From: Gluconacetobacter azotocaptans
Lineage (GTDB): Bacteria > Pseudomonadota > Alphaproteobacteria > Acetobacterales > Acetobacteraceae
Direction of reading: 5' to 3'
Assembly: GCF_014174355.1 (NCBI RefSeq)
Contig: NZ_JABEQF010000003.1
Location: forward strand, 124,001 to 188,000
Length of the DNA: 64,000 nt
Part shown: positions 1 through 64,000 of the stretch, piece by piece
How the letters are laid out: the number at the start of each line of letters is the position of its first letter
How positions within the stretch are numbered: position 1 is the first letter of the stretch
Translations under genes and position numbers: made by a program
The notes under the pieces: generated by a model
Told to the model about the DNA's origin: nothing
The model's input: the letters and a program-made list of their open reading frames with translations, nothing else
Database searches by the model: none

Positions 1-1359
1 ATGCATATGCCCGGCGGGGTGCCCGCCGACGGGTTCCACGCCAATGCCGAGGGGGTGCGGACGTTCCTGCTGGACCTGCCCGCCCGGCTGGAAAGCGGCG
101 ATGTCCGTCCGGTCCTGGACCGCCTGGGGGCGCTGCGGGCCGCTTGCCGGCAAAGCATCGCCGATTCGCTGGGCGAGGAGATGGGCAGCGACAGCCGGCC
201 GCCGGCATCCGCCGACGCGGCGGCGGTCCTGCAACGGCAGAGGATGCTGCAGCACGGGCTGGACGCGATGCTGGACGATCTGGAACAGGCGATCATCCAG
301 TTCGAGGCCAGCCTGCATCCGCTGCCGCACGACCATTTCCATTACCGCATCCGCAGCTTCCGCGACTGGCAGCAGGCGCTGGCCAACAGCCTGCGGGCCT
401 CGGTCACGATCTTCGGCGCCGGGGTGATCTGGATCGCCACCGGCTGGCGCGACGGGCTGACGTTCCTGATGTTCGTCTCGATCGTCTGCAGCCTGTTCGC
501 CACGCTGGAGAAGCCGGCGCTGGCGACGCAGGCGTTCCTGACCGGGGCCTTGTGGGCGGTGGGCGTATCGGGGGTGCTGGTGCTGTGGGTGCTGGCCACC
601 CCCTCGAGCTACGAGATGCTGGCCCTTTGCCTCAGCCTGCCGATGCTGGCGGGGGGGCTGGCCTTCGCCTATCCGACCATCATCCTGGCGGCGGTGTCGT
701 ACAATCTGTTCCTGCCCATCCTGATCGGCCCGGCCAACCAGGCCCGCCTGGATGAAATCGCGTTCTTCAACACCGCCATGCCGCTGATCCTGGCGCTGTG
801 GTATGCGATGTGGACGTTCCGGCTGGTGCTGCCGTTCGATACCAAAGGCATGCGCTGGCAGATGCGCACCGGCATCCTGAAGGGGTTGCGGCTGCTGGCG
901 CGCTCACGCACTCTGCCGTCGCCGCTGTATGTCATCGAACGCAATGTCGACCGCTTCGTGCGGCTGCTGACCAATGCGGAACAGACGCCCGAACCGGTGG
1001 TCGACGCGTACCTGCAAGGCATCCTGTCGGCGATGACCATCGGTCTGAACGTGATCCGCCTGCGCGCGGTCCTGGCGCGCAACGTCCTGCCGCCCCAGGC
1101 CCGGCAGGTGATCGAGGAAATGATGGGCCGCATGGCGCAGTTCAGCGGTCGCTATGGCGGCCATTACGGGCGCACGGCGCGGGCGGCGAAGCTTGCCATC
1201 CAGCGGATCACCTCGGAAGCCGGGCGGGAGGCGAATCTGGCCACCCGGATGGAAATGGACCGTGCGCTGTCGAGCCTGAACGTGATCTCGTACGAACTCG
1301 ACACCAACCAGATGTTCTTCGACGCCGCCAGCCCGTATCTGGATTCCGCCCTGGGTTGA
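1..1359 (+). CDS. FUSC-family inner-membrane protein, 3' part (5' end cut by window)
   Basis: What remains is 452 residues: a soluble helical linker (about 1-115), a cluster of hydrophobic segments (about 130-275) and a helical cytoplasmic tail. This is the second half of fusaric-acid-resistance/AaeB-type proteins, which are usually 650-700 residues with two such membrane blocks, so the gene almost certainly begins left of the window and the ATG at base 1 is not the start. Members are thought to export aromatic acids, often with an MFP partner, but no partner is visible here. The membrane topology is clear from the sequence; the export role comes from family knowledge and the substrate is unknown. 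Confidence 0.75.
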   Translation: MHMPGGVPADGFHANAEGVRTFLLDLPARLESGDVRPVLDRLGALRAACRQSIADSLGEEMGSDSRPPASADAAAVLQRQRMLQHGLDAMLDDLEQAIIQFEASLHPLPHDHFHYRIRSFRDWQQALANSLRASVTIFGAGVIWIATGWRDGLTFLMFVSIVCSLFATLEKPALATQAFLTGALWAVGVSGVLVLWVLATPSSYEMLALCLSLPMLAGGLAFAYPTIILAAVSYNLFLPILIGPANQARLDEIAFFNTAMPLILALWYAMWTFRLVLPFDTKGMRWQMRTGILKGLRLLARSRTLPSPLYVIERNVDRFVRLLTNAEQTPEPVVDAYLQGILSAMTIGLNVIRLRAVLARNVLPPQARQVIEEMMGRMAQFSGRYGGHYGRTARAAKLAIQRITSEAGREANLATRMEMDRALSSLNVISYELDTNQMFFDAASPYLDSALG

Positions 1360-1469
1360 CAACGGGGTCGTTTCGGCGGCGTCATGCGAACCAGCCCGCG
1401 GTGAGCGACCACGACACGCCCCTTCCTGGCGAGACCCCGGCGCAACTTCTGGCGGCGGCTCATGACGAG

Positions 1470-3017
1470 ATGAAATCGGTTTCCGGAGCCGCCCGACATC
1501 TTCCGACAAGACGGTCCGTCGGGCTCGGCCTCCTGGCCGCCCCTGCCTTGTGCGGGCCCTTGCGCCGTGCTTTTGCCTCTGAACACACCAGCTTTCCGTT
1601 TTCGGTGGCGTCCGGAGATCCCTCTGCATCGGGCGTCGTACTCTGGACACGCCTGGCAAGATCGGCGTTCGACCCCGAACCCATCTCCCACAATCCCATC
1701 CAGGTAGAATGGGTCATCGCCAAAGACTGGGATCTCGTGCACGTCGTCCAGTCAGGACTGGCTCTGGCGCGACCGGCCCTGGGTTTCAGCGTTCATGTCC
1801 ATGTCCAGGGATTGCAGGCGGCGCAGACCTATCATTATGGATTTTATCTCGGGGGAGAACGCAGTCCGGTGGGGCGCACCAAGACTCTTGCGTCCCCGGA
1901 TCAAAATCCGGCCTCGGCGCAATTTTCCGTGGTGAGCTGCCAGAATTGGGAAAACGGCTATTTCGATGCCTACCGGGGTATCGTGGAAGACGACCCTGAT
2001 TTCGTCTTGCACCTCGGGGATTACATCTATGATGTGACGCGGGGAGGCGGCGTTCGCCGGCACGAGATGTCCCGCCTCCCGATGACGTTGGCGGAGTACA
2101 GGGCGCGGCATGCGCTTTATCGGACTGATCCAGCTCTGATTGCCGCGCATGAATCCCTGCCGTTCGTTTTGCTGCCCGACAATCACGACGCGTTGGAACA
2201 GGATTCACGGGACCCTGCCCAGCTCGCGCGTCGTGCGGCGGCTTATCAGGCGTGGTACGAATTCCTGCCTGTGCGCCATCCGGCGCAGCCCCCGTCGATG
2301 CGGATTTATCGCGGAATGGATCTCGGCCGCCTTGTCCGGCTCAATCTGCTCGACACGCGGCAGTTCCGTGGCGACGAGACGATCTGCAAAGATCATTCGG
2401 ACCCGCGTTTCGGCTTCGGGGTTTATGAACAGGCCTGCCCGGCCGCCGCCGATGCGCGCCGCACAATGCTCGGTTGGTCTCAGGAGACCTGGCTGACCGG
2501 CAGACTTCGCCATGTGCCGGCACGCTGGAATGTTATCGGCTCGACAGTCATGATGTCGCCGATCAACATGCGCCACGACAATGACGTTTATCGCTACCTG
2601 GGCAGTTGGGACGGCTATGACGCCAATCGCCGACGGATCCTGGATACACTCCAGCGATACCGGACACCGAACCCCGTCGTGCTGTCCGGCGATCTTCATT
2701 CCACCCTGATATCACGGGTTGTGCGTCGCGCCGGCGATGATCCGCGGTCGGGGGTGATGCCGGAGTTTCTGGGCACCTCAATCAGTTCCCTATGGCCGGA
2801 GCCACTCGCTGCACCCATCAGAAATGCACTGCCGGACAATCCGCATGTCCAGCATTATGATTCTCTGCACCGGGGGTATCTGAGATGCACCTTCACGCCC
2901 ACGCGTATGTGGGTGGAAACGCGGCTGATTTCGCATACCGACAAACCGGGCGGAAAGGTGCGGACGGCGGACAGGTTTGTCGTCGAAAACGGCTCTCCAG
3001 AGATTCTGGTTGCCTGA
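1470..3017 (+). CDS. PhoD-like alkaline phosphatase/phosphodiesterase, Tat-exported
   Basis: A 515-residue metallophosphoesterase of the PhoD family. The N-terminus has a twin-arginine signal (TRRSVGLGLLAAPAL near residues 13-27, cleavage likely after AFA near 36), an Ig-like PhoD N-domain (SVASGDPSASGVVLWTRLA) and then the catalytic domain. Metal-ligand motifs are HLGDYIYD (about 181), PDNHDALEQD (about 236) and LSGDLHS (about 406). The second motif reads NHD where most PhoD proteins have DDHE, closer to the canonical metallophosphoesterase GNH(D/E). Expected to release phosphate from esters or diesters in the periplasm. ATG 1470 was chosen because the Tat motif follows directly; a GTG at 1401 is an in-frame alternative. 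No Pho box was seen upstream. A second phoD lies at 35753-37348. Confidence 0.85.
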   Translation: MKSVSGAARHLPTRRSVGLGLLAAPALCGPLRRAFASEHTSFPFSVASGDPSASGVVLWTRLARSAFDPEPISHNPIQVEWVIAKDWDLVHVVQSGLALARPALGFSVHVHVQGLQAAQTYHYGFYLGGERSPVGRTKTLASPDQNPASAQFSVVSCQNWENGYFDAYRGIVEDDPDFVLHLGDYIYDVTRGGGVRRHEMSRLPMTLAEYRARHALYRTDPALIAAHESLPFVLLPDNHDALEQDSRDPAQLARRAAAYQAWYEFLPVRHPAQPPSMRIYRGMDLGRLVRLNLLDTRQFRGDETICKDHSDPRFGFGVYEQACPAAADARRTMLGWSQETWLTGRLRHVPARWNVIGSTVMMSPINMRHDNDVYRYLGSWDGYDANRRRILDTLQRYRTPNPVVLSGDLHSTLISRVVRRAGDDPRSGVMPEFLGTSISSLWPEPLAAPIRNALPDNPHVQHYDSLHRGYLRCTFTPTRMWVETRLISHTDKPGGKVRTADRFVVENGSPEILVA

Positions 3018-3055
3018 CACGGCTTGCGACATCAGGTCCGGCTCATTTCCAGCAC

Positions 3056-3122
3056 TTCATGAAACGAATGGGAGGCAAGGGCCGAGGCCCTTGCCGGGGT
3101 CGGGCAGAGCCCGACCTTCCCT
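3056..3122. repeat. Intergenic mosaic repeat, copy 1
   Basis: Two adjacent perfect hairpins: a 10-bp stem at 3074-3083/3086-3095 (GGCAAGGGCC, loop GA) and GGTCGGGC/GCCCGACC just after it. The stretch starting AAACGAATGGGAGGCAAGG recurs near 29617 and 45420. It lies between convergent genes and may also serve as a two-way terminator, although no T-run follows. Confidence 0.8.
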
Positions 3123-3134
3123 TACCGCCGGCGG

Positions 3135-4703
3135 TTACTGGTTATCGTCGGAATCGCCGTTGCTGTCGCCCTCGTCACCCGACCCCGGCGTTACGGCCAC
3201 GAAGATGTTCTGCCCATTGCGCAGGATCCGCAGCAGCACCGACTGGTTGGCCTTCAGCGCCGCGCGGACGGCGGTTACGGTGGCGCCGGGGTTTTCCACC
3301 GGCTTGTTGCCCACGGCCTGGATGACGTCGCCGGCATGGATTCCGGCCTGTTCGGCGGCCGAGCCCGCCTGCACGTCGCTGACGACGACGCCGCGCACCG
3401 TGCCGTCCAGGCCAAGCTGCTGGCGCAGGTCCGGCGTCAGGGGCGACAGCGAGACGCCCAGGCGCGGCCCGCCCTCGTTCTTGTCGCCCACCGAGCCGTC
3501 CGGCGACGCGGCGCCCGACAGGTTGGCGATGGTGACCGAGGCCGTCTGTTCGGCGGAATTCCGCACGAAGCCCAGCGTCGCCTTGGTACCGGGCACCACC
3601 GAGGCCACCTTCACCGCCAGATCGTGCGGGGTATCGATCTTCTGCCCGTTCAGAGCGGTGATCACGTCGCCGGCCTTGATCCCGGCCTTTTCCGCCGGGC
3701 TGCCGTTGCTGACGCTGGCGACCAGCGCGCCGCTGGGCGGTGCGCCCTGCCCGCCGGCCTTCAGGCCCAGCGCCTTGGCCATCGCCGGCGTGATCTGCTG
3801 CGCCACCACGCCCAGATAGCCGCGCGTGACGTGGCCGGTCTTTTCCAGTTGGTAGACGACGTTCTTCACCACGTCGGACGGGATGGCGAAACCGATGCCG
3901 ATCGACCCGCCGCCCGAGGGCGACAGGATGGCGGTGTTCACGCCCACGACCTTGCCGTCCTGGGTGAACAGCGGGCCGCCGGAATTGCCGCGATTGATCG
4001 GCGCGTCCACCTGGATGAACGAATCATACGGGCCATCGCCGATATCACGCCCGCGTGCCGAGACGATGCCCGCCGTCACGGTGCCGCCCAGCCCGTACGG
4101 GTTACCGACCGCGACCACCCATTCGCCGGGCTCGATCTTGTCGGAATCGCCCAGTTCGATGAAGCGCAGCTTGCCCTGCGACGTCACCTTCAGCAGCGCC
4201 AGATCGGTCTTGGGATCACGGCCGACGATCTTGGCCGGCAGGGTCGTGCCGTCATCCAGCGTCACCGTGACCTTGGTCGCGCCCTTCACCACATGGTTGT
4301 TGGTCACGACAAAGCCGTCGGCCGAAATGATGAAGCCCGACCCCCGGGCCTCGACCGTGCGGCGCTGCTGCTGCTGCGGCATCATCTGGAACGGAAAGGG
4401 GAACGGGAACGGGGATTGGGGCTGCCCGTCCATGCCGCCTTCGTCGTCGACGGCGTCGGCGCGCAGGCTGGCGGTGATCGACACCACCGCGGGCTTCACC
4501 TGCTTCACCAGGTTGACGAAATTCGGCAGCGTCTGAATTTGCGTGTCGGGCCGGATCACACCGGTGTCGTCGGCGCGCGCGCGCGCGACAAGAGCCCCAT
4601 CGGCCGCGCCGCCCAGCGCGGTGCCCGCGACCAGCGCGGCCAGCACCCCTGCCCGCAGCCGACGGACGCGGGGGAAAGAATTCGGCTGAAACTCGTCAGA
4701 CAT
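3135..4703 (-). CDS. degP: Periplasmic serine protease/chaperone of the HtrA/DegP (Do) family
   Basis: 522 residues. Order: N-terminal hydrophobic export segment (about 17-40), a trypsin-like domain with catalytic His in TNNHVVKG (about 135), Asp in KTDLALLK (about 165) and Ser in RGNSGGPLF (about 240), then two PDZ domains (about 290-385 and 415-505). It degrades or refolds misfolded envelope proteins. A Phe/Pro-rich loop (PFPFPFPF) and a Gln run precede the protease core, in the position of the LA loop of Do proteases. The start ATG at 4703 has AGGAA about 5 bases upstream; the longer reading to 4766 lacks a comparable site. It is monocistronic, ending at the repeat it shares with the convergent phosphatase gene. 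Confidence 0.93.
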   Translation of the reverse strand: MSDEFQPNSFPRVRRLRAGVLAALVAGTALGGAADGALVARARADDTGVIRPDTQIQTLPNFVNLVKQVKPAVVSITASLRADAVDDEGGMDGQPQSPFPFPFPFQMMPQQQQRRTVEARGSGFIISADGFVVTNNHVVKGATKVTVTLDDGTTLPAKIVGRDPKTDLALLKVTSQGKLRFIELGDSDKIEPGEWVVAVGNPYGLGGTVTAGIVSARGRDIGDGPYDSFIQVDAPINRGNSGGPLFTQDGKVVGVNTAILSPSGGGSIGIGFAIPSDVVKNVVYQLEKTGHVTRGYLGVVAQQITPAMAKALGLKAGGQGAPPSGALVASVSNGSPAEKAGIKAGDVITALNGQKIDTPHDLAVKVASVVPGTKATLGFVRNSAEQTASVTIANLSGAASPDGSVGDKNEGGPRLGVSLSPLTPDLRQQLGLDGTVRGVVVSDVQAGSAAEQAGIHAGDVIQAVGNKPVENPGATVTAVRAALKANQSVLLRILRNGQNIFVAVTPGSGDEGDSNGDSDDNQ

Positions 4704-4843
4704 AGCGTTCCTGATTGTTGCCGGGGCGGCCAGACCGGCGATCCGCCCCGATTCCACTGTCGTCATCGGCAGCGTGCGATACCGGACCGCACACCACCCC
4801 TACCTGCCGATGAAAGATGCGTTAACTGCACGCCGGCCGCAAA

Positions 4844-5320
4844 TCATCGGCCGCGCAGGCCAGCAAAAAAACCGCGCAGCAGGGATGCGGACTCGGTCTC
4901 GCGCACGCCGCCGATCCATTCAGGGCGATGCAGGCAGTCGGGGCGGGCGAACAGGCGCGGCCCGTGTTCCACTCCGCCGCCCTTGGGGTCGTAGGCCCCG
5001 AATATAATGCGCCCGACGCGGAAATGCACCGCCGCCGCCGCGCACATCGGGCAGGGCTCCAGGGTCACGACCAGGGTGCAGCCGGCCAGGCGCGGGCCGC
5101 CCAGCCGCCGGGCGGCCGCGCGCATGACCAGCATTTCCGCATGGGCCGAGGCATCGTCCCCGGCCTCCACCGCGTTGCCGGCATGGGCCAGCACCGTGCC
5201 GTCGGGCCCCACCAGCACCGCCCCTACCGGAACCTCGCCCCGCGCGGCGGCGGCGCGGGCCTCGTCCATCGCGATCGACATCGGGTCGCGCGGGTCGCGG
5301 GGCGGACTGTCAGGACTCAT
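4844..5320 (-). CDS. tadA: tRNA-specific adenosine deaminase TadA
   Basis: 158 residues of the cytidine/deoxycytidylate deaminase fold. The zinc and proton-shuttle motif is H60-A-E62 (SAHAEML) and the second motif is PCPMC with C90 and C93. Length and motifs fit TadA, which converts A34 to inosine in tRNA-Arg(ACG). Guanine deaminase is a less likely alternative because the flanking residues (EVPVGAVLV at the N-terminus, GGVEHGPRLF near the end) are those of TadA. The gene stands alone on this strand, about 140 bases upstream of degP and not obviously co-transcribed with it. Confidence 0.92.
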   Translation of the reverse strand: MSPDSPPRDPRDPMSIAMDEARAAAARGEVPVGAVLVGPDGTVLAHAGNAVEAGDDASAHAEMLVMRAAARRLGGPRLAGCTLVVTLEPCPMCAAAAVHFRVGRIIFGAYDPKGGGVEHGPRLFARPDCLHRPEWIGGVRETESASLLRGFFAGLRGR

Positions 5321-5618
5321 CGCGCACCGGGCGGAGACAGCAGAAAACCAGGATTCATCCCTCCCGCATCGTGCAACCCGGATCGGGCCGCGGACGTTCG
5401 ATCCATACCGCAGGCACCCGGTCCATGCGCCCGTGGCGATGACGGGGCGCGATCACAACATGTTACAGGCGCCTGCGGCGGCGGATACGATGCGAAGGCC
5501 GCGATCCCGGGAAAGATATTGATTTTGCTGGACAGACAGGAAACCGGGTGACACCCTTGCCGCAATCTGGGTAACGTTTCCTGTAACAATCGAAACCGAT
5601 ATGAACAGGAGGAAGACG
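5321..5618. other. Intergenic region between tadA and the small lipoprotein gene
   Basis: No convincing gene. It must hold the divergent promoters of tadA and the small lipoprotein. The right end carries a strong ribosome binding site (AGGAGG, 5607-5612) for the next gene. No palindrome or repeat copy was noticed. Confidence 0.5.
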
Positions 5619-5744
5619 ATGAATACACTCACGCTGATCCTGGCCGCCGCGGCAATCGTGATCGGTTTTTCGGCCTGCGAACCGGAACTGATGGGTCACC
5701 ATACGCTGACCGCGAGTGCGCATTCAGTCGTCTACGACGGCTGA
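5619..5744 (+). CDS. Tiny secreted lipoprotein-like peptide (41 aa)
   Basis: 41 residues: a short hydrophobic helix (LTLILAAAAIVIGF) ending in FSAC, a near-lipobox with Cys at residue 20, then about 20 polar residues with two His. The ribosome binding site AGGAGG with good spacing supports translation. The layout resembles entericidin-like mini-lipoproteins, but the mature part has no sequence I recognise, so the function is unknown. Phe at the lipobox -3 position is unusual, so lipidation is uncertain. Confidence 0.6.
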   Translation: MNTLTLILAAAAIVIGFSACEPELMGHHTLTASAHSVVYDG

Positions 5745-5769
5745 TCGGCGCACCCCGATTGCCTTGACG

Positions 5770-5827
5770 CCGGGATTTCAAAGGCGATGCCTTTGAGAGG
5801 GTCCAAGGGGCAAGGCCCCTTGTGCCT
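5770..5827. repeat. Intergenic mosaic repeat, copy 2 (diverged)
   Basis: Hairpins CAAAGGC/GCCTTTG and AAGGGGC/GCCCCTT in series. The arms resemble the AAAGGGC/GCCCTTT module found elsewhere in the window but are more diverged. It lies between convergent genes. Confidence 0.5.
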
Positions 5828-5833
5828 CGCGGT

Positions 5834-6811
5834 TCAGAAACGCTCGCCGACCATTTCCTCGCTGCGGCTCCACAGGGCCTCGGCATGCGCCGGGTCGAGG
5901 GCATAGGCGCGCACGCCCTCGCTGATCGCGCTGATCGTCACGTCGTCGGGTACGATCGTGCCGACATGGCAGTTCTCGCAATAGCGGCCACCAATGGCCT
6001 CGGCCGGCGCGACCACCCCCGCCCATACGGATGTCGCGGCGCCCTGGGGGATGGTCTTCCACGCGAAGGGCGGCTCGCCATTGGCGGCGCGCTGCTGATT
6101 TATCTGCGCGACCATCGCTTCGAGCTGGGCCGGGTCCATATGGCGGGCAAGTTCGGTCTGGATGCCGCCGGGATGAACCGCCGTCGCGCGCACGCCACGG
6201 GCGCGATGCCGCTGGTCGAAGGCGACCGCGAACAGGATATTGGCGGTTTTCGAGCGCCCATAGGCGACGAACGGGTCGTAGGGCGTATGCTCGAAATTCG
6301 GATCGTCCAGATCGACATCGGAAAAGCGATGACCGGACGAGGCCAGATTCACCAGCCGCGCGCCGGTGCGCATCAGCGGCGCAATCCGGTTGACCAGCAC
6401 GAAATGGCCAAGGTGGTTGGTGCCGAACTGCGTTTCGAACCCATCCGCCGTGTGGCCGAACGGTGTCGCCATGACGCCGGCATTGGCGATGACCAGATCG
6501 AACGGTTCGGCCCTGGCGTTCAATGCATCCGCGCAGGCGCGCACGCTGGCCAGCCGGGCAAGGTCGAGTTCGACCAGTTCGAACCCGCCGCCGCCCTGTC
6601 GCGCATCCGCGCGCACCTGTGCCGTCGCGGCCTGGGCCTTTTGCAGGTCGCGCGCCGCACCGACGACATATGCGCCATGGGCGGCGAGCGCGCGGGCGGT
6701 CTCTATCCCCAACCCGGCCGAAACGCCGGTCACCAGCACGCGCTTGCCGGCGAGGGTCACGCCCGCCAGCACCTCGTCCGTCGTCGAGGTCGCGCCGAAT
6801 TCGTCTGCCAT
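5834..6811 (-). CDS. Short-chain dehydrogenase/reductase (oxidoreductase)
   Basis: 325 residues with a classical SDR core: cofactor motif TGVSAGLG (28-35), NAG (110-112), catalytic Ser near 158 and Y184-x3-K188 (YGRSK). Its length and the long C-terminal part resemble retinol-dehydrogenase/WW-domain-oxidoreductase-like SDRs that use NADP(H). The substrate is unknown. ATG 6811 is preceded by GGAGG (spacing about 6); the longer reading to 6874 would run into the probable operator region. It is divergent from a TetR regulator that probably controls it. Confidence 0.85.
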   Translation of the reverse strand: MADEFGATSTTDEVLAGVTLAGKRVLVTGVSAGLGIETARALAAHGAYVVGAARDLQKAQAATAQVRADARQGGGGFELVELDLARLASVRACADALNARAEPFDLVIANAGVMATPFGHTADGFETQFGTNHLGHFVLVNRIAPLMRTGARLVNLASSGHRFSDVDLDDPNFEHTPYDPFVAYGRSKTANILFAVAFDQRHRARGVRATAVHPGGIQTELARHMDPAQLEAMVAQINQQRAANGEPPFAWKTIPQGAATSVWAGVVAPAEAIGGRYCENCHVGTIVPDDVTISAISEGVRAYALDPAHAEALWSRSEEMVGERF

Positions 6812-6885
6812 GATGGCCTCCGTGATCTGTCCGGAATATGGATACGCGGCATGCGCGTCGAAGGGCGGCGCCATGCGCGTTATGT

Positions 6886-6927
6886 GGAGATATTCTCCGC
6901 TTATTCATATACGGAGGATTGCTCCGT
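6886..6927. promoter_or_regulatory. Candidate TetR operators between SDR gene and its regulator
   Basis: Two inverted repeats: GGAGA-TAT-TCTCC (6886-6898) and ACGGAG-GATTG-CTCCGT (6911-6927). Both contain GGAG/CTCC arms and lie in the 134-base divergent promoter region, the usual place for a TetR autoregulatory operator. Binding is inferred. Confidence 0.55.
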
Positions 6928-6945
6928 TTAACAAGGGGGAACCGC

Positions 6946-7524
6946 TTGGCCGAGGACAAGAGCGCGCGACGCCGGCCGCGCAGCGACGGGCAACGCAACC
7001 GCGAACGGCTGATCGCCGCCGCCAAGGCCGCGTTCACCGAAGGCAAGACGGAGGTGCGGTTCGATGAGATCGCCCGCCGCGCGGGGGTCGGCATCGGCAC
7101 GCTGTACCGTCATTTCCCGACCCGCGACGCGCTGATCGAGGCGGTCTATCGCACCGAGGTCGAACGGCTGGGCGCGGCGGCCCGGCATCTGGCCGCGACA
7201 CATCCGCCGCTGGAGGCCCTGCGCGACTGGATGCGGCTGTTTGTCGATTACATCGCGGCCAAGCAGGTGATCGCACCCGCGCTCAACTCGCTCGTCGGCG
7301 GGCCATCCGCGCTTTACGCCGCGTCGGGCGACAGCATGAAGACCGCAATCCGCGACCTGGTCGCCCGCGCCGTCGCCAGCGGCGAAATGCGCCCCGACCT
7401 CGATCCCATCGACCTGCTGCGCGCCCTGGTCGGCGTCGCCAACATCGCCTCCGACCCCGGATGGGAGGCCAGCGCCAAGCGCCTGGTGGATATTCTTATC
7501 GCGGGGTCGCGGCCGGAGGCGTGA
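6946..7524 (+). CDS. TetR-family transcriptional regulator
   Basis: 192 residues with an N-terminal TetR helix-turn-helix (FDEIARRAGVGIGTLYRHF, about 37-55) and a helical ligand domain. The TTG at 6946 is chosen because AAGGGGG lies just upstream at normal spacing; a longer in-frame ATG at 6838 would overlap the candidate operators. It probably represses the divergent SDR gene and itself. The inducer is unknown, and SDR/TetR pairs of this kind often respond to reactive or lipophilic small molecules. Confidence 0.82.
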   Translation: MAEDKSARRRPRSDGQRNRERLIAAAKAAFTEGKTEVRFDEIARRAGVGIGTLYRHFPTRDALIEAVYRTEVERLGAAARHLAATHPPLEALRDWMRLFVDYIAAKQVIAPALNSLVGGPSALYAASGDSMKTAIRDLVARAVASGEMRPDLDPIDLLRALVGVANIASDPGWEASAKRLVDILIAGSRPEA

Positions 7525-7564
7525 TGGGTGGATGCGGGCAGGAAGGCGCAAGAAGCACGCGCGT

Positions 7565-7891
7565 TTACGCCTTCCGCAGAAACTCGGCCTTGAGCATGTA
7601 GCTGCCGGCCTCAACCGCGTGGTCGCCGCCGCGCAGACGGATATTCTTGATCCTGGTGCCCACCTTCAGCGTTGTCGAGGACCCCTTCACCTTGAGGTCC
7701 TTGATAACAACGACCGTGTCGCCATCAGCAAGTATGACACCATTGGCATCGCGCACCACATCTTCGGCCGATGCGGCTTCGGCGATGTCGGCAGGCCATT
7801 CATAACCGCAGACCTCGCAGACATGGTTCGCCCCTTCGACGTGCGTCTCTTCCAGGGTGCATTGCGGGCAGGCGGGTGCGGAGGTGCTCAT
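7565..7891 (-). CDS. PhnA/YjdM-like zinc-ribbon protein
   Basis: 108 residues. The N-terminal zinc ribbon has two CxxC pairs (CPQC, CEVC) and is followed by the conserved PhnA domain (GDTVVVIKDLKVKGSS, then VGTRIKNIRL). Despite the name, this family is not required for phosphonate degradation in E. coli, and its function is unclear. It is monocistronic and convergent with the TetR gene. Confidence 0.85.
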   Translation of the reverse strand: MSTSAPACPQCTLEETHVEGANHVCEVCGYEWPADIAEAASAEDVVRDANGVILADGDTVVVIKDLKVKGSSTTLKVGTRIKNIRLRGGDHAVEAGSYMLKAEFLRKA

Positions 7892-8213
7892 GAACGGGAC
7901 TTAACCCCACGGCGCCTGGCACACAATCCCCCGCACCTGTTGCGTATCCCGCCCGCATCGAGCGACTTTGGAAACGCGATGGCAAGGATCAGGGCTGCGA
8001 GTGCTTGCTGACAGGCAATACCCTTGTCATGCCTCAGGCGGTCCGAAATTTCTCATTCAGCTTTGCGCCTGTGCAGGCCGTCTGTGTGTGTTCAAATATG
8101 AATCCCGTAAGCGGACGTAACCCAATTGCATTCGGGCGGCCGGTCTGGGGGGTAAGCGGAATGTCCGCTCTCAAGGGGGAAGATAAGAAAAGTAGTCATT
8201 CTGCTTCGCATCA
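7892..8213. other. Intergenic region, no gene recognised
   Basis: About 320 bases of moderate GC between two minus-strand genes. It presumably holds the promoter of the zinc-ribbon gene. A 72-codon open frame on the plus strand shows no ribosome binding site or recognisable product. Confidence 0.4.
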
Positions 8214-9248
8214 TTATTTCTGATCAGGGCCATAGAATGTTCCCGTATTTTCACGCACCCCGACGTTGGTGATGCTATAAGAATCGAAATGAAGATGCAT
8301 TGCAGGTGGAAGCGGTTCGGGGTCGCTGACGTCCACCGTTCCGAATGTCCGATATTTAAAATCGAACATGACCGTTCTCTTCTGGAAGAATTGCCATCCC
8401 AATGATATTCTCTCAATATTTTCTGTAATGAGAAAATCCTGCCGTGGCAGGTCAAAGTTGGCAACCGATACAGCTACCTTTTCACTCAGATAGCCATGAT
8501 TCGCTCCCACGAAATCGAGCATGACCTGAGGTCGCATTTTAAGCGCCCTTTCGGTAAAGCCTAATCTCTTTGCCTCATTCAGAGGCAGCATATCTCTACC
8601 AAGGTCTGGGTCGAAATGAATCCTTACCTTTTTCCCCGCGATCGTCCCGTCGACGGCGTCATCTTCATACAAATTCGCAACGTGAGCATCTGCCCCCAGC
8701 AATCGCGCAGAAGAGCCACATCGATCGTGATCCCAATGATAGAACGCCAACTTCCTGTGAGGGATATCAATTAGCTCGATTAACCCATACTCGTCGAGAA
8801 ACTCGCGGCCGATGATGCCCACAATGGGCAATCCATCGACACGCACCGGGAAAGCGCGCTCTACGATGAGCGCCTTCAGGTCGTGAAGCTCAAGTGTTCC
8901 GAATTGGAGACGATCGAGGTGCGTCAACTCCGCCGACTCCCGTTGCCGGTCGATCCCAATAGCGGTCACCGAACCATCGTCGGCGAACCAGAAATTGTCA
9001 GATACATTTCTTACGAGAAATTTTCCGTATTGGGGGGACACAAATAGTGCGCCGCGCATACCGTCGAATTTCGCCTCCACCAGGGGACTGTCTCCTACTC
9101 CCCCCAGTAGCGGCAGCACGGTCGCAGCACTGATACATTCGGCGATCGGCGGCAGGTCACGACCGAAGGCAGTCCCGGCTGCGGAAATGACTACGCCAGT
9201 AAAGGCCAGAACCGTGATGGTCTTCAGCAAGGCGGATGTCCATGCCAT
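8214..9248 (-). CDS. Secreted retropepsin-like aspartyl-protease-family protein
   Basis: 344 residues with a clear Sec signal (MAWTSALLKTITVLAFTGVV, cleavage near AFG-RD). The segment IVGIIGREFLDEYGLIELID is typical of bacterial periplasmic retropepsin-like domains, where a pseudo-repeat ends in G-x-(D/E)-(F/L)-L. A second similar block near the C-terminus (LPRQDFLITENIERISLGWQ) suggests a duplicated fold. I could not identify a canonical D-T/S-G active site in either half, so catalysis is doubtful. GC content is visibly lower than in the neighbours, hinting at transfer. ATG 9248 is chosen for the signal peptide; 9323 is an alternative. Confidence 0.6.
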   Translation of the reverse strand: MAWTSALLKTITVLAFTGVVISAAGTAFGRDLPPIAECISAATVLPLLGGVGDSPLVEAKFDGMRGALFVSPQYGKFLVRNVSDNFWFADDGSVTAIGIDRQRESAELTHLDRLQFGTLELHDLKALIVERAFPVRVDGLPIVGIIGREFLDEYGLIELIDIPHRKLAFYHWDHDRCGSSARLLGADAHVANLYEDDAVDGTIAGKKVRIHFDPDLGRDMLPLNEAKRLGFTERALKMRPQVMLDFVGANHGYLSEKVAVSVANFDLPRQDFLITENIERISLGWQFFQKRTVMFDFKYRTFGTVDVSDPEPLPPAMHLHFDSYSITNVGVRENTGTFYGPDQK

Positions 9249-9559
9249 GCAGCGTTCGGCCGGCAAGCGGCAGTTGAGAACGCTCGTCGAAAGTGTGGAA
9301 CACATAATTCCAAACCAATCCATGAGACGGACCCACCAATAAGTGAACGAAAGACGATTTTCGTACAGGCATATATGTCCGCTTTACCGAAAGCCAATCG
9401 CCTGCGTAAGCGTCCAGGATGGAGGCGGTAGCTGTCAGCAGGCACCTGACGCCACCGTCCGCTATTGAGAGTTTCATATCCGAAAGCGCAGCGAATGTTC
9501 ATGTGGGGCAGCCCCAACCGCAAGCCGATGCCTCGCCGATTTCATGACACGCGAAGGAT
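9249..9559. other. Intergenic region, no gene recognised
   Basis: About 310 bases, with relatively low GC like the gene to its left. Open frames here overlap the secreted protein out of frame and have no supporting signals. Confidence 0.4.
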
Positions 9560-10972
9560 TCAGGAAGCCCGTTCCGAAACCGTCTGGTGCATCAGGTCGG
9601 ACAGGCTTTCATAGATTTCCGCACCCTCCATCCGCGACACGTTGAACCGCATGAAGCCGCCCGCCGCGCCGTTGGCGCTGAAGGCGTTGCCGGGGGCGAG
9701 GACGATATTGTGGGTGAGGGCGCGGCGGGCGAGGTCGGTGGCGTCGCAGCCGTCCGGCAGGCGGGCCCAGAGGAACATGCCGGCTGTGGGTTCCAGCCAG
9801 GGCGTGATGCCGATCGCCTTCAGCCGCCGGATGGTGGTGGTCATCGCGCGGGCCAGGCGGGGGCGCAGGGCGGTCAGGTGGCGGCGGTAGCCGCTGTCGG
9901 TCAGGACCATATGCGTCAGTTCGGCGGCCACACGGCCGCCGGAAATGCCGGTCGCGACCCGCAGGTTGATCAGCCCGTCGATCCAGTCCGGCCGCGCGGC
10001 GATATAGCCGCAGCGCAGCGAGGCCGAGATGGTCTTGGAGAAGCTGCCGATGCGAATGACCCGGTCCAGACCGTCGAAAGTCGCAAGGCGGGGCGCCGGG
10101 GTGTCTTCCAGATCCGCGAAGATGTCGTCTTCGGCGATGATCAGGTCATGGGCTTCGGCCAGTTTCAGCACGCGATGCGCCGTGACCGGCGACAGCGTTG
10201 CGCCCGTCGGGTTATGCAGCGCCGAATTGGTGACGTAGAGCCGGGGCCGGGCCTCCGTCGCCAGAGCCGCGAAACGGTCCAGGTCGGGGCCATCCGGCGT
10301 GTAGGGCACGCCGACGACCCGCACCTGATGCGCGCGCAGCATGGCGTGGAAATTGAAATAGCACGGGTCGTCCACCATCACCGCGTCGCCCGGCCGCAGG
10401 AAATAGCGGCAGACCAGATCCAGCGCGTGGGTGCCGGAATCGGTCAGCAGGATCTGTGCCGGAGCGGCCATGATATCATGGTCCGCCATGCGCCGGGCCA
10501 GCAGGCGGCGCAGGGCCGGCAGGCCGAGGGGCGCGTCGTACTCGAACAATCCGTCACCGGTGCGGGCGATCGTCCGCAGGGCGCGGCGCATGGCGTCCTC
10601 CGGCATCCAGGCTTCGGGCAGCCAGCCGCAGCCGGGGGCGATCCGCCGGCTGGCGTCCTCCAGCGACTGGCGCAATACCATCAGCGGGTCGATATCCCGG
10701 TCGCGGGGTGCCGGTTCCATATCCAGTGACAGGGGCGCCAGCGGCGCGGTCACGAAGAAGCCGGCGCCGGCGCGCGCGCGGATCACGCCTTCGGCGGCCA
10801 GGCGGTCATAGGCCTCCACCACCGTGGATTTCGAGACCTTCATCGTTTCCGCCATCAGGCGGATCGACGGCAGGCGCGCGCCCGGCGTCAACTGGCGGCG
10901 GTCGATACGATGGCGGACTTCATGGACGATCCGCGCCACGCGCGTGCCGTCCCGGGGTTGGGAGTCATTCAT
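9560..10972 (-). CDS. MocR/GntR-type regulator with aminotransferase domain
   Basis: 470 residues: a GntR winged helix at the N-terminus (LPSIRLMAETMKVSKSTVVE, about 35-55), a linker, then a fold-type I aminotransferase domain with the PLP lysine in GSFSKT. MocR proteins sense PLP or amine/amino-acid ligands and control transporter or aminotransferase genes. Here the divergent neighbours are exactly that, an EamA exporter and a class V PLP enzyme. ATG 10972 is used; a GTG at 11002 is possible. Target control is inferred from position and from the palindrome at 11155-11181. Confidence 0.88.
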   Translation of the reverse strand: MNDSQPRDGTRVARIVHEVRHRIDRRQLTPGARLPSIRLMAETMKVSKSTVVEAYDRLAAEGVIRARAGAGFFVTAPLAPLSLDMEPAPRDRDIDPLMVLRQSLEDASRRIAPGCGWLPEAWMPEDAMRRALRTIARTGDGLFEYDAPLGLPALRRLLARRMADHDIMAAPAQILLTDSGTHALDLVCRYFLRPGDAVMVDDPCYFNFHAMLRAHQVRVVGVPYTPDGPDLDRFAALATEARPRLYVTNSALHNPTGATLSPVTAHRVLKLAEAHDLIIAEDDIFADLEDTPAPRLATFDGLDRVIRIGSFSKTISASLRCGYIAARPDWIDGLINLRVATGISGGRVAAELTHMVLTDSGYRRHLTALRPRLARAMTTTIRRLKAIGITPWLEPTAGMFLWARLPDGCDATDLARRALTHNIVLAPGNAFSANGAAGGFMRFNVSRMEGAEIYESLSDLMHQTVSERAS

Positions 10973-10999
10973 CCTTACACCAATCCGCCTAACGAATGG

Positions 11000-11136
11000 C
11001 ACGCCTCAGGGCGCTGCCCTGAAACCCGCCAAAGGGCATCGCCCTTTGGAAACCCAGTCGTTTTATGATCGGGGTCCAGGGCCTCAGGCCCCCGATCCGG
11101 GATAACGGGTGGGTTCGGGCAAAGCCCGATCTGTCC
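11000..11136. repeat. Intergenic mosaic repeat, copy 3
   Basis: Contains in series: CAGGGCGCTGCCCTG hairpin; CCAAAGGGC/GCCCTTTGG followed by AAACCC; GGTCCAGGGCCTCAGGCCC hairpin; and GGGATAACGGGTGGGTTCGGGC. The same modules appear in the opposite order at 42047-42166. It sits inside the divergent promoter region of the MocR/EamA pair. Confidence 0.85.
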
Positions 11137-11154
11137 TGCCGCCTGTGCCATTCC

Positions 11155-11181
11155 GTACTGTATCCTTGATCGGTACAGTAC
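11155..11181. promoter_or_regulatory. Candidate MocR operator
   Basis: Perfect 8-bp inverted repeat GTACTGTA (11155-11162) and TACAGTAC (11174-11181) with an 11-base spacer. A further GTACCGGACTGT follows at about 11191. It lies about 80 bases before the EamA start and 180 from the regulator start, consistent with control by the MocR protein. Confidence 0.55.
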
Positions 11182-11258
11182 AAGATAATCGTACCGGACT
11201 GTCTCTGGAAAGCCTGTCCCCTCCTGCCGCAAAAGGATTGCGGGAAAGGAGACAGGCG

Positions 11259-12155
11259 ATGGCACTGAACAAGACGACCGAAGGATGGATCTGCGGCCTG
11301 GTGGGCGTGGCGATCTTCAGCGGGTCGATGCCCGCGACGAAGCTGGCCGTGACGGGGTTCGACCCCGTGTTCCTGACCGCCGCGCGGGCCGCTCTGGCGG
11401 CTGTGCTGGGGGCGCTGTTCCTGGCCGGCATGCGCGCATCGCCCCCGGCCCGCACGGATGGTTGGCCGCTGGTGACGGTCGCGCTGTGCGTCGTCATCGG
11501 GTTTCCGCTGCTCAGCGCCATGGCGCTGCGGCATATGACGGCGTCGCGCTCGATCCTGTTCCTGGGCCTGCTGCCGCTGGCGACGGCCTTCTTCGGCGTG
11601 CTGCGCGGGGGCGAGCGCCCCCGTCCGCCGTTCTGGCTGTGTTCGGCCGGCGGGGCGGGGCTGGTGGTGCTGATGGCGGCCCTGCAGGGCGGCGGCGGGT
11701 TCGGCACGGCCGACCTGGCGATGGGCGCGTCGGTGCTGCTGTGTGGACTGGGCTATGCCGAGGGCGGCGCGCTGGCCCGCCGGCTGGGCGGCTGGCAGGT
11801 CATCTGCTGGGCGCTGCTGGTGGCGGCCCCGCCCATGGCCCTGGTGGCGCTGGTGCTCTGCCCGCCGTCGCTGCGCGGCATCCCGCCGGCGGCGTGGCTG
11901 GGGCTGGGCTATGTGACGGTGTTTTCCATGCTGGTGGGCTTCGTCTTCTGGTATCGCGGCCTGGCCCTGGGCGGGATCGCCGCCGTGGGGCAGGTGCAGC
12001 TTCTGCAACCATTCCTGGCCTTCGCCCTGGCGGCTGCCCTTCTGCATGAGGCGATCGGCTGGCCGCTGGTGCTGACGGCGGCGGGTGTCGTCTGCTGCGT
12101 GGCCGGGGCGCGACGTTTCGCCGCCCGAGGGTTGCCCGAACCCACCAGGGCCTGA
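11259..12155 (+). CDS. EamA/DMT-family exporter
   Basis: 298 residues with about ten hydrophobic segments in two EamA repeats, the 10-TMS drug/metabolite transporter plan that includes amino-acid and threonine/homoserine exporters. The start is ATG 11259 with AGGAG upstream. The gene is divergent from the MocR regulator and 58 bases upstream of a class V aminotransferase; the three probably form one regulon. The last eight codons (GLPEPTRA) and the stop codon are read from an intergenic repeat module (GCCCGAACCCACC plus hairpin), so the natural C-terminus has been replaced or extended by the repeat. Confidence 0.87.
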   Translation: MALNKTTEGWICGLVGVAIFSGSMPATKLAVTGFDPVFLTAARAALAAVLGALFLAGMRASPPARTDGWPLVTVALCVVIGFPLLSAMALRHMTASRSILFLGLLPLATAFFGVLRGGERPRPPFWLCSAGGAGLVVLMAALQGGGGFGTADLAMGASVLLCGLGYAEGGALARRLGGWQVICWALLVAAPPMALVALVLCPPSLRGIPPAAWLGLGYVTVFSMLVGFVFWYRGLALGGIAAVGQVQLLQPFLAFALAAALLHEAIGWPLVLTAAGVVCCVAGARRFAARGLPEPTRA

Positions 12156-12176
12156 GGCCCTGGACCCCGATCCCCC
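12131..12176. repeat. Intergenic mosaic repeat, copy 4 (overlaps a gene end)
   Basis: TGCCCGAACCCACC followed by hairpin CCAGGGCC-TGA-GGCCCTGG (12145-12163) and ACCCCGATC. The loop TGA is the stop codon of the EamA gene. Confidence 0.8.
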
Positions 12177-12213
12177 ACCCATCACGGAGGAAACCCCATC
12201 ATGGAGGAAAACG

Positions 12214-13350
12214 ATGTCCGATCCGACGACACGCTGGATCGCGCCCGCGCGGGCTGAAACGGGCGTCTACCTGGCCAATGCGGCCTGCGGCCTGACCTCG
12301 GCCCCCGTTCTGGAGGCGGTGACAGGTCATCTGCTGCGCGAGGCCGAACGGGGCGCGCCCTGGGCGGCGGCCGAAGCGCGGGAGCGGCTGGACGCCGGCT
12401 ACGGCCACGCCGCGCGTCTGATCGGCGCCCGGCCGGACGAAATCGCCTTTGTCGAGAGCGGCAACGGCGCACTGCGTGCCCTGCTGCTGTCGGTCGGGTT
12501 GCGGGCAGGGGACCGCGTGCTGGTCGATCGCGCCTGCTGGGGCGGGACGCTGGCGATGCTGCGGGGGCTGGACGGGGTTTCGGTCGACGTGATGGCGACG
12601 GACGCGCAGGGCGAGACCGACGTCGCGGCGACGCGGGCGGCGGTGCGGCCGGGCACGCGGCTGGTCCTGACGACCTGGTGCCCGGCGACGGGCGGCCTGG
12701 TCAATCCGGCGGACGCACTCGGGGCGCTGGCGACGGAGATCGGGGCGGTGCATCTGGTCGATGCCTGCCAGGCATTGGGCCAGTTGCCGGTGGATGTCGA
12801 TGCGCTGCGGTGCGACGGGCTGGTGGCCAGCGGGCGGAAATGGCTGCGCGGCCCCCGGGGCACCGCCGTGTTGTATGCGTCCCGCCGGTTCCTGGCGCGC
12901 ACCCAGGCCGTCATGGCGGATCAGTTCGGCGCGGGACGCGAGGATGCGCGCCGGTACGAAGGGGGCGAGGCCTTCATCGCGGGGCGGCTGGGGCTGGCCA
13001 CCGCGATCGAGGGCGCGTTGACACTAGGCCTGCCGTTCATTCGGACCCGCATCGCCGATCGGGCCACGTGCCTGCGTGACGGGCTGCGCGCGCTGCCCGG
13101 CGTACGCCTGCATGACCGGGGGGCGGTGCTGTCGGGGATCGTGAGCTTCACCATCGACGGGCTGGATGGGGCCGACATCGTGAAGCGCCTGGGGCAGGGC
13201 GGCGTGACCGCCAGCGTCGTGCCCGCGCCCTATGCGCCGCTGGAGATGGCGGCGCGCGGCCTGCCCGCGATCGTCCGGCTGGCCCCGCATGTGTTCACGA
13301 CGGACGCCGGGCTGGATCGCACGGTGGGGATTGTGAAGGAGTTTGCCTGA
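12214..13350 (+). CDS. Class V PLP-dependent aminotransferase / cysteine-desulfurase-like
   Basis: 378 residues of the class V (NifS/SufS-like) fold, with the PLP lysine in ASGRKWLRGPRG (about 210) and the Asp-Ala-Cys-Gln segment (LVDACQALGQLPVDV) that stacks on the cofactor. It lacks the long catalytic-cysteine loop of true desulfurases, so an aminotransferase, lyase or kynureninase-like role is as likely. ATG 12214 has GGAGGA at good spacing. Probably co-regulated with the EamA exporter by the MocR protein; the substrate is unknown. Confidence 0.8.
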   Translation: MSDPTTRWIAPARAETGVYLANAACGLTSAPVLEAVTGHLLREAERGAPWAAAEARERLDAGYGHAARLIGARPDEIAFVESGNGALRALLLSVGLRAGDRVLVDRACWGGTLAMLRGLDGVSVDVMATDAQGETDVAATRAAVRPGTRLVLTTWCPATGGLVNPADALGALATEIGAVHLVDACQALGQLPVDVDALRCDGLVASGRKWLRGPRGTAVLYASRRFLARTQAVMADQFGAGREDARRYEGGEAFIAGRLGLATAIEGALTLGLPFIRTRIADRATCLRDGLRALPGVRLHDRGAVLSGIVSFTIDGLDGADIVKRLGQGGVTASVVPAPYAPLEMAARGLPAIVRLAPHVFTTDAGLDRTVGIVKEFA

Positions 13351-13429
13351 CCACCCCTTGAGCCCGGATTTTCCGCCCGGCACGCCGGGGCGATTTCCTT
13401 CACCGCGATATTCCTCTAGGTCAGGCGGG

Positions 13430-14164
13430 ATGACCCGATCCCGCCCCCTGATCGGCGTGACCCTGGACAGCGAGGACGGCGCCCCCGACGGCGGGGCCTA
13501 TTCGCGCTATCCGTGGTATGCGCTGCGCCGCAACTACATGGATGCCATCGCCGATGCGGGCGGGGTGCCGGTGGCGCTGGCGCACCATGCGGCGCTGACG
13601 GACGACATCATGGCGCGGATCGACGGGCTGGTGATCACCGGCGGGGCGTTCGACGTCGACCCAGCCCTGTATGGCGACAGCGCGCGCCATGCCGCCGTGA
13701 CCCTGAAGGCGAACCGGACCGGTGCGGAACTGGCGCTGGCGCGGGCGGCGATCGCGCGGCACATGCCGGTGCTGGGCATCTGCGGCGGGCAGCAGCTTCT
13801 GGCGGTGGCGCTGGGCGGCACGCTGATCCAGCATATTCCCGACGCCTGCCCCGGGGCGCTGGCGCACGAACAGCCCAACCCCCGCGACCAGCCCGGCCAT
13901 GAAATCGACATCGTCCCCGGCACCCTGCTGGCGCGCGTGACCGGCGCGGCCCGCCTGGCGGTCAATTCCGCCCATCACCAGGCCGTCCGCACGCCCGGGC
14001 GCGCGGTGGTCTGCGCGACAGCCGACGACGGTATCATCGAGGCGGTCGAATATCCCGCCCATCCTTTCTGCCTGGGCGTGCAATGGCATCCGGAATTCGC
14101 CATATCCCCCGCCGATACACGCCTCTTTCTTGCCCTGACCGACGCCTCGGGATCCAGACGATGA
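13430..14164 (+). CDS. Class I glutamine amidotransferase, peptidase C26 (PuuD-like)
   Basis: 244 residues. The nucleophile is Cys in LGICGGQQLL (about 120) and the His/Glu dyad is in GVQWHPEF (about 220). This is the gamma-glutamyl-GABA hydrolase family of the putrescine route, though close homologues hydrolyse other gamma-glutamyl amides. The stop overlaps the start of the next gene (ATGA), so the two are translationally coupled even though the functions are unrelated. Confidence 0.85.
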   Translation: MTRSRPLIGVTLDSEDGAPDGGAYSRYPWYALRRNYMDAIADAGGVPVALAHHAALTDDIMARIDGLVITGGAFDVDPALYGDSARHAAVTLKANRTGAELALARAAIARHMPVLGICGGQQLLAVALGGTLIQHIPDACPGALAHEQPNPRDQPGHEIDIVPGTLLARVTGAARLAVNSAHHQAVRTPGRAVVCATADDGIIEAVEYPAHPFCLGVQWHPEFAISPADTRLFLALTDASGSRR

Positions 14165-14934
14165 ACCAAGACGACACCCCACACCCCGACCGCGGCGAAC
14201 GGATCGCCAAATGGCTGGCGCGCTCGGGCGTGGCCAGCCGCCGCGATGCCGAGCGGATGGTCGAGGAAGGGCGCGTGCGCCTGAACGGCGAGGTGGTCAC
14301 CCATCCGGCGACCTTCGTGGGGCCCGGCGACATCGTGCAGGCGGACGGCGCGGTGATCGAAACGCCCGAGCGCACGCGGCTGTGGCGCTATCACAAGCCG
14401 GACGGGCTGGTGACGACCCATCGCGACCCGGAAGGGCGGCCCACGGTGTTCGCGTCGCTGCCGGCGGGCATGCCCCGCGTCATCAGCGTCGGACGGCTGG
14501 ATTTGAACAGCGAGGGGCTGCTGCTGCTGACCAATGATGGTGAACTGGCCCGGCGGCTGGAACTGCCGTCGAACGGCTGGATCCGGCGCTATCGCGTGCG
14601 GGTCTTCGGCGTGGTGGACGAGGCCCGGCTGAAGGCGCTGGCCGGCGGCAGCGTGTTCGAAGGGGTGCGTTACGGCCCGATCGAGGCCGGGCTGGATTCC
14701 CGCAAGGGCGACAATGCCTGGCTGACCGTGTCGCTGCGCGAAGGCAAGAACCGCGAGATCCGCAAGGTGATGCGCGGGCTGAACCTGCATGTCAGCCGCC
14801 TGATCCGCACGTCCTATGGCCCCTTCCAGCTGGGAACCCTGCTGCGCTCCGAACTGGAGGAGGTGCCCGGCAAGGTCCTGCGCGAACAGGTGCCCGGCCT
14901 AGCCGCGCCCGCCCGGGCCGGACGCCACCGCTAG
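14161..14934 (+). CDS. rRNA pseudouridine synthase, RsuA/RluB family
   Basis: 257 residues: an N-terminal S4 RNA-binding domain (KWLARSGVASRRDAERMVEEG, about 17-37), then the synthase domain with the catalytic Asp in VGRLDLNSEGLLLLTNDG (about 112). The pattern fits RluB/RluE/RsuA enzymes; which rRNA site is modified cannot be decided here, although RluB (23S U2605) is commonest in alphaproteobacteria. It overlaps the amidotransferase by four bases and is followed closely by rsmD, another rRNA-modification gene. Confidence 0.9.
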   Translation: MNQDDTPHPDRGERIAKWLARSGVASRRDAERMVEEGRVRLNGEVVTHPATFVGPGDIVQADGAVIETPERTRLWRYHKPDGLVTTHRDPEGRPTVFASLPAGMPRVISVGRLDLNSEGLLLLTNDGELARRLELPSNGWIRRYRVRVFGVVDEARLKALAGGSVFEGVRYGPIEAGLDSRKGDNAWLTVSLREGKNREIRKVMRGLNLHVSRLIRTSYGPFQLGTLLRSELEEVPGKVLREQVPGLAAPARAGRHR

Positions 14935-14951
14935 CCCCCGGACCGGCCGGG

Positions 14952-15527
14952 ATGCGCATCGTCGCCGGAACCCGTCGCGGGCGCGCCCTGGCCGCCCCGC
15001 CGGGCCGCACAACCCGCCCCACCGCCGACCGCGTGCGGCAGGCGCTGTTCGACATGCTGCTGCACGCGCCCTGGGCGGGGGCCGACGCGGTGGTGGGCGC
15101 GCGGGTACTGGACGGATTCGCCGGCACCGGCGCCCTGGGGCTGGAGGCCCTGTCGCGGGGCGCCGCCCACTGCACGTTCTTCGAGACCGACCGCGCGGCC
15201 CTGGCGGCCCTGCGCGCCAATGTCGCCGCCTGCCGCGCCGAAGCCGCCGCCACCATCCGCGCCATCGACGTCACCCGCCCGCCGCCCGCCGGCAAGGATG
15301 GAGCCTGCGGGCTGGTGTTCCTGGACCCGCCTTACGGGCTGGGCCTGCCGGCGCGGGCGCTGCAGGCGCTGGGGCGTGCGGGATGGATCGCACCCCGCGC
15401 GCTGATCGTCGTCGAGACCGCCGCCGACGAGGACGCGCCGGCCGGAGCCGGGCCGTTGCTGGCGGAACACCGGCACGGGGCGGCGCGGCTGTCGATCTGG
15501 CGCGCCGCTACGGGTCAGGCCGATTAA
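14952..15527 (+). CDS. rsmD: 16S rRNA (guanine966-N2)-methyltransferase RsmD
   Basis: 191 residues. SAM-binding motif I is LDGFAGTGALGLEALSRGA (about 56-74), the catalytic motif is DPPYG (about 119) and the N-terminus MRIVAGTRRGRALAAP is typical of RsmD. It methylates G966 of 16S rRNA during 30S assembly. It lies 17 bases after the pseudouridine synthase, so the two form an rRNA-modification pair. Confidence 0.93.
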   Translation: MRIVAGTRRGRALAAPPGRTTRPTADRVRQALFDMLLHAPWAGADAVVGARVLDGFAGTGALGLEALSRGAAHCTFFETDRAALAALRANVAACRAEAAATIRAIDVTRPPPAGKDGACGLVFLDPPYGLGLPARALQALGRAGWIAPRALIVVETAADEDAPAGAGPLLAEHRHGAARLSIWRAATGQAD

Positions 15528-15663
15528 GGCGAAGGCAGGACGTTGCGCCCTGCCTCCTTCTCATACCGAGTCCCGACATGCGGGGGCATCCTGGTACGTC
15601 AGTGCGGGCGCGCCTTGCAAGAAACCGCCCGGCGCCGGGAAGCCGGTTCGGCATGGTGACGGC

Positions 15664-16209
15664 CTACGAACGCGTCCTGCCGTTCAGGGCATCGAGGCAG
15701 TCCGCGCCCACGTCGCTCAGGTGGATATCGTGCAGGGCCTCGACCGCGCGGATGGCGCGGCGATGCCAGGTGGCCGGCATGCCGGCCGGGGCGCAGATGG
15801 TCCGGCCACCCCGCACCGGGCCATTCTTGGGGTCCAGCGCCGCCACGACCGCGCGCGGATTGCGCGGCAGCGCCTGACGCAGGGCAAGTTGCAGCGACCG
15901 GGTGGTCGCGGGGTCGGTAGCCGACATCAGATCGGGCATCAGGTCGATCCAGTTCTGCCAGCCGGTTGCCACCGCACGGCGCGTTTGGGGCCATTCCTTG
16001 TTCTGGGTCAGGGCCTGCACGACCTTCTGCGGCCCGTCCTGCTGGATCTGCCGCGCCAGCGTGCGGGCCGTCAGGGTGCGCGTGGCCTCGGCGGGGCCGA
16101 AGGGTGGCGTTGCCGCCGCCCCGACGCGGATCGAGGTCGCCACGACCAGGCAGGCAACGCAGGCCAGGCCCCACGAGCGGGCAAAACGGGCGAAAAGGGC
16201 GGCACGCAT
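15664..16209 (-). CDS. Secreted protein of unknown function
   Basis: About 181 residues with a Sec-type signal (ARSWGLACVACLVVATSIRV, cleavage near GAA-AT). The mature part is mostly helical and ends in a segment with two Cys (TICAPAG, GADCLDALNGRTRS) that could form a disulfide. I do not recognise a family. It is convergent with rsmD. Start choice is uncertain: ATG 16209 or ATG 16221, neither with ideal ribosome-site spacing. Confidence 0.6.
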   Translation of the reverse strand: MRAALFARFARSWGLACVACLVVATSIRVGAAATPPFGPAEATRTLTARTLARQIQQDGPQKVVQALTQNKEWPQTRRAVATGWQNWIDLMPDLMSATDPATTRSLQLALRQALPRNPRAVVAALDPKNGPVRGGRTICAPAGMPATWHRRAIRAVEALHDIHLSDVGADCLDALNGRTRS

Positions 16210-16459
16210 CCGCAAGACCATTCTCCATGCAGAGGATACAAGACGAGGGAATGGAGAAAAACGGCGGATCATGGCGTGGTCCGGGCGGCAAGGAGACGTT
16301 TCGGGGGCAGGCGCGAACAATGTGCGGGAATGGTTGCGGGTGGAGGCCCATGTCCCTATAGCGGGCGGCAACCCGGCCGGCACGCCGGATTTCATCCGTT
16401 CCGGCCTGCCCCGTACCCGACCGGAACCGGACCGCCATACCCCCAGGGAGCATAAAGTG

Positions 16460-16708
16460 ATGAGCAGCATGTCAGCCTCCGAGATCGCCCGCCTGCAGGT
16501 CTGCCTGCGCCGGCTTCTGGGTTCGCCCGAACTGACAGTCAACCCCCCGCCGCGCGCCGGCCTGTCGGTCGAGGTCGCCGTGAAGGGCGAGGTCATCGGC
16601 ACGATCCACCGCGACGAGGACGAGGGCGAGGTATCCTACGCCCTGCATATGACCATTCTGGAAGAGGATCTGCCGGCCGAGACGGCCGCCGCACGGTCGC
16701 GCCGCTGA
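16460..16708 (+). CDS. Small DUF3126-like protein
   Basis: 82 residues, acidic and cytoplasmic: EIARLQVCLRRLLGSPELTV then EVAVKGEVIGTIHRDEDEGE. This matches the short alphaproteobacterial DUF3126 pattern as I remember it. Its function is unknown. ATG 16460 has GGGAG upstream at slightly long spacing; ATG 16469 is an alternative. Confidence 0.7.
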   Translation: MSSMSASEIARLQVCLRRLLGSPELTVNPPPRAGLSVEVAVKGEVIGTIHRDEDEGEVSYALHMTILEEDLPAETAAARSRR

Positions 16709-16731
16709 ATGGGCCTGCCCGGCCCGGAAAG

Positions 16732-16803
16732 GTCGGACATTGCCCAAACCCAACCGTTATCCACGAGCGGGGGGCCTGAGGCCCAGGACCCCGATCAGAG
16801 GCA
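16732..16803. repeat. Intergenic mosaic repeat, copy 5
   Basis: TTGCCCAAACCCAACCGTTATCC followed by GGGGGGCCTGAGGCCC and AGGACCCCGATC, the same order as at 42055-42115 and 45195-45252. It lies between convergent genes. Confidence 0.8.
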
Positions 16804-16832
16804 TTGAAGGCAAGTGGTGCCTTCGGGGCCGG

Positions 16833-17462
16833 CTAGCGGGCCAGCAGGACCCTCTGGGCCGGTTCGGCCGACGCTTCCATGATCGGATGGTCGGGGCGGG
16901 TGGACGGCAGATCCACCCGCGTGATCTTCCAGCGCCAGCCCTGGATGCGCATCTGCAGATGCAGGGGGCTTTCATGTTCGTGACCCGGCACCGCGATGCT
17001 GGCCTCGAACATGTCGGGGCGCATGAAACGGACATGGACGTGACGCAGGATCGCCACCCGTGCTTCCCCGGGGACGGCGGGGGCCGCGGGCATGACCTGC
17101 CCGACGAGCGACCCGAGATTGTTGGCGTTCACGTTCAGATCCACGGCATTGGACACCGCCGCCGTGGCGAAGGATGAGCCGAATTCCGGCAGTTCGTCGT
17201 CGGCTGCTGTCTGGGGGCCGACGACGCTGTCGACAATCTGCGTCTTCAGGCTGGTACGGACAGCGCGCCAGTTCAGGAAGGACCCCAGCGTCCGCATGTC
17301 GTTGGCCTGGAGGGCCGAGGAGACCGACCACAGCGTCACGAACGGCGAAGCGACGAACAGGGAGAGGGACATCACCAGCGTCACGGCGCAGATCCGGCGG
17401 GCCTGATGCCGACGGACGGCGACCATGTGGCCGACTGGCATGAGACGTCCCAAACGGTGCAT
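16833..17462 (-). CDS. DUF2939-like membrane-anchored protein
   Basis: 209 residues. One N-terminal membrane segment (AVTLVMSLSLFVASPFVTLW) is followed by a soluble domain starting SALQANDMRTLGSFLNWRAV, typical of the DUF2939 family, which is predicted to be periplasmic. The C-terminus holds a beta-rich region (WRWKITRVDLP). No function is known. ATG 17462 has AGGGG upstream; the gene is divergent from moeB. Confidence 0.7.
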   Translation of the reverse strand: MHRLGRLMPVGHMVAVRRHQARRICAVTLVMSLSLFVASPFVTLWSVSSALQANDMRTLGSFLNWRAVRTSLKTQIVDSVVGPQTAADDELPEFGSSFATAAVSNAVDLNVNANNLGSLVGQVMPAAPAVPGEARVAILRHVHVRFMRPDMFEASIAVPGHEHESPLHLQMRIQGWRWKITRVDLPSTRPDHPIMEASAEPAQRVLLAR

Positions 17463-17629
17463 CAAATCGTCCCCTGATCTTGCATCCAGACCATATCGTA
17501 AGCATATCGGGCATGCATGGTTTTCATGCCGCGCGAAATAAATTGTCACAAAAAGATGATCCGAAGGCCGTATTCGTCCGGCCGCGCCGGGTTCATACCA
17601 TGCGCACAGGCCCATCCGAGGCAGGACGC

Positions 17630-18472
17630 ATGATCGCCGATTTTTCCGAAACCGAGATCCAGCGCTATGCCCGCCATATCCTGCTGCCCGAAATCGGGGG
17701 CGCCGGGCAGGCGGCCCTGCGCGACGCCAGCGTGCTGGTGGTGGGCGCGGGCGGCCTGGGGTCGCCCGTAGCGCTGTACCTGGCGGCGGCGGGGGTCGGG
17801 CGGATCGGGCTGGTCGATGACGACGTCGTTGATCTGTCGAACCTGCAACGCCAGATCGCGCACACCACCGACCGGATCGGCCGGCGCAAGGTGGATTCCG
17901 CCGCCGAGGCGATCCACGCGGTCAATCCGCTGGTCCAGGTCGACCGCCACCCCATGCGGCTGGACGCGGACAATGCCCGCGCCCTGGTCGCACGCTATGA
18001 TCTGGTCTGCGACGGATGCGACAATTTCGGCACCCGCTACCTGGTGGCCGACGCCTGCGCGCTGGAACGGCGCACATTGGTGTCGGCGGCCGTCCTGCGG
18101 TTCGAGGGGCAGGTCTCGACGTTCCGGCCGCATCTTGGGGGGCCGTGCTATCGCTGCCTGTATCCGTCCGCGCCGCCGGCCGACGCCGTTCCGTCCTGCG
18201 CCGAAGCCGGCGTTTTCGGCGCGGTGACCGGGGTGATGGGAACGTTGCAGGCGACCGAGGCGTTGAAGGAGCTTCTGGAGATCGGCGAAAGCCTGTCAGG
18301 CCGCCTTCTGGTCTGGGACGCGCTGGCGGCGCGGTTCCATACCATCCGGCTGTCGCCCGATCCGGCGTGCCCGCTGTGCGGCCCGCACGCGACGATCCGC
18401 GACCTGTCGGCGCATGCGGCGCTTGCGAAGGGGGCAACCGCGAAGGAGGCCTGCGACATCCATGCCGGATGA
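17630..18472 (+). CDS. moeB: Adenylyltransferase MoeB/ThiF (E1-like, HesA family)
   Basis: 280 residues. The nucleotide-binding motif is VVGAGGLGSP (about 38), the Mg/ATP segment is DVVDLSNLQRQ, and a zinc site is formed by CYRC and CPLC. It adenylates the C-terminal glycine of MoaD or ThiS for sulfur transfer in molybdopterin or thiamine synthesis; sequence alone does not separate the two roles. ATG 17630 has AGGCAGGA upstream. It overlaps the following DsrE-like gene by 11 bases, so the pair may share a sulfur-relay role. Confidence 0.85.
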   Translation: MIADFSETEIQRYARHILLPEIGGAGQAALRDASVLVVGAGGLGSPVALYLAAAGVGRIGLVDDDVVDLSNLQRQIAHTTDRIGRRKVDSAAEAIHAVNPLVQVDRHPMRLDADNARALVARYDLVCDGCDNFGTRYLVADACALERRTLVSAAVLRFEGQVSTFRPHLGGPCYRCLYPSAPPADAVPSCAEAGVFGAVTGVMGTLQATEALKELLEIGESLSGRLLVWDALAARFHTIRLSPDPACPLCGPHATIRDLSAHAALAKGATAKEACDIHAG

Positions 18473-18872
18473 GACTTTCCGGGCCTCTGACGCCCCGGCC
18501 GGGGGGCTGGCGATCCTGCTGCTGGACGGGGGGTACGAGCGCGCGCATTACGCCTTCGTGCTGGCGGCGGGGGCGCTGGCGGTCGACCGCCCGGTGATCC
18601 TGTTCGCTGCCGGACAGGGGGTGCATGCCCTGGCCCGGGACTGGAGCGGCCTGCGTGACGCGGTGCGCGATGCGGCGGTGCAGGCCAGCGGCGTCGCCGG
18701 GTTCGACACGCTGCGCGCGGCGGTGTGCGAGATGGACGGCGTCCTGCTGGCGTGTGAATCCGGGCTGCGCATCGCCGGTCTGGCGACGGATGCATTGCTG
18801 CCCGAGGTCGAGGTGGCCGGCGTTCCGACGTTTCTCGACGCGGCCCGTGGCCGGCAGATCGTCAGCCTGTGA
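18462..18872 (+). CDS. DsrE/DsrF-like protein
   Basis: 136 residues. The fold pattern (LAILLLDGGYERAHYAFVLA, then VILFAAGQGVHAL) is that of DsrE/F/TusD-like small sulfur-relay proteins. A Cys in GVLLACESGLRIAG sits where DsrE proteins carry their conserved active-site cysteine. It starts inside the 3' end of moeB, indicating translational coupling. A persulfide-carrier role for cofactor synthesis is plausible but inferred. Confidence 0.7.
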   Translation: MPDETFRASDAPAGGLAILLLDGGYERAHYAFVLAAGALAVDRPVILFAAGQGVHALARDWSGLRDAVRDAAVQASGVAGFDTLRAAVCEMDGVLLACESGLRIAGLATDALLPEVEVAGVPTFLDAARGRQIVSL

Positions 18873-18943
18873 GGCGGGATGACCTGTCCGTTCCCGACGG
18901 ATCCCCCTTGCCGAGCGGCGTGGGCCTTGGCAGGGATGCAGCC

Positions 18944-20059
18944 ATGATCCTTTCCCTATTGCCCATCCCGTCTTCCGGCGCGCGCGGTCGCGTCGGGGGC
19001 GGTACGTTGTCGATCGCCCTGATGGTCCCGGCCGTGCTGTATGCGACGGCGGCGGCGGCCCAGGGTACCACCCCCGGTGGCGCGGCCCATCACCGCCACC
19101 ACCATCATCATGCGGGGACCACCACGGCCGGGGCGGCGAAGGGCGCGGCATCCAAGGGCGCGCACCGCCACCATCACGGGGCGGCCGGGCACGCGGCTTC
19201 GTCGGCCGCCCATGGCCGGCACGCCGAGGCCCCGCCGCATCACCATCATGCGCCGGCGCACCGGTCCGCCGCGACCGCGACACACCATGCGCCAGGGATT
19301 GCCACCGGGGTCGCCACCGGCATGGCCGCAGGGGCCGTGGCGGGGGCGGTGACCGGAGCTGCCGCGCCGACCGTCCCCGCGAACGGGACGGCCCCCGCCA
19401 ACATGCCGCCGGCCGGGGGCACGCCCGACAAGGATCAGGACAAGGGCACGGTGACCGGCCTGCCGCTGCCGCGTTTCGCGGCGCTGCGCGCCGACGAGGT
19501 CAACATGCGTTCCGGCCCCGGGCAGCGCTATCCGATCCAGTGGGTGTACCACCGCCGCGACCTGCCCGTGCAAATCGAACGCGAATTCGACGTCTGGCGG
19601 CTGGTCGAGGATTCGGACGGGCAGAAGGGGTGGGTCCACCAGGCCACCCTGGTGGGAACGCGAAGCTTCGTGGTGCCGGGCCTGCAGCCGGTCGATCCGG
19701 CCCAGCCGGCCAGCGTTCAGCCCACCACCGCCCAGCCGGCCGCCGCTCAGCCTGGCACGGCCCAGCCTGCGGCGGGCCAGCCGGCCCCTGCCCCGGCCGG
19801 CCATTCGGATACACGGATCGTCGGCCGTCTGGCGGACCCGGCCGAAGCCGCCAGGATCCCCGGCGCCGTCATGCTGCGGTCGTCCGCCGACGCCGCGTCG
19901 TCCATCGTCGCGGTCCTGCGGCCCGGCGCGGTCGGCACGTTCCGCACCTGTGCGGCCGGCACCAGCTGGTGCCGGGTCAGCGTGCAACATTATTCCGGCT
20001 GGCTGGACCGTAGATCGGTCTGGGGCCTGCTGCCGCAGGAGACAATCCAGCCGTCCTGA
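18944..20059 (+). CDS. His-rich exported protein with two SH3-like domains
   Basis: 371 residues. A hydrophobic export region (SIALMVPAVLYATAAAA) is followed by about 75 residues dense in His (HHRHHHHH, HRHHH, HHHHA), an Ala/Gly low-complexity stretch, a bacterial SH3 domain (VNMRSGPGQRYPIQWVYHR through KGWVHQATLVG), an Ala/Pro/Gln repeat linker (AQPA units) and a second, weaker SH3 domain (VMLRSSADAASSIVAVL to the end). SH3 domains of this class bind peptidoglycan or other envelope partners; the His tract could bind Zn, Ni, Co or Cu. ATG 18944 has AGGGA upstream, and ATG 19022 is possible. It lies 69 bases before pyruvate kinase. Confidence 0.75.
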   Translation: MILSLLPIPSSGARGRVGGGTLSIALMVPAVLYATAAAAQGTTPGGAAHHRHHHHHAGTTTAGAAKGAASKGAHRHHHGAAGHAASSAAHGRHAEAPPHHHHAPAHRSAATATHHAPGIATGVATGMAAGAVAGAVTGAAAPTVPANGTAPANMPPAGGTPDKDQDKGTVTGLPLPRFAALRADEVNMRSGPGQRYPIQWVYHRRDLPVQIEREFDVWRLVEDSDGQKGWVHQATLVGTRSFVVPGLQPVDPAQPASVQPTTAQPAAAQPGTAQPAAGQPAPAPAGHSDTRIVGRLADPAEAARIPGAVMLRSSADAASSIVAVLRPGAVGTFRTCAAGTSWCRVSVQHYSGWLDRRSVWGLLPQETIQPS

Positions 20060-20127
20060 CTTCCGCGCCCGCCGGTCCGTTTCCAGGACCGGCGGGCCGG
20101 TCGAAGAAAAAAATCCAGAAGGAGAAA

Positions 20128-21573
20128 ATGCCCATGACCATCGTCTCCGCGCCACGCCCCCGGCGAACGAAAATCGTTTCGACCCTGGGCCCCGCCTCGT
20201 CCGACGCGGCCACCATCCGCGCCCTGGCGGAAGCGGGCGCCGACGTGTTCCGCCTGAATTTTTCGCATGGAACGCACGCCGACCATGCCGCGCGCCACGA
20301 GATCATCCGCTCCGTCGAGGCCGAACTGGGCCGGCCGATCGGGATCCTGGCCGACGTCCAGGGCCCCAAGCTGCGCGTCGGCACGTTCGAGAACGGCCGC
20401 GTGACGCTGGAGACCGGGGCGGCTTTCCGGCTGGACCTGGACGACACCCCCGGCACCGCCGCGCGCGTGCGCCTGCCGCACCCCGAGATCATCCATGCCG
20501 CCAATGTCGGCAGCAACCTGCTGCTGGATGACGGCAAGCTGCGCCTGGTGGTCAGCGCGACCGGGCCCGACCATCTGGACACGATCGTCGCCGTCGGCGG
20601 CGTGCTGTCGGACCGCAAGGGCGTCAACGTCCCCGACATCGTCCTGCCGATCCCGGCCCTGACGCCCAAGGACCGCAAGGACCTGGATTTCGCCCTGGAA
20701 CTGGGCGTCGAATATATCGGCCTGTCCTTCGTCCAGCGCCCCGAGGATGTCGAGGAAGCCCGCGCCATCGCCGGCGGCCGCGCCTGGATCATGACCAAGG
20801 TGGAGAAGCCGCAGGCGATGGACAATCTGGACGAGATCGTCCGGCTGTCCGACGCGGTGATGGTCGCGCGCGGCGACCTGGGCGTGGAACTGCCGCCCGA
20901 GGCCGTGCCGCTGGCGCAGAAGCGGATCATCCGCGTGGCCCGCCAGATGGGCAAGCCGGTGGTGGTCGCCACCCAGATGCTGGAAAGCATGATCAGCGCC
21001 CCGACCCCCACCCGGGCCGAGGCGTCGGACGTGGCAACCGCCGTGTTCGACGGCGCGGACGCGGTGATGCTGTCCGCCGAGACGGCGGCGGGCCAGTTCC
21101 CGCTGGAGGCCGTCGGCATCATGAACCGCATCGTCAGCCGGGTGGAAGACGACGCGGTGTGGCTGTCGATCATGCAGGCCAGTTGCCCCGCGCCCGAAGG
21201 CTACGTCGCCGATGCGATCGCGGCGGCGGCGGGCCAGATCGCCACCACCGTCAACGCGCGGGCCATCGTGGCCTTCACGCTGGCGGGCGCCACGGCGCTG
21301 CGCATTTCGCGCGAACGTCCGTCGTGCCCGATCATCGGCCTGACGCCCACGGACGAGATCGCGCGCCGCCTGTGCGTGGTCTGGGGCGTGCTGGCGCAGT
21401 CGGTCGGTCAGGAAACCCCGGTCCGCACCGTCGAGACGGTGGTCGACCAGGCGGTCGAAGCCGCCGTGTCCAGCGGGCTGGCCCGGTCCGGCGACAATGT
21501 GGTGATCGCCGCCGGCCTGCCCTTCGGCGTTGCCGGCAGCACCAACACGCTGCGCGTCGCCCGCGTTCCCTGA
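20128..21573 (+). CDS. pyk: Pyruvate kinase
   Basis: 481 residues, full length. The active-site signature IMTKVEKPQAMDNLDEIV (catalytic Lys, Mg-binding Glu), the segment ARGDLGVELP and the phosphate/K+-binding N-terminus (TKIVSTLGPASS) are all present, and the C-terminal allosteric domain is complete. It converts phosphoenolpyruvate and ADP to pyruvate and ATP. Two ATGs (20128 and 20134) follow AGAAGGAG; either could be used. Confidence 0.96.
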   Translation: MPMTIVSAPRPRRTKIVSTLGPASSDAATIRALAEAGADVFRLNFSHGTHADHAARHEIIRSVEAELGRPIGILADVQGPKLRVGTFENGRVTLETGAAFRLDLDDTPGTAARVRLPHPEIIHAANVGSNLLLDDGKLRLVVSATGPDHLDTIVAVGGVLSDRKGVNVPDIVLPIPALTPKDRKDLDFALELGVEYIGLSFVQRPEDVEEARAIAGGRAWIMTKVEKPQAMDNLDEIVRLSDAVMVARGDLGVELPPEAVPLAQKRIIRVARQMGKPVVVATQMLESMISAPTPTRAEASDVATAVFDGADAVMLSAETAAGQFPLEAVGIMNRIVSRVEDDAVWLSIMQASCPAPEGYVADAIAAAAGQIATTVNARAIVAFTLAGATALRISRERPSCPIIGLTPTDEIARRLCVVWGVLAQSVGQETPVRTVETVVDQAVEAAVSSGLARSGDNVVIAAGLPFGVAGSTNTLRVARVP

Positions 21574-21625
21574 AGCGGTCGGGCCTCGCCCGAACTTGGC
21601 AAGGGCCTCGGCCCTTGCGATGCGT
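21574..21625. repeat. Intergenic mosaic repeat, copy 6
   Basis: CGGGCCTCGCCCG hairpin followed by GGCAAGGGCC-TC-GGCCCTTGC (21598-21618). It lies between the convergent pyk and DUF1275 genes. Confidence 0.75.
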
Positions 21626-21628
21626 CCT

Positions 21629-22309
21629 TCAAAGCGGGCTGACGTTTTCCAGCCGTTCCAGTAGCGGGTGATCGCGAAGATAGAGCAGGAACCCCGCGCC
21701 GGTGATGGTCAGCCCGACCAGCGCGATCGCGATCGGCACCGATCGGCTGGACGCCCACGCGCCCAGCACCGCACCGCCGAACAGGCCGAAGATGGCGGCC
21801 AGGCGGCGCCAGGTGCCCCGCGCGGGGCCGCCGGCCAGGCGGCTGTCGTGCACCAGCCCATGCAGTAGCAGCGTCGCCGCCGGCAGGGTCAGGTCCGTGA
21901 CCTGGGCATGGCGGGTGGCCGAGGTCTGCAATCCCATCGCGACGGCCATGATGACCAGGGTGACGTAGTAGCGCCCCACCATGTCGATCCACCAGACCGC
22001 CGCCGCCGCCAGGATCAGCGCGCCCACCCCCATCAGCAGGTCGGCGACGGTACGCCGGCGGGAATGCGCGCGCCGCACCAGCCGCCCGCCCAGCGCCGCG
22101 CCGACCAGATAGGACGTGATGGCCAGCAGCCCCGGGCCCAGGATGGATTGGGCCGAAACCAGATGCACGGCGATCAGAATGACCGTCGCGGTCATGTAGC
22201 CGGTGAAAACCTGAAGATGGGTCAGCGAAATGGCGTCCAGCGCCCCCATCGCGACGGTCACCATGATGATGGCGATGACCAGCCTGGGATCCTGGGATTG
22301 GGTTTTCAC
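21629..22309 (-). CDS. DUF1275 (YoaK-family) membrane protein
   Basis: About 226 residues with six or seven hydrophobic segments. FTGYMTATVILIAVHL and ATRHAQVTDLTLPAATLLLH are the typical blocks of this family (TGN/T in the first, A.R..V.D....T in the second). A small-molecule or export role is suggested in the literature for the family but not proven. The frame is open much further upstream, but there is a terminator-like hairpin there. GTG 22309 gives a normal family length; its ribosome site (AGGAG at 22326-22330) is farther away than usual. Confidence 0.75.
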   Translation of the reverse strand: MKTQSQDPRLVIAIIMVTVAMGALDAISLTHLQVFTGYMTATVILIAVHLVSAQSILGPGLLAITSYLVGAALGGRLVRRAHSRRRTVADLLMGVGALILAAAAVWWIDMVGRYYVTLVIMAVAMGLQTSATRHAQVTDLTLPAATLLLHGLVHDSRLAGGPARGTWRRLAAIFGLFGGAVLGAWASSRSVPIAIALVGLTITGAGFLLYLRDHPLLERLENVSPL

Positions 22310-22322
22310 GGCGTGCGTCTTT

Positions 22323-22397
22323 TCACTCCTGGGGGTTTCCCGTCGGGGTTTTAGCGGGTGTCGCGGAAAATTGAACAAAAAAAGAGGTGCACCGCAT
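22323..22397 (-). other. Candidate 24-codon leader ORF upstream of the DUF1275 gene
   Basis: ATG at 22397 has a strong site (AGGAGG, 22407-22412) at ideal spacing. It encodes 24 residues starting MRCTSFFVQF and stops 13 bases before the DUF1275 GTG. Its start lies in the loop, and its ribosome site in the stem, of the hairpin at 22384-22410. Whether it is translated is unknown. Confidence 0.35.
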
Positions 22398-22410
22398 TGC
22401 GATGCACCTC
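22384..22410 (-). terminator. Hairpin plus T7 tract (terminator or attenuator)
   Basis: Reading the minus strand: perfect 8-bp arms GAGGTGCA/TGCACCTC with an 11-base loop, followed at once by seven T. Good intrinsic-terminator structure, placed about 75 bases before the DUF1275 start and 8 bases after the small ORF 22419-22559. Confidence 0.7.
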
Positions 22411-22418
22411 CTGCGAAA

Positions 22419-22559
22419 TCAGGTCCCAGGGGTTTCGTGACCCCCGGCTTTTTTGTTCCTGCGATCGTAATGCCGCAGGTTTCTTGTTCTTGGGAGCGGG
22501 CCGTTCCGGTCTTCTCGCTCTGGTGGGTCTTTAATGACCTGTTTTTTTCTGGCCGTCAA
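22419..22559 (-). CDS. Candidate small basic protein (46 aa)
   Basis: A TTG-started frame of 46 residues rich in Arg and Lys (NGPLPRTRNLRHYDRRNKKA toward the C-terminus). A TATATT box ends four bases before the TTG, which would make the transcript nearly leaderless, and an intrinsic terminator begins 8 bases after the stop. Upstream is a TGCA-rich palindrome. Promoter-ORF-terminator order argues for a real small gene; the lack of a ribosome site and the non-ATG start argue against. No family recognised. Confidence 0.35.
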   Translation of the reverse strand: MTARKKQVIKDPPEREDRNGPLPRTRNLRHYDRRNKKAGGHETPGT

Positions 22560-22595
22560 CGGAAATATATAAATAAACGTGGATCACTGCTTTTG

Positions 22596-22624
22596 TTGCA
22601 GTGCACAATACATTGCACTGCACA
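22596..22624. promoter_or_regulatory. TGCA-rich palindrome, candidate regulator site
   Basis: GCAGTGCA-CAATACAT-TGCACTGC, with CACAATA repeated after each TGCA block. The TTGCAGTGCACAA style resembles PhaR-type sites at phasin promoters in alphaproteobacteria, from memory and not verified. It is placed upstream of the small ORF on the minus strand. Confidence 0.4.
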
Positions 22625-22678
22625 ATATACGCGGACCGTGACCATCGGCTATTGCGTAACGTCCTTGCCTGAAACGCG

Positions 22679-22706
22679 AAAAGGCGGGCCTTGCGGCCCG
22701 CCTTTT
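22679..22706. terminator. Bidirectional intrinsic terminator after the RND operon
   Basis: Perfect 12-bp inverted repeat AAAAGGCGGGCC/GGCCCGCCTTTT with loop TTGC, 23 bases beyond the stop of the outer-membrane efflux gene. It ends that operon on the minus strand. Confidence 0.85.
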
Positions 22707-22729
22707 GCAATCGTCCGGTACGCCGGTGT

Positions 22730-24217
22730 TCAGCCGGCCGTAGGATGCGTCGCCACAGCCGTCCTGGCCGGGGCGTGTTCCATCCAGCCGCCGCCCAGCG
22801 CCCGGTAGACGGTGATCAGATTCTGGTACCGCGCTTCCTGCACCACGATCTGGTTCTGCTGCGCAGTATAGAGCGCGCGCTGCGAGTCCAGCGTCGTCAG
22901 GTAGGAATCCACCCCCGCGTCGAAGCGCATCCGCGCCAGCCGGTAGGCGTCGGCCGACGATACGACCAGCGCGTCGATCTGGCGGGACTGGTCCAGATAG
23001 GTCGATCGCGCGGCCAGCGCGTCCGACACCTCGTGGAACGCGGTCTGGATCGCCTTTTCATATGCCATCAGCCGCTGGTTCCGCCGCGCCTTCGATACCT
23101 GGAGCGACCCTTCGTTCTGCCCCCAGGTCAGCAGCGGCACCTGTATCTGCGGGTTGATCCCCCACGTGGTGCCGCCCGAGGTGAACAGGTTGTGGAACTG
23201 CAGGCTGGACACCCCGTCCGACGCCGTCAGGATCAGGCGCGGGAAAAAGGCGGCACGCGCGGCCCCGATATCGTCGTTGGCCGACAGCAGGGCGTATTCG
23301 GCCGACATGATGTCCGGCCGGCGGTCCAGCAGGTCCGACGGCACGCCGGCCGGCAGGTCGGCCATCACGGTCTGGCGGCCGAAGGGTGCGGGCGGCGGCA
23401 GGTCGGCCGGCAGCGGCGCGCCCACCAGCAGCACCAGCTGGTTTTCGTCCTGCGCCACCTGGCGCTGGTACTGGGCGCGGTTCGCCGCCGCCTGCTCGAC
23501 CTCGGTCTCGACCTGCCGCAGGGTCAGCTGGTCGGTTTCGCCCCGGTCGAAGCGCGCCTGGGTCAGGCGCAGGCTTTCCTGCTGCGAGGCCAGGGTCTGT
23601 TCCGTCACGCGCAGTTGCTCATGATCGGCCAGCCAGGCCACATAGGTCGTCGCGACCTGCGAGATCACGCTGATCAGCACGCCGCGCTGGTTTTCCGCCT
23701 GGCTCATCATCTCGTCCGTCGCCTCGCGCGACAGGCTGCGGATGCGGCCGAACAGGTCGATCTCGTAGGACGAGAAGCCGATGCCGGCCGAATAATAGCG
23801 GAAGGTGCCGACATTGCGCCCCAGCCCCGGCGCGAAGCTGAGGCCTGCGTTGTCGGACGGCCCCTGGTATATCGCCTGGCCGGTCGCGCCGATCTGCGGG
23901 AACAGCGAGGCATGCTGCACCCGGTACTGGCCCTGCGCCTGGATGACCGCGTACGCGGCCGAACGCAGGTCGCGGTTTTCGCGCACCGCCAGCGCGATCA
24001 GGGCCTGCAGGCGCGGATCGACGAAGAAATCGCGCCAGCCCAGGTCGGCCGCGGCGGTGCCGATCTGGCCGGTACCACTGGCGTGATAGGCTGCGCCCTG
24101 CGGCCAGGCCGCCGACACCGGCAGCGCCGGGCGCTTGTAGTCCGGAATCAGGGTGCATCCGGGCAGGGCCGCCATCAGCAGCAGCGCCGCCCGGCGCGGA
24201 TGGAGAACTCCCTTCAT
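22730..24217 (-). CDS. NodT/OprM-type outer-membrane efflux lipoprotein
   Basis: 495 residues. Signal with lipobox LPGC (Cys21), then two OEP repeats with long periplasmic helices and the typical segments (DLRSAAYAVIQAQGQYR, LSGA-like AEYALLSANDDIGAAR). It forms the trimeric outer-membrane channel of an RND pump. It is the last gene of the three-gene operon, starting four bases after the pump stop, with AGGAG upstream, and a strong terminator follows. Confidence 0.93.
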   Translation of the reverse strand: MKGVLHPRRAALLLMAALPGCTLIPDYKRPALPVSAAWPQGAAYHASGTGQIGTAAADLGWRDFFVDPRLQALIALAVRENRDLRSAAYAVIQAQGQYRVQHASLFPQIGATGQAIYQGPSDNAGLSFAPGLGRNVGTFRYYSAGIGFSSYEIDLFGRIRSLSREATDEMMSQAENQRGVLISVISQVATTYVAWLADHEQLRVTEQTLASQQESLRLTQARFDRGETDQLTLRQVETEVEQAAANRAQYQRQVAQDENQLVLLVGAPLPADLPPPAPFGRQTVMADLPAGVPSDLLDRRPDIMSAEYALLSANDDIGAARAAFFPRLILTASDGVSSLQFHNLFTSGGTTWGINPQIQVPLLTWGQNEGSLQVSKARRNQRLMAYEKAIQTAFHEVSDALAARSTYLDQSRQIDALVVSSADAYRLARMRFDAGVDSYLTTLDSQRALYTAQQNQIVVQEARYQNLITVYRALGGGWMEHAPARTAVATHPTAG

Positions 24218-24221
24218 TGAC

Positions 24222-27200
24222 TTATTTCTCCTGACCGGACGGAAACGAGGCCCCGGACGGCGGCGCGTGCGGATCCGTCCGGTCCTTGATCCGGGTCACC
24301 CGGAACAGCCGCAGCACCAGAACGAAGAACAGCGGCACGAAATAGACGGCCAGCAAGGTCGCCGACAGCATGCCGCCGACCACGGCGGTGCCGATGGCGA
24401 CACGCGCGCCCGACCCGGCGCCGGTCGAGATGGCCAGCGGGAACACGCCGCAGACGAAGGCGATGGACGTCATCAGGATGGGGCGCAGGCGTTCGCGCCC
24501 GGCCTTCACCACGGCCTCGAGCAGGTCGTCCCCGGCCTCGAAGAACGCCTTGGCGAATTCCACGATCAGGATGGCGTTCTTGACCGCCAGCCCCACGGTG
24601 GTCAGCAGGCCGACCTGGAAATAGACGTCGTTCGCCAGTCCCCGCGTCAGGGTCGCCACCAGGGCGCCCAGCACGCCCAGCGGGATGACCAGCAGCACCG
24701 CGAAGGGAATCGCCCAGCTTTCGTACAGGGCCGCGAGACAGAGCAGGATGACGGTCGCGGCCAGGGCATAGAGCGGCGCGGTGGACGAACCGGAGGCCAT
24801 CTGTTCGAACGACAGACCAGTCCATTCGTAGCCGATGCCCGGCGGCAGCTTGGCCAGCGCTTCCTGGATGGCGGTGACGGCGGTGCCGGTGCTGTAGCCC
24901 GGCGCCGGCTGGCCCAGGATTTCGAACGCGTTCAGCCCGTTGTAATCCTCGACCTTCTGCGGGCCGACGATCCATTTGCCGGACGCGAAGGCGTTGAACG
25001 GCACCAGCCCGTTCGTCGCGTTACGCAGGTACCATTTATCCAGGTCGCCGGGCAGCATGCGGGCATCGGGCTCGCCCTGGATGTAGACCTGTTTCACCCG
25101 GTCGTCGCGCATGAACTGGTTGACGTAGATCGAGGCCAGCGCGCCCTGGATGGTGATGTTGATCTCGGCATTGGTGATGCCCAGCGCGTTCGCCTTCTCG
25201 CGGTCGATATCCAGAAGGTACTGGGGCGCGTCCTCCATGCCGTTGGGGCGCACCGCCACCAGACGCGGGTCCTTCGCGGCCGCCATCAGGATCTGGTTGC
25301 GGGCGGCCAGCAGCTTGTCATGCCCCAGATGCCCGCGGTCCTCCAGTTCCAGGTCGAAGCCGGTCGCGTTGCCCAGTTCCAGCACCGCCGGCGGGTTGAT
25401 GGCGAAGATCTGCGCCTCGGGGTCGCCCCAGAAATGCATCATCACCCGCATGGCCACGGCCGAGGACGTGCGCGCCGCCCCCGGACGGACGTCCCAGTCC
25501 TTCAGCCGGATGAAGAACGCGCCGGCGTTCTGGCCCTGCCCCGCGAAGTTGAAGCCGTTCATCGAGAAGACCGAGACGACGTTGTCGCCCTCGGATTTGA
25601 GGATGTAGTCGGTGACCTTGCGGTTGATCGCGGCCGTCTGCTCCTTGGTCGAGCCCGGCGGCGTGGTCACCTGGCCGAACACCAGCCCCTGGTCCTCGTC
25701 CGGCAGGAAGCCGCCGGGGATACGGGTGAACAGGAACACCGTCAGGCCGGTGACCGCCACATACAGCACCAGCGACAGCACCGAGCGCTCCAGCATCCAG
25801 CGGATGCCGGACTGATAGCCCCGGTTCGTGCGGTCGAACGTGCGGTTGAACCAGCCGGCCGGCCCGTGCGTCTTCTCGTGCGTGCCGGGCTTGAGCATCG
25901 TGCCGCACAGCGCCGGCGTCATGATCATGGCGACCAGGACCGACAGCCACATGGCGGACACGATGGTGACCGAGAACTGGCGGTAGATCACGCCGGTGGA
26001 CCCGCCGAAGGCCGCCATCGGCAGGAACACCGAGGTCAGCACCAGCACGATGCCGACCAGCGCGCCCGAGATCTCATCCATCGACACGCGCGCGGCTTCC
26101 TTGGGCGACAGCTTCTTTTCCGCCATCACGCGCTCGACGTTTTCCACCACGACGATGGCGTCATCGACCAGCAGGCCGACGGCCAGCACCATGGCCAGCA
26201 TGGTCAGGGTGTTGATGGTGAACCCCAGCGCCGCCAGCACCCCGAACGTGCCCAGCAGCACCACCGGCACGGCAATGGTCGGGATCAGGGTCGCGCGGAA
26301 GTTCTGCAGGAACACCAGCATCACCAGGAACACCAGGCCGATGGCCTCGAGCAGGGTGATGACGACCTCCTTGATCGACAGCACGATGAAGGGTTCGGTA
26401 TCCAGCGGATAGACGACCTTCAGCCCCGGCGGGAAGAATTTCGACAGCTGGTCGATCTCGGCGCGCACGGCGGTTTCGGTCGTCAGCTGGTTCGCCCCGG
26501 GCGCCAGCTTCAGCGCCATGCCGACCGTGGGCTTGTTATTGTAGTACGAACTGACGGTGTAGCTCTGCGGCCCCAGTTCGACCCGCGCCACGTCGCGGAT
26601 ACGCACCTGCGAGCCGCCCTGCTCCACATGCAGCAGGATGGCGCCGAATTCCTCGGGCGAGGTCAGGCGGGTCGGGCCGATGATGGTGGCGTCCAGGCGC
26701 GCGCCGGGCTTGGCGGGCAGGCCGCCGATCTCGCCGGACGAGACCTGGATGTTCTGGGCCTGGATCGCCGCCTGCACGTCATTGATGGTCAGGCCGTACT
26801 TGAACAGCTTGCCGGGGTCCAGCCAGATACGCATCGCGTATTCCGAGCCGAACAGCGTATGGTCGCCCACGCCCGAGACGCGGCTGATCGGGTCGGAGAC
26901 GTTCGACGCCACGTAATCGGCGATGTCGAAGCCCGACATGGACCCGTCGGTCGAGATGAAGGCCAGGACCAGCATGAAGTTCTTGACCGCCTTGGTGACG
27001 GTCAGGCCCTGGGCCGTGACCTCGGCCGGCAGGCGCGGCTGGGCGAGCTGCAGCTTGTTCTGCACCTGGACCTGGGCGATGTCGGGATTGGTTCCCTGCT
27101 CGAACGTCAGGTCGATTTCCATCTGCCCGCTGGCATAGGACTGCGCCGAGACGTACTCGAGGTGGTCCAGCCCGTACATCTGCTGCAGGATGGGCCGCAC

Positions 27201-27383
27201 GACGGTGTTGTTGACCGTTTCGGCCGACGCGCCGGGATAGGTGACGCTGATGGCGATCTGCGGCGGCGCGATGGAGGGGTACTGGGCGATCGGCAGGCGG
27301 AAGACCGAAACGGCGCCGACCAGCATGATGACCAGGCCGATGACCCATGCGAAGATGGGCCTGTCGATAAAGAAACGCGACAT
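24222..27383 (-). CDS. RND multidrug efflux pump, inner-membrane component (HAE1, AcrB/MexB-like)
   Basis: 1053 residues, full length for the family. It begins MSRFFIDRPIFAWVIGLVIM, has the proton-relay Asp pair in GLLVDDAIVVVENVER (TM4, about 405-410) and the relay Lys in GLAVKNAILIVEFAK (TM10, about 935), plus two large periplasmic loops. The trimer exports drugs, dyes or metabolites by proton antiport. Order MFP-RND-OMP with 6- and 4-base gaps makes a complete operon. It is controlled by the divergent TetR gene and its twin operators. Substrates cannot be read from sequence. Confidence 0.95.
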   Translation of the reverse strand: MSRFFIDRPIFAWVIGLVIMLVGAVSVFRLPIAQYPSIAPPQIAISVTYPGASAETVNNTVVRPILQQMYGLDHLEYVSAQSYASGQMEIDLTFEQGTNPDIAQVQVQNKLQLAQPRLPAEVTAQGLTVTKAVKNFMLVLAFISTDGSMSGFDIADYVASNVSDPISRVSGVGDHTLFGSEYAMRIWLDPGKLFKYGLTINDVQAAIQAQNIQVSSGEIGGLPAKPGARLDATIIGPTRLTSPEEFGAILLHVEQGGSQVRIRDVARVELGPQSYTVSSYYNNKPTVGMALKLAPGANQLTTETAVRAEIDQLSKFFPPGLKVVYPLDTEPFIVLSIKEVVITLLEAIGLVFLVMLVFLQNFRATLIPTIAVPVVLLGTFGVLAALGFTINTLTMLAMVLAVGLLVDDAIVVVENVERVMAEKKLSPKEAARVSMDEISGALVGIVLVLTSVFLPMAAFGGSTGVIYRQFSVTIVSAMWLSVLVAMIMTPALCGTMLKPGTHEKTHGPAGWFNRTFDRTNRGYQSGIRWMLERSVLSLVLYVAVTGLTVFLFTRIPGGFLPDEDQGLVFGQVTTPPGSTKEQTAAINRKVTDYILKSEGDNVVSVFSMNGFNFAGQGQNAGAFFIRLKDWDVRPGAARTSSAVAMRVMMHFWGDPEAQIFAINPPAVLELGNATGFDLELEDRGHLGHDKLLAARNQILMAAAKDPRLVAVRPNGMEDAPQYLLDIDREKANALGITNAEINITIQGALASIYVNQFMRDDRVKQVYIQGEPDARMLPGDLDKWYLRNATNGLVPFNAFASGKWIVGPQKVEDYNGLNAFEILGQPAPGYSTGTAVTAIQEALAKLPPGIGYEWTGLSFEQMASGSSTAPLYALAATVILLCLAALYESWAIPFAVLLVIPLGVLGALVATLTRGLANDVYFQVGLLTTVGLAVKNAILIVEFAKAFFEAGDDLLEAVVKAGRERLRPILMTSIAFVCGVFPLAISTGAGSGARVAIGTAVVGGMLSATLLAVYFVPLFFVLVLRLFRVTRIKDRTDPHAPPSGASFPSGQEK

Positions 27384-27389
27384 GGACGA

Positions 27390-28556
27390 TTATCCCGCCT
27401 TCTGCCCCTGGGGGGCATCCGTTTGTGCGACCTCGCTGGGATTGACGGTGTCGCCGGGGTGAATTTTCTGCAGGCCGCTGACGACGACCTGTTCGCCGGG
27501 CTTCAGCCCCGCGGTCACGATCCAGTCGGTACCGACGGCCGGCCCCGTGGTGACGGGGCGGATCGACACCTTCTTGTCCGCGCCGACGACCATGACGATG
27601 GGGTCGCCGTGCGGGGTGCGTGTCACCGCCACCTGCGGCACGCGCAGGGCGGTGGGATCGACGCCTTCCTGCAATTCGGCGTGCACGTACATCCCCGGCA
27701 GCAGCAGGTGCTCGGGGTTGGGGAACACGGCGCGGACGACGACGGTCGCCGTCGTTTCGTCCACGTTGACCTCGGAGAATTCCAGGCGGCCCTGGGTTTC
27801 GTAGCTGCTGCCATCCTCCAGCGTCAGGCTGACGGTCGCGGCGTCGTCGCCGGCGCGGCTCAGCCGGCCCTGCTTCAGTTCGCGCCGCAGTTCCAGCAGG
27901 CGCGTGGCGGGCAGGTTCACGTCGACATAGATCGGGTCGAGCCGGGTGACGACCGACAGGTTGGAGGTCTGGTTGACGGTCGCCAGCGCGCCCACCGTCA
28001 TCAGCGACCGGCCGATGCGGCCGCTGATGGGCGACAGCACGCGTGTATAGGCCAGATTGACCGCCGCCCCGCTCATGGTGGCGCGGGCCAGGGCGATATC
28101 GGCGTCGGCTTCCCGCGCGGTGGCCAGGGCGTCGTCGTAATCCTGCCGGCTGACGGCATGGGCGCGGGCCAGCGGGCCGTAGCGGTCCAGCCGGGCCTGG
28201 GCCGTAACCCGGGCGGCCTGGGCGCGCAGCAACTGGGCATGCGCCGAATCATAGGTGGCCTGGTACGCGGACGGGTCGATCTGATAGAGTTGCTGGCCCG
28301 CGGTGACGTCCGAGCCTTCGACGAACAGCCGCTTCTGGATGACGCCGTTCACCTGGGGGCGGACCTGCGCGATCTCCACCGCCTCGGTCCGGCCCGGCAG
28401 GTCGGTGGTGAGTTCGACCGGGCTGGCGCGCAGGGTGATGACGCCCACCGCCTGCGGCGGCGGTGCGGGTGGGGCGGCCTTGCGGTCGCAGCCGGCCAGC
28501 GCCAGCGACGCGCCGGCGGCGAGAAGGACGGCACGGAAGGGACGAGGGTGCGTCAT
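27390..28556 (-). CDS. RND efflux periplasmic adaptor (membrane fusion protein)
   Basis: 388 residues. Signal with lipobox ALAGC (Cys23), then a barrel-lipoyl-hairpin-lipoyl-barrel plan: QVNGVIQKRLFVEGSDVTAG is the first lipoyl half, followed by a helical hairpin with QARLDRY. It links pump and outer-membrane channel. ATG 28556 follows a weak site (CAGGG); it is the first gene of the operon and its promoter lies in the operator region shared with the TetR gene. Confidence 0.92.
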   Translation of the reverse strand: MTHPRPFRAVLLAAGASLALAGCDRKAAPPAPPPQAVGVITLRASPVELTTDLPGRTEAVEIAQVRPQVNGVIQKRLFVEGSDVTAGQQLYQIDPSAYQATYDSAHAQLLRAQAARVTAQARLDRYGPLARAHAVSRQDYDDALATAREADADIALARATMSGAAVNLAYTRVLSPISGRIGRSLMTVGALATVNQTSNLSVVTRLDPIYVDVNLPATRLLELRRELKQGRLSRAGDDAATVSLTLEDGSSYETQGRLEFSEVNVDETTATVVVRAVFPNPEHLLLPGMYVHAELQEGVDPTALRVPQVAVTRTPHGDPIVMVVGADKKVSIRPVTTGPAVGTDWIVTAGLKPGEQVVVSGLQKIHPGDTVNPSEVAQTDAPQGQKAG

Positions 28557-28659
28557 TGCGTATATCAACCCTGGAAAAGACGTGGTGCGGCACGAACTGG
28601 GGCACGGGAATTCGTGGGCCAGGCGGCCCCTGAACCAGACCCATGCATAAGCGGCATAT

Positions 28660-28700
28660 GGAAACTGCGTGGTTTTCTTGATCGGAAACTATTTCGTTTC
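28660..28700. promoter_or_regulatory. Twin TetR-type operators of the RND efflux operon
   Basis: Two copies of the same dyad, 24 bases apart: GGAAACTGCGTGGTTTTC (28660-28677) and GGAAACTATTTCGTTTC (28684-28700). Each has GAAAC/GTTT(T)C arms around 6 bases. They lie between the pump operon and the divergent TetR gene. Confidence 0.65.
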
Positions 28701-28766
28701 TAAAATCCGGTCAATGGCCCCCGAGGGGCCCCCCCGCCGAACCAGACGCTACGAGGAGAACCGGTA

Positions 28767-29498
28767 ATGCCCGACATCGGGGCCACGATACCGGCCATGC
28801 CGCCCCCGCCTGCCGACGACGACGCCGCGTGCCAGGAGAAGCGATGCCCGGGGCGACCGCCCGTGCTGGAGGAAGGCGAACGGCGGGACCTGATCATGCG
28901 GGCGGCCTGCAAGGTACTGCACGATCATGGCTACCATTCCGCGTCGATGGACAAGCTGGCGCACGTGTCCGGCATGTCAAAGAAGACGATCTACCAGATG
29001 TTCCCGTCGAAGCACGATTTGTTTCGGAATCTGATTCGCGAACGGCTGTTCGACGGAAAATACACGCCGCTCATCGGCTGCTTCGCCACGCCCGAGGACG
29101 AGCTGGTGGCGATCCTGCTGTCGATCGCCACCAACGTGCTGCAACCCGACCGGATGTGCCTGATCCGCGCCATCGTGGGCGAAATCCGGGATTCACGCGA
29201 AATCCGCAAGATCATGGACAGCATCGAAATCAGCGGCCACAGCAACCAGGTCGAGGCCTGGCTGTCCCGTCAGCAGGCCGCCGGCGGCTATGCGATCGAC
29301 GATGTGGTGGAGTTGGGCCGCGGCCTGTTCGGCATGACCATCGGCAAGATGATCCTGGCGGAACTGTTCCACTGCCGCGAACCGGCCACTCCCGCGGCGA
29401 TCGAGGCCAATATCCGCCGCTGGGTGCGGTTCTTCCTGCGCGGCCTGTCGGGCGAGGGCGCTTGCGCGGGGCACCGGGCGGTGGCGCTTTCCGCGTGA
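28767..29498 (+). CDS. TetR/AcrR-family repressor of the RND pump (predicted)
   Basis: 243 residues. A 35-residue Pro/Asp-rich N-terminal extension, then the HTH (MDKLAHVSGMSKKTIYQMF, about 60-78) and a C-terminal ligand domain of the AcrR_C type (GLFGMTIGKMILAELFHCRE). It is divergent from the MFP gene with the twin operator between them, the standard AcrR/MexR-like arrangement. The inducer is unknown. ATG 28767 was chosen; internal ATG 28797 would remove ten residues of the extension. Confidence 0.87.
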   Translation: MPDIGATIPAMPPPPADDDAACQEKRCPGRPPVLEEGERRDLIMRAACKVLHDHGYHSASMDKLAHVSGMSKKTIYQMFPSKHDLFRNLIRERLFDGKYTPLIGCFATPEDELVAILLSIATNVLQPDRMCLIRAIVGEIRDSREIRKIMDSIEISGHSNQVEAWLSRQQAAGGYAIDDVVELGRGLFGMTIGKMILAELFHCREPATPAAIEANIRRWVRFFLRGLSGEGACAGHRAVALSA

Positions 29499-29818
29499 CG
29501 TCGGCCCGCCCGGCATAGGCATTAATTTTGAGTCAATTTCGCGGGCCATCGGGCGGGGCGTCGTCCTTGACCCAGCAAAGGGCCTAGCCCTTTGGAAACC
29601 CGCGACTTTATAAAACGAATGGGATGCAGGGGCCTTGGCCCTTGCCGGGTTCGGGCAAGGCCCGGCCTTCCAAGCGGGCTTCCGCCCGGCGGGAAAGCGG
29701 CTATCATCGCGGCGATGAGTGCAAGACACGTCCGGAAGGTCGCGATCCGGGCCGCCTGGGCGGCTGGCGACCGGACCCCGGACCGCGAGAACACCGGATC
29801 GACCATGGAGACCGCGCG
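29499..29818. other. Intergenic region with repeat copy 7
   Basis: No gene supported. Most of it is the mosaic repeat at 29573-29691. A 35-codon frame (29715-29822) overlaps the MATE start by four bases but has no ribosome site or recognisable sequence. Confidence 0.5.
29573..29691. repeat. Intergenic mosaic repeat, copy 7
   Basis: AAAGGGCCTAGCCCTTT hairpin plus GGAAACCC, then the ACTTTATAAAACGAATGGGA block, GGGGCCTTGGCCC hairpin, TTGCCGGGTTCGGGC and GGCCCGGCC. The 3' half is nearly the same as copy 1 and the end of copy 10. Confidence 0.85.
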
Positions 29819-31285
29819 GTGACGGGCCGCCCAGCCCGATTCTGTTCCGGCGCCATCATGCGCCATGTGGTGGTCATGGCCGGGACCGGCGCCATCGGGC
29901 TGATGGCCGTCTTCGCGGTCGATCTGCTGAATCTGTTCTATATCTCGCGTCTGAACGACCCGGCCCTGACGGCGGCCATCGGCTTCACCGGGGCGGTCGG
30001 CTATGTCCAGATCGCGGTGTCGATCGGCATGTCGATCGGGCTGGGGGCCGTTACCGCCCGGCAGATCGGCTGCGGCCACCACGAGCGGGCGCGGCGGATC
30101 GCGTCGTCCTTCCTGCTGGTGATGATCGCCACGACCGCGCTCCTGGGCCTGGGCATGCTGCTGTTCTCGGCCCCGATCCTGCATCTGTTCGGCGCGACCG
30201 GACGGGCGGCCGAACAGGCCGGGCGCTATATCCGCATCGTCTCGCCGGGCTTGTGGCTGATCGCAGTGGGCATGGGCTGTTCCAGCCTGCTGCGCGCCGT
30301 GGGCGACGCGCGGCGGTCGATGAACGTCACGCTGGTGGGGGCGCTGGCCTCGGCGGCGCTGGACCCGCTGCTGATCTTCGGGCTGCATCTGGGGCTGGAA
30401 GGGGCGGCGATCAGCACCGTCCTGTCGCGTGGCTTCGTCGCGGCGCTGGGGTTTCATGCCGTCCGCCGGCACGACATGCTGGAATGGCCGGCCGCGCGCT
30501 ACATCCTGTCCGACGCGCGGCTGGTCGGCGGGGTGGCTACGCCGGCCATCCTGACCAACCTGGCGACGCCGATCGGCGGGCTGGTCGTCACCCATGCCAT
30601 GGCCACCTTCGGGCTGGCCGCCGTCGCGGGACAGGCGACGATCGACCGGATCGTGCCGGTGGCCTTCGCCTTCGTCTTCGCGCTGACCGGGTCGGTCGGC
30701 CCGATCATGTCGCAGAATCTCGGCGCCGGGCAGCTGGACCGTGTGCACCAGACGCTGGTCGCGTCGCTGAAGCTGGTGGCGCTGTGCGTCGCGGTCACGT
30801 GGCTGATCCTGCTGCCGGCGCAGAATCTGGTGGTCGCAGGCTTTTCGGCACAGGGCACCACCGCGGCGCTGATCCGCCTGTTCTGCACCTGGACCGTCGG
30901 CGGCTACGTCTTCATCGGCATGCTGTTCGTCGCCAACACGGCATTCAACAATCTGGGTTTCCCGCTGTACTCCACCCTGTTCAACTGGGGGCGCGCGACC
31001 CTGGGCACGATCCCGTTCGTGTGGATCGGCATGCGATACGGGCCATGCGGCGTGCAGATCGGCCAGGTGCTGGGCAGCGTCGTCGTCGGCAGCTGGGCGG
31101 TACTCAGCGCTTTTTCGGTGGTGCGCCGGCTGAAGCCCGGACGGGTGACACCCGGCCTGGCGACCGAACTGCCGGCCCGTACGGCCAAGAGCGCGATGGT
31201 GGAACTGGACGAGCTGGACGAGGAACAGCAGGTCGCCGACGATCTGGCGGACCGTCCCAGCAACCGGACGGCAACGTCAGCCTAG
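29819..31285 (+). CDS. MATE-family efflux transporter
   Basis: 488 residues with about twelve hydrophobic segments in two homologous halves: MRHVVVMAGTGAIGLMAVFAV at the start of the first and LTNLATPIGGLVVTHAMATFG at the start of the second. It exports cationic compounds by Na+ or H+ antiport. GTG 29819 is used, with GGAG eight bases upstream; the first ATG (MRHVVV, 29858) would start right at the first membrane helix. The C-terminal 40 residues are acidic and cytoplasmic (ELDELDEEQQVADD). Confidence 0.9.
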   Translation: MTGRPARFCSGAIMRHVVVMAGTGAIGLMAVFAVDLLNLFYISRLNDPALTAAIGFTGAVGYVQIAVSIGMSIGLGAVTARQIGCGHHERARRIASSFLLVMIATTALLGLGMLLFSAPILHLFGATGRAAEQAGRYIRIVSPGLWLIAVGMGCSSLLRAVGDARRSMNVTLVGALASAALDPLLIFGLHLGLEGAAISTVLSRGFVAALGFHAVRRHDMLEWPAARYILSDARLVGGVATPAILTNLATPIGGLVVTHAMATFGLAAVAGQATIDRIVPVAFAFVFALTGSVGPIMSQNLGAGQLDRVHQTLVASLKLVALCVAVTWLILLPAQNLVVAGFSAQGTTAALIRLFCTWTVGGYVFIGMLFVANTAFNNLGFPLYSTLFNWGRATLGTIPFVWIGMRYGPCGVQIGQVLGSVVVGSWAVLSAFSVVRRLKPGRVTPGLATELPARTAKSAMVELDELDEEQQVADDLADRPSNRTATSA

Positions 31286-31394
31286 CCCGACCCCGGCTGG
31301 GACAAAGCCCTGCCTTCGCGGGCCGGCATACCCCCTTGGGATTATGGTCACGCGCGCACCGCCGCGTCATGCTGCCGTCGCAGGGAGGGGCGTG

Positions 31395-32726
31395 GTGGAC
31401 GGCAATGTGAAACTCGACCGGACGCTTGGCCTGGGGTCCGTCGTTCTATTCGGCCTGGCCTATATGGCGCCGATGATCGTCCTGGGCACCTTCGGCACGC
31501 TGGCCACCGCCAGCCGGGGGACGACGGCGATGTCCTACCTGATCGCGGCGGCGGCGATTTTCCTGACGGCCATGAGCTATTGCGTCATGTCCCGCGTCCA
31601 TCCGGTGGCGGGGTCGGCCTACAGCTATGCCCGGCGGGCGATCGGCCCCGGCATCGGCTTTCTGGTCGGGTGGGCGGTGCTGCTGGACTATATCTTCCTG
31701 CCGATGGTGATCTGGCTGATCGGGGCGGCCTATCTGGCCTTCGCCTTTCCCGGCGTTCCCGGCGGGGTCTGGATCATCGGCTTCATCGTTCTGACGAGTG
31801 CGATCAACATCGTCGGCATCGCCTGCGCGAACCGGGTCAATATCGTCCTGATGCTGGTGCAGATGGCCGTGCTGGCGGCCTTCCTGGGGCTTGCGGCCCG
31901 CTATGTGCTGCTGCTGAACGGTCCGGGCGGGCTGGTGTCGGTTACCCCGTTCTTCACGGCCGGCGTCCCGTTTTCGGCGTCGGTGGCCGGGGCCGCGATC
32001 GCCGCCTATTCCTTCCTGGGCTTCGACGCCGTGACGACCCTGGCCGAGGAAACGCGCGACGCCAGACGGATCATGCCGAAGGCGATCCTGGTCATCGCCC
32101 TGGGCAGCGGGCTGATCTTCGTCCTGTCCGCCTATCTTGCGCAGTTGGCCCATCCCGGAGCGGCGTTCGCCTCGACCGACGCGGCGGCCGCCGAAGTTGC
32201 CCGGGCCATCGGCGGCGATCTGTTCGTGACGGTTTTCCTGGCCACGCTGGTGGTCGCGCAGTTCACCTCGGGCCTTGCCGCGCAGGCCAGCGTCGGCCGC
32301 CTGCTGTACGCCATGGGCCGCGACAGGGTCCTGCCGCCGGCCTTCTTCGGCAGGCTGCATCCGCGCTGGCTGACGCCGGCGTTGAATCTGCTGCTGGTCG
32401 GCGGGATCGGGCTTGCGGCGCTGGCCATGGATGTCGCGACCTCAGCCTCCTTCATCAATTTCGGCGCCTTCCTGGGATTCGCCACCGTCAATCTCTCGGT
32501 GATCGCGCTGTATCTGAAGGGCGACAGGCGCATTCGCGCGCTGGGGGCGCTGGCGGGTGTCGTCGTTCCGGCGCTGGGCGCGGTGTGCGATATCGTCCTG
32601 CTCTGGCACCTCGACCGCCACGCGCGGCTGCTGGGCCTGGCGTGGCTGGCGCTCGGGGTCGCCTATCTGGGTTGCCGGACACGCGGCTTCCGGCGCACGC
32701 CGCCCGACATGGAGTTCGCCGGATGA
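31395..32726 (+). CDS. APC-superfamily amino acid/amine permease
   Basis: 443 residues with twelve hydrophobic segments. TM1 has the unwound GLAYMAPMIVLGTFG motif of APC permeases, and TM6 is FLGFDAVTTLAEETRDARR, as in PuuP-like importers. Substrate is probably an amino acid, polyamine or related amine. Start GTG 31395 follows GGGAGGGG with normal spacing; GTG 31392 is adjacent. It sits next to a LuxR-type regulator and an amidase, suggesting uptake of an amide or amine that the amidase then processes. Confidence 0.87.
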   Translation: MDGNVKLDRTLGLGSVVLFGLAYMAPMIVLGTFGTLATASRGTTAMSYLIAAAAIFLTAMSYCVMSRVHPVAGSAYSYARRAIGPGIGFLVGWAVLLDYIFLPMVIWLIGAAYLAFAFPGVPGGVWIIGFIVLTSAINIVGIACANRVNIVLMLVQMAVLAAFLGLAARYVLLLNGPGGLVSVTPFFTAGVPFSASVAGAAIAAYSFLGFDAVTTLAEETRDARRIMPKAILVIALGSGLIFVLSAYLAQLAHPGAAFASTDAAAAEVARAIGGDLFVTVFLATLVVAQFTSGLAAQASVGRLLYAMGRDRVLPPAFFGRLHPRWLTPALNLLLVGGIGLAALAMDVATSASFINFGAFLGFATVNLSVIALYLKGDRRIRALGALAGVVVPALGAVCDIVLLWHLDRHARLLGLAWLALGVAYLGCRTRGFRRTPPDMEFAG

Positions 32727-32749
32727 GGCGGTCCTCATGCCCGGAACCT

Positions 32750-33538
32750 TCATGCCCAGAACAGGCGGAACAGTTCGGCCTGGCTGGAAATGGCCAGCTT
32801 GGCGTAGATCCGCCGGCGATGGACCTTGACCGTGTTGGGCGCGCACCCAAGCACCGCCGCCAGCGACGGGGTGGAATGGCCCTTCAGGATCAGGGTGACG
32901 ATCTCGGTCTCGCGCCGGGTGAGGCGCTCATGTTCGATCCTGGCTACCGGCCCTGCGCCGTCACATACGCGGCCAGGGGCGAGAAACCAGTGTCTCTGCC
33001 CGAACGCGCAGACGATCGGCGCGACGGAGTGCAGGCGATCCCGTTCCCCGGCGGTGAAGGGGGGCGCGGGGCCAAGGCGGGACAGCGACAGCACGCCGAC
33101 ATGCCCGCCGTCCAGCGGCAGGACGAAGCCGATTTCATCGACGATCCCCGTCGCGGCGTAATGCAGCCGGTAATATTCGGTCTGCGTGAAACTGTCGGGT
33201 GCGCAGTCCCGCATCGCGATCATGCGCGGCTGCCCGTCCGCCCTGACGGCGTCGTGGAACGGGTCCAGCACGAAGGCGCCGGTCAGGTAGCGATCGACGA
33301 TCAACGCGCGGTCCGCCACCAGCCTTTCGCTATACAGATCGAAGGCGCGACCCTCGGGCGAATAGAAAAAGCCGTTCATCATCTGCGACGGCGCCAGCAA
33401 ATCCAGCGCCGCCCTCAGGGCGTCGGGAAAGTCGCGGGTGCCGATCGCGGTGGCGGCCGCGCCCAGGGACGCATTCCAGGCGTGGAAGGACGGGAAGTCC
33501 ACGGGGGAGCCGGCCAGCGGCCCGGGTACCCAATCCAT
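32750..33538 (-). CDS. LuxR-type HTH regulator with GAF-like sensor domain
   Basis: 262 residues. The C-terminal LuxR HTH spans LTRRETEIVTLILKGHSTPS to the end; the N-terminal 190 residues look like a GAF/PAS-like ligand domain and lack the usual acyl-homoserine-lactone pattern as far as I can judge. The gene is convergent with the permease and divergent from the amidase (86 bases between starts), so it probably controls the amidase and perhaps the permease. No synthase gene is nearby. Confidence 0.75.
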   Translation of the reverse strand: MDWVPGPLAGSPVDFPSFHAWNASLGAAATAIGTRDFPDALRAALDLLAPSQMMNGFFYSPEGRAFDLYSERLVADRALIVDRYLTGAFVLDPFHDAVRADGQPRMIAMRDCAPDSFTQTEYYRLHYAATGIVDEIGFVLPLDGGHVGVLSLSRLGPAPPFTAGERDRLHSVAPIVCAFGQRHWFLAPGRVCDGAGPVARIEHERLTRRETEIVTLILKGHSTPSLAAVLGCAPNTVKVHRRRIYAKLAISSQAELFRLFWA

Positions 33539-33624
33539 GAAACGCGCCCCTGTTCCTGCCGCCCCGGGAAAGGGAGCAGACCCGCCCCCCGGAGGCAAGC
33601 CTGCGCTCCTGTCGCGGTGGCGTC

Positions 33625-35052
33625 ATGACCCATCCGCTGGACCTGCCCGCGCGGGAGATCGCACGCGGCGTGCGTGCGGCCACGTTCAGTGCGGAATCCA
33701 TCGTGGCGGAATCGATCCGCCGCGCCCGGAGCATCGAGGCCACGCTGAACCCCTTCACCCTGATCCGCGCGGCGCAGGCGATGGAGGCCGCCCGCCGCGC
33801 CGACCAGGCGGTGGCGCGCGGTGCTGAGACCGGGCCGCTGCACGGCGTGCCGTTCGTGGCCAAGGACCTGACCCCCACCGCCGGCGACCTGACGACGCTG
33901 GGGTCCTGGACGCGCCCGGACTGGGTACCGGACGAAACCGCGCTGTGCGTCCGTCGCCTGCAGGCGGCGGGCGCCATCCTGATCGGCAAGACGACGACGC
34001 CGGAATTCGCCTATTCCAGTTTCACCAGCAGCCCGCGCTGGGGCGTCACCCGCAATCCGTGGAACCCGGCCCGCAGCCCGGGCGGGTCGTCGGGCGGGTC
34101 GGCGGTCGCCGTGGCGACAGGGGTGGTGCCGTTCGCCGAGGGCACCGACATGGGGGGCTCGGTCCGCATTCCCGCGGCGCTTTGCGGCGTCGTCGGGTTC
34201 AAGCCCAGCCTCGGCCGGATTCCGATGACCATCCTGCCCAGCCTGTTCGACAATATCTCGCATTTCGGCCCGCTGGCCCGTAGCGTCGATGACGCCGCCG
34301 CCTTCATGGAGGTGACGGCGGGCGGCAGCGACGAGGATATTTCCTCGCTGCCGATCGACTTCGACGGCGCGGCGGCACGGGCCGGCACGTTACGCGGCCG
34401 GCGCTTCGCGCTGTCGCTCGATCTGGGCTATTACGCCGTCCAACCGCAGGTCGCAGCCTTGGTCCGGCAGGCCGCCGACGCGCTGCGCCAGGCGGGCGCC
34501 GTGGTCGACGAGGTGGCGCTGGACTGGACGCGCGCCGTCAACGACCAGTGGTTCGACCTCTGGTGCGTGTTCATGTCGGCCTATTTCGGCGACGAGCTGG
34601 CCACCCATCGCCCCCGCATGGACCCGGCGGTGGTCGCGATGATGACGCGCGGCCTGGCGATGGACGCCATGACCTACAAGCGGATCGACCTGCTGCGTAC
34701 CGCCATGTGGCGGGACATGGCCCGGCTGTATGCGCGGTACGACGCCCTGATCTGCCCCACCTGCGCCATCACCGCGCCTCCGGCGGGCGCAACCGACGAC
34801 GATTATGCCGCCACCCTGCCCGACGGCCGCTTCGGGGGGCTGGACATGACCTGCCCCTTCAATCTGCTGCCGCAACTGCCGGCGCTGTCGATACCCATTG
34901 GATGCGCGGCGGACGGGCTGCCGGTCGGGTTGCAGATCGTCGGCCACCGTTTCGCCGACGAGCAGGTGCTGGCCTGGGGCGCGGCGCTGGAGACGATATT
35001 GTCCGCCCCGGCCTGCCCGGCCGCGGGGGACGTCGCGAACATGATATTCTGA
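33625..35052 (+). CDS. Amidase (amidase-signature family)
   Basis: 475 residues. Catalytic Lys in HGVPFVAKD (about 80), and the Gly/Ser-rich signature [14 protein letters not shown] (about 155) with the cis-Ser and the nucleophile in [13 protein letters not shown] (about 177). It hydrolyses an amide to acid and ammonia; the family includes GatA, but no gatB/gatC partner is present and the C-terminus is that of stand-alone amidases. It pairs with the permease and regulator upstream. Confidence 0.9.
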
Positions 35053-35126
35053 CCCCGGGCGGGAAGGATGCTAGCGTGCCGACGCCCGCGCCGATCGGCC
35101 GGACCAGAAAGAAGAAGGAAATCGCA

Positions 35127-35657
35127 ATGTTCAATCGGGGCCTTAAACTGTTCGCCGTCCTTGCGTGCGGGCTGGTGTCGATCCCCTCGCTTGCCTCTGC
35201 GGCCGATACGGCCTCGGGCGACCTGACAGGGGCCGACGGCACGTCGAAAGGGACGGTTCAGGTGACGGCGGCACCGAAAGGCGTGCTGGTCCGCATCCAG
35301 GCCAAGGGCCTGACACCCGGCTGGCACGGCGTGCACTTCCACGAGAAGGGAAATTGCGCCACGCCCAAATTCACCAGCGCGGGCGGGCATGTCCACGCAG
35401 TGACGCCCGTGGTGCATGGCCTGCTGAACCCGGAGGCGAATGACGCGGGCGATCTTCCCAACCTCTATGTCGGCCCGGACGGTTCGGCGACGGTCGAGCT
35501 GTATTCCACGCTGGTCTCGCTGACGTCGAAAGGCGGCCATCCGCCCCTGCTGGACGCCGACGGCGCGTCCCTGGTGATCCACGCCCATTCCGACGATTAC
35601 CAGACCCAGCCGATCGGCGGCGCGGGCGACCGGGTTGCCTGCGCCGTACTTCATTAG
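35127..35657 (+). CDS. sodC: Periplasmic Cu/Zn superoxide dismutase
   Basis: 176 residues with a Sec signal (LKLFAVLACGLVSIPSLASA, cleavage near ASA-AD). Copper ligands are in GVHFHEKGNC, the bridging and zinc ligands in GHVHAVTPVVHGLLNPEAND, and the last ligand is in LVIHAHSDD. A Cys pair (NC..., VACAV) can form the structural disulfide, and Arg in GAGDRVAC is the active-site Arg. It removes periplasmic superoxide, useful in a strongly respiring cell. AGGAA precedes ATG 35127. Confidence 0.94.
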   Translation: MFNRGLKLFAVLACGLVSIPSLASAADTASGDLTGADGTSKGTVQVTAAPKGVLVRIQAKGLTPGWHGVHFHEKGNCATPKFTSAGGHVHAVTPVVHGLLNPEANDAGDLPNLYVGPDGSATVELYSTLVSLTSKGGHPPLLDADGASLVIHAHSDDYQTQPIGGAGDRVACAVLH

Positions 35658-35667
35658 GAAACCCGAA

Positions 35668-35745
35668 GGACAGATCGGGCGTTGCCCGAACCCACCAAAG
35701 GGCCGAGGCCCTTGCCGGGTTCGGGCGGAACCCTGAGGGCCCGGA
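35668..35745. repeat. Intergenic mosaic repeat, copy 8
   Basis: TTGCCCGAACCCACC, then AAAGGGCCGAGGCCCTT hairpin, GCCGGGTTCGGGCGG. It lies between the convergent sodC and phoD genes. Confidence 0.8.
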
Positions 35746-35752
35746 TGGACTC

Positions 35753-37348
35753 TCAGGCTTTTTGCAGGCCCGGTCGTCCACGTTCCACGGCAAAGCTTGC
35801 ATAGGTCGAAAGCTGGCCGTCATGCTCCATGACCTTGTCCACCACTTTCAGGTCCGCGTGCCAGACGTCGCGCCCGACATCGCACAGCACGTAACCGCGC
35901 TTGTCCGTGGTCGCCTTGAGCTGCGGATTTTCGCGGCGGACGGACCGGCTGAACGCATCGTCGTCGCCCAGCCCGTCTGAACCGGACGAAATGGAAGTCG
36001 CCAGGAACTCGACCGAGACGGGTTTGGGATAGTCGGGGTCGTAGACCAGATCGCCTGCGAAATGACGGTGGGCGTCGCCAGTCACGTTCACGACATTGCC
36101 GGGGCAATGCTGATCGATGAACTGCAGCAGGCGCTTGCGCGCGTAGAGATAGCCGGACCACTGGTCCATGCTGTAGATCAGCTCGGAATGTGCCGACTTC
36201 CGATGGGCCAGATCCATCATCATGACCTGGTGCGCCAGCATGTTCCACCGCGTGTCGGACCGGCCCAGCCCGTCGAACAGCCATTGTTCCTGCGGCGCAC
36301 CCATCATGGTGCGCTCGGGCGACCAGACATCGGGCCCCTGCGGCGCGTCATGGTCGCCATAGACCTGGTCGCTGCGATACTGCCGGGTATCCAGAACGAA
36401 AATATTCATCAGGTCGCCGTACCGGAAATCACGGTACATCTGCATGTGGCTGCCATCGGGCAGGGAACGGATACGCAGCGGCATATGCTCGTAATAAGCC
36501 TGCATGGCGGACGTGCGGCGTTGACGAAAAACCTCGGGCGGCGTGCCGTCCTGATCAGTGTCGCCCGCCCAGTTGTTATCGACCTCATGATCGTCGGAAC
36601 TGACCAGCCAGGGCGCAGCGGCATGGGCGGCCTGCAGGTCCGGGTCCTGCTTGTACAGGGCATAGCGGCGGCGATATTCGTCCAGCGAGTAACATTCCGG
36701 GCCCACATGGCGACGGAGCGCCTTGAACGGGCGGCCGTTCATCTTGTGGATGCCCTCCCCGCTGTCTTTGCCTTCGTAAATATAGTCACCGTAATGGAAG
36801 ACGAAGTCGATCGGCTCGTTCGCGATGGCGCGCCAGGCGGTATAATAGCCCTGTTCGTAATGCTGGCAGCCGGCCGCGGCGAAACGCAAACGCTGCACCG
36901 GTGCGCCCGGCAGCGGAAGCGTGCGGCCGCGGCCGATGGCGCTTTCATAACCGGCAATGCGGAAGCGGTACCAGTACGGCCGGTCGGGTTGCAGTCCTTC
37001 GACCTCGACATGCACGCAATGCGCCAGTTCCGGATGCGCAATGGCCTGCCCGTTGCGGACAATGCGGGAGAATTTTTCGTCGTCTCCCACCTCCCAATCG
37101 ACCAGAACCGGGCGCAGCGTCATGCCGCCGCCCTCTTGCAGGGGCGACGGCGCCAGCCGCGTCCACAGCACGAATCCGTCGGGTGACGGATCGCCCGACG
37201 CTATGCCCAACTGAAAGGGCGAGACGTCAAAACGAGGTTTTCCATCGAGATTTCGCGGCGTCGCCGCCTGAAGATGTTTCAGCCGCGTGGACAGCAGCAG
37301 GCCCGCGCCCATTCCCGTCAGCAACGTCCTGCGCCTTAGAAACACCAT
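35753..37348 (-). CDS. phoD: Alkaline phosphatase D (PhoD), Tat-exported
   Basis: 531 residues. Twin-arginine signal LRRRTLLTGMGAGLLL (about 4-19), PhoD N-domain (LGIASGDPSPDGFVLWTRLA) and catalytic domain with FHYGDYIYEG, SSDDHEVDNNWAGD and TGDAHRHFAGDL, all canonical Fe/Ca ligand motifs. It hydrolyses phosphate mono- and diesters in the periplasm. ATG 37348 has GAGG eight bases upstream. It shares a 186-base divergent promoter region, with a Pho box, with an ECF sigma gene. Compared with the other phosphatase in the window (1470-3017), this one has the standard metal motif. Confidence 0.93.
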   Translation of the reverse strand: MVFLRRRTLLTGMGAGLLLSTRLKHLQAATPRNLDGKPRFDVSPFQLGIASGDPSPDGFVLWTRLAPSPLQEGGGMTLRPVLVDWEVGDDEKFSRIVRNGQAIAHPELAHCVHVEVEGLQPDRPYWYRFRIAGYESAIGRGRTLPLPGAPVQRLRFAAAGCQHYEQGYYTAWRAIANEPIDFVFHYGDYIYEGKDSGEGIHKMNGRPFKALRRHVGPECYSLDEYRRRYALYKQDPDLQAAHAAAPWLVSSDDHEVDNNWAGDTDQDGTPPEVFRQRRTSAMQAYYEHMPLRIRSLPDGSHMQMYRDFRYGDLMNIFVLDTRQYRSDQVYGDHDAPQGPDVWSPERTMMGAPQEQWLFDGLGRSDTRWNMLAHQVMMMDLAHRKSAHSELIYSMDQWSGYLYARKRLLQFIDQHCPGNVVNVTGDAHRHFAGDLVYDPDYPKPVSVEFLATSISSGSDGLGDDDAFSRSVRRENPQLKATTDKRGYVLCDVGRDVWHADLKVVDKVMEHDGQLSTYASFAVERGRPGLQKA

Positions 37349-37440
37349 CCGGAAGTCCTCCCTCGAAGGATGAGGCGGCTATCCGCCCTGCATACCGTCA
37401 AGACAAACAAGAAGCCCGCATGCCCACACCGCCCCCTCTC

Positions 37441-37469
37441 TTTTCATAAAATTGTCACGGAACTGTCCC
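37441..37469. promoter_or_regulatory. Candidate Pho box (PhoB site) with a third half-site
   Basis: TTTTCATAAAATTGTCAC (37441-37458) matches 15 of 18 positions of the PhoB consensus CTGTCATAAAACTGTCAC, and CTGTCCC follows 11 bases after the second half-site (37463-37469). The 11-bp spacing of three half-sites is characteristic. It lies between phoD and the sigma/FecR/receptor genes. Confidence 0.7.
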
Positions 37470-37534
37470 GGCAAATTCCGTAATGGACAGGCATCATTTT
37501 CCAGACATCGTTCTGAACCGGGATTGCAAGACCC

Positions 37535-38023
37535 TTGGCGGAAGATTGGTTGCCCTGTCAGACGGAATGGCTGCGCCTCTATCGGCGGGTTCGTGCCCTC
37601 ACGCGCCGGGACGACGCCGAGGATCACCTGCAGGCCGCTCTTCTGAACTATTTCGAACGGCCCGAGGGCACCGTTACGAGTCCCGAAGCCTATATCACCC
37701 GAAGCGCGCTCAATCTCTCCCTCAATGCCCGCAAACGGGAACAGAACGGCTGCGTCGCGCCGGCGGACCGGAATGAGATGCTTGTGGAGGTACGGGATCC
37801 GGCCCCGTCACAGGAAGAAGCCTATGCCGCGACCCAGCTCATGGCGCGCTTTCAGGAAGGCTGCGCGCAGCTTCCGGAAAAGACGCGGCAGGCCTTTCTG
37901 CTGAACCGCGTCGAGAAAATGAAATATCGCGACATCGCCGCCACGCTGGGTATCAGCGAAAGCAGCGTTGAAAAACATATCGCCAAGGCGCTGGTCTTTC
38001 TTTCATCCTGGGTCAATCCTTGA
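37535..38023 (+). CDS. ECF sigma factor, FecI-like
   Basis: 162 residues with sigma region 2 (RVRALTRRDDAEDHLQAALL) and region 4 (LPEKTRQAFLLNRVEKMKYR, then DIAATLGISESSVEKHI), typical of FecI-type sigma factors. The only usable start in frame is TTG 37535, without a strong ribosome site, which suggests low expression. Its stop overlaps the FecR start (TTGA), so sigma and antisigma are coupled. It is expected to transcribe the downstream receptor gene when FecR signals. It is linked by a shared promoter region to phoD and a Pho box. Confidence 0.87.
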   Translation: MAEDWLPCQTEWLRLYRRVRALTRRDDAEDHLQAALLNYFERPEGTVTSPEAYITRSALNLSLNARKREQNGCVAPADRNEMLVEVRDPAPSQEEAYAATQLMARFQEGCAQLPEKTRQAFLLNRVEKMKYRDIAATLGISESSVEKHIAKALVFLSSWVNP

Positions 38024-38943
38024 AATATCACCCGAACACCTCCAACGTTCAGAAACGTGCCGCCGAGTGGATCGCGCGCCTGCATGCCGACGACTGCACG
38101 GATCGCGACAGGGACCATTTTCTGCGCTGGCTTCATAGCGACCGCCGTCACGCCACCGTCTTCGAACATCTGACCGACCTGTGGGAGATGGGTGGTGGGG
38201 TCGTCCTGCCGCACGCCGCCGCCGTGCGCCCCAAGGAACGCGCACACCGCTTCACCCGGCGGCATGCGCTGGCCTGCCTGGGCGCCGGTGGGCTGCTTCT
38301 GACGCCCCTGTCACGGTACGCGCATGCGAAACGTGTGCTGGAAACCGGCGCCGGAGGGCTGCGCAGCGTCACCCTGGCCGGGCAGACACGATGCCAGCTC
38401 GACACCAATACCCGCCTGGTGCTGTCGGATGGCCGGCCCGCCGTTCTGGAGAAAGGGCAGGTTGTCCTGTCCACGGAAGTGGTCGCCCACATCTCGGCGC
38501 GGGACGTCGATCTGCATCTTCCCGTTCATACAACGGCAGATATCCGCATCGACCCGGGCTGCACCGACGTGACGGCCATTCGAGGCCGGGTCTTTCTGCA
38601 CGACCCGCGCCTTCCCCGGGACGGAACCTGGATCAACCCCGGCCAACGCCTGCGGATCTTCCGTAACGGAAGGATGGATGTGGACACGCCCGACCTGGAT
38701 GAACTGCTGTCCTGGCGAAGCGGGCGCCTGATCTTTCGCAACCGTTCCCTTCGCGACGTCATCGCGGAAATCAACCGCTACACGCCGCGGGAAATCGTCC
38801 TCGCCGCGCCGGCCCTGGCGGACCGGCGGCTGAGCGGCGTCTATTACGTTGCGCAGGGCGACAGCTTTCTTCAGATGCTGCCCCGCCTTCTGCCCGTCAG
38901 GCTGGTGCCCGTGACAGAAGGTTTCAAAATCGTTCCTGTATGA
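38020..38943 (+). CDS. FecR-family antisigma / signal-transducing membrane protein
   Basis: 307 residues. N-terminal cytoplasmic antisigma part (AAEWIARLHADDCTDRDRDH, then FLRWLHSDRRHATVFEHL), one membrane segment near 85-100 (HALACLGAGGLLLTPLSRY), a periplasmic FecR domain (LAGQTRCQLDTNTRLVLSDG) and a C-terminal STN-interacting region (RDVIAEINRYTPREIVL). TTG start within the sigma gene stop. It receives the signal from the STN domain of the TonB receptor and releases the sigma factor. Confidence 0.9.
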   Translation: MKYHPNTSNVQKRAAEWIARLHADDCTDRDRDHFLRWLHSDRRHATVFEHLTDLWEMGGGVVLPHAAAVRPKERAHRFTRRHALACLGAGGLLLTPLSRYAHAKRVLETGAGGLRSVTLAGQTRCQLDTNTRLVLSDGRPAVLEKGQVVLSTEVVAHISARDVDLHLPVHTTADIRIDPGCTDVTAIRGRVFLHDPRLPRDGTWINPGQRLRIFRNGRMDVDTPDLDELLSWRSGRLIFRNRSLRDVIAEINRYTPREIVLAAPALADRRLSGVYYVAQGDSFLQMLPRLLPVRLVPVTEGFKIVPV

Positions 38944-39042
38944 CGTTTTCATGAAACCGCGCCTCCATGACGGAGGATTCCCGGTTTTCATCTGTCTTCC
39001 TGCCGAGACCGCCACCGCACGCGACAGCAGGACACACGATTC

Positions 39043-41730
39043 ATGACAGCCCACCCCCGGTCCATCCTTCAATCCGTCCTTCTTCTGACGGCAGGGGCCT
39101 CCATTCTTACGCCGCCCGCCCTGGGCGCGGCGTCCGGCACCACCGCCGTGCATATTGCCCGGCAGCCGCTGGATCAGGCGCTGGAAGCACTGGGACGGCA
39201 AACCGGACAGAGCATCGTCTTCCCGCCCGAACTGGTTGCCCATCACCAGGCCCCGGCGGTCAACGGCACCATGACGCCGGGCGAAGCCGCCCACCGGCTG
39301 CTGTCCGGCAGCGGCATGACGGTGGAACCCATGCCCGGCGGCGGCCTGGTCGTGCACAAGGCAAGCGCCGCCCCTTTCAAGCGCACGGCCCGCAAGGTGC
39401 GCGCAAGCCAGGCTGAGAGCATCGAGCAGGTGGTTGCGACCGGTCATCACACCCGGTCGGTCATGAGCATCAGCGGCGACCAGATACAGGAGATGATGCC
39501 CGGCCAGAACCCCATGCAGGCGCTCGACCTGCTGCCCGGCGTGACCTTCACCAACGTCGATCCGTGGGGCAACAACGAGCAGAATTCCAGCATCTTCGTG
39601 CATGGATTTTCCAATACCCAACTGGGTTACACGCTGGATGGCATTCCGCTGGGTGCTGGTGCGTACGGAAATTACAATGGTCTTTCCCCGCAGCGCGCGG
39701 CCATCAGCGAAGATATCGGGCGTACCTCGCTGTCATCCGGCGCCGGCGCGCTGGGAACGGCCTCGACCAGCAACCTGGGCGGGACGATCGAATTCACCAC
39801 GCGCGATCCCAAGCGGAAGGCGGGGGCCACGATCCGTCAGACCTTTGGCGAGTACTCCACGTTCCGGACATTCGCCCGTGTCGATACCGGCCAGTTCGGC
39901 AACGGCAATGCGGCCTATTTCGCGTTTGCCCGGCAGGACGCCCGTCCGTGGAACCTGGGCCCGGCCAACCGCCAGGGCGGTTACCAGGTCAATGGCAAGT
40001 TCGTCCACAGGGATGAAAACACGACCGTCACCGCATATTTCGACTGGCAGAACAAGGCCGAGCCGAACACGCAGGGCCTGACCGCGCCCACCGATCTTTA
40101 TGCCCGTGGCGCCTTCTATCCCGACCTCGATGCGGCGATGGCGAATTATCCGTCCGAGTCCTCGAAGGCGAAAGCGCCGGGCGCGCCGAACAATCTGTAT
40201 TACTTTTCCGCCGCCCAGCGGACCGACTACCTGACCTACGTGAATATTTCCCACAAGTTCGCGCCGAACCTGACGTGGGACAACCAACTGTATTTTCATT
40301 ACGATGACGGCGCAGGGGTGGTCGCCACCTCGGTCCGCACGAATGCCATCCTGACCATTCTGGGCTCGTACCTCGATCCGACGGGCACGAAATACATCAA
40401 GAACGGTCAGTTCACCTACACCGTCGCCGGAATCGACCCGAAGGTCTGGGACGCGACCGGCGGAACCGGCTATGCCGTCCGCACCACGGAATATGACGAT
40501 TACCGTGGCGGCCTGATGAGCACCCTGCATTACCATATCGGCCACCATAATATCGAAATCGGCGGCTGGTATGAACGCAACAACAACAGCCAGGGCCGCT
40601 ACTGGTACCCGCTGACCACCACGAATACGCTGACGCCGTACGAAACGCCAAAAAACCCGCTGTTCACGCAATGGAACAACGTGTTCTTCACCAATACGTT
40701 CGTCACCCACCTTCAGGATACCTGGCGGGTCACGCCCCATCTGACACTGACGGCGGGGTTCAAGTCGGAACTGGTCTATACCAACGGCACGCTGCCGGTC
40801 GCGGCATTGCCGCAATCCCTTGCCGCCGCGGTGACGGGCGCCAAGACGCTGGTGGACACAAGTACCCATACTGTTCCGGGTGGCACGATCCCGTCCGTCG
40901 AGCCGTTCCTTCCCGCGTTCGGCGCGTTGTGGAGCTTCACGCCGCATGAACAGCTCTTCGCCAACATCCAGGAGAATATGAACTCCTTTGCCCAGACCGG
41001 GTACGGTTCGACCTCTCCGTGGGCCGTCACCACCCAGGATGCGTTCGAGGAATTCAAGCGGACAGGCAAGCCGGAGACATCCTGGACCTACGAGACCGGC
41101 ATCCGTACCAGCCATCCGCTCCGGGCCGGCCCGCTGACGGGCATCAGCGGACAGCTCGAATATTACCATGTGGACTTCTACAACCGTCTGGGCGCCATCA
41201 AGCCGCCCAACCAGGGCATTTCCGGCGTTGGCGGCACCGTCGCCAACCTGGGCAACGTCTCGACGAACGGCATGGACCTGTCCTTCACGCTCCGCTTCGG
41301 TCCGCATTTCTCCGTCTACGACACGGTCTCGTATATCAGCAGCATCTACGGCAACGACTTCATGGACGGCGCCACGCTGTATGCGACCAAGGGCAAGAAG
41401 GTGCCTGCCATTCCCGTCTGGTCCGACAAGTTTGTCATCAGCTACAACCAGGGTGGTTTCAATGCCCAGTTGAATGGCAGCTATATGGGTGTGCGCCCCG
41501 GCACGCTGACCAACAGCGTCATGGTGCCGCCGCGCCTGCTGCTGGGCGTCAGCTCCGGCTACACGTTCCAGCATATTCCGCACATGGACAGCCTGAAACT
41601 GCAGTTCAACATCAGCAACCTGACGAATGCCCGCTCGTGGTCGTCCCTCACCCCCGGTGATGCCGATACCTATGTGGGGTATCCCACCCCGCCGCGCATG
41701 TTCTTCGGAACGATCGGCGCGTCTTTCTGA
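39043..41730 (+). CDS. TonB-dependent transducer (STN-domain outer-membrane receptor)
   Basis: 895 residues. Signal peptide (about 1-29), STN domain (VHIARQPLDQALEALGRQTG to VVHKA, about 36-108), a linker, plug (MQALDLLPGVTFTNVDPWG onward) and a 22-strand barrel ending in Phe (GTIGASF). The presence of STN, sigma and FecR makes it a signalling receptor of the FecA type. Such receptors normally import ferric chelates, but the Pho box and phoD next door point to a phosphorylated substrate. About 100 bases separate it from FecR and probably hold the sigma-dependent promoter. Confidence 0.92.
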   Translation: MTAHPRSILQSVLLLTAGASILTPPALGAASGTTAVHIARQPLDQALEALGRQTGQSIVFPPELVAHHQAPAVNGTMTPGEAAHRLLSGSGMTVEPMPGGGLVVHKASAAPFKRTARKVRASQAESIEQVVATGHHTRSVMSISGDQIQEMMPGQNPMQALDLLPGVTFTNVDPWGNNEQNSSIFVHGFSNTQLGYTLDGIPLGAGAYGNYNGLSPQRAAISEDIGRTSLSSGAGALGTASTSNLGGTIEFTTRDPKRKAGATIRQTFGEYSTFRTFARVDTGQFGNGNAAYFAFARQDARPWNLGPANRQGGYQVNGKFVHRDENTTVTAYFDWQNKAEPNTQGLTAPTDLYARGAFYPDLDAAMANYPSESSKAKAPGAPNNLYYFSAAQRTDYLTYVNISHKFAPNLTWDNQLYFHYDDGAGVVATSVRTNAILTILGSYLDPTGTKYIKNGQFTYTVAGIDPKVWDATGGTGYAVRTTEYDDYRGGLMSTLHYHIGHHNIEIGGWYERNNNSQGRYWYPLTTTNTLTPYETPKNPLFTQWNNVFFTNTFVTHLQDTWRVTPHLTLTAGFKSELVYTNGTLPVAALPQSLAAAVTGAKTLVDTSTHTVPGGTIPSVEPFLPAFGALWSFTPHEQLFANIQENMNSFAQTGYGSTSPWAVTTQDAFEEFKRTGKPETSWTYETGIRTSHPLRAGPLTGISGQLEYYHVDFYNRLGAIKPPNQGISGVGGTVANLGNVSTNGMDLSFTLRFGPHFSVYDTVSYISSIYGNDFMDGATLYATKGKKVPAIPVWSDKFVISYNQGGFNAQLNGSYMGVRPGTLTNSVMVPPRLLLGVSSGYTFQHIPHMDSLKLQFNISNLTNARSWSSLTPGDADTYVGYPTPPRMFFGTIGASF

Positions 41731-41843
41731 CGGACATACGCCCGGCCCTTTGGTGTGACACCGCAGGGCCGGGCCCCGCGCACCAGCGATGATGAACGTC
41801 GCATGCCGTGATATGCTGGCCCCGCACAATGGGGGCGAGCACC

Positions 41844-42047
41844 ATGGCCAGACTGACCGAGGAAGAACGCGCGGCATTGCCGGACACGGATTTCGCGTTG
41901 CCGGGACGGCGTTACCCGATCCCGGACGCGGCGCATGCGCGCGATGCGCTGGCGCGGGCCAGCGCGATGCTGAACGAGGGGCATCTGAGCCCCGATGAGT
42001 ATGAGACCGTCGTCCGCCGCGCCCGTGCGCGGCTGGGCGAAGAATAG
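41844..42047 (+). CDS. Small DUF6582-like protein
   Basis: 67 residues: ALPDTDFALPGRRYPIPDAA then HARDALARASAML. The FALPGRRYPI-D-HARNAL pattern is shared by a family of small proteins of unknown function also found in phages and actinobacteria (recalled, not searched). ATG 41844 is used; ATG 41829 is possible. Confidence 0.65.
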   Translation: MARLTEEERAALPDTDFALPGRRYPIPDAAHARDALARASAMLNEGHLSPDEYETVVRRARARLGEE

Positions 42048-42166
42048 GCCGGGCTCTGCCCGAACCCAGCCGTTATCCAGGATCGGGGGGCTGAGGCCCT
42101 GGATCCCGATCCTGGATAAAATGACCTGGCTTTCAGGGCAGCGCCCTGAGGCATGCCGCGAAAGAG
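42047..42166. repeat. Intergenic mosaic repeat, copy 9
   Basis: GGGCTCTGCCCGAACCCAGC, CGTTATCC, GGATCGGGGGGCTGAGGCCC, TGGATCCCGATCC, then TTTCAGGGCAGCGCCCTGA. It is the reverse arrangement of copy 3. It separates the small gene from nnrU. Confidence 0.85.
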
Positions 42167-42265
42167 CCGGCACCTGTGCGGGAACCCGGTCATATCACGA
42201 TCGTTTCGGCTGAACGGGCAGCCTGTCCCGATCATCACCGCACAGCCTCGAAGGGACGCCGCGTC

Positions 42266-42844
42266 ATGCTGCTGCTGATCTGCGGTCTCGTCCTCTTTCT
42301 GGGTATGCATTCGGTCCACATGATCGCGCCCGCCTGGCGGGACCGGCGGGTCGCCTCCTGGGGCCTGATGCGCTGGAAGGGCGTCTTCTCGCTGGTCTCG
42401 CTCGCCGGTCTGGTCCTGATCGTGATGGGGTTCGGCATGGCACGGATGCAGCCGCACATGCTGTATGGCCCCCCGGCGTGGCTGCGCCATGCCAATGCGC
42501 TGTTTACGCTGGTGGCTTTCGTTCTGGTCGCGGCGGCCTATGTGCCGCGCAACCACATCAAGGCCCGCCTTGGCCATCCGATGCTGGCCGGCGTCAAGAC
42601 ATGGGCGTTCGGCCATCTGCTGGCCACCGGCATGGTGCATGACGTCGTGCTGTTCGGCCCGTTCCTGCTGTGGGCCGCACTCGATTTCGGGGTATCCCGC
42701 CGGCGCGACCGGACGGCCGGCACCGTCTATCCGGCCGGATCGGCGCGGGGCGATGCGACGGCGCTGGTCATCGGCGCCGTCGCCTGGACAGGCATGGCGC
42801 TCTGGCTGCATGCCGCCCTGATCGGCGTGCCCGCCCTGGCCTGA
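42266..42844 (+). CDS. NnrU-family membrane protein
   Basis: 192 residues with about five or six hydrophobic segments and the family start LLLICGLVLFLGMHSVHMIA, then WRDRRVASWGLMRWKGVFSL. NnrU proteins occur in denitrification clusters, but also in organisms without denitrification, and resemble a family that may act on carotenoid or heme-type substrates. No denitrification gene is present here, so the role is open. Confidence 0.83.
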   Translation: MLLLICGLVLFLGMHSVHMIAPAWRDRRVASWGLMRWKGVFSLVSLAGLVLIVMGFGMARMQPHMLYGPPAWLRHANALFTLVAFVLVAAAYVPRNHIKARLGHPMLAGVKTWAFGHLLATGMVHDVVLFGPFLLWAALDFGVSRRRDRTAGTVYPAGSARGDATALVIGAVAWTGMALWLHAALIGVPALA

Positions 42845-42875
42845 CGATCGTCCACGGCACCCATCGCCGGCTTTG

Positions 42876-45080
42876 TCAGGCGCTGTCGCGCAGCCGGTAT
42901 TCTACGATGTTGGTGCTGCCGGGCACCCGGAAACGGTTGATGAGGGCCGTCAGCCTTTCCGTCTCGCCTGCCAGGCTGCGGGATGCGGCGCGGGAATGGT
43001 CGGCGGCGGCGGCGTTCTTCTGGGTCGTCTGGTCCATGGAACTGACCGCGATATTGATTTCCGACAGGCTGGAGGATTGCTCCTGCGCCGCCACCAGAAT
43101 CTGGTTCAGACTGTCGCTGATGCGGGCAATAAAGTCCGAAATGTCCTTGAGCGCCTTTCCGGTATCGCTGACACATTTCGAGCCCGTCTGGATCTCGGAA
43201 CCGGTCTTGCGGACCAGGGTGCCGATGTCCTTCGCCGCCTGGGCGCAGCGCAGGGCCAGGGCCCGTACCTCGCTGGCGACGACCGCGAAACCCCTGCCGG
43301 CCTCCCCGGCCCGGGCGGCCTCGACCGCCGCGTTGAGCGCCAGGATATTGGTCTGGAACGCAATCCCGTCGATGGCTTCGACGATGGTGACGATCTGCCT
43401 GGAACTTTCCTCGATCCGCTGCATCGCCTGATGGGTCTGCCGCATGATTTCAGAAGAGGCGGTGGCGGAGCCGCGTGCCTGCAGGCCGATTTTCTGCGCG
43501 GCGCCGATCTGGGCTGCCGAGCTGGCCACGCTTTGCGTGGTCTCGGTGACCGCGGCGACCGTTTGTTCGAGCGCGGCCGCCTGCTGCTCGGTGCGCTGGG
43601 CCAGGTCGTCCGCCCCGGAAGCGACATCCGACGTTCCCGTGCGGATGACCCGGCCGGACGCGGCGATTTCCGACAATGCATCGGCAAGCTGGCGGACGGA
43701 CTGGTTGAAATTCCGCCGGAGGGGTTCGAATTCCAAGGGTAGGCTGTCGCTCAGTTCAAAGGACAGGTCGCCCTTCGCCAGCTTGCTCAGGCCCTCGTCC
43801 ATCGTCCGGATGACCCGGTCGACGTTTCTGATCTTTTCTTCTTCTTCCTGCCTGGCCTTCTGTTCGAGCCGTTCGTGCCGGCGGCGGGTTTCCGCCGCTT
43901 CCACCTCGGCATGCCGGGCCTTCAGCAGCGAGACGCGGAAGCCTTCCAGGCCCTGTGCGACCATGCCGATCTCGTCACGCCGGTCCGTCCCCGAAATCCT
44001 GTCGTCATACCTGCCGTGGCTGAGATCGGACACGGCGGCGAGCAGGTTGCGGAACGGTTTCCTGATCAGCCTTCCCGAGATGAGGTAGATGAGCAGCACC
44101 GACAGCACCATGAGGACGAAGCCCGACGTTACGAGCGCGACCACATTGTTGCGCACCGGGGTACTCAGGGCGGATACCGGCACATCGACGACCAGGGTCC
44201 AGACGTTGTCGAAGCCCGGGATCACGAAAGGGATCATGATCCGCTCCTGCGTGCCGCCCTGGAAACCCCGGATGATCTGGATCTTGCGGGTGGAAACCGC
44301 CCGGGAAAGTTCGCTTGTCCCTTCCCCTTTGTAGGGCTGCATCAGCAGCGTCTCGTCCGGGTTCGCGATCCAGAGCATATCGTCGGAGATCAGCGCGATG
44401 TTCCTGCTGCCGAATATGTGCGCATTGCCCAGCAGGGTGACGATCCAGTCGAGCGGCGTGTCGATACCGGTCACGCCAATCTTCTTGCCGTCGAAGACCA
44501 CGGGATAGGCGAACGAGACCATTTCCACATGGTTGCTCTCCGCCACATAGGGGGCCGTCAGTATCCCGTTCCCCCGGGCCATCGGCAAAGTGTACCAGGG
44601 ATGGTCGTACTGTTCCTTGATGGCGTGATATTCGATCGACTTGTCGGCCTTCCGGGTAAAATAGGGAAAGAATATCCCGTTCGAATTGCTGCCGATCGCA
44701 TGTGCGTCCCTGCGGCCGTCGAAGCCCGAGGGCGTTTCCTCCATCCACATGCCGAAGCTGTCGGTGAAGCGCGTTTCGCTTTCATTGAGCAGGCTGAGGA
44801 CTTCCGCCCGGTTGCCGGTCCCGGCCTTGTGGGAGGCCTCGATCGATCCGGCTGTGCTGCGGACTATCGCATTCTGCTGGGACATTCGCGTTACGATCTG
44901 GTCCACCAGGATCCGGCTCTGCGCGGTGGCTTCCGAGAATACGCTTTTTTCGACCTGCGATTTCATCATCCATGCCGAAATCGTCACGGCCATCGCCTGG
45001 ATGACGATGAAGGCAAGACCGCACATCAGGACAATTCGCGTGGGCAGGCTGTTCCGTGGACGATTCGAATGAGCAGGCAT
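42876..45080 (-). CDS. Methyl-accepting chemotaxis protein with periplasmic dCACHE sensor
   Basis: 734 residues. TM1 (RIVLMCGLAFIVIQAMAVTI), a large periplasmic dCACHE domain (about 50-330, with HPWYTLPMARGNGILTAPYV and a GVTGIDTPLDWI motif), TM2 (GFVLMVLSVLLIYLI), HAMP, a second HAMP-like segment (EGLSKLAKGDLSFELSDSLP), and the signalling tip EAIDGIAFQTNILALNAAVE. It directs swimming toward or away from a small ligand, often an amino or organic acid for dCACHE. ATG 45080 has AAGGA upstream. No other che genes are in the window. Confidence 0.93.
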   Translation of the reverse strand: MPAHSNRPRNSLPTRIVLMCGLAFIVIQAMAVTISAWMMKSQVEKSVFSEATAQSRILVDQIVTRMSQQNAIVRSTAGSIEASHKAGTGNRAEVLSLLNESETRFTDSFGMWMEETPSGFDGRRDAHAIGSNSNGIFFPYFTRKADKSIEYHAIKEQYDHPWYTLPMARGNGILTAPYVAESNHVEMVSFAYPVVFDGKKIGVTGIDTPLDWIVTLLGNAHIFGSRNIALISDDMLWIANPDETLLMQPYKGEGTSELSRAVSTRKIQIIRGFQGGTQERIMIPFVIPGFDNVWTLVVDVPVSALSTPVRNNVVALVTSGFVLMVLSVLLIYLISGRLIRKPFRNLLAAVSDLSHGRYDDRISGTDRRDEIGMVAQGLEGFRVSLLKARHAEVEAAETRRRHERLEQKARQEEEEKIRNVDRVIRTMDEGLSKLAKGDLSFELSDSLPLEFEPLRRNFNQSVRQLADALSEIAASGRVIRTGTSDVASGADDLAQRTEQQAAALEQTVAAVTETTQSVASSAAQIGAAQKIGLQARGSATASSEIMRQTHQAMQRIEESSRQIVTIVEAIDGIAFQTNILALNAAVEAARAGEAGRGFAVVASEVRALALRCAQAAKDIGTLVRKTGSEIQTGSKCVSDTGKALKDISDFIARISDSLNQILVAAQEQSSSLSEINIAVSSMDQTTQKNAAAADHSRAASRSLAGETERLTALINRFRVPGSTNIVEYRLRDSA

Positions 45081-45185
45081 CAGGAACTCTATCCTTTTAC
45101 TCTCACAGCCTTCCAACGGGCGAATACCGTCTTTATCAACCTACATCGTTTCCTGAGAAAAACAATTTGCGCCGCCCGGGGGCGA

Positions 45186-45477
45186 AGGTCGGGCATTGCC
45201 CGAACCCAGCCGTTATCCAAACTCGGGGGCCCGAGGCCCTGGACCCCGATCATGGAGAGCGGATTGGTCGGCCAAAGGCCGGTGGGTTTTGGCGGGCTTC
45301 AGGTCCGCGCCCCGAGGCCTGTCGCAAAAGAGCTGGTCATACCGCCAGCTTTGCGCACACGGGGCGTCGCCCCTCGAGCCACCAAAGGGCTTGGCCCTTT
45401 GGATGCCCATGACTTCGTGAAACGAGACGGGAAGGCAAGGGCCGAGGCCCTTGCCGGGTTCGGGCGGACGCCCGGAA
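45186..45477. repeat. Intergenic mosaic repeat, copy 10 (longest)
   Basis: Nearly 300 bases built only of the family modules: TTGCCCGAACCCAGCCGTTATCC; GGGGGCCCGAGGCCC plus TGGACCCCGATC; CTTCAGG...CCTG; CCAAAGGGCTTGGCCCTTTGG; GACTTCGTGAAACGAGACGG; GGCAAGGGCCGAGGCCCTTGCC; GGGTTCGGGCGG. It fills the gap between the chemoreceptor and the 3' end of etfA. No gene is present in 45081-45478. Confidence 0.85.
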
Positions 45478-45478
45478 A

Positions 45479-46411
45479 TCAGCCGGCCTTGTCCAGCGCG
45501 GCCTCAAGCTGCGGCAGAACCTCGAACAGGTCGCCCACCAGCCCGTAATCCGCGACCTGGAAGATCGGGGCCTCGGGGTCCTTGTTGATCGCCACGATGA
45601 CTTTGCTGTCCTTCATGCCGGCCAGATGCTGGATGGCGCCGGAAATACCGACGGCGATGTACAGCTCGGGTGCGACGATCTTGCCGGTCTGCCCGACCTG
45701 ATAGTCGTTGGACACGAACCCGGCGTCGACGGCCGCGCGCGACGCGCCGATGGCCGCCCCCAGCCGGTCGGCCAGGGGTTCGAGCCGCTTGAAATTCTCC
45801 TCGTTCTGCAGGCCGCGGCCGCCGGAAACGATGATGCGCGCGGCGTCCAGTTCGGGCCGCTCGGACTTCGAGCGTTCGATGGATACGAATTCCGACACCG
45901 CCGGGGCGTCGGGCGCCGTGACCTCGCGCACCGCGGCATTGCCGCCCTCGGCCGGGGCCGGGTCGAAATTCGAGGCGCGAACCGTCAGCACCTTCTTCGC
46001 ATCCGACGATTTCACCGTCGCCAGCGCGCTGCCGGCATAGATCGGGCGGACGAAGGTCTCGCCATCGACGATCGACACCACGTCGGGGATCGGCTGCACG
46101 TCCAGCAGGGCGGCGGCACGGGGCAGCACGTTCTTAGCGGTGGCGCCCGACGCCGCGACGATGTGGCTGTACGCGCCGGCCAGCGACGCGATCAGGGCGG
46201 CCAGCGGTTCGGCCAGGTCGTGGGCGCTGCCGGCGTCGGTCGCGCGCAGCACCTGCGCGATGCCAGGGATCTGCGCGGCGGCGGCGGCAACGGCCGCGTC
46301 GCCGGTGACCAGGGCGTGGACGTCGCCCAGGGCCAGAGCCGCGGTGACGGCGGAACGGGAAGCCTGCCTGATCGCGCCGGCCTCGTGGTCCAGAAGAACG
46401 AGTACGGTCAT
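45479..46411 (-). CDS. etfA: Electron transfer flavoprotein alpha subunit
   Basis: 310 residues. The C-terminal FAD-binding domain carries [19 protein letters not shown], then [40 protein letters not shown] and [20 protein letters not shown], all hallmark segments. With EtfB it takes electrons from flavin dehydrogenases (acyl-CoA and others) and passes them to ETF-QO. It starts two bases after etfB. Confidence 0.96.
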
Positions 46412-46413
46412 GA

Positions 46414-47163
46414 TCAGATCACCTTCGCTTCGTTACGCAGACGCGCCACAAGATCGGCGGCGGACTCGACCTTGACGCCCGCCTTGCGCGTCGGCGGCTC
46501 GGCCACCGACAGGGTGGTCAGGCGCGGTGTCACATCCACCCCCAGATCGCCGGGGGCCACCGTTTCCATGGGCTTCTTGCGCGCCTTCATGATGTTGGGC
46601 AGCGAGGCATAGCGCGGCTCGTTCAGGCGCAGGTCAGCCGTCACGATCGCCGGCAGCGCCAGCGACACGGTTTCCAGCCCGCCGTCGATTTCGCGCGTCA
46701 CCACGGCGCGGCCGTCGGCGATTTCGATCTTGCTGGCGAAGGTGCCCTGCGACCAGCCCAGCAGGCCGGCCAGCATCTGGCCTGTCGCGTTCATGTCGTC
46801 GTCGATCGCCTGCTTGCCCAGGATCACAAGATCCGGGCTTTCCTTCGCCACCAGCGCCTTCAGGACCTTGGCGACGCCCAGCGGTTCCACCGCCACGTCG
46901 GTCAGGACCAGGATGGCGCGGTCGGCCCCCATCGCCAGCGCCGTGCGCAACGTGTCCTGCGCCTGCTGCACGCCGATCGACACCGCCACGATCTCGGTCG
47001 CGATGCCTTTTTCCTTCAGGCGCACCGCTTCCTCGACCGCGATCTCGTCGAACGGGTTCATCGACATCTTCACGCCCGCCGTCTCGACACCCGTGCCGTC
47101 CGCCTTCACGCGGGGCTTGATGTTGAAATCGATCACGCGTTTTACCGGGACAAGAACCTTCAT
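46414..47163 (-). CDS. etfB: Electron transfer flavoprotein beta subunit
   Basis: 249 residues. It begins [20 protein letters not shown], contains the AMP-binding region and the recognition-loop helix ([20 protein letters not shown]), as in mitochondrial-type group I ETF. It is not FixA, since no fixCX follow. It sits between the ETF-QO gene (74 bases upstream) and etfA in a single operon. Confidence 0.96.
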
Positions 47164-47237
47164 TGACGTCTTTGCCTGTTGCCTTCGGAGGGAGGGGGGC
47201 CGTTCAGGACGCCCCCATACCGCATTTCACCGGAAAA

Positions 47238-48875
47238 TCACATCCCGCCCGGATAGTTCGGGCCGCCCGCACCCTCGGGCGTGACCCAGTCGATGTTCTG
47301 GGCCGGGTCCTTGATGTCGCAGGTCTTGCAGTGCACGCAGTTCTGCGCGTTGATCTGCAGGCGCGGCGCGGTGTCGGTATCGACGGCCTCGTACACCGCC
47401 GCGGGGCAGTAGCGGCTTTCGGGCGAGCGGAACACGTCCCAGTTGACCGTCTTCCACAGGTCGGGGTTGCGCACCTTCAGATGGACCGGCTGGTCTTCCT
47501 CGTGGTTCGTGGCGGACAGGAAGACCGAGGACAGGCGGTCGAAGGTGATCCGGCCGTCCGGCTTGGGGTAGGCGATCGGCGTCGAGACGGTGGCCGATTC
47601 CAGGACCTCGTTATCCGCATGGCGGTGGTGCAGGGTCCACGGCGCGCGGCCGCGCAGCAGCATGGCGTCGATCCCGGAATAGAGCGCGCCGCCCTTCATG
47701 CCGAACCGCGCGAAGGCCGGACGGATGTTGCGGACCCCGCGCAGTTCCTGCCACAGCCACGATTGCCGCACCCGCCTGGTATAGGACGCGGGTTCGGCCT
47801 TGCCGGCCGCCATCGCCTCGGCCACCGCCTCGGCCGCCAGCATGCCGGATTTCATGGCGGTGTGGGTGCCCTTGATCTTGGGCACGTTCAGGAAGCCCGC
47901 CGCGTCGCCGACCAGCGCGCCGCCGGGGAAGGTCAGGCGCGGCACCGACTGCAGCCCGCCCTCGGACAGGGCGCGGGCGCCATAGGCGATGCGCCGGCCG
48001 CCCTCGAAGAACTTGCGGAAGGACGGATGCAGCTTCAGGCGCTGCATCTCGTCGAACGGCGACAGCCAGGTGTTGGGGTAGTCCAGCCCGACGACGAAGC
48101 CGTAGGACACCAGGTTCTCGCCGAAATGGTACATCCACGCGCCGCCATAGGTGCGGTCGTCCAGCGGCCAGCCGAAGCTGTGCTGCACCAGGCCGGGGCG
48201 GTGCAGGTCCTTGGGGATTTCCCACAATTCCTTGATGCCCAGGCCGTAGGTCTGCGGGTCCACGCCCTTGCGCAGGTTGTACATCGCCATCGCCCGCTTG
48301 GTCAGCGAGCCGCGGCAGCCTTCGGCGAACAGGGTATAGCGGGCGCGCAGTTCCATGCCGGGCGCATAGTTCGCGCCGGGCTGGCCGTCACGGCCGATGC
48401 CCATGTCGCCGGTGGCGACGCCCACCACGCGGCCGTCTTCCTCCAGGATTTCGGCGCCGGCGAAGCCGGGATAGATCTCGACGCCCAGTTCCTCGGCCTG
48501 GACCGCCAGCCAGCGGCAGACATCGCCCAGGCTGACGATGTAATTGCCGTGGTTGCGCATGTGCGGCATCACGCGGTCCAGCATCGGCACCGTGTAGCCC
48601 CGGCTTTCGGTGAGGTAGAGCATCGCCTCCTCGCTCACCGGGGTGTTCAGCGGCGCGCCGCGTTCCTGCCAGTCGGGCAGCAGTTCGGCCAGCGCCCTGG
48701 GTTCGATCACCGCGCCCGACAGGATGTGGGCACCGATCTCGCTCCCTTTCTCGATCAGGCACACCGTCGCGTCGGGCGCCAGTTGCCGCAGCCGGATGGC
48801 CGCCGCCAGGCCGGCCGGACCCCCGCCGACAATGACCACATCGAATTCCATCGTCTCGCGCGCGTGTTCGGTCAT
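47238..48875 (-). CDS. Electron transfer flavoprotein-ubiquinone oxidoreductase
   Basis: 545 residues, standard length. FAD motif VVIVGGGPAGLAAAIRL at the N-terminus, the long central ubiquinone/membrane-docking region, and a C-terminal 4Fe-4S site (YCPAAVYE, then NCVHCKTCDIKDP). It passes ETF electrons to the quinone pool in the cytoplasmic membrane. First gene of the ETF operon. ATG 48875 is used; ATG 48851 (MEFDVV) is possible because the GAGAGG before 48875 is very close. Confidence 0.96.
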   Translation of the reverse strand: MTEHARETMEFDVVIVGGGPAGLAAAIRLRQLAPDATVCLIEKGSEIGAHILSGAVIEPRALAELLPDWQERGAPLNTPVSEEAMLYLTESRGYTVPMLDRVMPHMRNHGNYIVSLGDVCRWLAVQAEELGVEIYPGFAGAEILEEDGRVVGVATGDMGIGRDGQPGANYAPGMELRARYTLFAEGCRGSLTKRAMAMYNLRKGVDPQTYGLGIKELWEIPKDLHRPGLVQHSFGWPLDDRTYGGAWMYHFGENLVSYGFVVGLDYPNTWLSPFDEMQRLKLHPSFRKFFEGGRRIAYGARALSEGGLQSVPRLTFPGGALVGDAAGFLNVPKIKGTHTAMKSGMLAAEAVAEAMAAGKAEPASYTRRVRQSWLWQELRGVRNIRPAFARFGMKGGALYSGIDAMLLRGRAPWTLHHRHADNEVLESATVSTPIAYPKPDGRITFDRLSSVFLSATNHEEDQPVHLKVRNPDLWKTVNWDVFRSPESRYCPAAVYEAVDTDTAPRLQINAQNCVHCKTCDIKDPAQNIDWVTPEGAGGPNYPGGM

Positions 48876-49002
48876 ACCTCTCTCGGTCCTGCTGCGCCAT
48901 GATCGGGGGGAGCCACGGCCTGGGTGGAAATTCCTGGATGCATTCCTAGAACCGAACCGGGCCGAAACGCAAAAAAATGACCGTGGGGTGTCCGCGCGAG
49001 GA

Positions 49003-49704
49003 TCAGCCCGCCGGGCCGAAGGCCAGTTCCTGGGTGGCGCACCACTCGGGACCGACGAAATTGACGATCAGCGACCGGCGCAGGCCCCGGATCGGGCGGC
49101 GCACGAACCCGTGCCAGCTGTCGGAAGCCGGCACGAACAGCAGGCCGGAATTGAATGCCCCGGACGCCCGGGCGACGGCGCGCCCGTCGCCGGTCATCAG
49201 GTCGGTCCCCCACGCGGCGGCATCGGCATCGGTGGACAACGACACCAGAAGCGTCAGCTTCTTGGCCCCGATATCGGTATGGGGTTCCAGCCAGAACCCG
49301 TCCGTGTCCAGGCACAGTTCCAGCCGCAGCGCCGTCCCCGCCAGCCGCGCGCCACACAGGCCCGCCAGCGCCTGCCGCGTCGCGGGGGCGTCGAACATGT
49401 CTGCAAGGACGGCCAGGCCAGGGACCCGCGCGCGCTGGGACGGGGTGACGAAGACACGGTTGGCGTTTCGGGCCTCGCGCCGGCCGCCGGTGTCGCCGCC
49501 CCGGGCTCCGCGGCCGGGGTCCCAGTCCAGCAGGGCCGCCACGCAGGCGGGCGGCAGGAGGTCGGCCAGCGTCCAGTGCGCGAACGGCCAGTCCGCGCCT
49601 TGTGCCGCGTCCAGCGACGCGGCGAGGCAGGCCCGCGCCGCCTGGGTCACGACGGCCTGCCCCACGGCCGGGCGCGGATCGTCCTGTTCAGATGGCGGCG
49701 GCAT
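49003..49704 (-). CDS. 2-oxoglutarate/Fe(II)-dependent oxygenase family protein
   Basis: 233 residues. The iron triad is H-x-D in LEPHTDIGAKKL and the distal His in ASDSWHGFVRRP, with the 2OG-binding Arg in RRSLIVNFVG. The substrate is unknown; homologues hydroxylate proteins or small molecules. It starts 17 bases inside hemN, so the two are translationally coupled, and an oxygen-requiring enzyme in an Fnr-controlled operon may respond to low oxygen. Confidence 0.75.
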   Translation of the reverse strand: MPPPSEQDDPRPAVGQAVVTQAARACLAASLDAAQGADWPFAHWTLADLLPPACVAALLDWDPGRGARGGDTGGRREARNANRVFVTPSQRARVPGLAVLADMFDAPATRQALAGLCGARLAGTALRLELCLDTDGFWLEPHTDIGAKKLTLLVSLSTDADAAAWGTDLMTGDGRAVARASGAFNSGLLFVPASDSWHGFVRRPIRGLRRSLIVNFVGPEWCATQELAFGPAG

Positions 49705-51058
49705 GCCGTGTCACGTCAGCCGGGGCGCGATAGGCATCGAACAGGGCGGCCACCGTGCGCAGGAACGGCCGTCCGGCCTCGGTGACGCGGATCACCGGCC
49801 CGTCCAGCGTCACGAACCCGTCCGCCGCCAGTTGTCCCAGCGCGGGGGCGGCGTCCGCGAAGCAATCGTCGGGCGCGGCGTGGCGGCGGGCGATGTCGGC
49901 CAGGTCGGCGCGCAGGTCGCACATCAGCGCCTCGATCACGTCGGCCCGCAACCGGTCCTGGGCGGTGCGGCGCACGCCGCGCACCACCGGCAGAATGCGC
50001 GCGGGGTCGGCCAGCAGACGGGCGTAGGCGGCGGTAGTCGTCGCGTTCTGGGTCAGGCCCGGCCCGAAGGCGGAAATCGCCGAGGCGCCGACGCCGATCA
50101 GCACCGACGCCGGATCGACGGTATAGCCCTGGAAATTGCGGCGCAGCGTTCCAGCCTCGGCGGCCAGGGCCATGCGGTCGGCGGGCCGCGCGTAATGGTC
50201 CAACCCGATGGCCCGGTAGCCCGCGCGGCGCAGCACCGTGTCGATCCGCGCGCGCTGGGCCAGGCGGTCGGCCGGACCGGGCAGGGCGTCGGCGGGCAGC
50301 ATGGCTTGCCGCTTCTGCTTCCAGGGTACGTGGGCGTAGCCGAACACTGCCAGCCGGTCGGGGCGCAGGGCCGCAACCGAGGCGGCGGTGTCGCCGACAC
50401 CCTGCTCGGTCTGGTGCGACAGGCCGTAGATCAGGTCGATATTGACGGACCCGATGCCGGCGTCGCGCACCCGCCGGATGCAGTCCGCGGTCTGCGCGTG
50501 GCTCTGGATGCGGCCGCAGGCGCGCTGCACCTCGGGGTCGAGGTCCTGCACGCCGAGGCTGACGCGATTGAAGCCCAGCGCCCCCAGCAGGGCCGGATAC
50601 TCGTCGGGCAGGTAGCGGGGGTCGAGTTCGATGGCGATTTCGGCGCTGGCCTCGACGCGGAACAGGCGGCGGATGGTCTGCATGACCTGCCGCAGGGTGC
50701 CGGGCGGCAATGTGGTGGGCGTGCCGCCGCCCCATTGCACATGCGACACCGGGCGCCCGGGGCCGAGCCGTTCGGCCACGCGCGACAGTTCGTCGATCAG
50801 CAGCGCGCCGTAGGCCGCCCGCCCGTCGGGGTTGCGCATCACGGCGGTGTTGCACCCGCAGAACAGGCACAGCGCATCGCAGAACGGCACGTGCAGATAC
50901 AGCGACAGCGCCGTCCCCGACGGGACGGCGCGCAGCCAGGCATCGGCGTCCGCCGGGCCGATATCCCCGGTGAACTGCGCCGCCGTCGGATAGCTGGTAT
51001 AGCGCGGCAGGTTCCCCCCGTAGCGGGACAGGAGATCGGAGGAAACCGCCGCGGTCAC
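49688..51058 (-). CDS. hemN: Oxygen-independent coproporphyrinogen III oxidase
   Basis: 456 residues of a radical SAM enzyme: CDALCLFCGC gives C60-x3-C64-x2-C67 for the 4Fe-4S cluster, with the HemN N-terminus RYGGNLPRYTSYPTAAQF. It converts coproporphyrinogen III to protoporphyrinogen IX without oxygen. GTG 51058 lies four bases after the ompW stop, so ompW-hemN-oxygenase form one operon downstream of an Fnr box. No strong ribosome site is visible; coupling to ompW is likely. Confidence 0.93.
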   Translation of the reverse strand: MTAAVSSDLLSRYGGNLPRYTSYPTAAQFTGDIGPADADAWLRAVPSGTALSLYLHVPFCDALCLFCGCNTAVMRNPDGRAAYGALLIDELSRVAERLGPGRPVSHVQWGGGTPTTLPPGTLRQVMQTIRRLFRVEASAEIAIELDPRYLPDEYPALLGALGFNRVSLGVQDLDPEVQRACGRIQSHAQTADCIRRVRDAGIGSVNIDLIYGLSHQTEQGVGDTAASVAALRPDRLAVFGYAHVPWKQKRQAMLPADALPGPADRLAQRARIDTVLRRAGYRAIGLDHYARPADRMALAAEAGTLRRNFQGYTVDPASVLIGVGASAISAFGPGLTQNATTTAAYARLLADPARILPVVRGVRRTAQDRLRADVIEALMCDLRADLADIARRHAAPDDCFADAAPALGQLAADGFVTLDGPVIRVTEAGRPFLRTVAALFDAYRAPADVTRHAAAI

Positions 51059-51062
51059 AGGA

Positions 51063-51854
51063 TCAGAACCGGTATTCGATACCGGCGCCGACGACCGTCG
51101 GGTCGAGCGAATCATGCGCCCGGATGAAGGGCCCGCTGGAGCCGCCACGGTCGTTCGCCCAGGCATGCATGCGCATGAACATCTGCTTGACGTCGAAGTT
51201 GAAGAACCAGTTGCCGACCAGCTGATAGTCGAAGCCGGCATTGACGGACGGGCCGCCGGTGAAGCCGACATTCAGCTTCTGCACCAGGCCGCCGGCCGGC
51301 GAGATGTTGTGGAACCACGCCATCGTGCCGCCAACGCCCACATAGGGGTTGAAGCGCTTGTGCGGACGGAAATGCCAGGCAAACGTCACGGTCGGCGGCA
51401 GGACCCAGGCGCTGCCGACATCGACATGGGCGGAGCCGCCCACGCCCTCGGCCGCGACCTCGTGCCGCGTGCTGGCGGCGATCAGGTCGACCGACAGGTT
51501 ATCGGTGAAGAAATATTCGAACGTCAGTTCCGGCATCACCTGGCGGGTGGTCTTGATCCGGCCCGGCACCGCCGCGCCGTTGATCCACAGCTTGCTGTCG
51601 CGGTCCTCGGGCATCACACCCAGCGCGGACAGGCGGATCAGGAAGTCGCCCTTGCCCAGGCCGATCTTGGTGCTGGCGCAGGTTTCGAACAGCCCGCAAT
51701 GCCCGCCATGCGCGGGCGGCGGCGCGACGACCGGGGCGACGACCGGCGCGTTCACGTAGGCCGACGGGGTGGCGGTCTGCGCGTATCCCGCGACGGGCGC
51801 CAGCATCGCCATGCCGACCGCCATGTGGAAGGCAAGGCTACGGGTCAGTTTCAT
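51063..51854 (-). CDS. ompW: OmpW-family outer-membrane protein
   Basis: 263 residues. Sec signal (AFHMAVGMAMLAPVAGYAQ), a short Pro/Val/Ala linker (VNAPVVAPVVAPPPAHGG), then an eight-stranded barrel with OmpW motifs (GDFLIRLSALGVMPED, LPPTVTFAWHFRP, NPYVGVGGTMAWF) and a C-terminal Phe (GAGIEYRF). It forms a small hydrophobic channel. OmpW is Fnr-induced in enterobacteria, and an Fnr box lies 79 bases upstream here. Confidence 0.92.
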   Translation of the reverse strand: MKLTRSLAFHMAVGMAMLAPVAGYAQTATPSAYVNAPVVAPVVAPPPAHGGHCGLFETCASTKIGLGKGDFLIRLSALGVMPEDRDSKLWINGAAVPGRIKTTRQVMPELTFEYFFTDNLSVDLIAASTRHEVAAEGVGGSAHVDVGSAWVLPPTVTFAWHFRPHKRFNPYVGVGGTMAWFHNISPAGGLVQKLNVGFTGGPSVNAGFDYQLVGNWFFNFDVKQMFMRMHAWANDRGGSSGPFIRAHDSLDPTVVGAGIEYRF

Positions 51855-51932
51855 TCGTTTCGGGCCTCTTGATCTTTTCGCGATGAACACATCGTGTGGT
51901 CTGGCAAAGATCACGGGCATCCAGGCGCCGCC

Positions 51933-51946
51933 TTGACATGAATCAA
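51933..51946. promoter_or_regulatory. Fnr box upstream of ompW-hemN
   Basis: TTGACATGAATCAA, matching TTGAT-N4-ATCAA in 9 of 10 defined bases. It is 79 bases before the ompW start and overlaps the stop of the next gene. Confidence 0.75.
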
Positions 51947-52449
51947 GACGGTCCGGCCGGGGGATCGGCCACCAGCCGCACCGTGACGGCGCCCGCTTCC
52001 CGGTGGCCCCGCGCCGCCAGGCCGGCCAGCAATGCGGGTTCGGTGGCCGGCAGCATCGTGCGGACCGCGCCGCACCGGGCCTGCCGCGCCAGGGCGTCCA
52101 GCGCCGGCAGGAAGGCGTCCAGCACCGCCCCATGGTCCCCGAAGGTCAGGACGATGAAATGCTCGGCCGTCAGAACCCGGCCGAAACGCATATCTGAGTC
52201 GCAGTGAAAGGATATCAGGCCGCAGGGAAAGCCGCCGCCCCCATGGCGCGCCACCAGCATCCCCCGCCGCAGGCGGGGGCCGGGCCGCGTGGCGCGCCGT
52301 GCCGAACGCATCCACAGGCGGCGGTCCATTGCCGGAAAGGCCGACCGGACGAGGGGGTAGACCACGGCGATGTCGTCGGGCCGCAGCAGGTCGACGACAA
52401 TGCGGGAAGCATGATTATCCAACGGGCGACCCGGCCTTCTTTTTGTCAT
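51943..52449 (-). CDS. GNAT-like protein of unknown function
   Basis: 168 residues. The start IVVDLLRPDDIAVVYPLVRS looks like the first strand and helix of an acetyltransferase (GNAT) fold, but the acetyl-CoA loop (Q/R-x-x-G-x-G/A) is not obvious. The alternative is an uncharacterised Fnr-regulated protein, because its start lies 38 bases from the perfect Fnr box at 52487 and it is divergent from the fnr gene. Confidence 0.55.
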   Translation of the reverse strand: MTKRRPGRPLDNHASRIVVDLLRPDDIAVVYPLVRSAFPAMDRRLWMRSARRATRPGPRLRRGMLVARHGGGGFPCGLISFHCDSDMRFGRVLTAEHFIVLTFGDHGAVLDAFLPALDALARQARCGAVRTMLPATEPALLAGLAARGHREAGAVTVRLVADPPAGPS

Positions 52450-52486
52450 TGCCCGGGGACGCTCGCGATCACGGCCCTTTCGGGCA

Positions 52487-52500
52487 TTGATTCAGATCAA
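52487..52500. promoter_or_regulatory. Perfect Fnr box between the GNAT-like gene and fnr
   Basis: TTGATTCAGATCAA, full match to TTGAT-N4-ATCAA. It is 38 bases from the minus-strand start and about 114 bases before the fnr start, so it probably serves autoregulation and activation of the divergent gene. Confidence 0.85.
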
Positions 52501-52613
52501 CTCTGCCCGCATTCTGCGCCCATGTCGTGTCCCGCTGGCGAGCCCCGCCTTCCGGCGGACCACGGACCCGTCCACCCCCGGACAGGTCCGAACCGGGAGG
52601 AGCCCGGAGCACA

Positions 52614-53366
52614 ATGCCTGACCAGACCACCTGCCAGTTCGAGGCCCGGCCCCGCCGTATCAGCCTGGCGGGCGCGCATCGCAGCCCGGAATACTGCCTG
52701 AGCTGCGGCGTCCGCGGCCGCAGCGTGTGCAGTGTCGTGGACGATGCCGACATCGCCCGGCTGGCGGAAACGGCGGTCGAGACGCTGGTGCTGCCGGGCC
52801 GCTGCTTCATCGAGGAAGGCGGGCCGGCGACCGATTTCTTCAACATCACCGCGGGCACCGTCAAACTGTTCAAAGCGCTGCCGGACGGGCGGCGGCAGAT
52901 CACCGGTTTTGCCGGGACGGGCCATTTCCTGGGGCTGGCGGTGTCCGACCATTACGCCTTCGGGGCCGAGGCCCTGGACACCGTGCGGCTGTGCCGGTTT
53001 TCGCGCGCGCGGATGCGGCATCTGCTGGACGATTTCCCCCGGATGGAGCGCCGCCTGCTGGAGGAAGCATCGAACGAGCTGGTCGCGGCCCAGAACCAGA
53101 TGCTGCTGCTGGGCCGCAAGACCGCGCGCGAGCGGGTGGCGAGCTTCCTGCTGGACCGCGTGCAGGACGCCCTGGACCCCACCGGCGTCGTCCCCCTGCC
53201 GATGACCCGCGCGGACATCGCCGATTATCTGGGCCTGACGATCGAGACCGTCAGCCGGACACTGAGCTGGCTGCGCCGCGAAGGCATGATCGCCATCGGC
53301 AAGGGCCACGCCATCCACATCGCCGCGATGCCGCGGCTGGAAGCCCTGGCCAGCGGCGACGCCTGA
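52614..53366 (+). CDS. Crp/Fnr-family oxygen sensor (FnrL/FnrN type)
   Basis: 250 residues. N-terminal cluster C28-x2-C31-x7-C39 plus C127 in VRLCRFSRA, the C-x2-C-x7-C spacing of FnrL/FnrN with a 4Fe-4S oxygen sensor. Cyclic-nucleotide-like barrel, then HTH with TRADIADYLGLTIETVSRTL, whose E-TVSR helix reads TTGAT half-sites. It activates low-oxygen genes. It is the only regulator in this cluster and perfect Fnr boxes occur on both sides of its neighbour, so it most likely controls itself, the GNAT-like gene and ompW-hemN. Confidence 0.93.
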   Translation: MPDQTTCQFEARPRRISLAGAHRSPEYCLSCGVRGRSVCSVVDDADIARLAETAVETLVLPGRCFIEEGGPATDFFNITAGTVKLFKALPDGRRQITGFAGTGHFLGLAVSDHYAFGAEALDTVRLCRFSRARMRHLLDDFPRMERRLLEEASNELVAAQNQMLLLGRKTARERVASFLLDRVQDALDPTGVVPLPMTRADIADYLGLTIETVSRTLSWLRREGMIAIGKGHAIHIAAMPRLEALASGDA

Positions 53367-53370
53367 GGGA

Positions 53371-53443
53371 TCGGGTCGGGCTTTGCCCGAACCCACCAGG
53401 GATAAGACGACCGGGTTTTCAGGGCAGCGCCCTGGGGTATGTC
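53371..53443. repeat. Intergenic mosaic repeat, copy 11
   Basis: GGGCTTTGCCCGAACCCACCAGGG, TAAGACGACCGGGTT, TTCAGGGCAGCGCCCTGGGG. It lies between the convergent fnr and AI-2E genes. Confidence 0.8.
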
Positions 53444-53446
53444 ACG

Positions 53447-54676
53447 TCAGTCCGCGCGCCATTTCGAGCGTCCGGGCATTATCGCGGACTGGACCGTGCG
53501 CGGGCGCGTCGGGCCACCGACGATATGGCCGATCGGCGTCAGCACGTCGACATGGTCGCAGATGATCTTGAAGACCGCCAGCAGCGGGACCGACAGGAAC
53601 GCCCCCCATACGCCCCACAGCCAGTCCCAGAACATCAGCGAGCCCATGACCAGCACCGGGTTCAGGGTGAAGCGGCGGGCCAGCACCATGGGGGTGATCG
53701 TCTCGCCTTCCATCAGGTGGATGCACAGATAGACCGCCGGCGGCAGCAATGCCTGCAGGATCGAGGGGAAGACGAACAGGCTGACGACGAAATAGATCAC
53801 GATGCCGGTCATCGGCCCGATGATGGGGATATAGTTCAGCAGGAACGCCACCACCCCCCACAGCAGCGGGTTCGGCAGGCCGAACACCCAGCACTGCAGC
53901 ATGTTCGCCAGCCCCACCAGCACGTTGATGATCGTGATCGTGGTCAGGTACAACGAGACGTTGCGTTCGATCTGGTAGGCGATCTGCACCGCGCGGCGCT
54001 TGTCGGCGAAGGTCGGCATGATCTCGACGAAGCGGCGCAGCAGGCTGTCGCCCTGCGCCAGCAGGAAGAACAGCATCAGCATCATCGTGAACAGCTGCCC
54101 GACGAAGGCGCGGGTGCCCAGCAGGACGCTGGAGCCGAACGTGCCCAGCCCCCCGCCGGGTGTCGACGACGGCGCCAGCAGCACCACCTGCGCGCCTCCG
54201 CCATGGCTGCGCTGGCCGCCGACGACCGACAGGAAGTTCGCAATCCGGTCGTTGGCCGCCTGGATCATCTGGATTGGTCCGCGCAGCACCACCAGGTGGG
54301 CCTGAAGTGCCGCCATTGTCTGCGGCGCGCGGGCGATCCAGCCGGCGGCGGGGACGGAAATCGCCGTCCCGATGGCGCCGACGACCCCGAACACGCACAG
54401 GATCAGCAACAGCGCCGCCAGCGTCTTGGGCAGGCGCAGCCGGAAGTGCAGCATCCGCATCGGCGCCGACAGCAGCAGGTTCACGACCAGCGCCAGCACG
54501 ATGGGCAGGATGATCGCCGCCGCGAAATACAGGGTGTAGAACACCGCCAGGATCGTCAGGACCAGCAGACACACCGTCTGCACGCTCAGGCGGCTGCGCC
54601 GCACGACCTCGATGGCGCGCTGCTGCTGGTGCGCGTCGAACGTCGTGGGATCGTCGATATCGGGTACAGGCGGCAT
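53447..54676 (-). CDS. AI-2E-family transporter (TqsA/PerM-like)
   Basis: 409 residues with eight hydrophobic segments, a large soluble loop after the third (about 140-190) and the conserved C-terminal region (FLLNYIPIIGPMTGIVIYFV, then LNPVLVMGSLMFWDWLWGVW). The family covers autoinducer-2 exporters and Na+/H+ antiporters; which applies here is unknown. Confidence 0.85.
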   Translation of the reverse strand: MPPVPDIDDPTTFDAHQQQRAIEVVRRSRLSVQTVCLLVLTILAVFYTLYFAAAIILPIVLALVVNLLLSAPMRMLHFRLRLPKTLAALLLILCVFGVVGAIGTAISVPAAGWIARAPQTMAALQAHLVVLRGPIQMIQAANDRIANFLSVVGGQRSHGGGAQVVLLAPSSTPGGGLGTFGSSVLLGTRAFVGQLFTMMLMLFFLLAQGDSLLRRFVEIMPTFADKRRAVQIAYQIERNVSLYLTTITIINVLVGLANMLQCWVFGLPNPLLWGVVAFLLNYIPIIGPMTGIVIYFVVSLFVFPSILQALLPPAVYLCIHLMEGETITPMVLARRFTLNPVLVMGSLMFWDWLWGVWGAFLSVPLLAVFKIICDHVDVLTPIGHIVGGPTRPRTVQSAIMPGRSKWRAD

Positions 54677-54971
54677 GACCCTGTCTCATGGCTTGGCGCT
54701 CCGCCGGACCGGCCGGCGCCTTGGGTTGGGGTAGTCTTCCGCCACCGCGCGCGCAAGGCACAAGTGGCGGCGCATCGGTGCCCCGCGCAATGCGCAACGA
54801 CGGATCGGAAAACCCGTCAGGTCACAGAAACGTGAGGCTGTGTGCGCGCCGACAGGGACGATTTGCGCAGATCGGCTCTTGAAACCACCGGCGATCGGGT
54901 TTCACCTCTGCCGAGGAAGGGGATCGCCCCTTGCACGGCCCCCCGAGGGCAATCGGACGACGGAGGATGTC
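54677..54971. other. Promoter region of the pqq operon
   Basis: About 295 bases between the divergent AI-2E transporter gene and pqqA. No repeat copy. GGAGG lies five bases before the pqqA ATG. No Fnr or Pho box was seen. Confidence 0.5.
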
Positions 54972-55052
54972 ATGGCCTGGACTGCACCCAAGATCACCGA
55001 AATTCCGCTGGGCGCGGAAATCAACACCTACGTCTGCGGCGAAAAGAAGTAA
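54972..55052 (+). CDS. pqqA: PQQ precursor peptide PqqA
   Basis: 26 residues with the conserved Glu16 and Tyr20 (EINTY) that are cross-linked to form pyrroloquinoline quinone, followed by a short tail with one Cys. GGAGG precedes the ATG. A strong hairpin follows directly, so pqqA probably exceeds the downstream genes in transcript level, as reported for other PQQ producers. Confidence 0.97.
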   Translation: MAWTAPKITEIPLGAEINTYVCGEKK

Positions 55053-55060
55053 GCCGATCG

Positions 55061-55090
55061 CGCCGCCCGCCTCGCGCGGGCGGCGTTTTT
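55061..55090 (+). terminator. Hairpin terminator between pqqA and pqqB (partial read-through expected)
   Basis: CGCCGCCCGC-CTCGC-GCGGGCGGCG with TTTTT, a 10-bp perfect stem nine bases after the pqqA stop. Confidence 0.85.
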
Positions 55091-55108
55091 CTTCTAGAGC
55101 TGTCGGCC

Positions 55109-56032
55109 ATGATCGACATCATCGTTCTCGGCGCGGCGGCGGGCGGCGGCTTTCCGCAATGGAATTCCAACGCCATCGGCTGCAGGCGCGCCAGGGCCGG
55201 GGATCCGGCGGCGCCGGCCCGCACCCAGGCTTCAATTGCCATCAGCGGCGACGGCCGGCACTGGTTCGTCGTCAATGCCTCGCCCGACCTGCGCACGCAG
55301 ATCGGCCAGACCCAGGCCCTGCATCCGCAGGAAGGCCTGCGCTCCACCCCCATCGCCGGAGTGATCCTGACCGGGGGCGAGGTCGACACCGTCACCGGCC
55401 TGCTGACCCTGCGCGAACGCCAGCCCTTTACCCTGCTGGCGACGCGGCCGGTGCTGGACCTGCTGGATGCCAACCCCATCTTCGAAGCCCTGGACCGCGC
55501 GGTCGTCGCCCGCGCCACCCTGCCGCTGGATACCCCCTGCACGCTGGCGCTGCCCGACGGCGCCCCGGCCGGCCTGACCGTCACCGCGTTTGCGGTGCCC
55601 GGCAAGGTGCCGCTCTACACCGAAAGCGGGCCGGACCCTGCGGCGATCGTCGAGAATGGCGAGACGATCGGGCTGGTGATTTCGGACGGGACCCGGCAGG
55701 CGTTCTTCATCCCCGGCTGCGCGCGCATGACCGACGCCCTGCGCGCGCGCCTGCGCGGTGCGGAACTGGTGTTCTTCGACGGCACGCTGTGGCGGGATGA
55801 CGAGATGATCCGCGCCGGGGTCGGGCAGAAGACCGGCCAGCGGATGGGGCATATGTCCGTCGCGGGCGACGGCGGCGTCATCGCCGCGTTCGCGGACCTG
55901 GACGTGCGGCGCAAAGTGCTGATCCACATCAATAATTCGAACCCCGTCTTGCTGGCGGACAGCCCCGAGCACCAGGCGGCCCGCGATGCGGGATGGGATG
56001 TCGCCCATGACGGCATGAGACTTACGGCATAA
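55109..56032 (+). CDS. pqqB: PQQ biosynthesis protein PqqB
   Basis: 307 residues of the metallo-beta-lactamase-like fold, beginning MIDIIVLGAAAGGGFPQWNS, with GEVDTVTG as the region replacing the usual HxHxDH, and GHMSVAGDGG and HINNSNPVL later. Now regarded as a hydroxylase of the PqqA-derived Tyr; also proposed to help export. Weak ribosome site; expression depends on read-through of the pqqA terminator. Confidence 0.95.
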   Translation: MIDIIVLGAAAGGGFPQWNSNAIGCRRARAGDPAAPARTQASIAISGDGRHWFVVNASPDLRTQIGQTQALHPQEGLRSTPIAGVILTGGEVDTVTGLLTLRERQPFTLLATRPVLDLLDANPIFEALDRAVVARATLPLDTPCTLALPDGAPAGLTVTAFAVPGKVPLYTESGPDPAAIVENGETIGLVISDGTRQAFFIPGCARMTDALRARLRGAELVFFDGTLWRDDEMIRAGVGQKTGQRMGHMSVAGDGGVIAAFADLDVRRKVLIHINNSNPVLLADSPEHQAARDAGWDVAHDGMRLTA

Positions 56033-56042
56033 GGATCGCGGC

Positions 56043-56780
56043 ATGACCGGCCAGTCTGTTTCCCCCGATGCGCTGGAGGACGCCCTGCGCGCCATCGGCG
56101 CCGAGCGGTATCACAACCTGCATCCGTTCCATCGGGCGCTGCACGGCGGGACGTTGACCCGGCCGCAGGTGCAGGCCTGGGCGCTGAACCGCTATTACTA
56201 CCAGTGCCGGATCCCGGCGAAGGACGCGACGCTGCTGGCCCGCCTGCCGACGGCGGAACTGCGCCGGGAATGGCGGCGGCGGCTAGTCGACCATGACGGC
56301 GACGCCCCGGGCACCGGCGGCGTGGCACGCTGGCTGAAGCTGACGGACGGGCTGGGGCTGGACCGCGCCTATGTCGAATCACTGGACGGGCTGCTGCCGG
56401 CGACCCGCTTCGCCGTCGATGCCTATGTCGCGTTCGTGCGCGACCGATCGATCCTGGAAGCCATCGCCTCATCGCTGACCGAGCTGTTTTCCCCCACCAT
56501 CATCAGCGAGCGCGTGTCGGGCATGCTGCGGCACTATGACTTCGTGACGCCCGAGACGCTGGCCTATTTCCAGCCCCGGCTGACGCAGGCGCCGCGCGAT
56601 TCCGACTTCGCCCTGGCCTATGTCCGCGAACACGCCCGCACCGCCGGGCAGCAGACGGCCGTACTGAACGCCCTGAAATTCAAATGCGGCGTGCTGTGGG
56701 CGATGCTGGACGCGCTGGATTACGCCTATGTCGCGCCGGGACGCATCCCGCCCGGCGCCTTCCGGCCCGATCCCTCATGA
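56043..56780 (+). CDS. pqqC: Pyrroloquinoline-quinone synthase PqqC
   Basis: 245 residues. Helical-bundle oxidase with YHNLHPFHRALHGG at the start, SLTELFSPTIISERVSGML and TPETLAYFQPRLTQAPRDSD as active-site segments. It performs the final eight-electron oxidation and ring closure to PQQ. AAGGA precedes the ATG, and its stop overlaps the pqqD start (ATGA). Confidence 0.96.
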   Translation: MTGQSVSPDALEDALRAIGAERYHNLHPFHRALHGGTLTRPQVQAWALNRYYYQCRIPAKDATLLARLPTAELRREWRRRLVDHDGDAPGTGGVARWLKLTDGLGLDRAYVESLDGLLPATRFAVDAYVAFVRDRSILEAIASSLTELFSPTIISERVSGMLRHYDFVTPETLAYFQPRLTQAPRDSDFALAYVREHARTAGQQTAVLNALKFKCGVLWAMLDALDYAYVAPGRIPPGAFRPDPS

Positions 56781-57079
56781 CCGACCAGCCCGCCCCGGCG
56801 GGGCCCGACACGGCCGAGCAGGCGGTCGTGCGCTTCATGCGCGGCGTCCGCCTGCAGCATGACCGGGTGCGCGACCAGTGGGTGATCCAGGCGCCGGAAC
56901 GCGCCTTTGTTCCCGATCCGGTCGCGACCGAGATCCTGCGGCTGGTCGATGGACAGAGGCCGGTTTCCGCCATCATCGACGATCTGGCCGCCCGGTTCGA
57001 CGCGCCGCGCCCCGTCATTGCCCGCGACGTGCTTGCGCTGATTGCCGAGTTGACCGGCCGGCAGGTGCTGACCACATGA
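56777..57079 (+). CDS. pqqD: PqqA-binding chaperone PqqD
   Basis: 100 residues with the PqqD winged-helix-like pattern ([20 protein letters not shown], then [20 protein letters not shown]). It presents PqqA to the radical-SAM enzyme PqqE. Both ends overlap its neighbours by four bases, so pqqC-D-E are tightly coupled. Confidence 0.94.
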
Positions 57080-58182
57080 ACGCCATGCCTCCCGCCGCCC
57101 CCCCGCCGATGAGCCTGCTGGCCGAGCTGACTCATCGCTGTCCGCTGCAATGCCCGTACTGTTCCAACCCGCTGGCGCTGGACGGGCGGGAGAGCGAGCT
57201 TTCGACGGCCGAATGGCTTCGCGTCCTGGACCAGGCGGCCGAACTGGGCGTGCTGCAGGTGCATTTTTCGGGCGGCGAGCCCATGGCCCGCCCCGACCTG
57301 CCGGACCTGGTACGCTTTGCGGCCGGGCGCGGGCTATACACCAACCTGATCACGTCGGGCGTCCTGCTGACCGAGGCGAATTTCCGCGCGCTGGCCGATG
57401 CGGGGCTGGACCATGTCCAGCTTTCGTTCCAGGACGTCGATGCCGCACCGGCCGAAAAAATCGGCGGCATGACGGGCGCGCAGGTAAAGAAACTGGCTGC
57501 CGCGCGCATCGTCGTGGCGGACGGCATGCCGCTGACGCTGAATTTCGTCATCCATCGGGGCAATGTCGCGCGCATTCCCCGCATGCTGGACCTGGCACGC
57601 GACCTCGGCGCCCGGCGGGTGGAAATCGCGCATACGCAATATTACGGCTGGGGGCTGGTGAACCGGGCCGCCCTGATGCCCACCCGCGCCCAACTGGACG
57701 AGGCCACGCGCGCGGTCGAGGACGCGCGGGCCCGGCTGGGGCCGGCGCTGGCCATCGATTACGTCACCCCGGATTACTATGCCGACCAGCCCAAGCCCTG
57801 CATGGGCGGGTGGGGCCGGCGTTTCGTCAATGTCTCGCCCGCCGGGCGGGTCCTGCCCTGCCATGCCGCCGAAACGATCAAAAGTGTGGCCATTCCCGAC
57901 ATCCGCACCGCCAGCCTGGGCGAGATCTGGGCCGACGCGCCGCTGTTCCGCCTGTTCCGCGGCACGGACTGGATGCCCGAGCCCTGTCGCGGCTGCGCCC
58001 TGCGCGAGAAGGATTGGGGCGGCTGCCGCTGCCAGGCGCTGGCCCTGCTGGGCGATGCGGCGGCGACCGACCCGGTGTGCGCCAGGTCGCCGGCCCATGC
58101 GCGGATCACCGAAATCCTGGACAGCCTGCCGGACGCTCCGCCCCCGCTGGTCTATCGCCGTTTCGGTAATGCTCCGGCCTGA
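57076..58182 (+). CDS. pqqE: Radical SAM PqqA peptide cyclase PqqE
   Basis: 368 residues. The radical SAM motif C22-x3-C26-x2-C29 (CPLQCPYC) is followed by the SPASM auxiliary clusters: [37 protein letters not shown] and a late Cys. It forms the Glu-Tyr carbon bond in PqqA. Last gene of the operon. No pqqF or other processing peptidase is in the window, so a general protease such as a TldD-type enzyme may finish the peptide. Confidence 0.96.
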
Positions 58183-58190
58183 CGGTGTCG

Positions 58191-58247
58191 CTTGGGGGCG
58201 TTGCCCCCAAACCCCGCCAAAGGCCGGCGGCCTTTGGAAACCGATCT
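58191..58247. repeat. Intergenic mosaic repeat, copy 12
   Basis: GGGGGCGTTGCCCCC hairpin, AAACCCCGCCAAAGGCCGGCGGCCTTTGG and AAACC. It lies between pqqE and the MITE-like element. Confidence 0.8.
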
Positions 58248-58301
58248 GTTGATGCCGGATACGACGCGACAGCACAGGCCCTAAAAATTCAAAATCCCCG
58301 C

Positions 58302-58420
58302 AGAGCGTGTTTGAAAATGTGGGCTGGCGAGCGAGAGCGGAGCGGCCTTATGGGCCGTGAGCATCGGAGCGCAAAAATGCGCGTCGGATCGCCGCCAGCG
58401 CGCTTTTTCAAACACGCTCT
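58302..58420. mobile_element. MITE-like element, 119 bp with perfect 16-bp terminal inverted repeats
   Basis: Left end AGAGCGTGTTTGAAAA (58302-58317) and right end TTTTCAAACACGCTCT (58405-58420) are exact inverted repeats. The 87-base interior has no coding potential. It is too short for a transposase, so it would have been moved by one elsewhere. No clear target duplication was found. The right end supplies the first base of the stop codon of the neighbouring receptor gene. Confidence 0.75.
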
Positions 58421-60747
58421 CAGAGGTTGCAGGACACCCGGCCGCCGATAAAGCGCGGCGCGCCGGGGATGTAGAGGTAGGTCGTCGTCGCCTGCCCGCC
58501 CGAAGTGTAATACTGCCGGTTCAGGATGTTCGAGGCATAGAGCGTGACCTGCCAGTGGTCCGAGGCGGGCCGGAGCGTCACATGCGCGCCCAGCAGGAAA
58601 TAGGGCGGAAGACGGTAGTACCCCGTCCCGCCCGGCGTGAGGGCCTGCGCACCGCGATAGAGCCAGTTGGGCCCGAATTCGACCGCGTAATCGGGGCTGA
58701 CGGCCTGGCGCCAGTCGAGCTGGCCGTTGAGCGTCAGTTTCGGCTGACCGTTATCCACGCCTGCGAAATTGTCGTTGATCGCCTTCCACACGCCATGCTG
58801 CGCGTAATAGGCGTTCGTCCGGGCGCGGTTCACGGTGGGGAAATCCTGGAACGTGCCGCGCTGCCAGCCGAGATTCTGCGTGACGAACAAATGACGGAAC
58901 GGATGGATGTCGATGGTCCCCTCGAAGCCCCAGCTTTCCGATTTCGGCACGTTGGTCAGCTGGCTCAACGGCCCGTAATCCGGGATCAGGATCGTGCCCA
59001 GAATCTGCTGGTTGTGGAAATCATTGTAGAAGGCGGCGGCATTGATCCGCAGCACGTTGGGAATGGGGTCGCTCTTCAGCCCCAGTTCATAGGTCAGCAC
59101 GGTCTCGGGCCCGAAGGGCGCGAGCTGCGCCTGGACCTGCGTATTGTTGGCCGTGAACCCGCCGGGTTTGAAGCCCTTGCTCATCTTGTAATACAGCAGG
59201 ACGTTCCGTGCCGCCTGCCACGATACGCCGACCTGGCCCGCGAACTGCGCCGCCGCCGTGCTCTCGCTGTGAAAATCCAGCGTGCGGCCGCCATAGACCT
59301 GCGACGTGAGCCCCGTAATCGCGCGGTCGTCGATCTCGTGCAGAAGCCCCGTGAAAAGCGTCACGTTCCCCGGCAGGCGGTAGCTGACATGGCCGAACTC
59401 GGACGTGGCCTCCTGATCCAGGCCGAAGCGCGAAACCTGCATGTAACCGCGTGCCGGCCGGTAGTCGGTGTAGTCGAAATAGAAGCTCTGGTTCATGCGC
59501 GAGCGCTGATAATACGCGCCGATCACCCATTGCAGCCTGTCCTCGGGATGCGTGTTCGACAGGCGCAGTTCCTGCGTGAAACTGTTGGCGGCGATCGTGC
59601 GGTAGGTGTCGGCCTGGGCGGCGGCGGTCGCGTCCTGGTCGGTGTACTCGCCCTCGCGCTCGGTCTCGAAGGCGCTGACCGAGGTCAGGGTCACGGGTCC
59701 GAAATCGTGGGCGACGTGAAGGTCGGCGCCCCAGAACCAGTTGTCCTCGCTGGGTTTCAGCCCGGCCTTCCGCCCGATCAGCTTCGTGAAGGCGTCCTTC
59801 GCCGACCATTCGGTCTGCGTCCAGCCGACGGTGGGGATCGGCGCGGAACCGATCAGGCGGGCGATCGGGATGGCACCCACCACCTGGCTCTCGTCGCGCA
59901 TCACATGGCCGGACAGCAGGATGGTGGTCCGGGAATCCGGCGTCCATTTCAGTTTGGCGCGCAATGCCCAGCTATTGGCGTCGCCCAGATGGGCGCCGTC
60001 CAGCGGATCGGTCTGCCAGCCGCCGCCCTGGCGTACCTGCCCGGCAAGACGAAAGCTCAGCCCCCGCGCGATCGGCCCCGAGACATAGGCCTCGCTACGG
60101 CTGCGGGCGTAGGACGCCATGTCCTGGCTGGCGCCGAAATGGAACATGTTGGTGGGGTCGCGGGTTTGCAGCTTCACCTCGCCGCCGGTGGTCGACTGGC
60201 CGTGCTCGGTGCCGACCGGGCCGGGGGTGACGGTCACGTCCGCCAGGTCGAACATCATCCCGGACGCCATGGTCGAATAGGCATAGGCCACATCGTCCAC
60301 GTAGGTCAGGACGGGGCCCATGTTATTCTGGGTGAAGTCGTTGAAGCCGAGGCCGCGCAGGTAGAAATTGGTCGAAGCCGTGCCGTTGATGCTCTGCACC
60401 GTCAGGTTCGGCGCCACATATTCCAGGCCGCGCAGGTCCACGACGCCCCGCTCGGTCAGCCGCTCGGCGGTCAGGCGTGTGGCGGAGTCCGCCAGGTGCT
60501 GGGCGCTGGCGTGGGTGAAGGCCCGGCGGATGCCGCTGACCTCGACCGTTTCCGGTGCAGAGGGATCCTGACGCGGCACGGGCTTCACGGCCGCCGTCTT
60601 CGCAGGCACGGCCAGAGCGGGCGCGCAGGCCAGCATCGTCACGCCGGCCAGGGAAACCCCCGCCGCCCTCAGCCGGCTTCCCCCGGTTCGGCGCATCTTC
60701 CTGTAACCGGTCATGCTGGGCCGCCGTACCTCCGTTCGAAATCGCAT
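58420..60747 (-). CDS. TonB-dependent receptor next to the pqq operon
   Basis: 775 residues. A signal region (AGVSLAGVTMLACAPALA), a TonB box-like ETVEVSGIR (about 67), plug domain (LRGLEYVAPNLTVQSINGTA, then NFYLRGLGFNDFTQNNMGPV) and a barrel; no STN domain, so transport only. The C-terminus reads RVSCNL and does not end in an aromatic residue; the stop lies exactly at the edge of the MITE-like element, so the original end may have been altered. The ligand is unknown. Convergence with pqqE invites comparison with PqqU, the TonB receptor that imports PQQ in E. coli. The start is uncertain (60747, 60714 or 60696). Confidence 0.85.
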   Translation of the reverse strand: MRFRTEVRRPSMTGYRKMRRTGGSRLRAAGVSLAGVTMLACAPALAVPAKTAAVKPVPRQDPSAPETVEVSGIRRAFTHASAQHLADSATRLTAERLTERGVVDLRGLEYVAPNLTVQSINGTASTNFYLRGLGFNDFTQNNMGPVLTYVDDVAYAYSTMASGMMFDLADVTVTPGPVGTEHGQSTTGGEVKLQTRDPTNMFHFGASQDMASYARSRSEAYVSGPIARGLSFRLAGQVRQGGGWQTDPLDGAHLGDANSWALRAKLKWTPDSRTTILLSGHVMRDESQVVGAIPIARLIGSAPIPTVGWTQTEWSAKDAFTKLIGRKAGLKPSEDNWFWGADLHVAHDFGPVTLTSVSAFETEREGEYTDQDATAAAQADTYRTIAANSFTQELRLSNTHPEDRLQWVIGAYYQRSRMNQSFYFDYTDYRPARGYMQVSRFGLDQEATSEFGHVSYRLPGNVTLFTGLLHEIDDRAITGLTSQVYGGRTLDFHSESTAAAQFAGQVGVSWQAARNVLLYYKMSKGFKPGGFTANNTQVQAQLAPFGPETVLTYELGLKSDPIPNVLRINAAAFYNDFHNQQILGTILIPDYGPLSQLTNVPKSESWGFEGTIDIHPFRHLFVTQNLGWQRGTFQDFPTVNRARTNAYYAQHGVWKAINDNFAGVDNGQPKLTLNGQLDWRQAVSPDYAVEFGPNWLYRGAQALTPGGTGYYRLPPYFLLGAHVTLRPASDHWQVTLYASNILNRQYYTSGGQATTTYLYIPGAPRFIGGRVSCNL

Positions 60748-60815
60748 GTTCCCGCTGCGCTATGGCCGATCCCGCCCGAGGGTGCAATGGAGAGCCTGGC
60801 CCCCTCAGCGCCAAG

Positions 60816-60945
60816 GGCGCCTGCCCCAGGGCGCAGCCCTGAAACCCGCCAAAGGCCACAGGCCTCTGGAAACCCGGTCGTTTTATTCGTGCTCGGAGCC
60901 CAGGGCCTCGGGCCCCGCCGGGTTCGGGCAAAGTCCGCCCTGTCC
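60816..60945. repeat. Intergenic mosaic repeat, copy 13 (overlaps a gene end)
   Basis: CCAGGGCGCAGCCCTG, AAACCCGCCAAAGGCC/GGCCTCTGG, AAACCCGGTCGTTTTATTCG, CAGGGCCTCGGGCCC, GCCGGGTTCGGGCAAAG. This is the same order as copy 3 (11000-11136). The symporter gene ends inside it. Confidence 0.85.
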
Positions 60946-62274
60946 GGCCAGCCTTTGACGCGGTTCAAGGGGCAGCGCCTGGCGCGCGCCCAGCACGCGG
61001 CGTGCGCGGCCGGCATCGAACTGCCCTTCCCATGCCGCGACGGCGACGGTCGCCACGCAGTTGCCGACCAGATTGCCCACCGCCCGGGCGATGCCGACGA
61101 ACCAGTCGACCGACAGCACCAGCACCAGCCCGATGGGCGGGATGGACGGCACGACGGCCAGGGTTGCCGCCAGCACCACGATGCCGAAGCCCGGCACCCC
61201 GTGCGCGCCCTTGGACGTCACCAGCGCCATGCCCAGGATCAGCGCCAGCTGCCCCGGCGACAGCGGCGTGCCGGTCGCCTGCGCCAGGAACAGCGTCGCC
61301 AGCCCCAGATAGATCGACAGCGCGTCCAGGTTGAAGGAATAGCCCGCCGGCATGACCAGCCCCACGACATCCGCGCGCACGCCCAGCGCCGTCAGCTTGC
61401 GCATCACCTGCGGCATCACCGCGTCGGACGAGGTGGTGGCGCTGGTAATGATCAGTTCCTCGCGGAAATAGGCCAGGAACGGCAGCAACCCGACCCCGCA
61501 CGCCCGCAGCACGCCGCCGAGGCAGACGGCGACGAAGGCCGCCACGATCAGGACGTAGAGCAGCACGAACGACATCAGCTGGCCCAGCGACCCCAGCCCG
61601 TAGCGCGCGGTGGTGTAGGCGACCGCGCCCAGCACCCCCAGCGGCGCGAACCACGTCACCACCCCCATCATGCGGAACAGCACGGCATTGACCGAGGCCA
61701 CCAGGGCGCGGACCGGCTGGCCGGCGTCGCCGGACATCAGCAGGCACGCGCCGAACAGGATGGAGAAGAACAGGATTTCCAGCACGTCGTTGCGCGCGAA
61801 GGCCGCCACCGGGCTGGCGGGGATCAGGTTCAGCAGGAACCCCGCGACCCCGCCCTGCCGCATCGCGTCGGCATGCCCGGCATAGGCCGCCAGCGCCGAG
61901 GGATCGAGCGTGTCCATGCGCACGCCCATGTGCCGCCCCGGCGTAAACAGCCAGGCGCCGCCGACCCCCATCAGCAGGGCCAGGGTGGTCATGCCCTCGA
62001 AATACAGCAGCGCCTTGAGGCCGATCCGCCCCACCGCCCGCAGGGATTCAGCCCCGGCGATCCCCTGCACCACGACGCAGAACACCAGCGGCCCCACCAC
62101 CATCGAAATCAGGTGCAGGAACGCATCGCCCAGCACGCGCAACCCCGCCGCCCACCCGGGTGCGGCGACGCCCAGCACTGCGCCCAGAACGGTGGCCGCC
62201 ACCACCGTGACAAACAGGCGATGCCCCGATCCGCGCGCGGACAGGGTGGGGGCGGCGGGGGCGGAGGATGTCAT
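60883..62274 (-). CDS. Dicarboxylate/amino acid:cation symporter (DAACS)
   Basis: 463 residues with the GltP/DctA fold: eight membrane helices, the re-entrant loop with TSATTSSDAVMPQVM (serine-rich HP1), and NLDALSIYLGLATLFLAQAT in TM7/HP2. The usual TLP of HP1 is replaced by VMP, so specificity may differ from DctA or GltP. It imports C4-dicarboxylates or acidic amino acids with H+ or Na+. The last 20 or so codons (GGLCPNPAGPEALGSEHE) are read from repeat copy 13, extending the C-terminus. Confidence 0.88.
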   Translation of the reverse strand: MTSSAPAAPTLSARGSGHRLFVTVVAATVLGAVLGVAAPGWAAGLRVLGDAFLHLISMVVGPLVFCVVVQGIAGAESLRAVGRIGLKALLYFEGMTTLALLMGVGGAWLFTPGRHMGVRMDTLDPSALAAYAGHADAMRQGGVAGFLLNLIPASPVAAFARNDVLEILFFSILFGACLLMSGDAGQPVRALVASVNAVLFRMMGVVTWFAPLGVLGAVAYTTARYGLGSLGQLMSFVLLYVLIVAAFVAVCLGGVLRACGVGLLPFLAYFREELIITSATTSSDAVMPQVMRKLTALGVRADVVGLVMPAGYSFNLDALSIYLGLATLFLAQATGTPLSPGQLALILGMALVTSKGAHGVPGFGIVVLAATLAVVPSIPPIGLVLVLSVDWFVGIARAVGNLVGNCVATVAVAAWEGQFDAGRARRVLGARQALPLEPRQRLAGQGGLCPNPAGPEALGSEHE

Positions 62275-62284
62275 GCGGTCCTTG

Positions 62285-63967
62285 TTATCCGACGCGGGGC
62301 AGGGTGACGACGAAGCGTGCGCCGACGACTGCCCCGTCGGCGCCCATGCGGTTTTCCGCCCGGATGGTGCCTTTCAGGGCCTCGACGATCTGGCGGCTGA
62401 TGGACAGGCCCAGTCCGGAATGCTGGCCGAAATTCTCGCTGGTCGGGCGTTCGGAATAGAAACGGTCGAAAATGCCGTCCAGCTTGGCCGCCGGGATGCC
62501 CGGCCCTTCGTCCGTCACGGCGATTTCCACCATCCCGCCGGAGGCCGGCGCGGCCGCCAGCACGATCCGCCCATCGGACGGCGAGAACGAGATGGCGTTG
62601 CCGATCAGGTTGCGCAGCACCTGCACCAGCCGGTCTTCCACCGCCAGCACCGCCAGCGGCCGGTCGGGCGTCTCGCCAGTGCTGGTCACGCTCAGGATCG
62701 GCTGGCCGGGCGTGCGTGTCGCCTGGTGGATTTCGGCCAGCACGGCCAGGATGGGCACGACGGCGACCGGTTCGGTCCGCGCGCGCGACAGTTCGGCGTC
62801 CACGCGGCTGGCGTCGGAGATATCGGTGATCAGCCGGTCCAGCCGCCGGACGTCGTCGGTGATGATCGACAGCAGCCGCCGCTGCCGGTTGAGGTCCTCG
62901 ATCCGGCCCAGCGTCTCGATGGCCGAGCGGATGGACGAGAGCGGATTCTTGATTTCATGGCTGACGTCGGCGGCGAAGCGTTCGATCGCGTCCATGCGCG
63001 CCCACAGCGCGCGGGCGCTGTCGCGCAGGGCGCGCGCGACCTCGCCGATCTCGTCCCGGCGGGCCAGCAGGCGGATGGGCACGGTGTCGGTCCGCCCCGA
63101 CATCTCACGCATCACATGGGCCGACGCCGCCAGCCGCAGCAGCGGCCGCGCGATGGTCAGCGACAGGTACCACGACAGCAGCACGGTAATCGCCAGCGCC
63201 ATCAGGAACAGCGACAGGATCGACGACCGCACGGCGAATACCGAGCGATCGACATCCCGCGCCTGGCGCGTCAACTGGATGATGCCGATGGTCTGGCCGT
63301 CATGCATCACCGGCTCGGCGACGGTGACGATCAGGTGGCGATGCGCGGTGCGGCGGATATAGGGCGGCATTTCCGGCGCCGACGGGCCGCCGGGGCCGGC
63401 CACCGGCTGGACGCTGGGGTCGGTGTCGGGTGTGTCCAGGGTCACGATGCGCGCGCCCGACAGGGTGGGCAGCAGCGACAGCAGCGCGTCATAGAACCGT
63501 TCGGCGAACCCCACGCGCGCCGGCGCGTCGTCGGCCAACCGGCCGCGGTCGCCGTCATCGTCGCCGCCCAGGGGCGAGGGCAACGGCTGGGCGTCGACAT
63601 GCCCGCGCGCCCCGCCATGCTGGACCGCCGCCTCCTCGACGCGGCTGTCGGCCACGACCTGCCCGTCGGGCGCGAACAGGCGGGCATGGGCGCTGGGGCT
63701 GGGTTCGGTCAGGCGCAGCAGCAGCGGGCGGGCCAGCGGCGCGTCCAGCACCGGCTGCGCCCCGCGCCCGAAGGCGACCGCGCTCTGCCCCAGCGCGCCG
63801 GCATAGATCCGCGCCTGTTCGCGCAGCGCCGTGACCTCGGCCTCCAGCAGGCTGTTCTGGAACTGGTTGAGGTACAGCAGCGTCAGCGCCAGCAGCATCA
63901 GCGGCAGCGCGTTGACCAGCAGGATCCGGCGCATCAGCGGCGAGACCAGCCGCGTCCGGTATTCCAT
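62285..63967 (-). CDS. chvG: ChvG/ExoS-like sensor histidine kinase (start may lie beyond the window)
   Basis: 560 residues from the first ATG, but the frame stays open to the window edge, so the true start may be further right. TM1 (RILLVNALPLMLLALTLLYL), a periplasmic sensor of about 200 residues, TM2 (SILSLFLMALAITVLLSWYL), HAMP, H-box FAADVSHEIKNPLSSIR, N-box LIGNAISFSP and G-boxes DEGPGIP and SGLGLSISRQIV. Organisation and sequence match ChvG, the acid/envelope-stress kinase paired with ChvI in alphaproteobacteria. The response regulator is probably beyond the right edge. Confidence 0.88.
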   Translation of the reverse strand: MEYRTRLVSPLMRRILLVNALPLMLLALTLLYLNQFQNSLLEAEVTALREQARIYAGALGQSAVAFGRGAQPVLDAPLARPLLLRLTEPSPSAHARLFAPDGQVVADSRVEEAAVQHGGARGHVDAQPLPSPLGGDDDGDRGRLADDAPARVGFAERFYDALLSLLPTLSGARIVTLDTPDTDPSVQPVAGPGGPSAPEMPPYIRRTAHRHLIVTVAEPVMHDGQTIGIIQLTRQARDVDRSVFAVRSSILSLFLMALAITVLLSWYLSLTIARPLLRLAASAHVMREMSGRTDTVPIRLLARRDEIGEVARALRDSARALWARMDAIERFAADVSHEIKNPLSSIRSAIETLGRIEDLNRQRRLLSIITDDVRRLDRLITDISDASRVDAELSRARTEPVAVVPILAVLAEIHQATRTPGQPILSVTSTGETPDRPLAVLAVEDRLVQVLRNLIGNAISFSPSDGRIVLAAAPASGGMVEIAVTDEGPGIPAAKLDGIFDRFYSERPTSENFGQHSGLGLSISRQIVEALKGTIRAENRMGADGAVVGARFVVTLPRVG

Positions 63968-64000
63968 GTAGGCCGCCGCCGCGTCGCGGTTCAGGGCCGC

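Follow-up and report, generated by a model that had tools for sequence, protein, structure and literature searches.

A phoD-linked sigma/FecR/TonB receptor locus with Pho-like boxes in Gluconacetobacter azotocaptans, a candidate system for phosphate esters

Genes and features of the locus

The window, a 64-kb stretch of Gluconacetobacter azotocaptans DNA analysed as a whole, contains a block of four genes in which phoD stands divergent from genes for an ECF sigma factor, a FecR-type regulator and an STN-bearing TonB-dependent receptor. An earlier note on this DNA had described this arrangement, with 186 bp between the start codons of phoD and sigma; gene calls and Pfam agree on the former, and the gap has the length given. 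The features, by position in the window, are:

35753-37348, minus strand: phoD, PhoD alkaline phosphatase/phosphodiesterase (Pfam PF09423, E 1e-110; PF16655)
37400-37426, minus strand: putative ECF-like promoter of phoD, TGGGC (37426-37422), N16, TGTC (37405-37402), then TT
37441-37458, plus strand: Pho-like box common to phoD (inverted) and sigma (direct orientation), from consensus match, conservation and a matrix score of 18.5
37463-37469, plus strand: third half-site CTGTCCC, 11-bp period
37535-38023, plus strand: ECF sigma factor, FecI-like (Sigma70_r4_2, E 3e-15)
38020-38943, plus strand: FecR-type sigma regulator (DUF4880, E 4e-11; FecR domain; FecR equivalog)
38940-38957, minus strand: second Pho-like box, inverted, before the receptor and overlapping the fecR stop (matrix score 16.6)
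38972-38998, plus strand: putative ECF-like promoter of the receptor, GGAGG, N16, TGTC, then TT
39043-41730, plus strand: STN-bearing TonB-dependent receptor, 895 aa (STN, E 5e-7; Plug, E 6e-10)

Both Pfam PhoD and PhoD_N were found in the phoD product, which aligns over residues 38-530, i.e. along the whole enzyme, with the solved PhoD 2yeq (E 4e-140); its NCBIfam equivalog score of 562 lies below the cut-off of 1000. The N-terminus, MVFLRRRTLLTGMGAG, is a predicted signal of the twin-arginine type, read by eye. The sigma gene begins with TTG, a later start being possible at 37550. The fecR product has a DUF4880 N-terminus and a FecR domain, followed by a membrane segment with an RR motif and a C-terminal signalling domain, these last three read by eye; the FecR domain (E 6e-4) and the FecR equivalog model (E 3e-17) both score under the curated cut-offs. 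The receptor consists of a signal peptide, an STN domain (57-103), a TonB-box-like EQVVATG (128-134), a plug (137-237) and a barrel. Signal peptide and TonB box were assigned by eye and the barrel from alignment with relatives, a Pfam barrel domain giving no match at E 0.001.

With an ECF sigma, a FecR with DUF4880 and a periplasmic part, and an STN TonB receptor in one set, the locus has the gene content of FecI/FecR/FecA, a system with a ferric ligand and Fur control. This architecture, and a weak match of the STN/plug part to the iron receptors FemA, FpvA, HasR and FecA in the PDB, favour an ordinary surface-signalling receptor for ferric chelates that lies beside phoD by accident. We consider this improbable, in part for want of a Fur-like match above shuffles: the best match in the phoD-sigma gap was 10/19 (mean of 200 shuffles, 9.9) and the best before the receptor 9/19, both counted against an E. 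coli-type consensus from which an alphaproteobacterial box may have diverged. Pho-like boxes and phosphatase partners set the azotocaptans set apart from FecI/FecR/FecA, which it resembles in its kinds of genes and its STN signalling domain.

Conservation of the block and of its Pho-like box

The box in the phoD-sigma gap reads TTTTCATAAAATTGTCAC and differs at 3 of 18 positions from CTGTCATAAAACTGTCAC, which we take to be the PhoB consensus, so that the 15/18 match reported earlier is correct. It is the sole match with at most three mismatches in the 64-kb window (37441-37458), and none of 100 shuffles contained any. The 4.13-Mb genome holds seven such matches, every one with exactly three mismatches (reversed control pattern, 0): three lie inside the phoU/phoB/phoR/pstS/Porin_O_P cluster, one in the phoD-sigma gap, one stands before a TonB receptor that has a phospholipase C after it, and two are without evident link. 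When the phoD-sigma gaps of 12 loci are aligned, no other stretch of 18 columns is as well conserved as the Pho box, in which 14 columns do not vary. A chance origin of the box was considered and is ruled out by the window shuffles, the genome scan and its conservation in orthologues. On its match to the consensus taken by itself, the box is good rather than strong, and the weight placed on it therefore rests on conservation and on the matrix tests described below. As judged from sequence, the promoter carries the PhoB box that marks the Pho regulon. Counting against this, boxes at the receptor loci mostly read TTTCAT as opposed to GTCAT in pst sites. The third half-site is present at the 11-bp spacing that had been noted (CTGTCCC at 37463); we rejected it as a conserved feature, as it is absent from most orthologous loci.

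The block of phoD, sigma, FecR and receptor also occurs in Gluconacetobacter johannae and in 10 Gluconobacter records, the gene caller having been retrained for each locus, the Gluconobacter loci of lower GC included. Among 14 STN-bearing orthologues, phoD is divergent from sigma, FecR and receptor in 11, and the box lies in the same place in all 11 phoD-linked loci. The earlier note had named the absence of box and phoD from orthologous loci as evidence against its own reading; both are kept in these 11 of 14, which also speaks against a chance neighbourhood of phoD and an iron receptor. The flanks in Gluconobacter are unlike those in Gluconacetobacter, hence the conserved unit is the block itself.

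Several observations count against a phosphate role. The phoD-linked locus is found in just 2 of 14 genomes of the genus, and the orthologues of G. liquefaciens-type genomes (L131, L066, L067) and of A. orientalis (L085) have no adjoining phosphoesterase. Moreover, the G. liquefaciens-type orthologues adjoin a cluster of PepSY_TM and a second TonB receptor on the opposite strand, a context usual for iron uptake, and this favours the ferric chelate reading. On the supporting side, the A. garciniae orthologue has a phospholipase C following it.

Composite promoters and phosphoesterase partners

The second Pho-like box keeps its position in 12 of 12 phoD-linked loci and in A. garciniae. The -35-like element of the receptor begins exactly 14 bp past this inverted box, and the box at 37441-37458 likewise sits 14 bp from the -35-like element of phoD. 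This composite promoter (inverted Pho-like box, 14 bp, ECF-like -35/N16/TGTC) stands before both phoD and the receptor in 12/12 loci. In 956 upstream regions, the relaxed motif gave 12 matches with a gap of 14, and one in total with gaps of 8-13 and 15-20; the alignments had been viewed before the ECF-like motif, strict or relaxed, was settled on. The first base of the motif, T, was widened to T or G, T alone missing the azotocaptans receptor promoter, and widened again for the histidine-phosphatase sets, both post hoc. The predicted composite promoter common to phoD and receptor is new here. PhoB and sigma likely switch on the receptor and PhoD jointly, and the promoter supports the proposal, made in the earlier note, that surface signalling is layered on PhoB control.

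Each of the genome's three DUF4880-FecR sets adjoins a phosphatase (PhoD, His_Phos_2 and Metallophos). Of the 62 loci with room that hold an STN-less relative of the receptor, 43 have a glycerophosphodiesterase as the next gene downstream. Counting against this, 19/62 have no reference phosphoesterase nearby; the reference set was chosen from receptor neighbours, and further families may be missed for that reason. The partner families (glycerophosphodiesterase, phospholipase C, metallophosphoesterase, histidine acid phosphatase) support a putative role in the use of organic phosphate, in line with the phosphorylated ligand first suggested for this set. That relatives pair with unrelated phosphoesterases also argues against the ferric chelate reading.

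We scored promoters with a Pho-box matrix trained on nine distinct pst-region sites, which lay in pstS and porin promoters wherever there was annotation and included no receptor locus; the matrix rests on three genomes because 4 of 7 phoU/pst regions of the genus yielded no training site. Among 51 receptors of its own genome, the phoD-linked receptor operon ranks third, and all of the top four have a phosphoesterase within three genes vs 8/51 overall (p 0.0003), a radius equal to the distance of phoD from its receptor. In the genus, 19 of 26 phosphatase-linked FecR sets reach a score of at least 14 vs none of 36 other FecR sets, linkage being labelled by hand, and on distinct sites the same comparison gives 10/15 vs 0/30 (p 9e-7). 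One set with a nearby phospholipase-like gene on the other strand (G204:C8:57161) was counted as unlinked; its score is low. The lack of high-scoring boxes in FecR sets without a phosphatase again tells against an iron receptor. On the opposite side, only 7 of 18 sampled promoters of receptor-glycerophosphodiesterase pairs reach a score of 14.

The combination of an STN module of the iron type, Pho-type control and phosphatase partners could also mean that the receptor transports a phosphate compound with bound metal, derived for instance from phosphate minerals or phytate-like complexes, and so serves iron and phosphate supply alike, with PhoD only recycling the ligand. The histidine acid phosphatases in sister sets would fit. 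The partners in close relatives, however, are enzymes of the diesterase type (glycerophosphodiesterase, phospholipase C) and do not usually act on chelators, and we think it doubtful that metal-bound phosphate is the cargo.

Proposed working and known systems

We consider it quite likely that the locus provides surface signalling and uptake, controlled by phosphate starvation, and that its substrate is a phosphate ester, with a phosphodiester as the likeliest kind; the four-gene set probably enables the cell to sense and import compounds that contain phosphate. When phosphate is low, active PhoB would bind the box at 37441-37458 and turn on sigma and FecR. Binding of a phosphoester to the STN-TonB receptor would let the STN domain signal to FecR in the periplasm, freeing sigma, which, alongside PhoB on its site 14 bp upstream, would bind and fire the promoters of phoD and the receptor. 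The latter would then bring in the ester using TonB energy, exported PhoD would cut it in the periplasm, and the free phosphate would enter via Pst.

The closest known systems are PUMA3 of Pseudomonas and the Pus loci of Flavobacterium. The remark in the earlier note that a sigma/FecR transducer of this sort had not been described is too strong, as both come close in the portions of the sources considered here (PMC4971064, PMC8115612). Neither the azotocaptans locus nor a PhoD-linked FecR set was found described in the open-licence literature.

PUMA3 (VreA/VreI/VreR) of Pseudomonas aeruginosa is, in the consulted sections of its description, a PhoB-controlled system of sigma, anti-sigma and receptor-like protein whose target promoter pdtA requires a pho box and ECF -35/-10 elements (PMC4971064). 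The likeness lies in a signalling operon of this kind with Pho-type control, and in the same sequence pattern of a pho box beside ECF -35/-10 elements, with a different spacing: according to these sections, the pdtA box (-40 to -56) is separated from the -35 region by less than the 14 bp of the azotocaptans locus. The PUMA3 regulon is on at low phosphate without the receptor VreA (PMC4971064, same sections), and the azotocaptans composite promoter resembles a joint PhoB/sigma promoter, which would fit a set that is mainly a regulator, its sigma being made and active at low phosphate without receptor ligand and controlling genes elsewhere. This strikes us as unlikely. As far as these sections go, VreA is without barrel and thought to be non-transporting, whereas the azotocaptans receptor is full length, with a plug, a TonB-box-like stretch and a barrel region that aligns with transporters. 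Moreover, among 494 upstream regions examined, part of its own genome, the strict composite element is confined to the phoD/receptor locus, and the relaxed form adds just the receptor of the histidine-phosphatase set. PUMA3, in the same account, drives virulence genes, whereas the azotocaptans set is partnered with PhoD.

The consulted parts of PMC8115612 describe low-phosphate-induced FecR-like and ECF sigma genes adjoining PusCD or TonB transporters in the Flavobacterium Pus loci, and in F. johnsoniae low-phosphate-induced TonB-dependent transporters with FecR-like/sigma genes and co-located periplasmic phosphatases and diesterases, a gene content much like that of our locus. The Pus transporters, however, are there of the SusC/SusD type of Bacteroidetes, and an STN-FecA-type receptor with PhoD or a composite PhoB/ECF promoter does not figure in those parts. 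The azotocaptans locus lacks a SusC/SusD pair: no SusD-like gene adjoins the receptor in the window, where it has FecR on its upstream side and, downstream, a 72-aa reading frame and then NnrU. In sphingomonads, as far as the available text shows, a phosphorus ester is proposed to enter by TonB-dependent transport associated with an esterase (PMC7142613). That system shares the tie between TonB uptake and an esterase; its enzyme is a phosphotriesterase, and the same text describes no sigma/FecR layer.

There is perhaps an even chance that acetic acid bacteria hold a whole class of phosphoester loci re-using iron-style surface signalling, each with an STN TonB receptor, a sigma/FecR of its own and a periplasmic phosphoesterase to match. 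The partner would be PhoD, a histidine acid phosphatase, a calcineurin-type esterase, or a PI-PLC/phosphatase fusion with a GH92 mannosidase. Where the partner is PhoD or a histidine acid phosphatase, the promoter of the receptor (and that of phoD) would form an AND gate of PhoB and sigma with fixed 14-bp geometry, so that a gene is on only if phosphate is scarce and a particular ester is present.

If true, FecI/FecR/FecA-type signalling would be a general ligand-gated switch, beyond iron, coupled to PhoB in these bacteria. The question of how Gram-negative bacteria select one source of organic phosphorus over another would then have a direct answer open to testing, candidates for the import of phosphodiesters across the outer membrane would be named, and caution would be due in labelling such receptors siderophore receptors. 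On a practical matter, disruption of phosphate signalling genes (pstS, phoB) alters rare-earth bioleaching in Gluconobacter, according to the accessible part of PMC12041372, and this bioleaching genus has the same phoD/sigma/FecR/receptor locus.

The phoD-sigma-FecR-receptor block and its conservation

The locus lies on contig C3 of the 4.13-Mb genome of G. azotocaptans (G000, 'own genome' below) and comprises four genes:

35753-37348, minus strand: phoD, divergent from the sigma gene
37535-38023, plus strand: ECF sigma factor (profile matches)
38020-38943, plus strand: FecR-type regulator (profile matches)
39043-41730, plus strand: STN-TonB receptor of 895 residues (profile matches)

The solved PhoD 2yeq aligned with PhoD residues 38-530 (E 4e-140), whereas the best PDB matches of the receptor sequence were weak (best E 6e-6), falling on iron receptors in their STN and plug part. 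By eye, we recognised in the receptor a signal peptide and EQVVATG as a TonB-box-like stretch, in FecR an RR-bearing membrane segment, and on PhoD a twin-arginine type signal. Elsewhere in the window there is a second PhoD-like reading frame (1587-3005; 37% identical to this phoD) and a further TonB receptor (58420-60714, minus strand) near genes resembling pqqB-E by eye (55109-58182).

A search of contigs listed at least 80 loci with relatives of the receptor, the nearest named record among the matches listed being Gluconacetobacter johannae LMG 21312, with a 97% identical receptor and the same flanking genes. Fourteen of the loci listed cover the STN part (L074-L085, L117, L131), and in 11 of them, G. 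johannae and ten Gluconobacter records whose flanks differ from those of G. johannae, phoD is divergent from sigma/FecR/receptor. All 11 of these listed loci keep the position of the Pho box, so that the conserved synteny and box for which the earlier note had proposed looking in Acetobacteraceae were found among the matches listed; the third half-site that it had described at an 11-bp spacing is conserved in few of them. The three remaining STN-covering loci lack this phoD arrangement: Acetobacter garciniae has sigma, FecR and receptor with a phospholipase C next to them, A. orientalis carries sigma-like and DUF4880 genes on the opposite strand, and for a G. liquefaciens orthologue a search of the neighbours found no phosphoesterase. 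When chosen loci were placed in a 43-row tree, all 15 STN-bearing receptors, that of the window among them, grouped together at 100/100 support beside a glycerophosphodiesterase-linked group; the PhoD label can be explained by a single change (branch support 77/95). Within the genus, the phoD-linked locus is present in only 2 of 14 genomes.

FecR lies between sigma and receptor in L067 (G204:C17) and in L131, apparently the same contig; the G204 match falls in two overlapping frames, as if frameshifted or mis-assembled, and the FecR of the orthologous set in G203 (L066) is in one frame.

Pho box, composite promoter and proposed control

The Pho box TTTTCATAAAATTGTCAC (37441-37458) is the sole match in the window at ≤3 mismatches, a result reached in 0 of 100 shuffles. 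Genome-wide there are seven such matches to the consensus and none to a reversed control pattern: three in the phoU/phoB/phoR/pstS/Porin_O_P cluster, one in the phoD-sigma gap, one upstream of a TonB receptor that has a phospholipase C after it, and two with no evident link. When the gap was aligned across the window and the 11 orthologous loci, the best 18-column stretch was the Pho box, with 14 invariant columns. On contig C9, L183:4737-9489 is a further candidate for a phosphoester set under PhoB control: a Pho-like box immediately precedes a TonB receptor and a phospholipase C (PF04185), and additional receptor sequence comes after them.

Upstream of both phoD and the receptor, an inverted Pho-like box is separated by exactly 14 bp from [TG]G[AG]G[GC], N16, TGTC, which resembles ECF -35/-10 elements. 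This strict composite promoter precedes both genes in the window and in 11/11 orthologous loci, as well as the A. garciniae receptor; L131 and L066 lack the strict form, and G. liquefaciens-type orthologues have a weaker box, 14 bp, TGAAA and a spacer one base longer. Among 494 upstream regions examined in the own genome (stretches partly overlapping), the strict form occurs only twice, both at this locus. Because the motif forms were set after the sequences had been viewed, what counts as independent evidence is the constancy of the gap and the restriction to these loci: across 956 distinct genus upstream regions, the relaxed motif gave 12 matches at gap 14 and one at gaps 8-13 and 15-20 together, and all 12 lie upstream of receptors or phoD in PhoD- or histidine-phosphatase-linked sets.

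The box reads direct toward sigma and inverted toward phoD, suggesting that PhoB would switch on sigma/FecR, and PhoB together with sigma would switch on phoD and the receptor. In FecA-type signalling the STN domain releases sigma on ligand, and by analogy the receptor STN domain would do so here. Diesters are the substrates of PhoD, glycerophosphodiesterase and phospholipase C, so that a phosphodiester would be the most likely ligand. In Pseudomonas PUMA3 (VreA/VreI/VreR), the pdtA promoter requires pho box, -35 and -10, and the sigma factor needs PhoB to start transcription (PMC4971064), a precedent for the joint control proposed here. PUMA3 is PhoB-controlled signalling, probably without transport, and in Flavobacterium PusCD transporters induced by low phosphate are described together with FecR-like and ECF sigma genes in the vicinity of phosphatases (PMC8115612); in view of both, the earlier note's remark that it knew of no described sigma/FecR transducer with this role goes too far. 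PhoB-controlled signalling and Pus-type sets being already known, what appears to be new is the STN-FecA-type receptor with PhoD and the composite promoter, as neither was found in searches of the open-licence literature.

Phosphoesterase linkage in the genome and genus

All 51 neighbourhoods of the own-genome Plug matches were examined by BLAST of three genes either side (where the stretch reached) against reference phosphoesterases. Eight receptors were linked (this locus, C2:111405, C1:129061, C9:95092, C9:100249, C16:6224, C16:22120, C6:160726), a count that may miss other families because the references came from receptor neighbours; C6:156874 would be a ninth through its third neighbour, which falls outside its own stretch but is visible in L264. 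A two-gene limit leaves 7/51, excluding this locus. There are exactly three DUF4880-FecR matches, namely this locus, C16:7886 (histidine acid phosphatase partner) and C16:23666 (calcineurin-type partner), so that 3/3 such sets are phosphatase-linked versus 5/48 other receptors (p 0.003). L255 (C16:1200-11700) holds a sigma/FecR/STN-receptor set with histidine acid phosphatase and a relaxed 14-bp composite promoter upstream of the receptor.

A Pho-box matrix was trained, using no receptor loci, on 10 sites, 9 of them distinct, that differ from the PhoB consensus at ≤4 positions. They come from a scan of seven genus phoU/pst regions, in which L180 (sites upstream of pstS and the Porin_O_P gene), L185 and L188 supplied sites and the other four gave none. 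The top scores among the 51 receptors (C9:95092, C2:111405, this locus, C16:6224) all fall within the eight linked ones (p 0.0003).

The 14 genus genomes hold 66 DUF4880 matches, of which 65 were examined, leaving out one below cut-off in G202. Labels were assigned by hand, mostly from BLAST, and marked 26 sets as phosphatase-linked; that of G200:C10 depends on a neighbour of 808 residues, the counterpart of which in G174:C1 matches PF04185, and near G204:C8:57161 a phospholipase-like gene on the opposite strand was left uncounted. With three rows without usable upstream region dropped, leaving 26 linked and 36 other, scores ≥14 were reached by 19/26 versus 0/36, the rows being related by descent, and by 10/15 versus 0/30 distinct best sites counted by hand (p 9e-7). 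Receptor-glycerophosphodiesterase promoters reach 14 in 7 of 18 sampled. G174 has a 73% identical phoD next to another STN receptor, which is divergent from sigma/FecR; this set has a matrix score of 12.0 and may represent a second, independent pairing.

L332:1971-10779, L337:49-9112 and four like loci (G200, G203, G204, G174) contain sigma/FecR/TonB-receptor sets followed by a PI-PLC-C1/histidine phosphatase fusion protein (by Pfam in L332 and L337, by BLAST in the others), with a GH92 alpha-mannosidase after it in L337. These sets look like systems for inositol-phosphate glycolipids, e.g. GPI anchors or fungal glycosyl-inositol-phospho-ceramides.

The wider receptor family

Relatives at E 1e-100 or better occur in 26 of 200 sampled family genomes (own genome counted). 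The matches listed include 66 STN-less loci, or 62 once four that run up to a contig edge or close to it (L126, L127, L134, L143) are set aside; L127 had a weak upstream match only. A glycerophosphodiesterase lies directly downstream in 43 of these 62 listed loci (one reference sequence identified 27 and a second 15, to which L116 is added); the other 19 have none of the reference phosphoesterases within 4 kb, and Pfam on the neighbours of four (L097, L113, L132, L141) gave no phosphoesterase. The own-genome relative C1:129061 adjoins a calcineurin-type esterase and a PAP2 phosphatase. In six Asaia loci (L104-L107, L109, L118) a HAD hydrolase comes after receptor and glycerophosphodiesterase, an order that would suit the complete use of glycerophosphodiesters. 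The receptor-glycerophosphodiesterase pair is also found in the Betaproteobacteria Janthinobacterium and Rugamonas (L138, L140, L142, L144-L146, L151, L152), which suggests transfer between classes.
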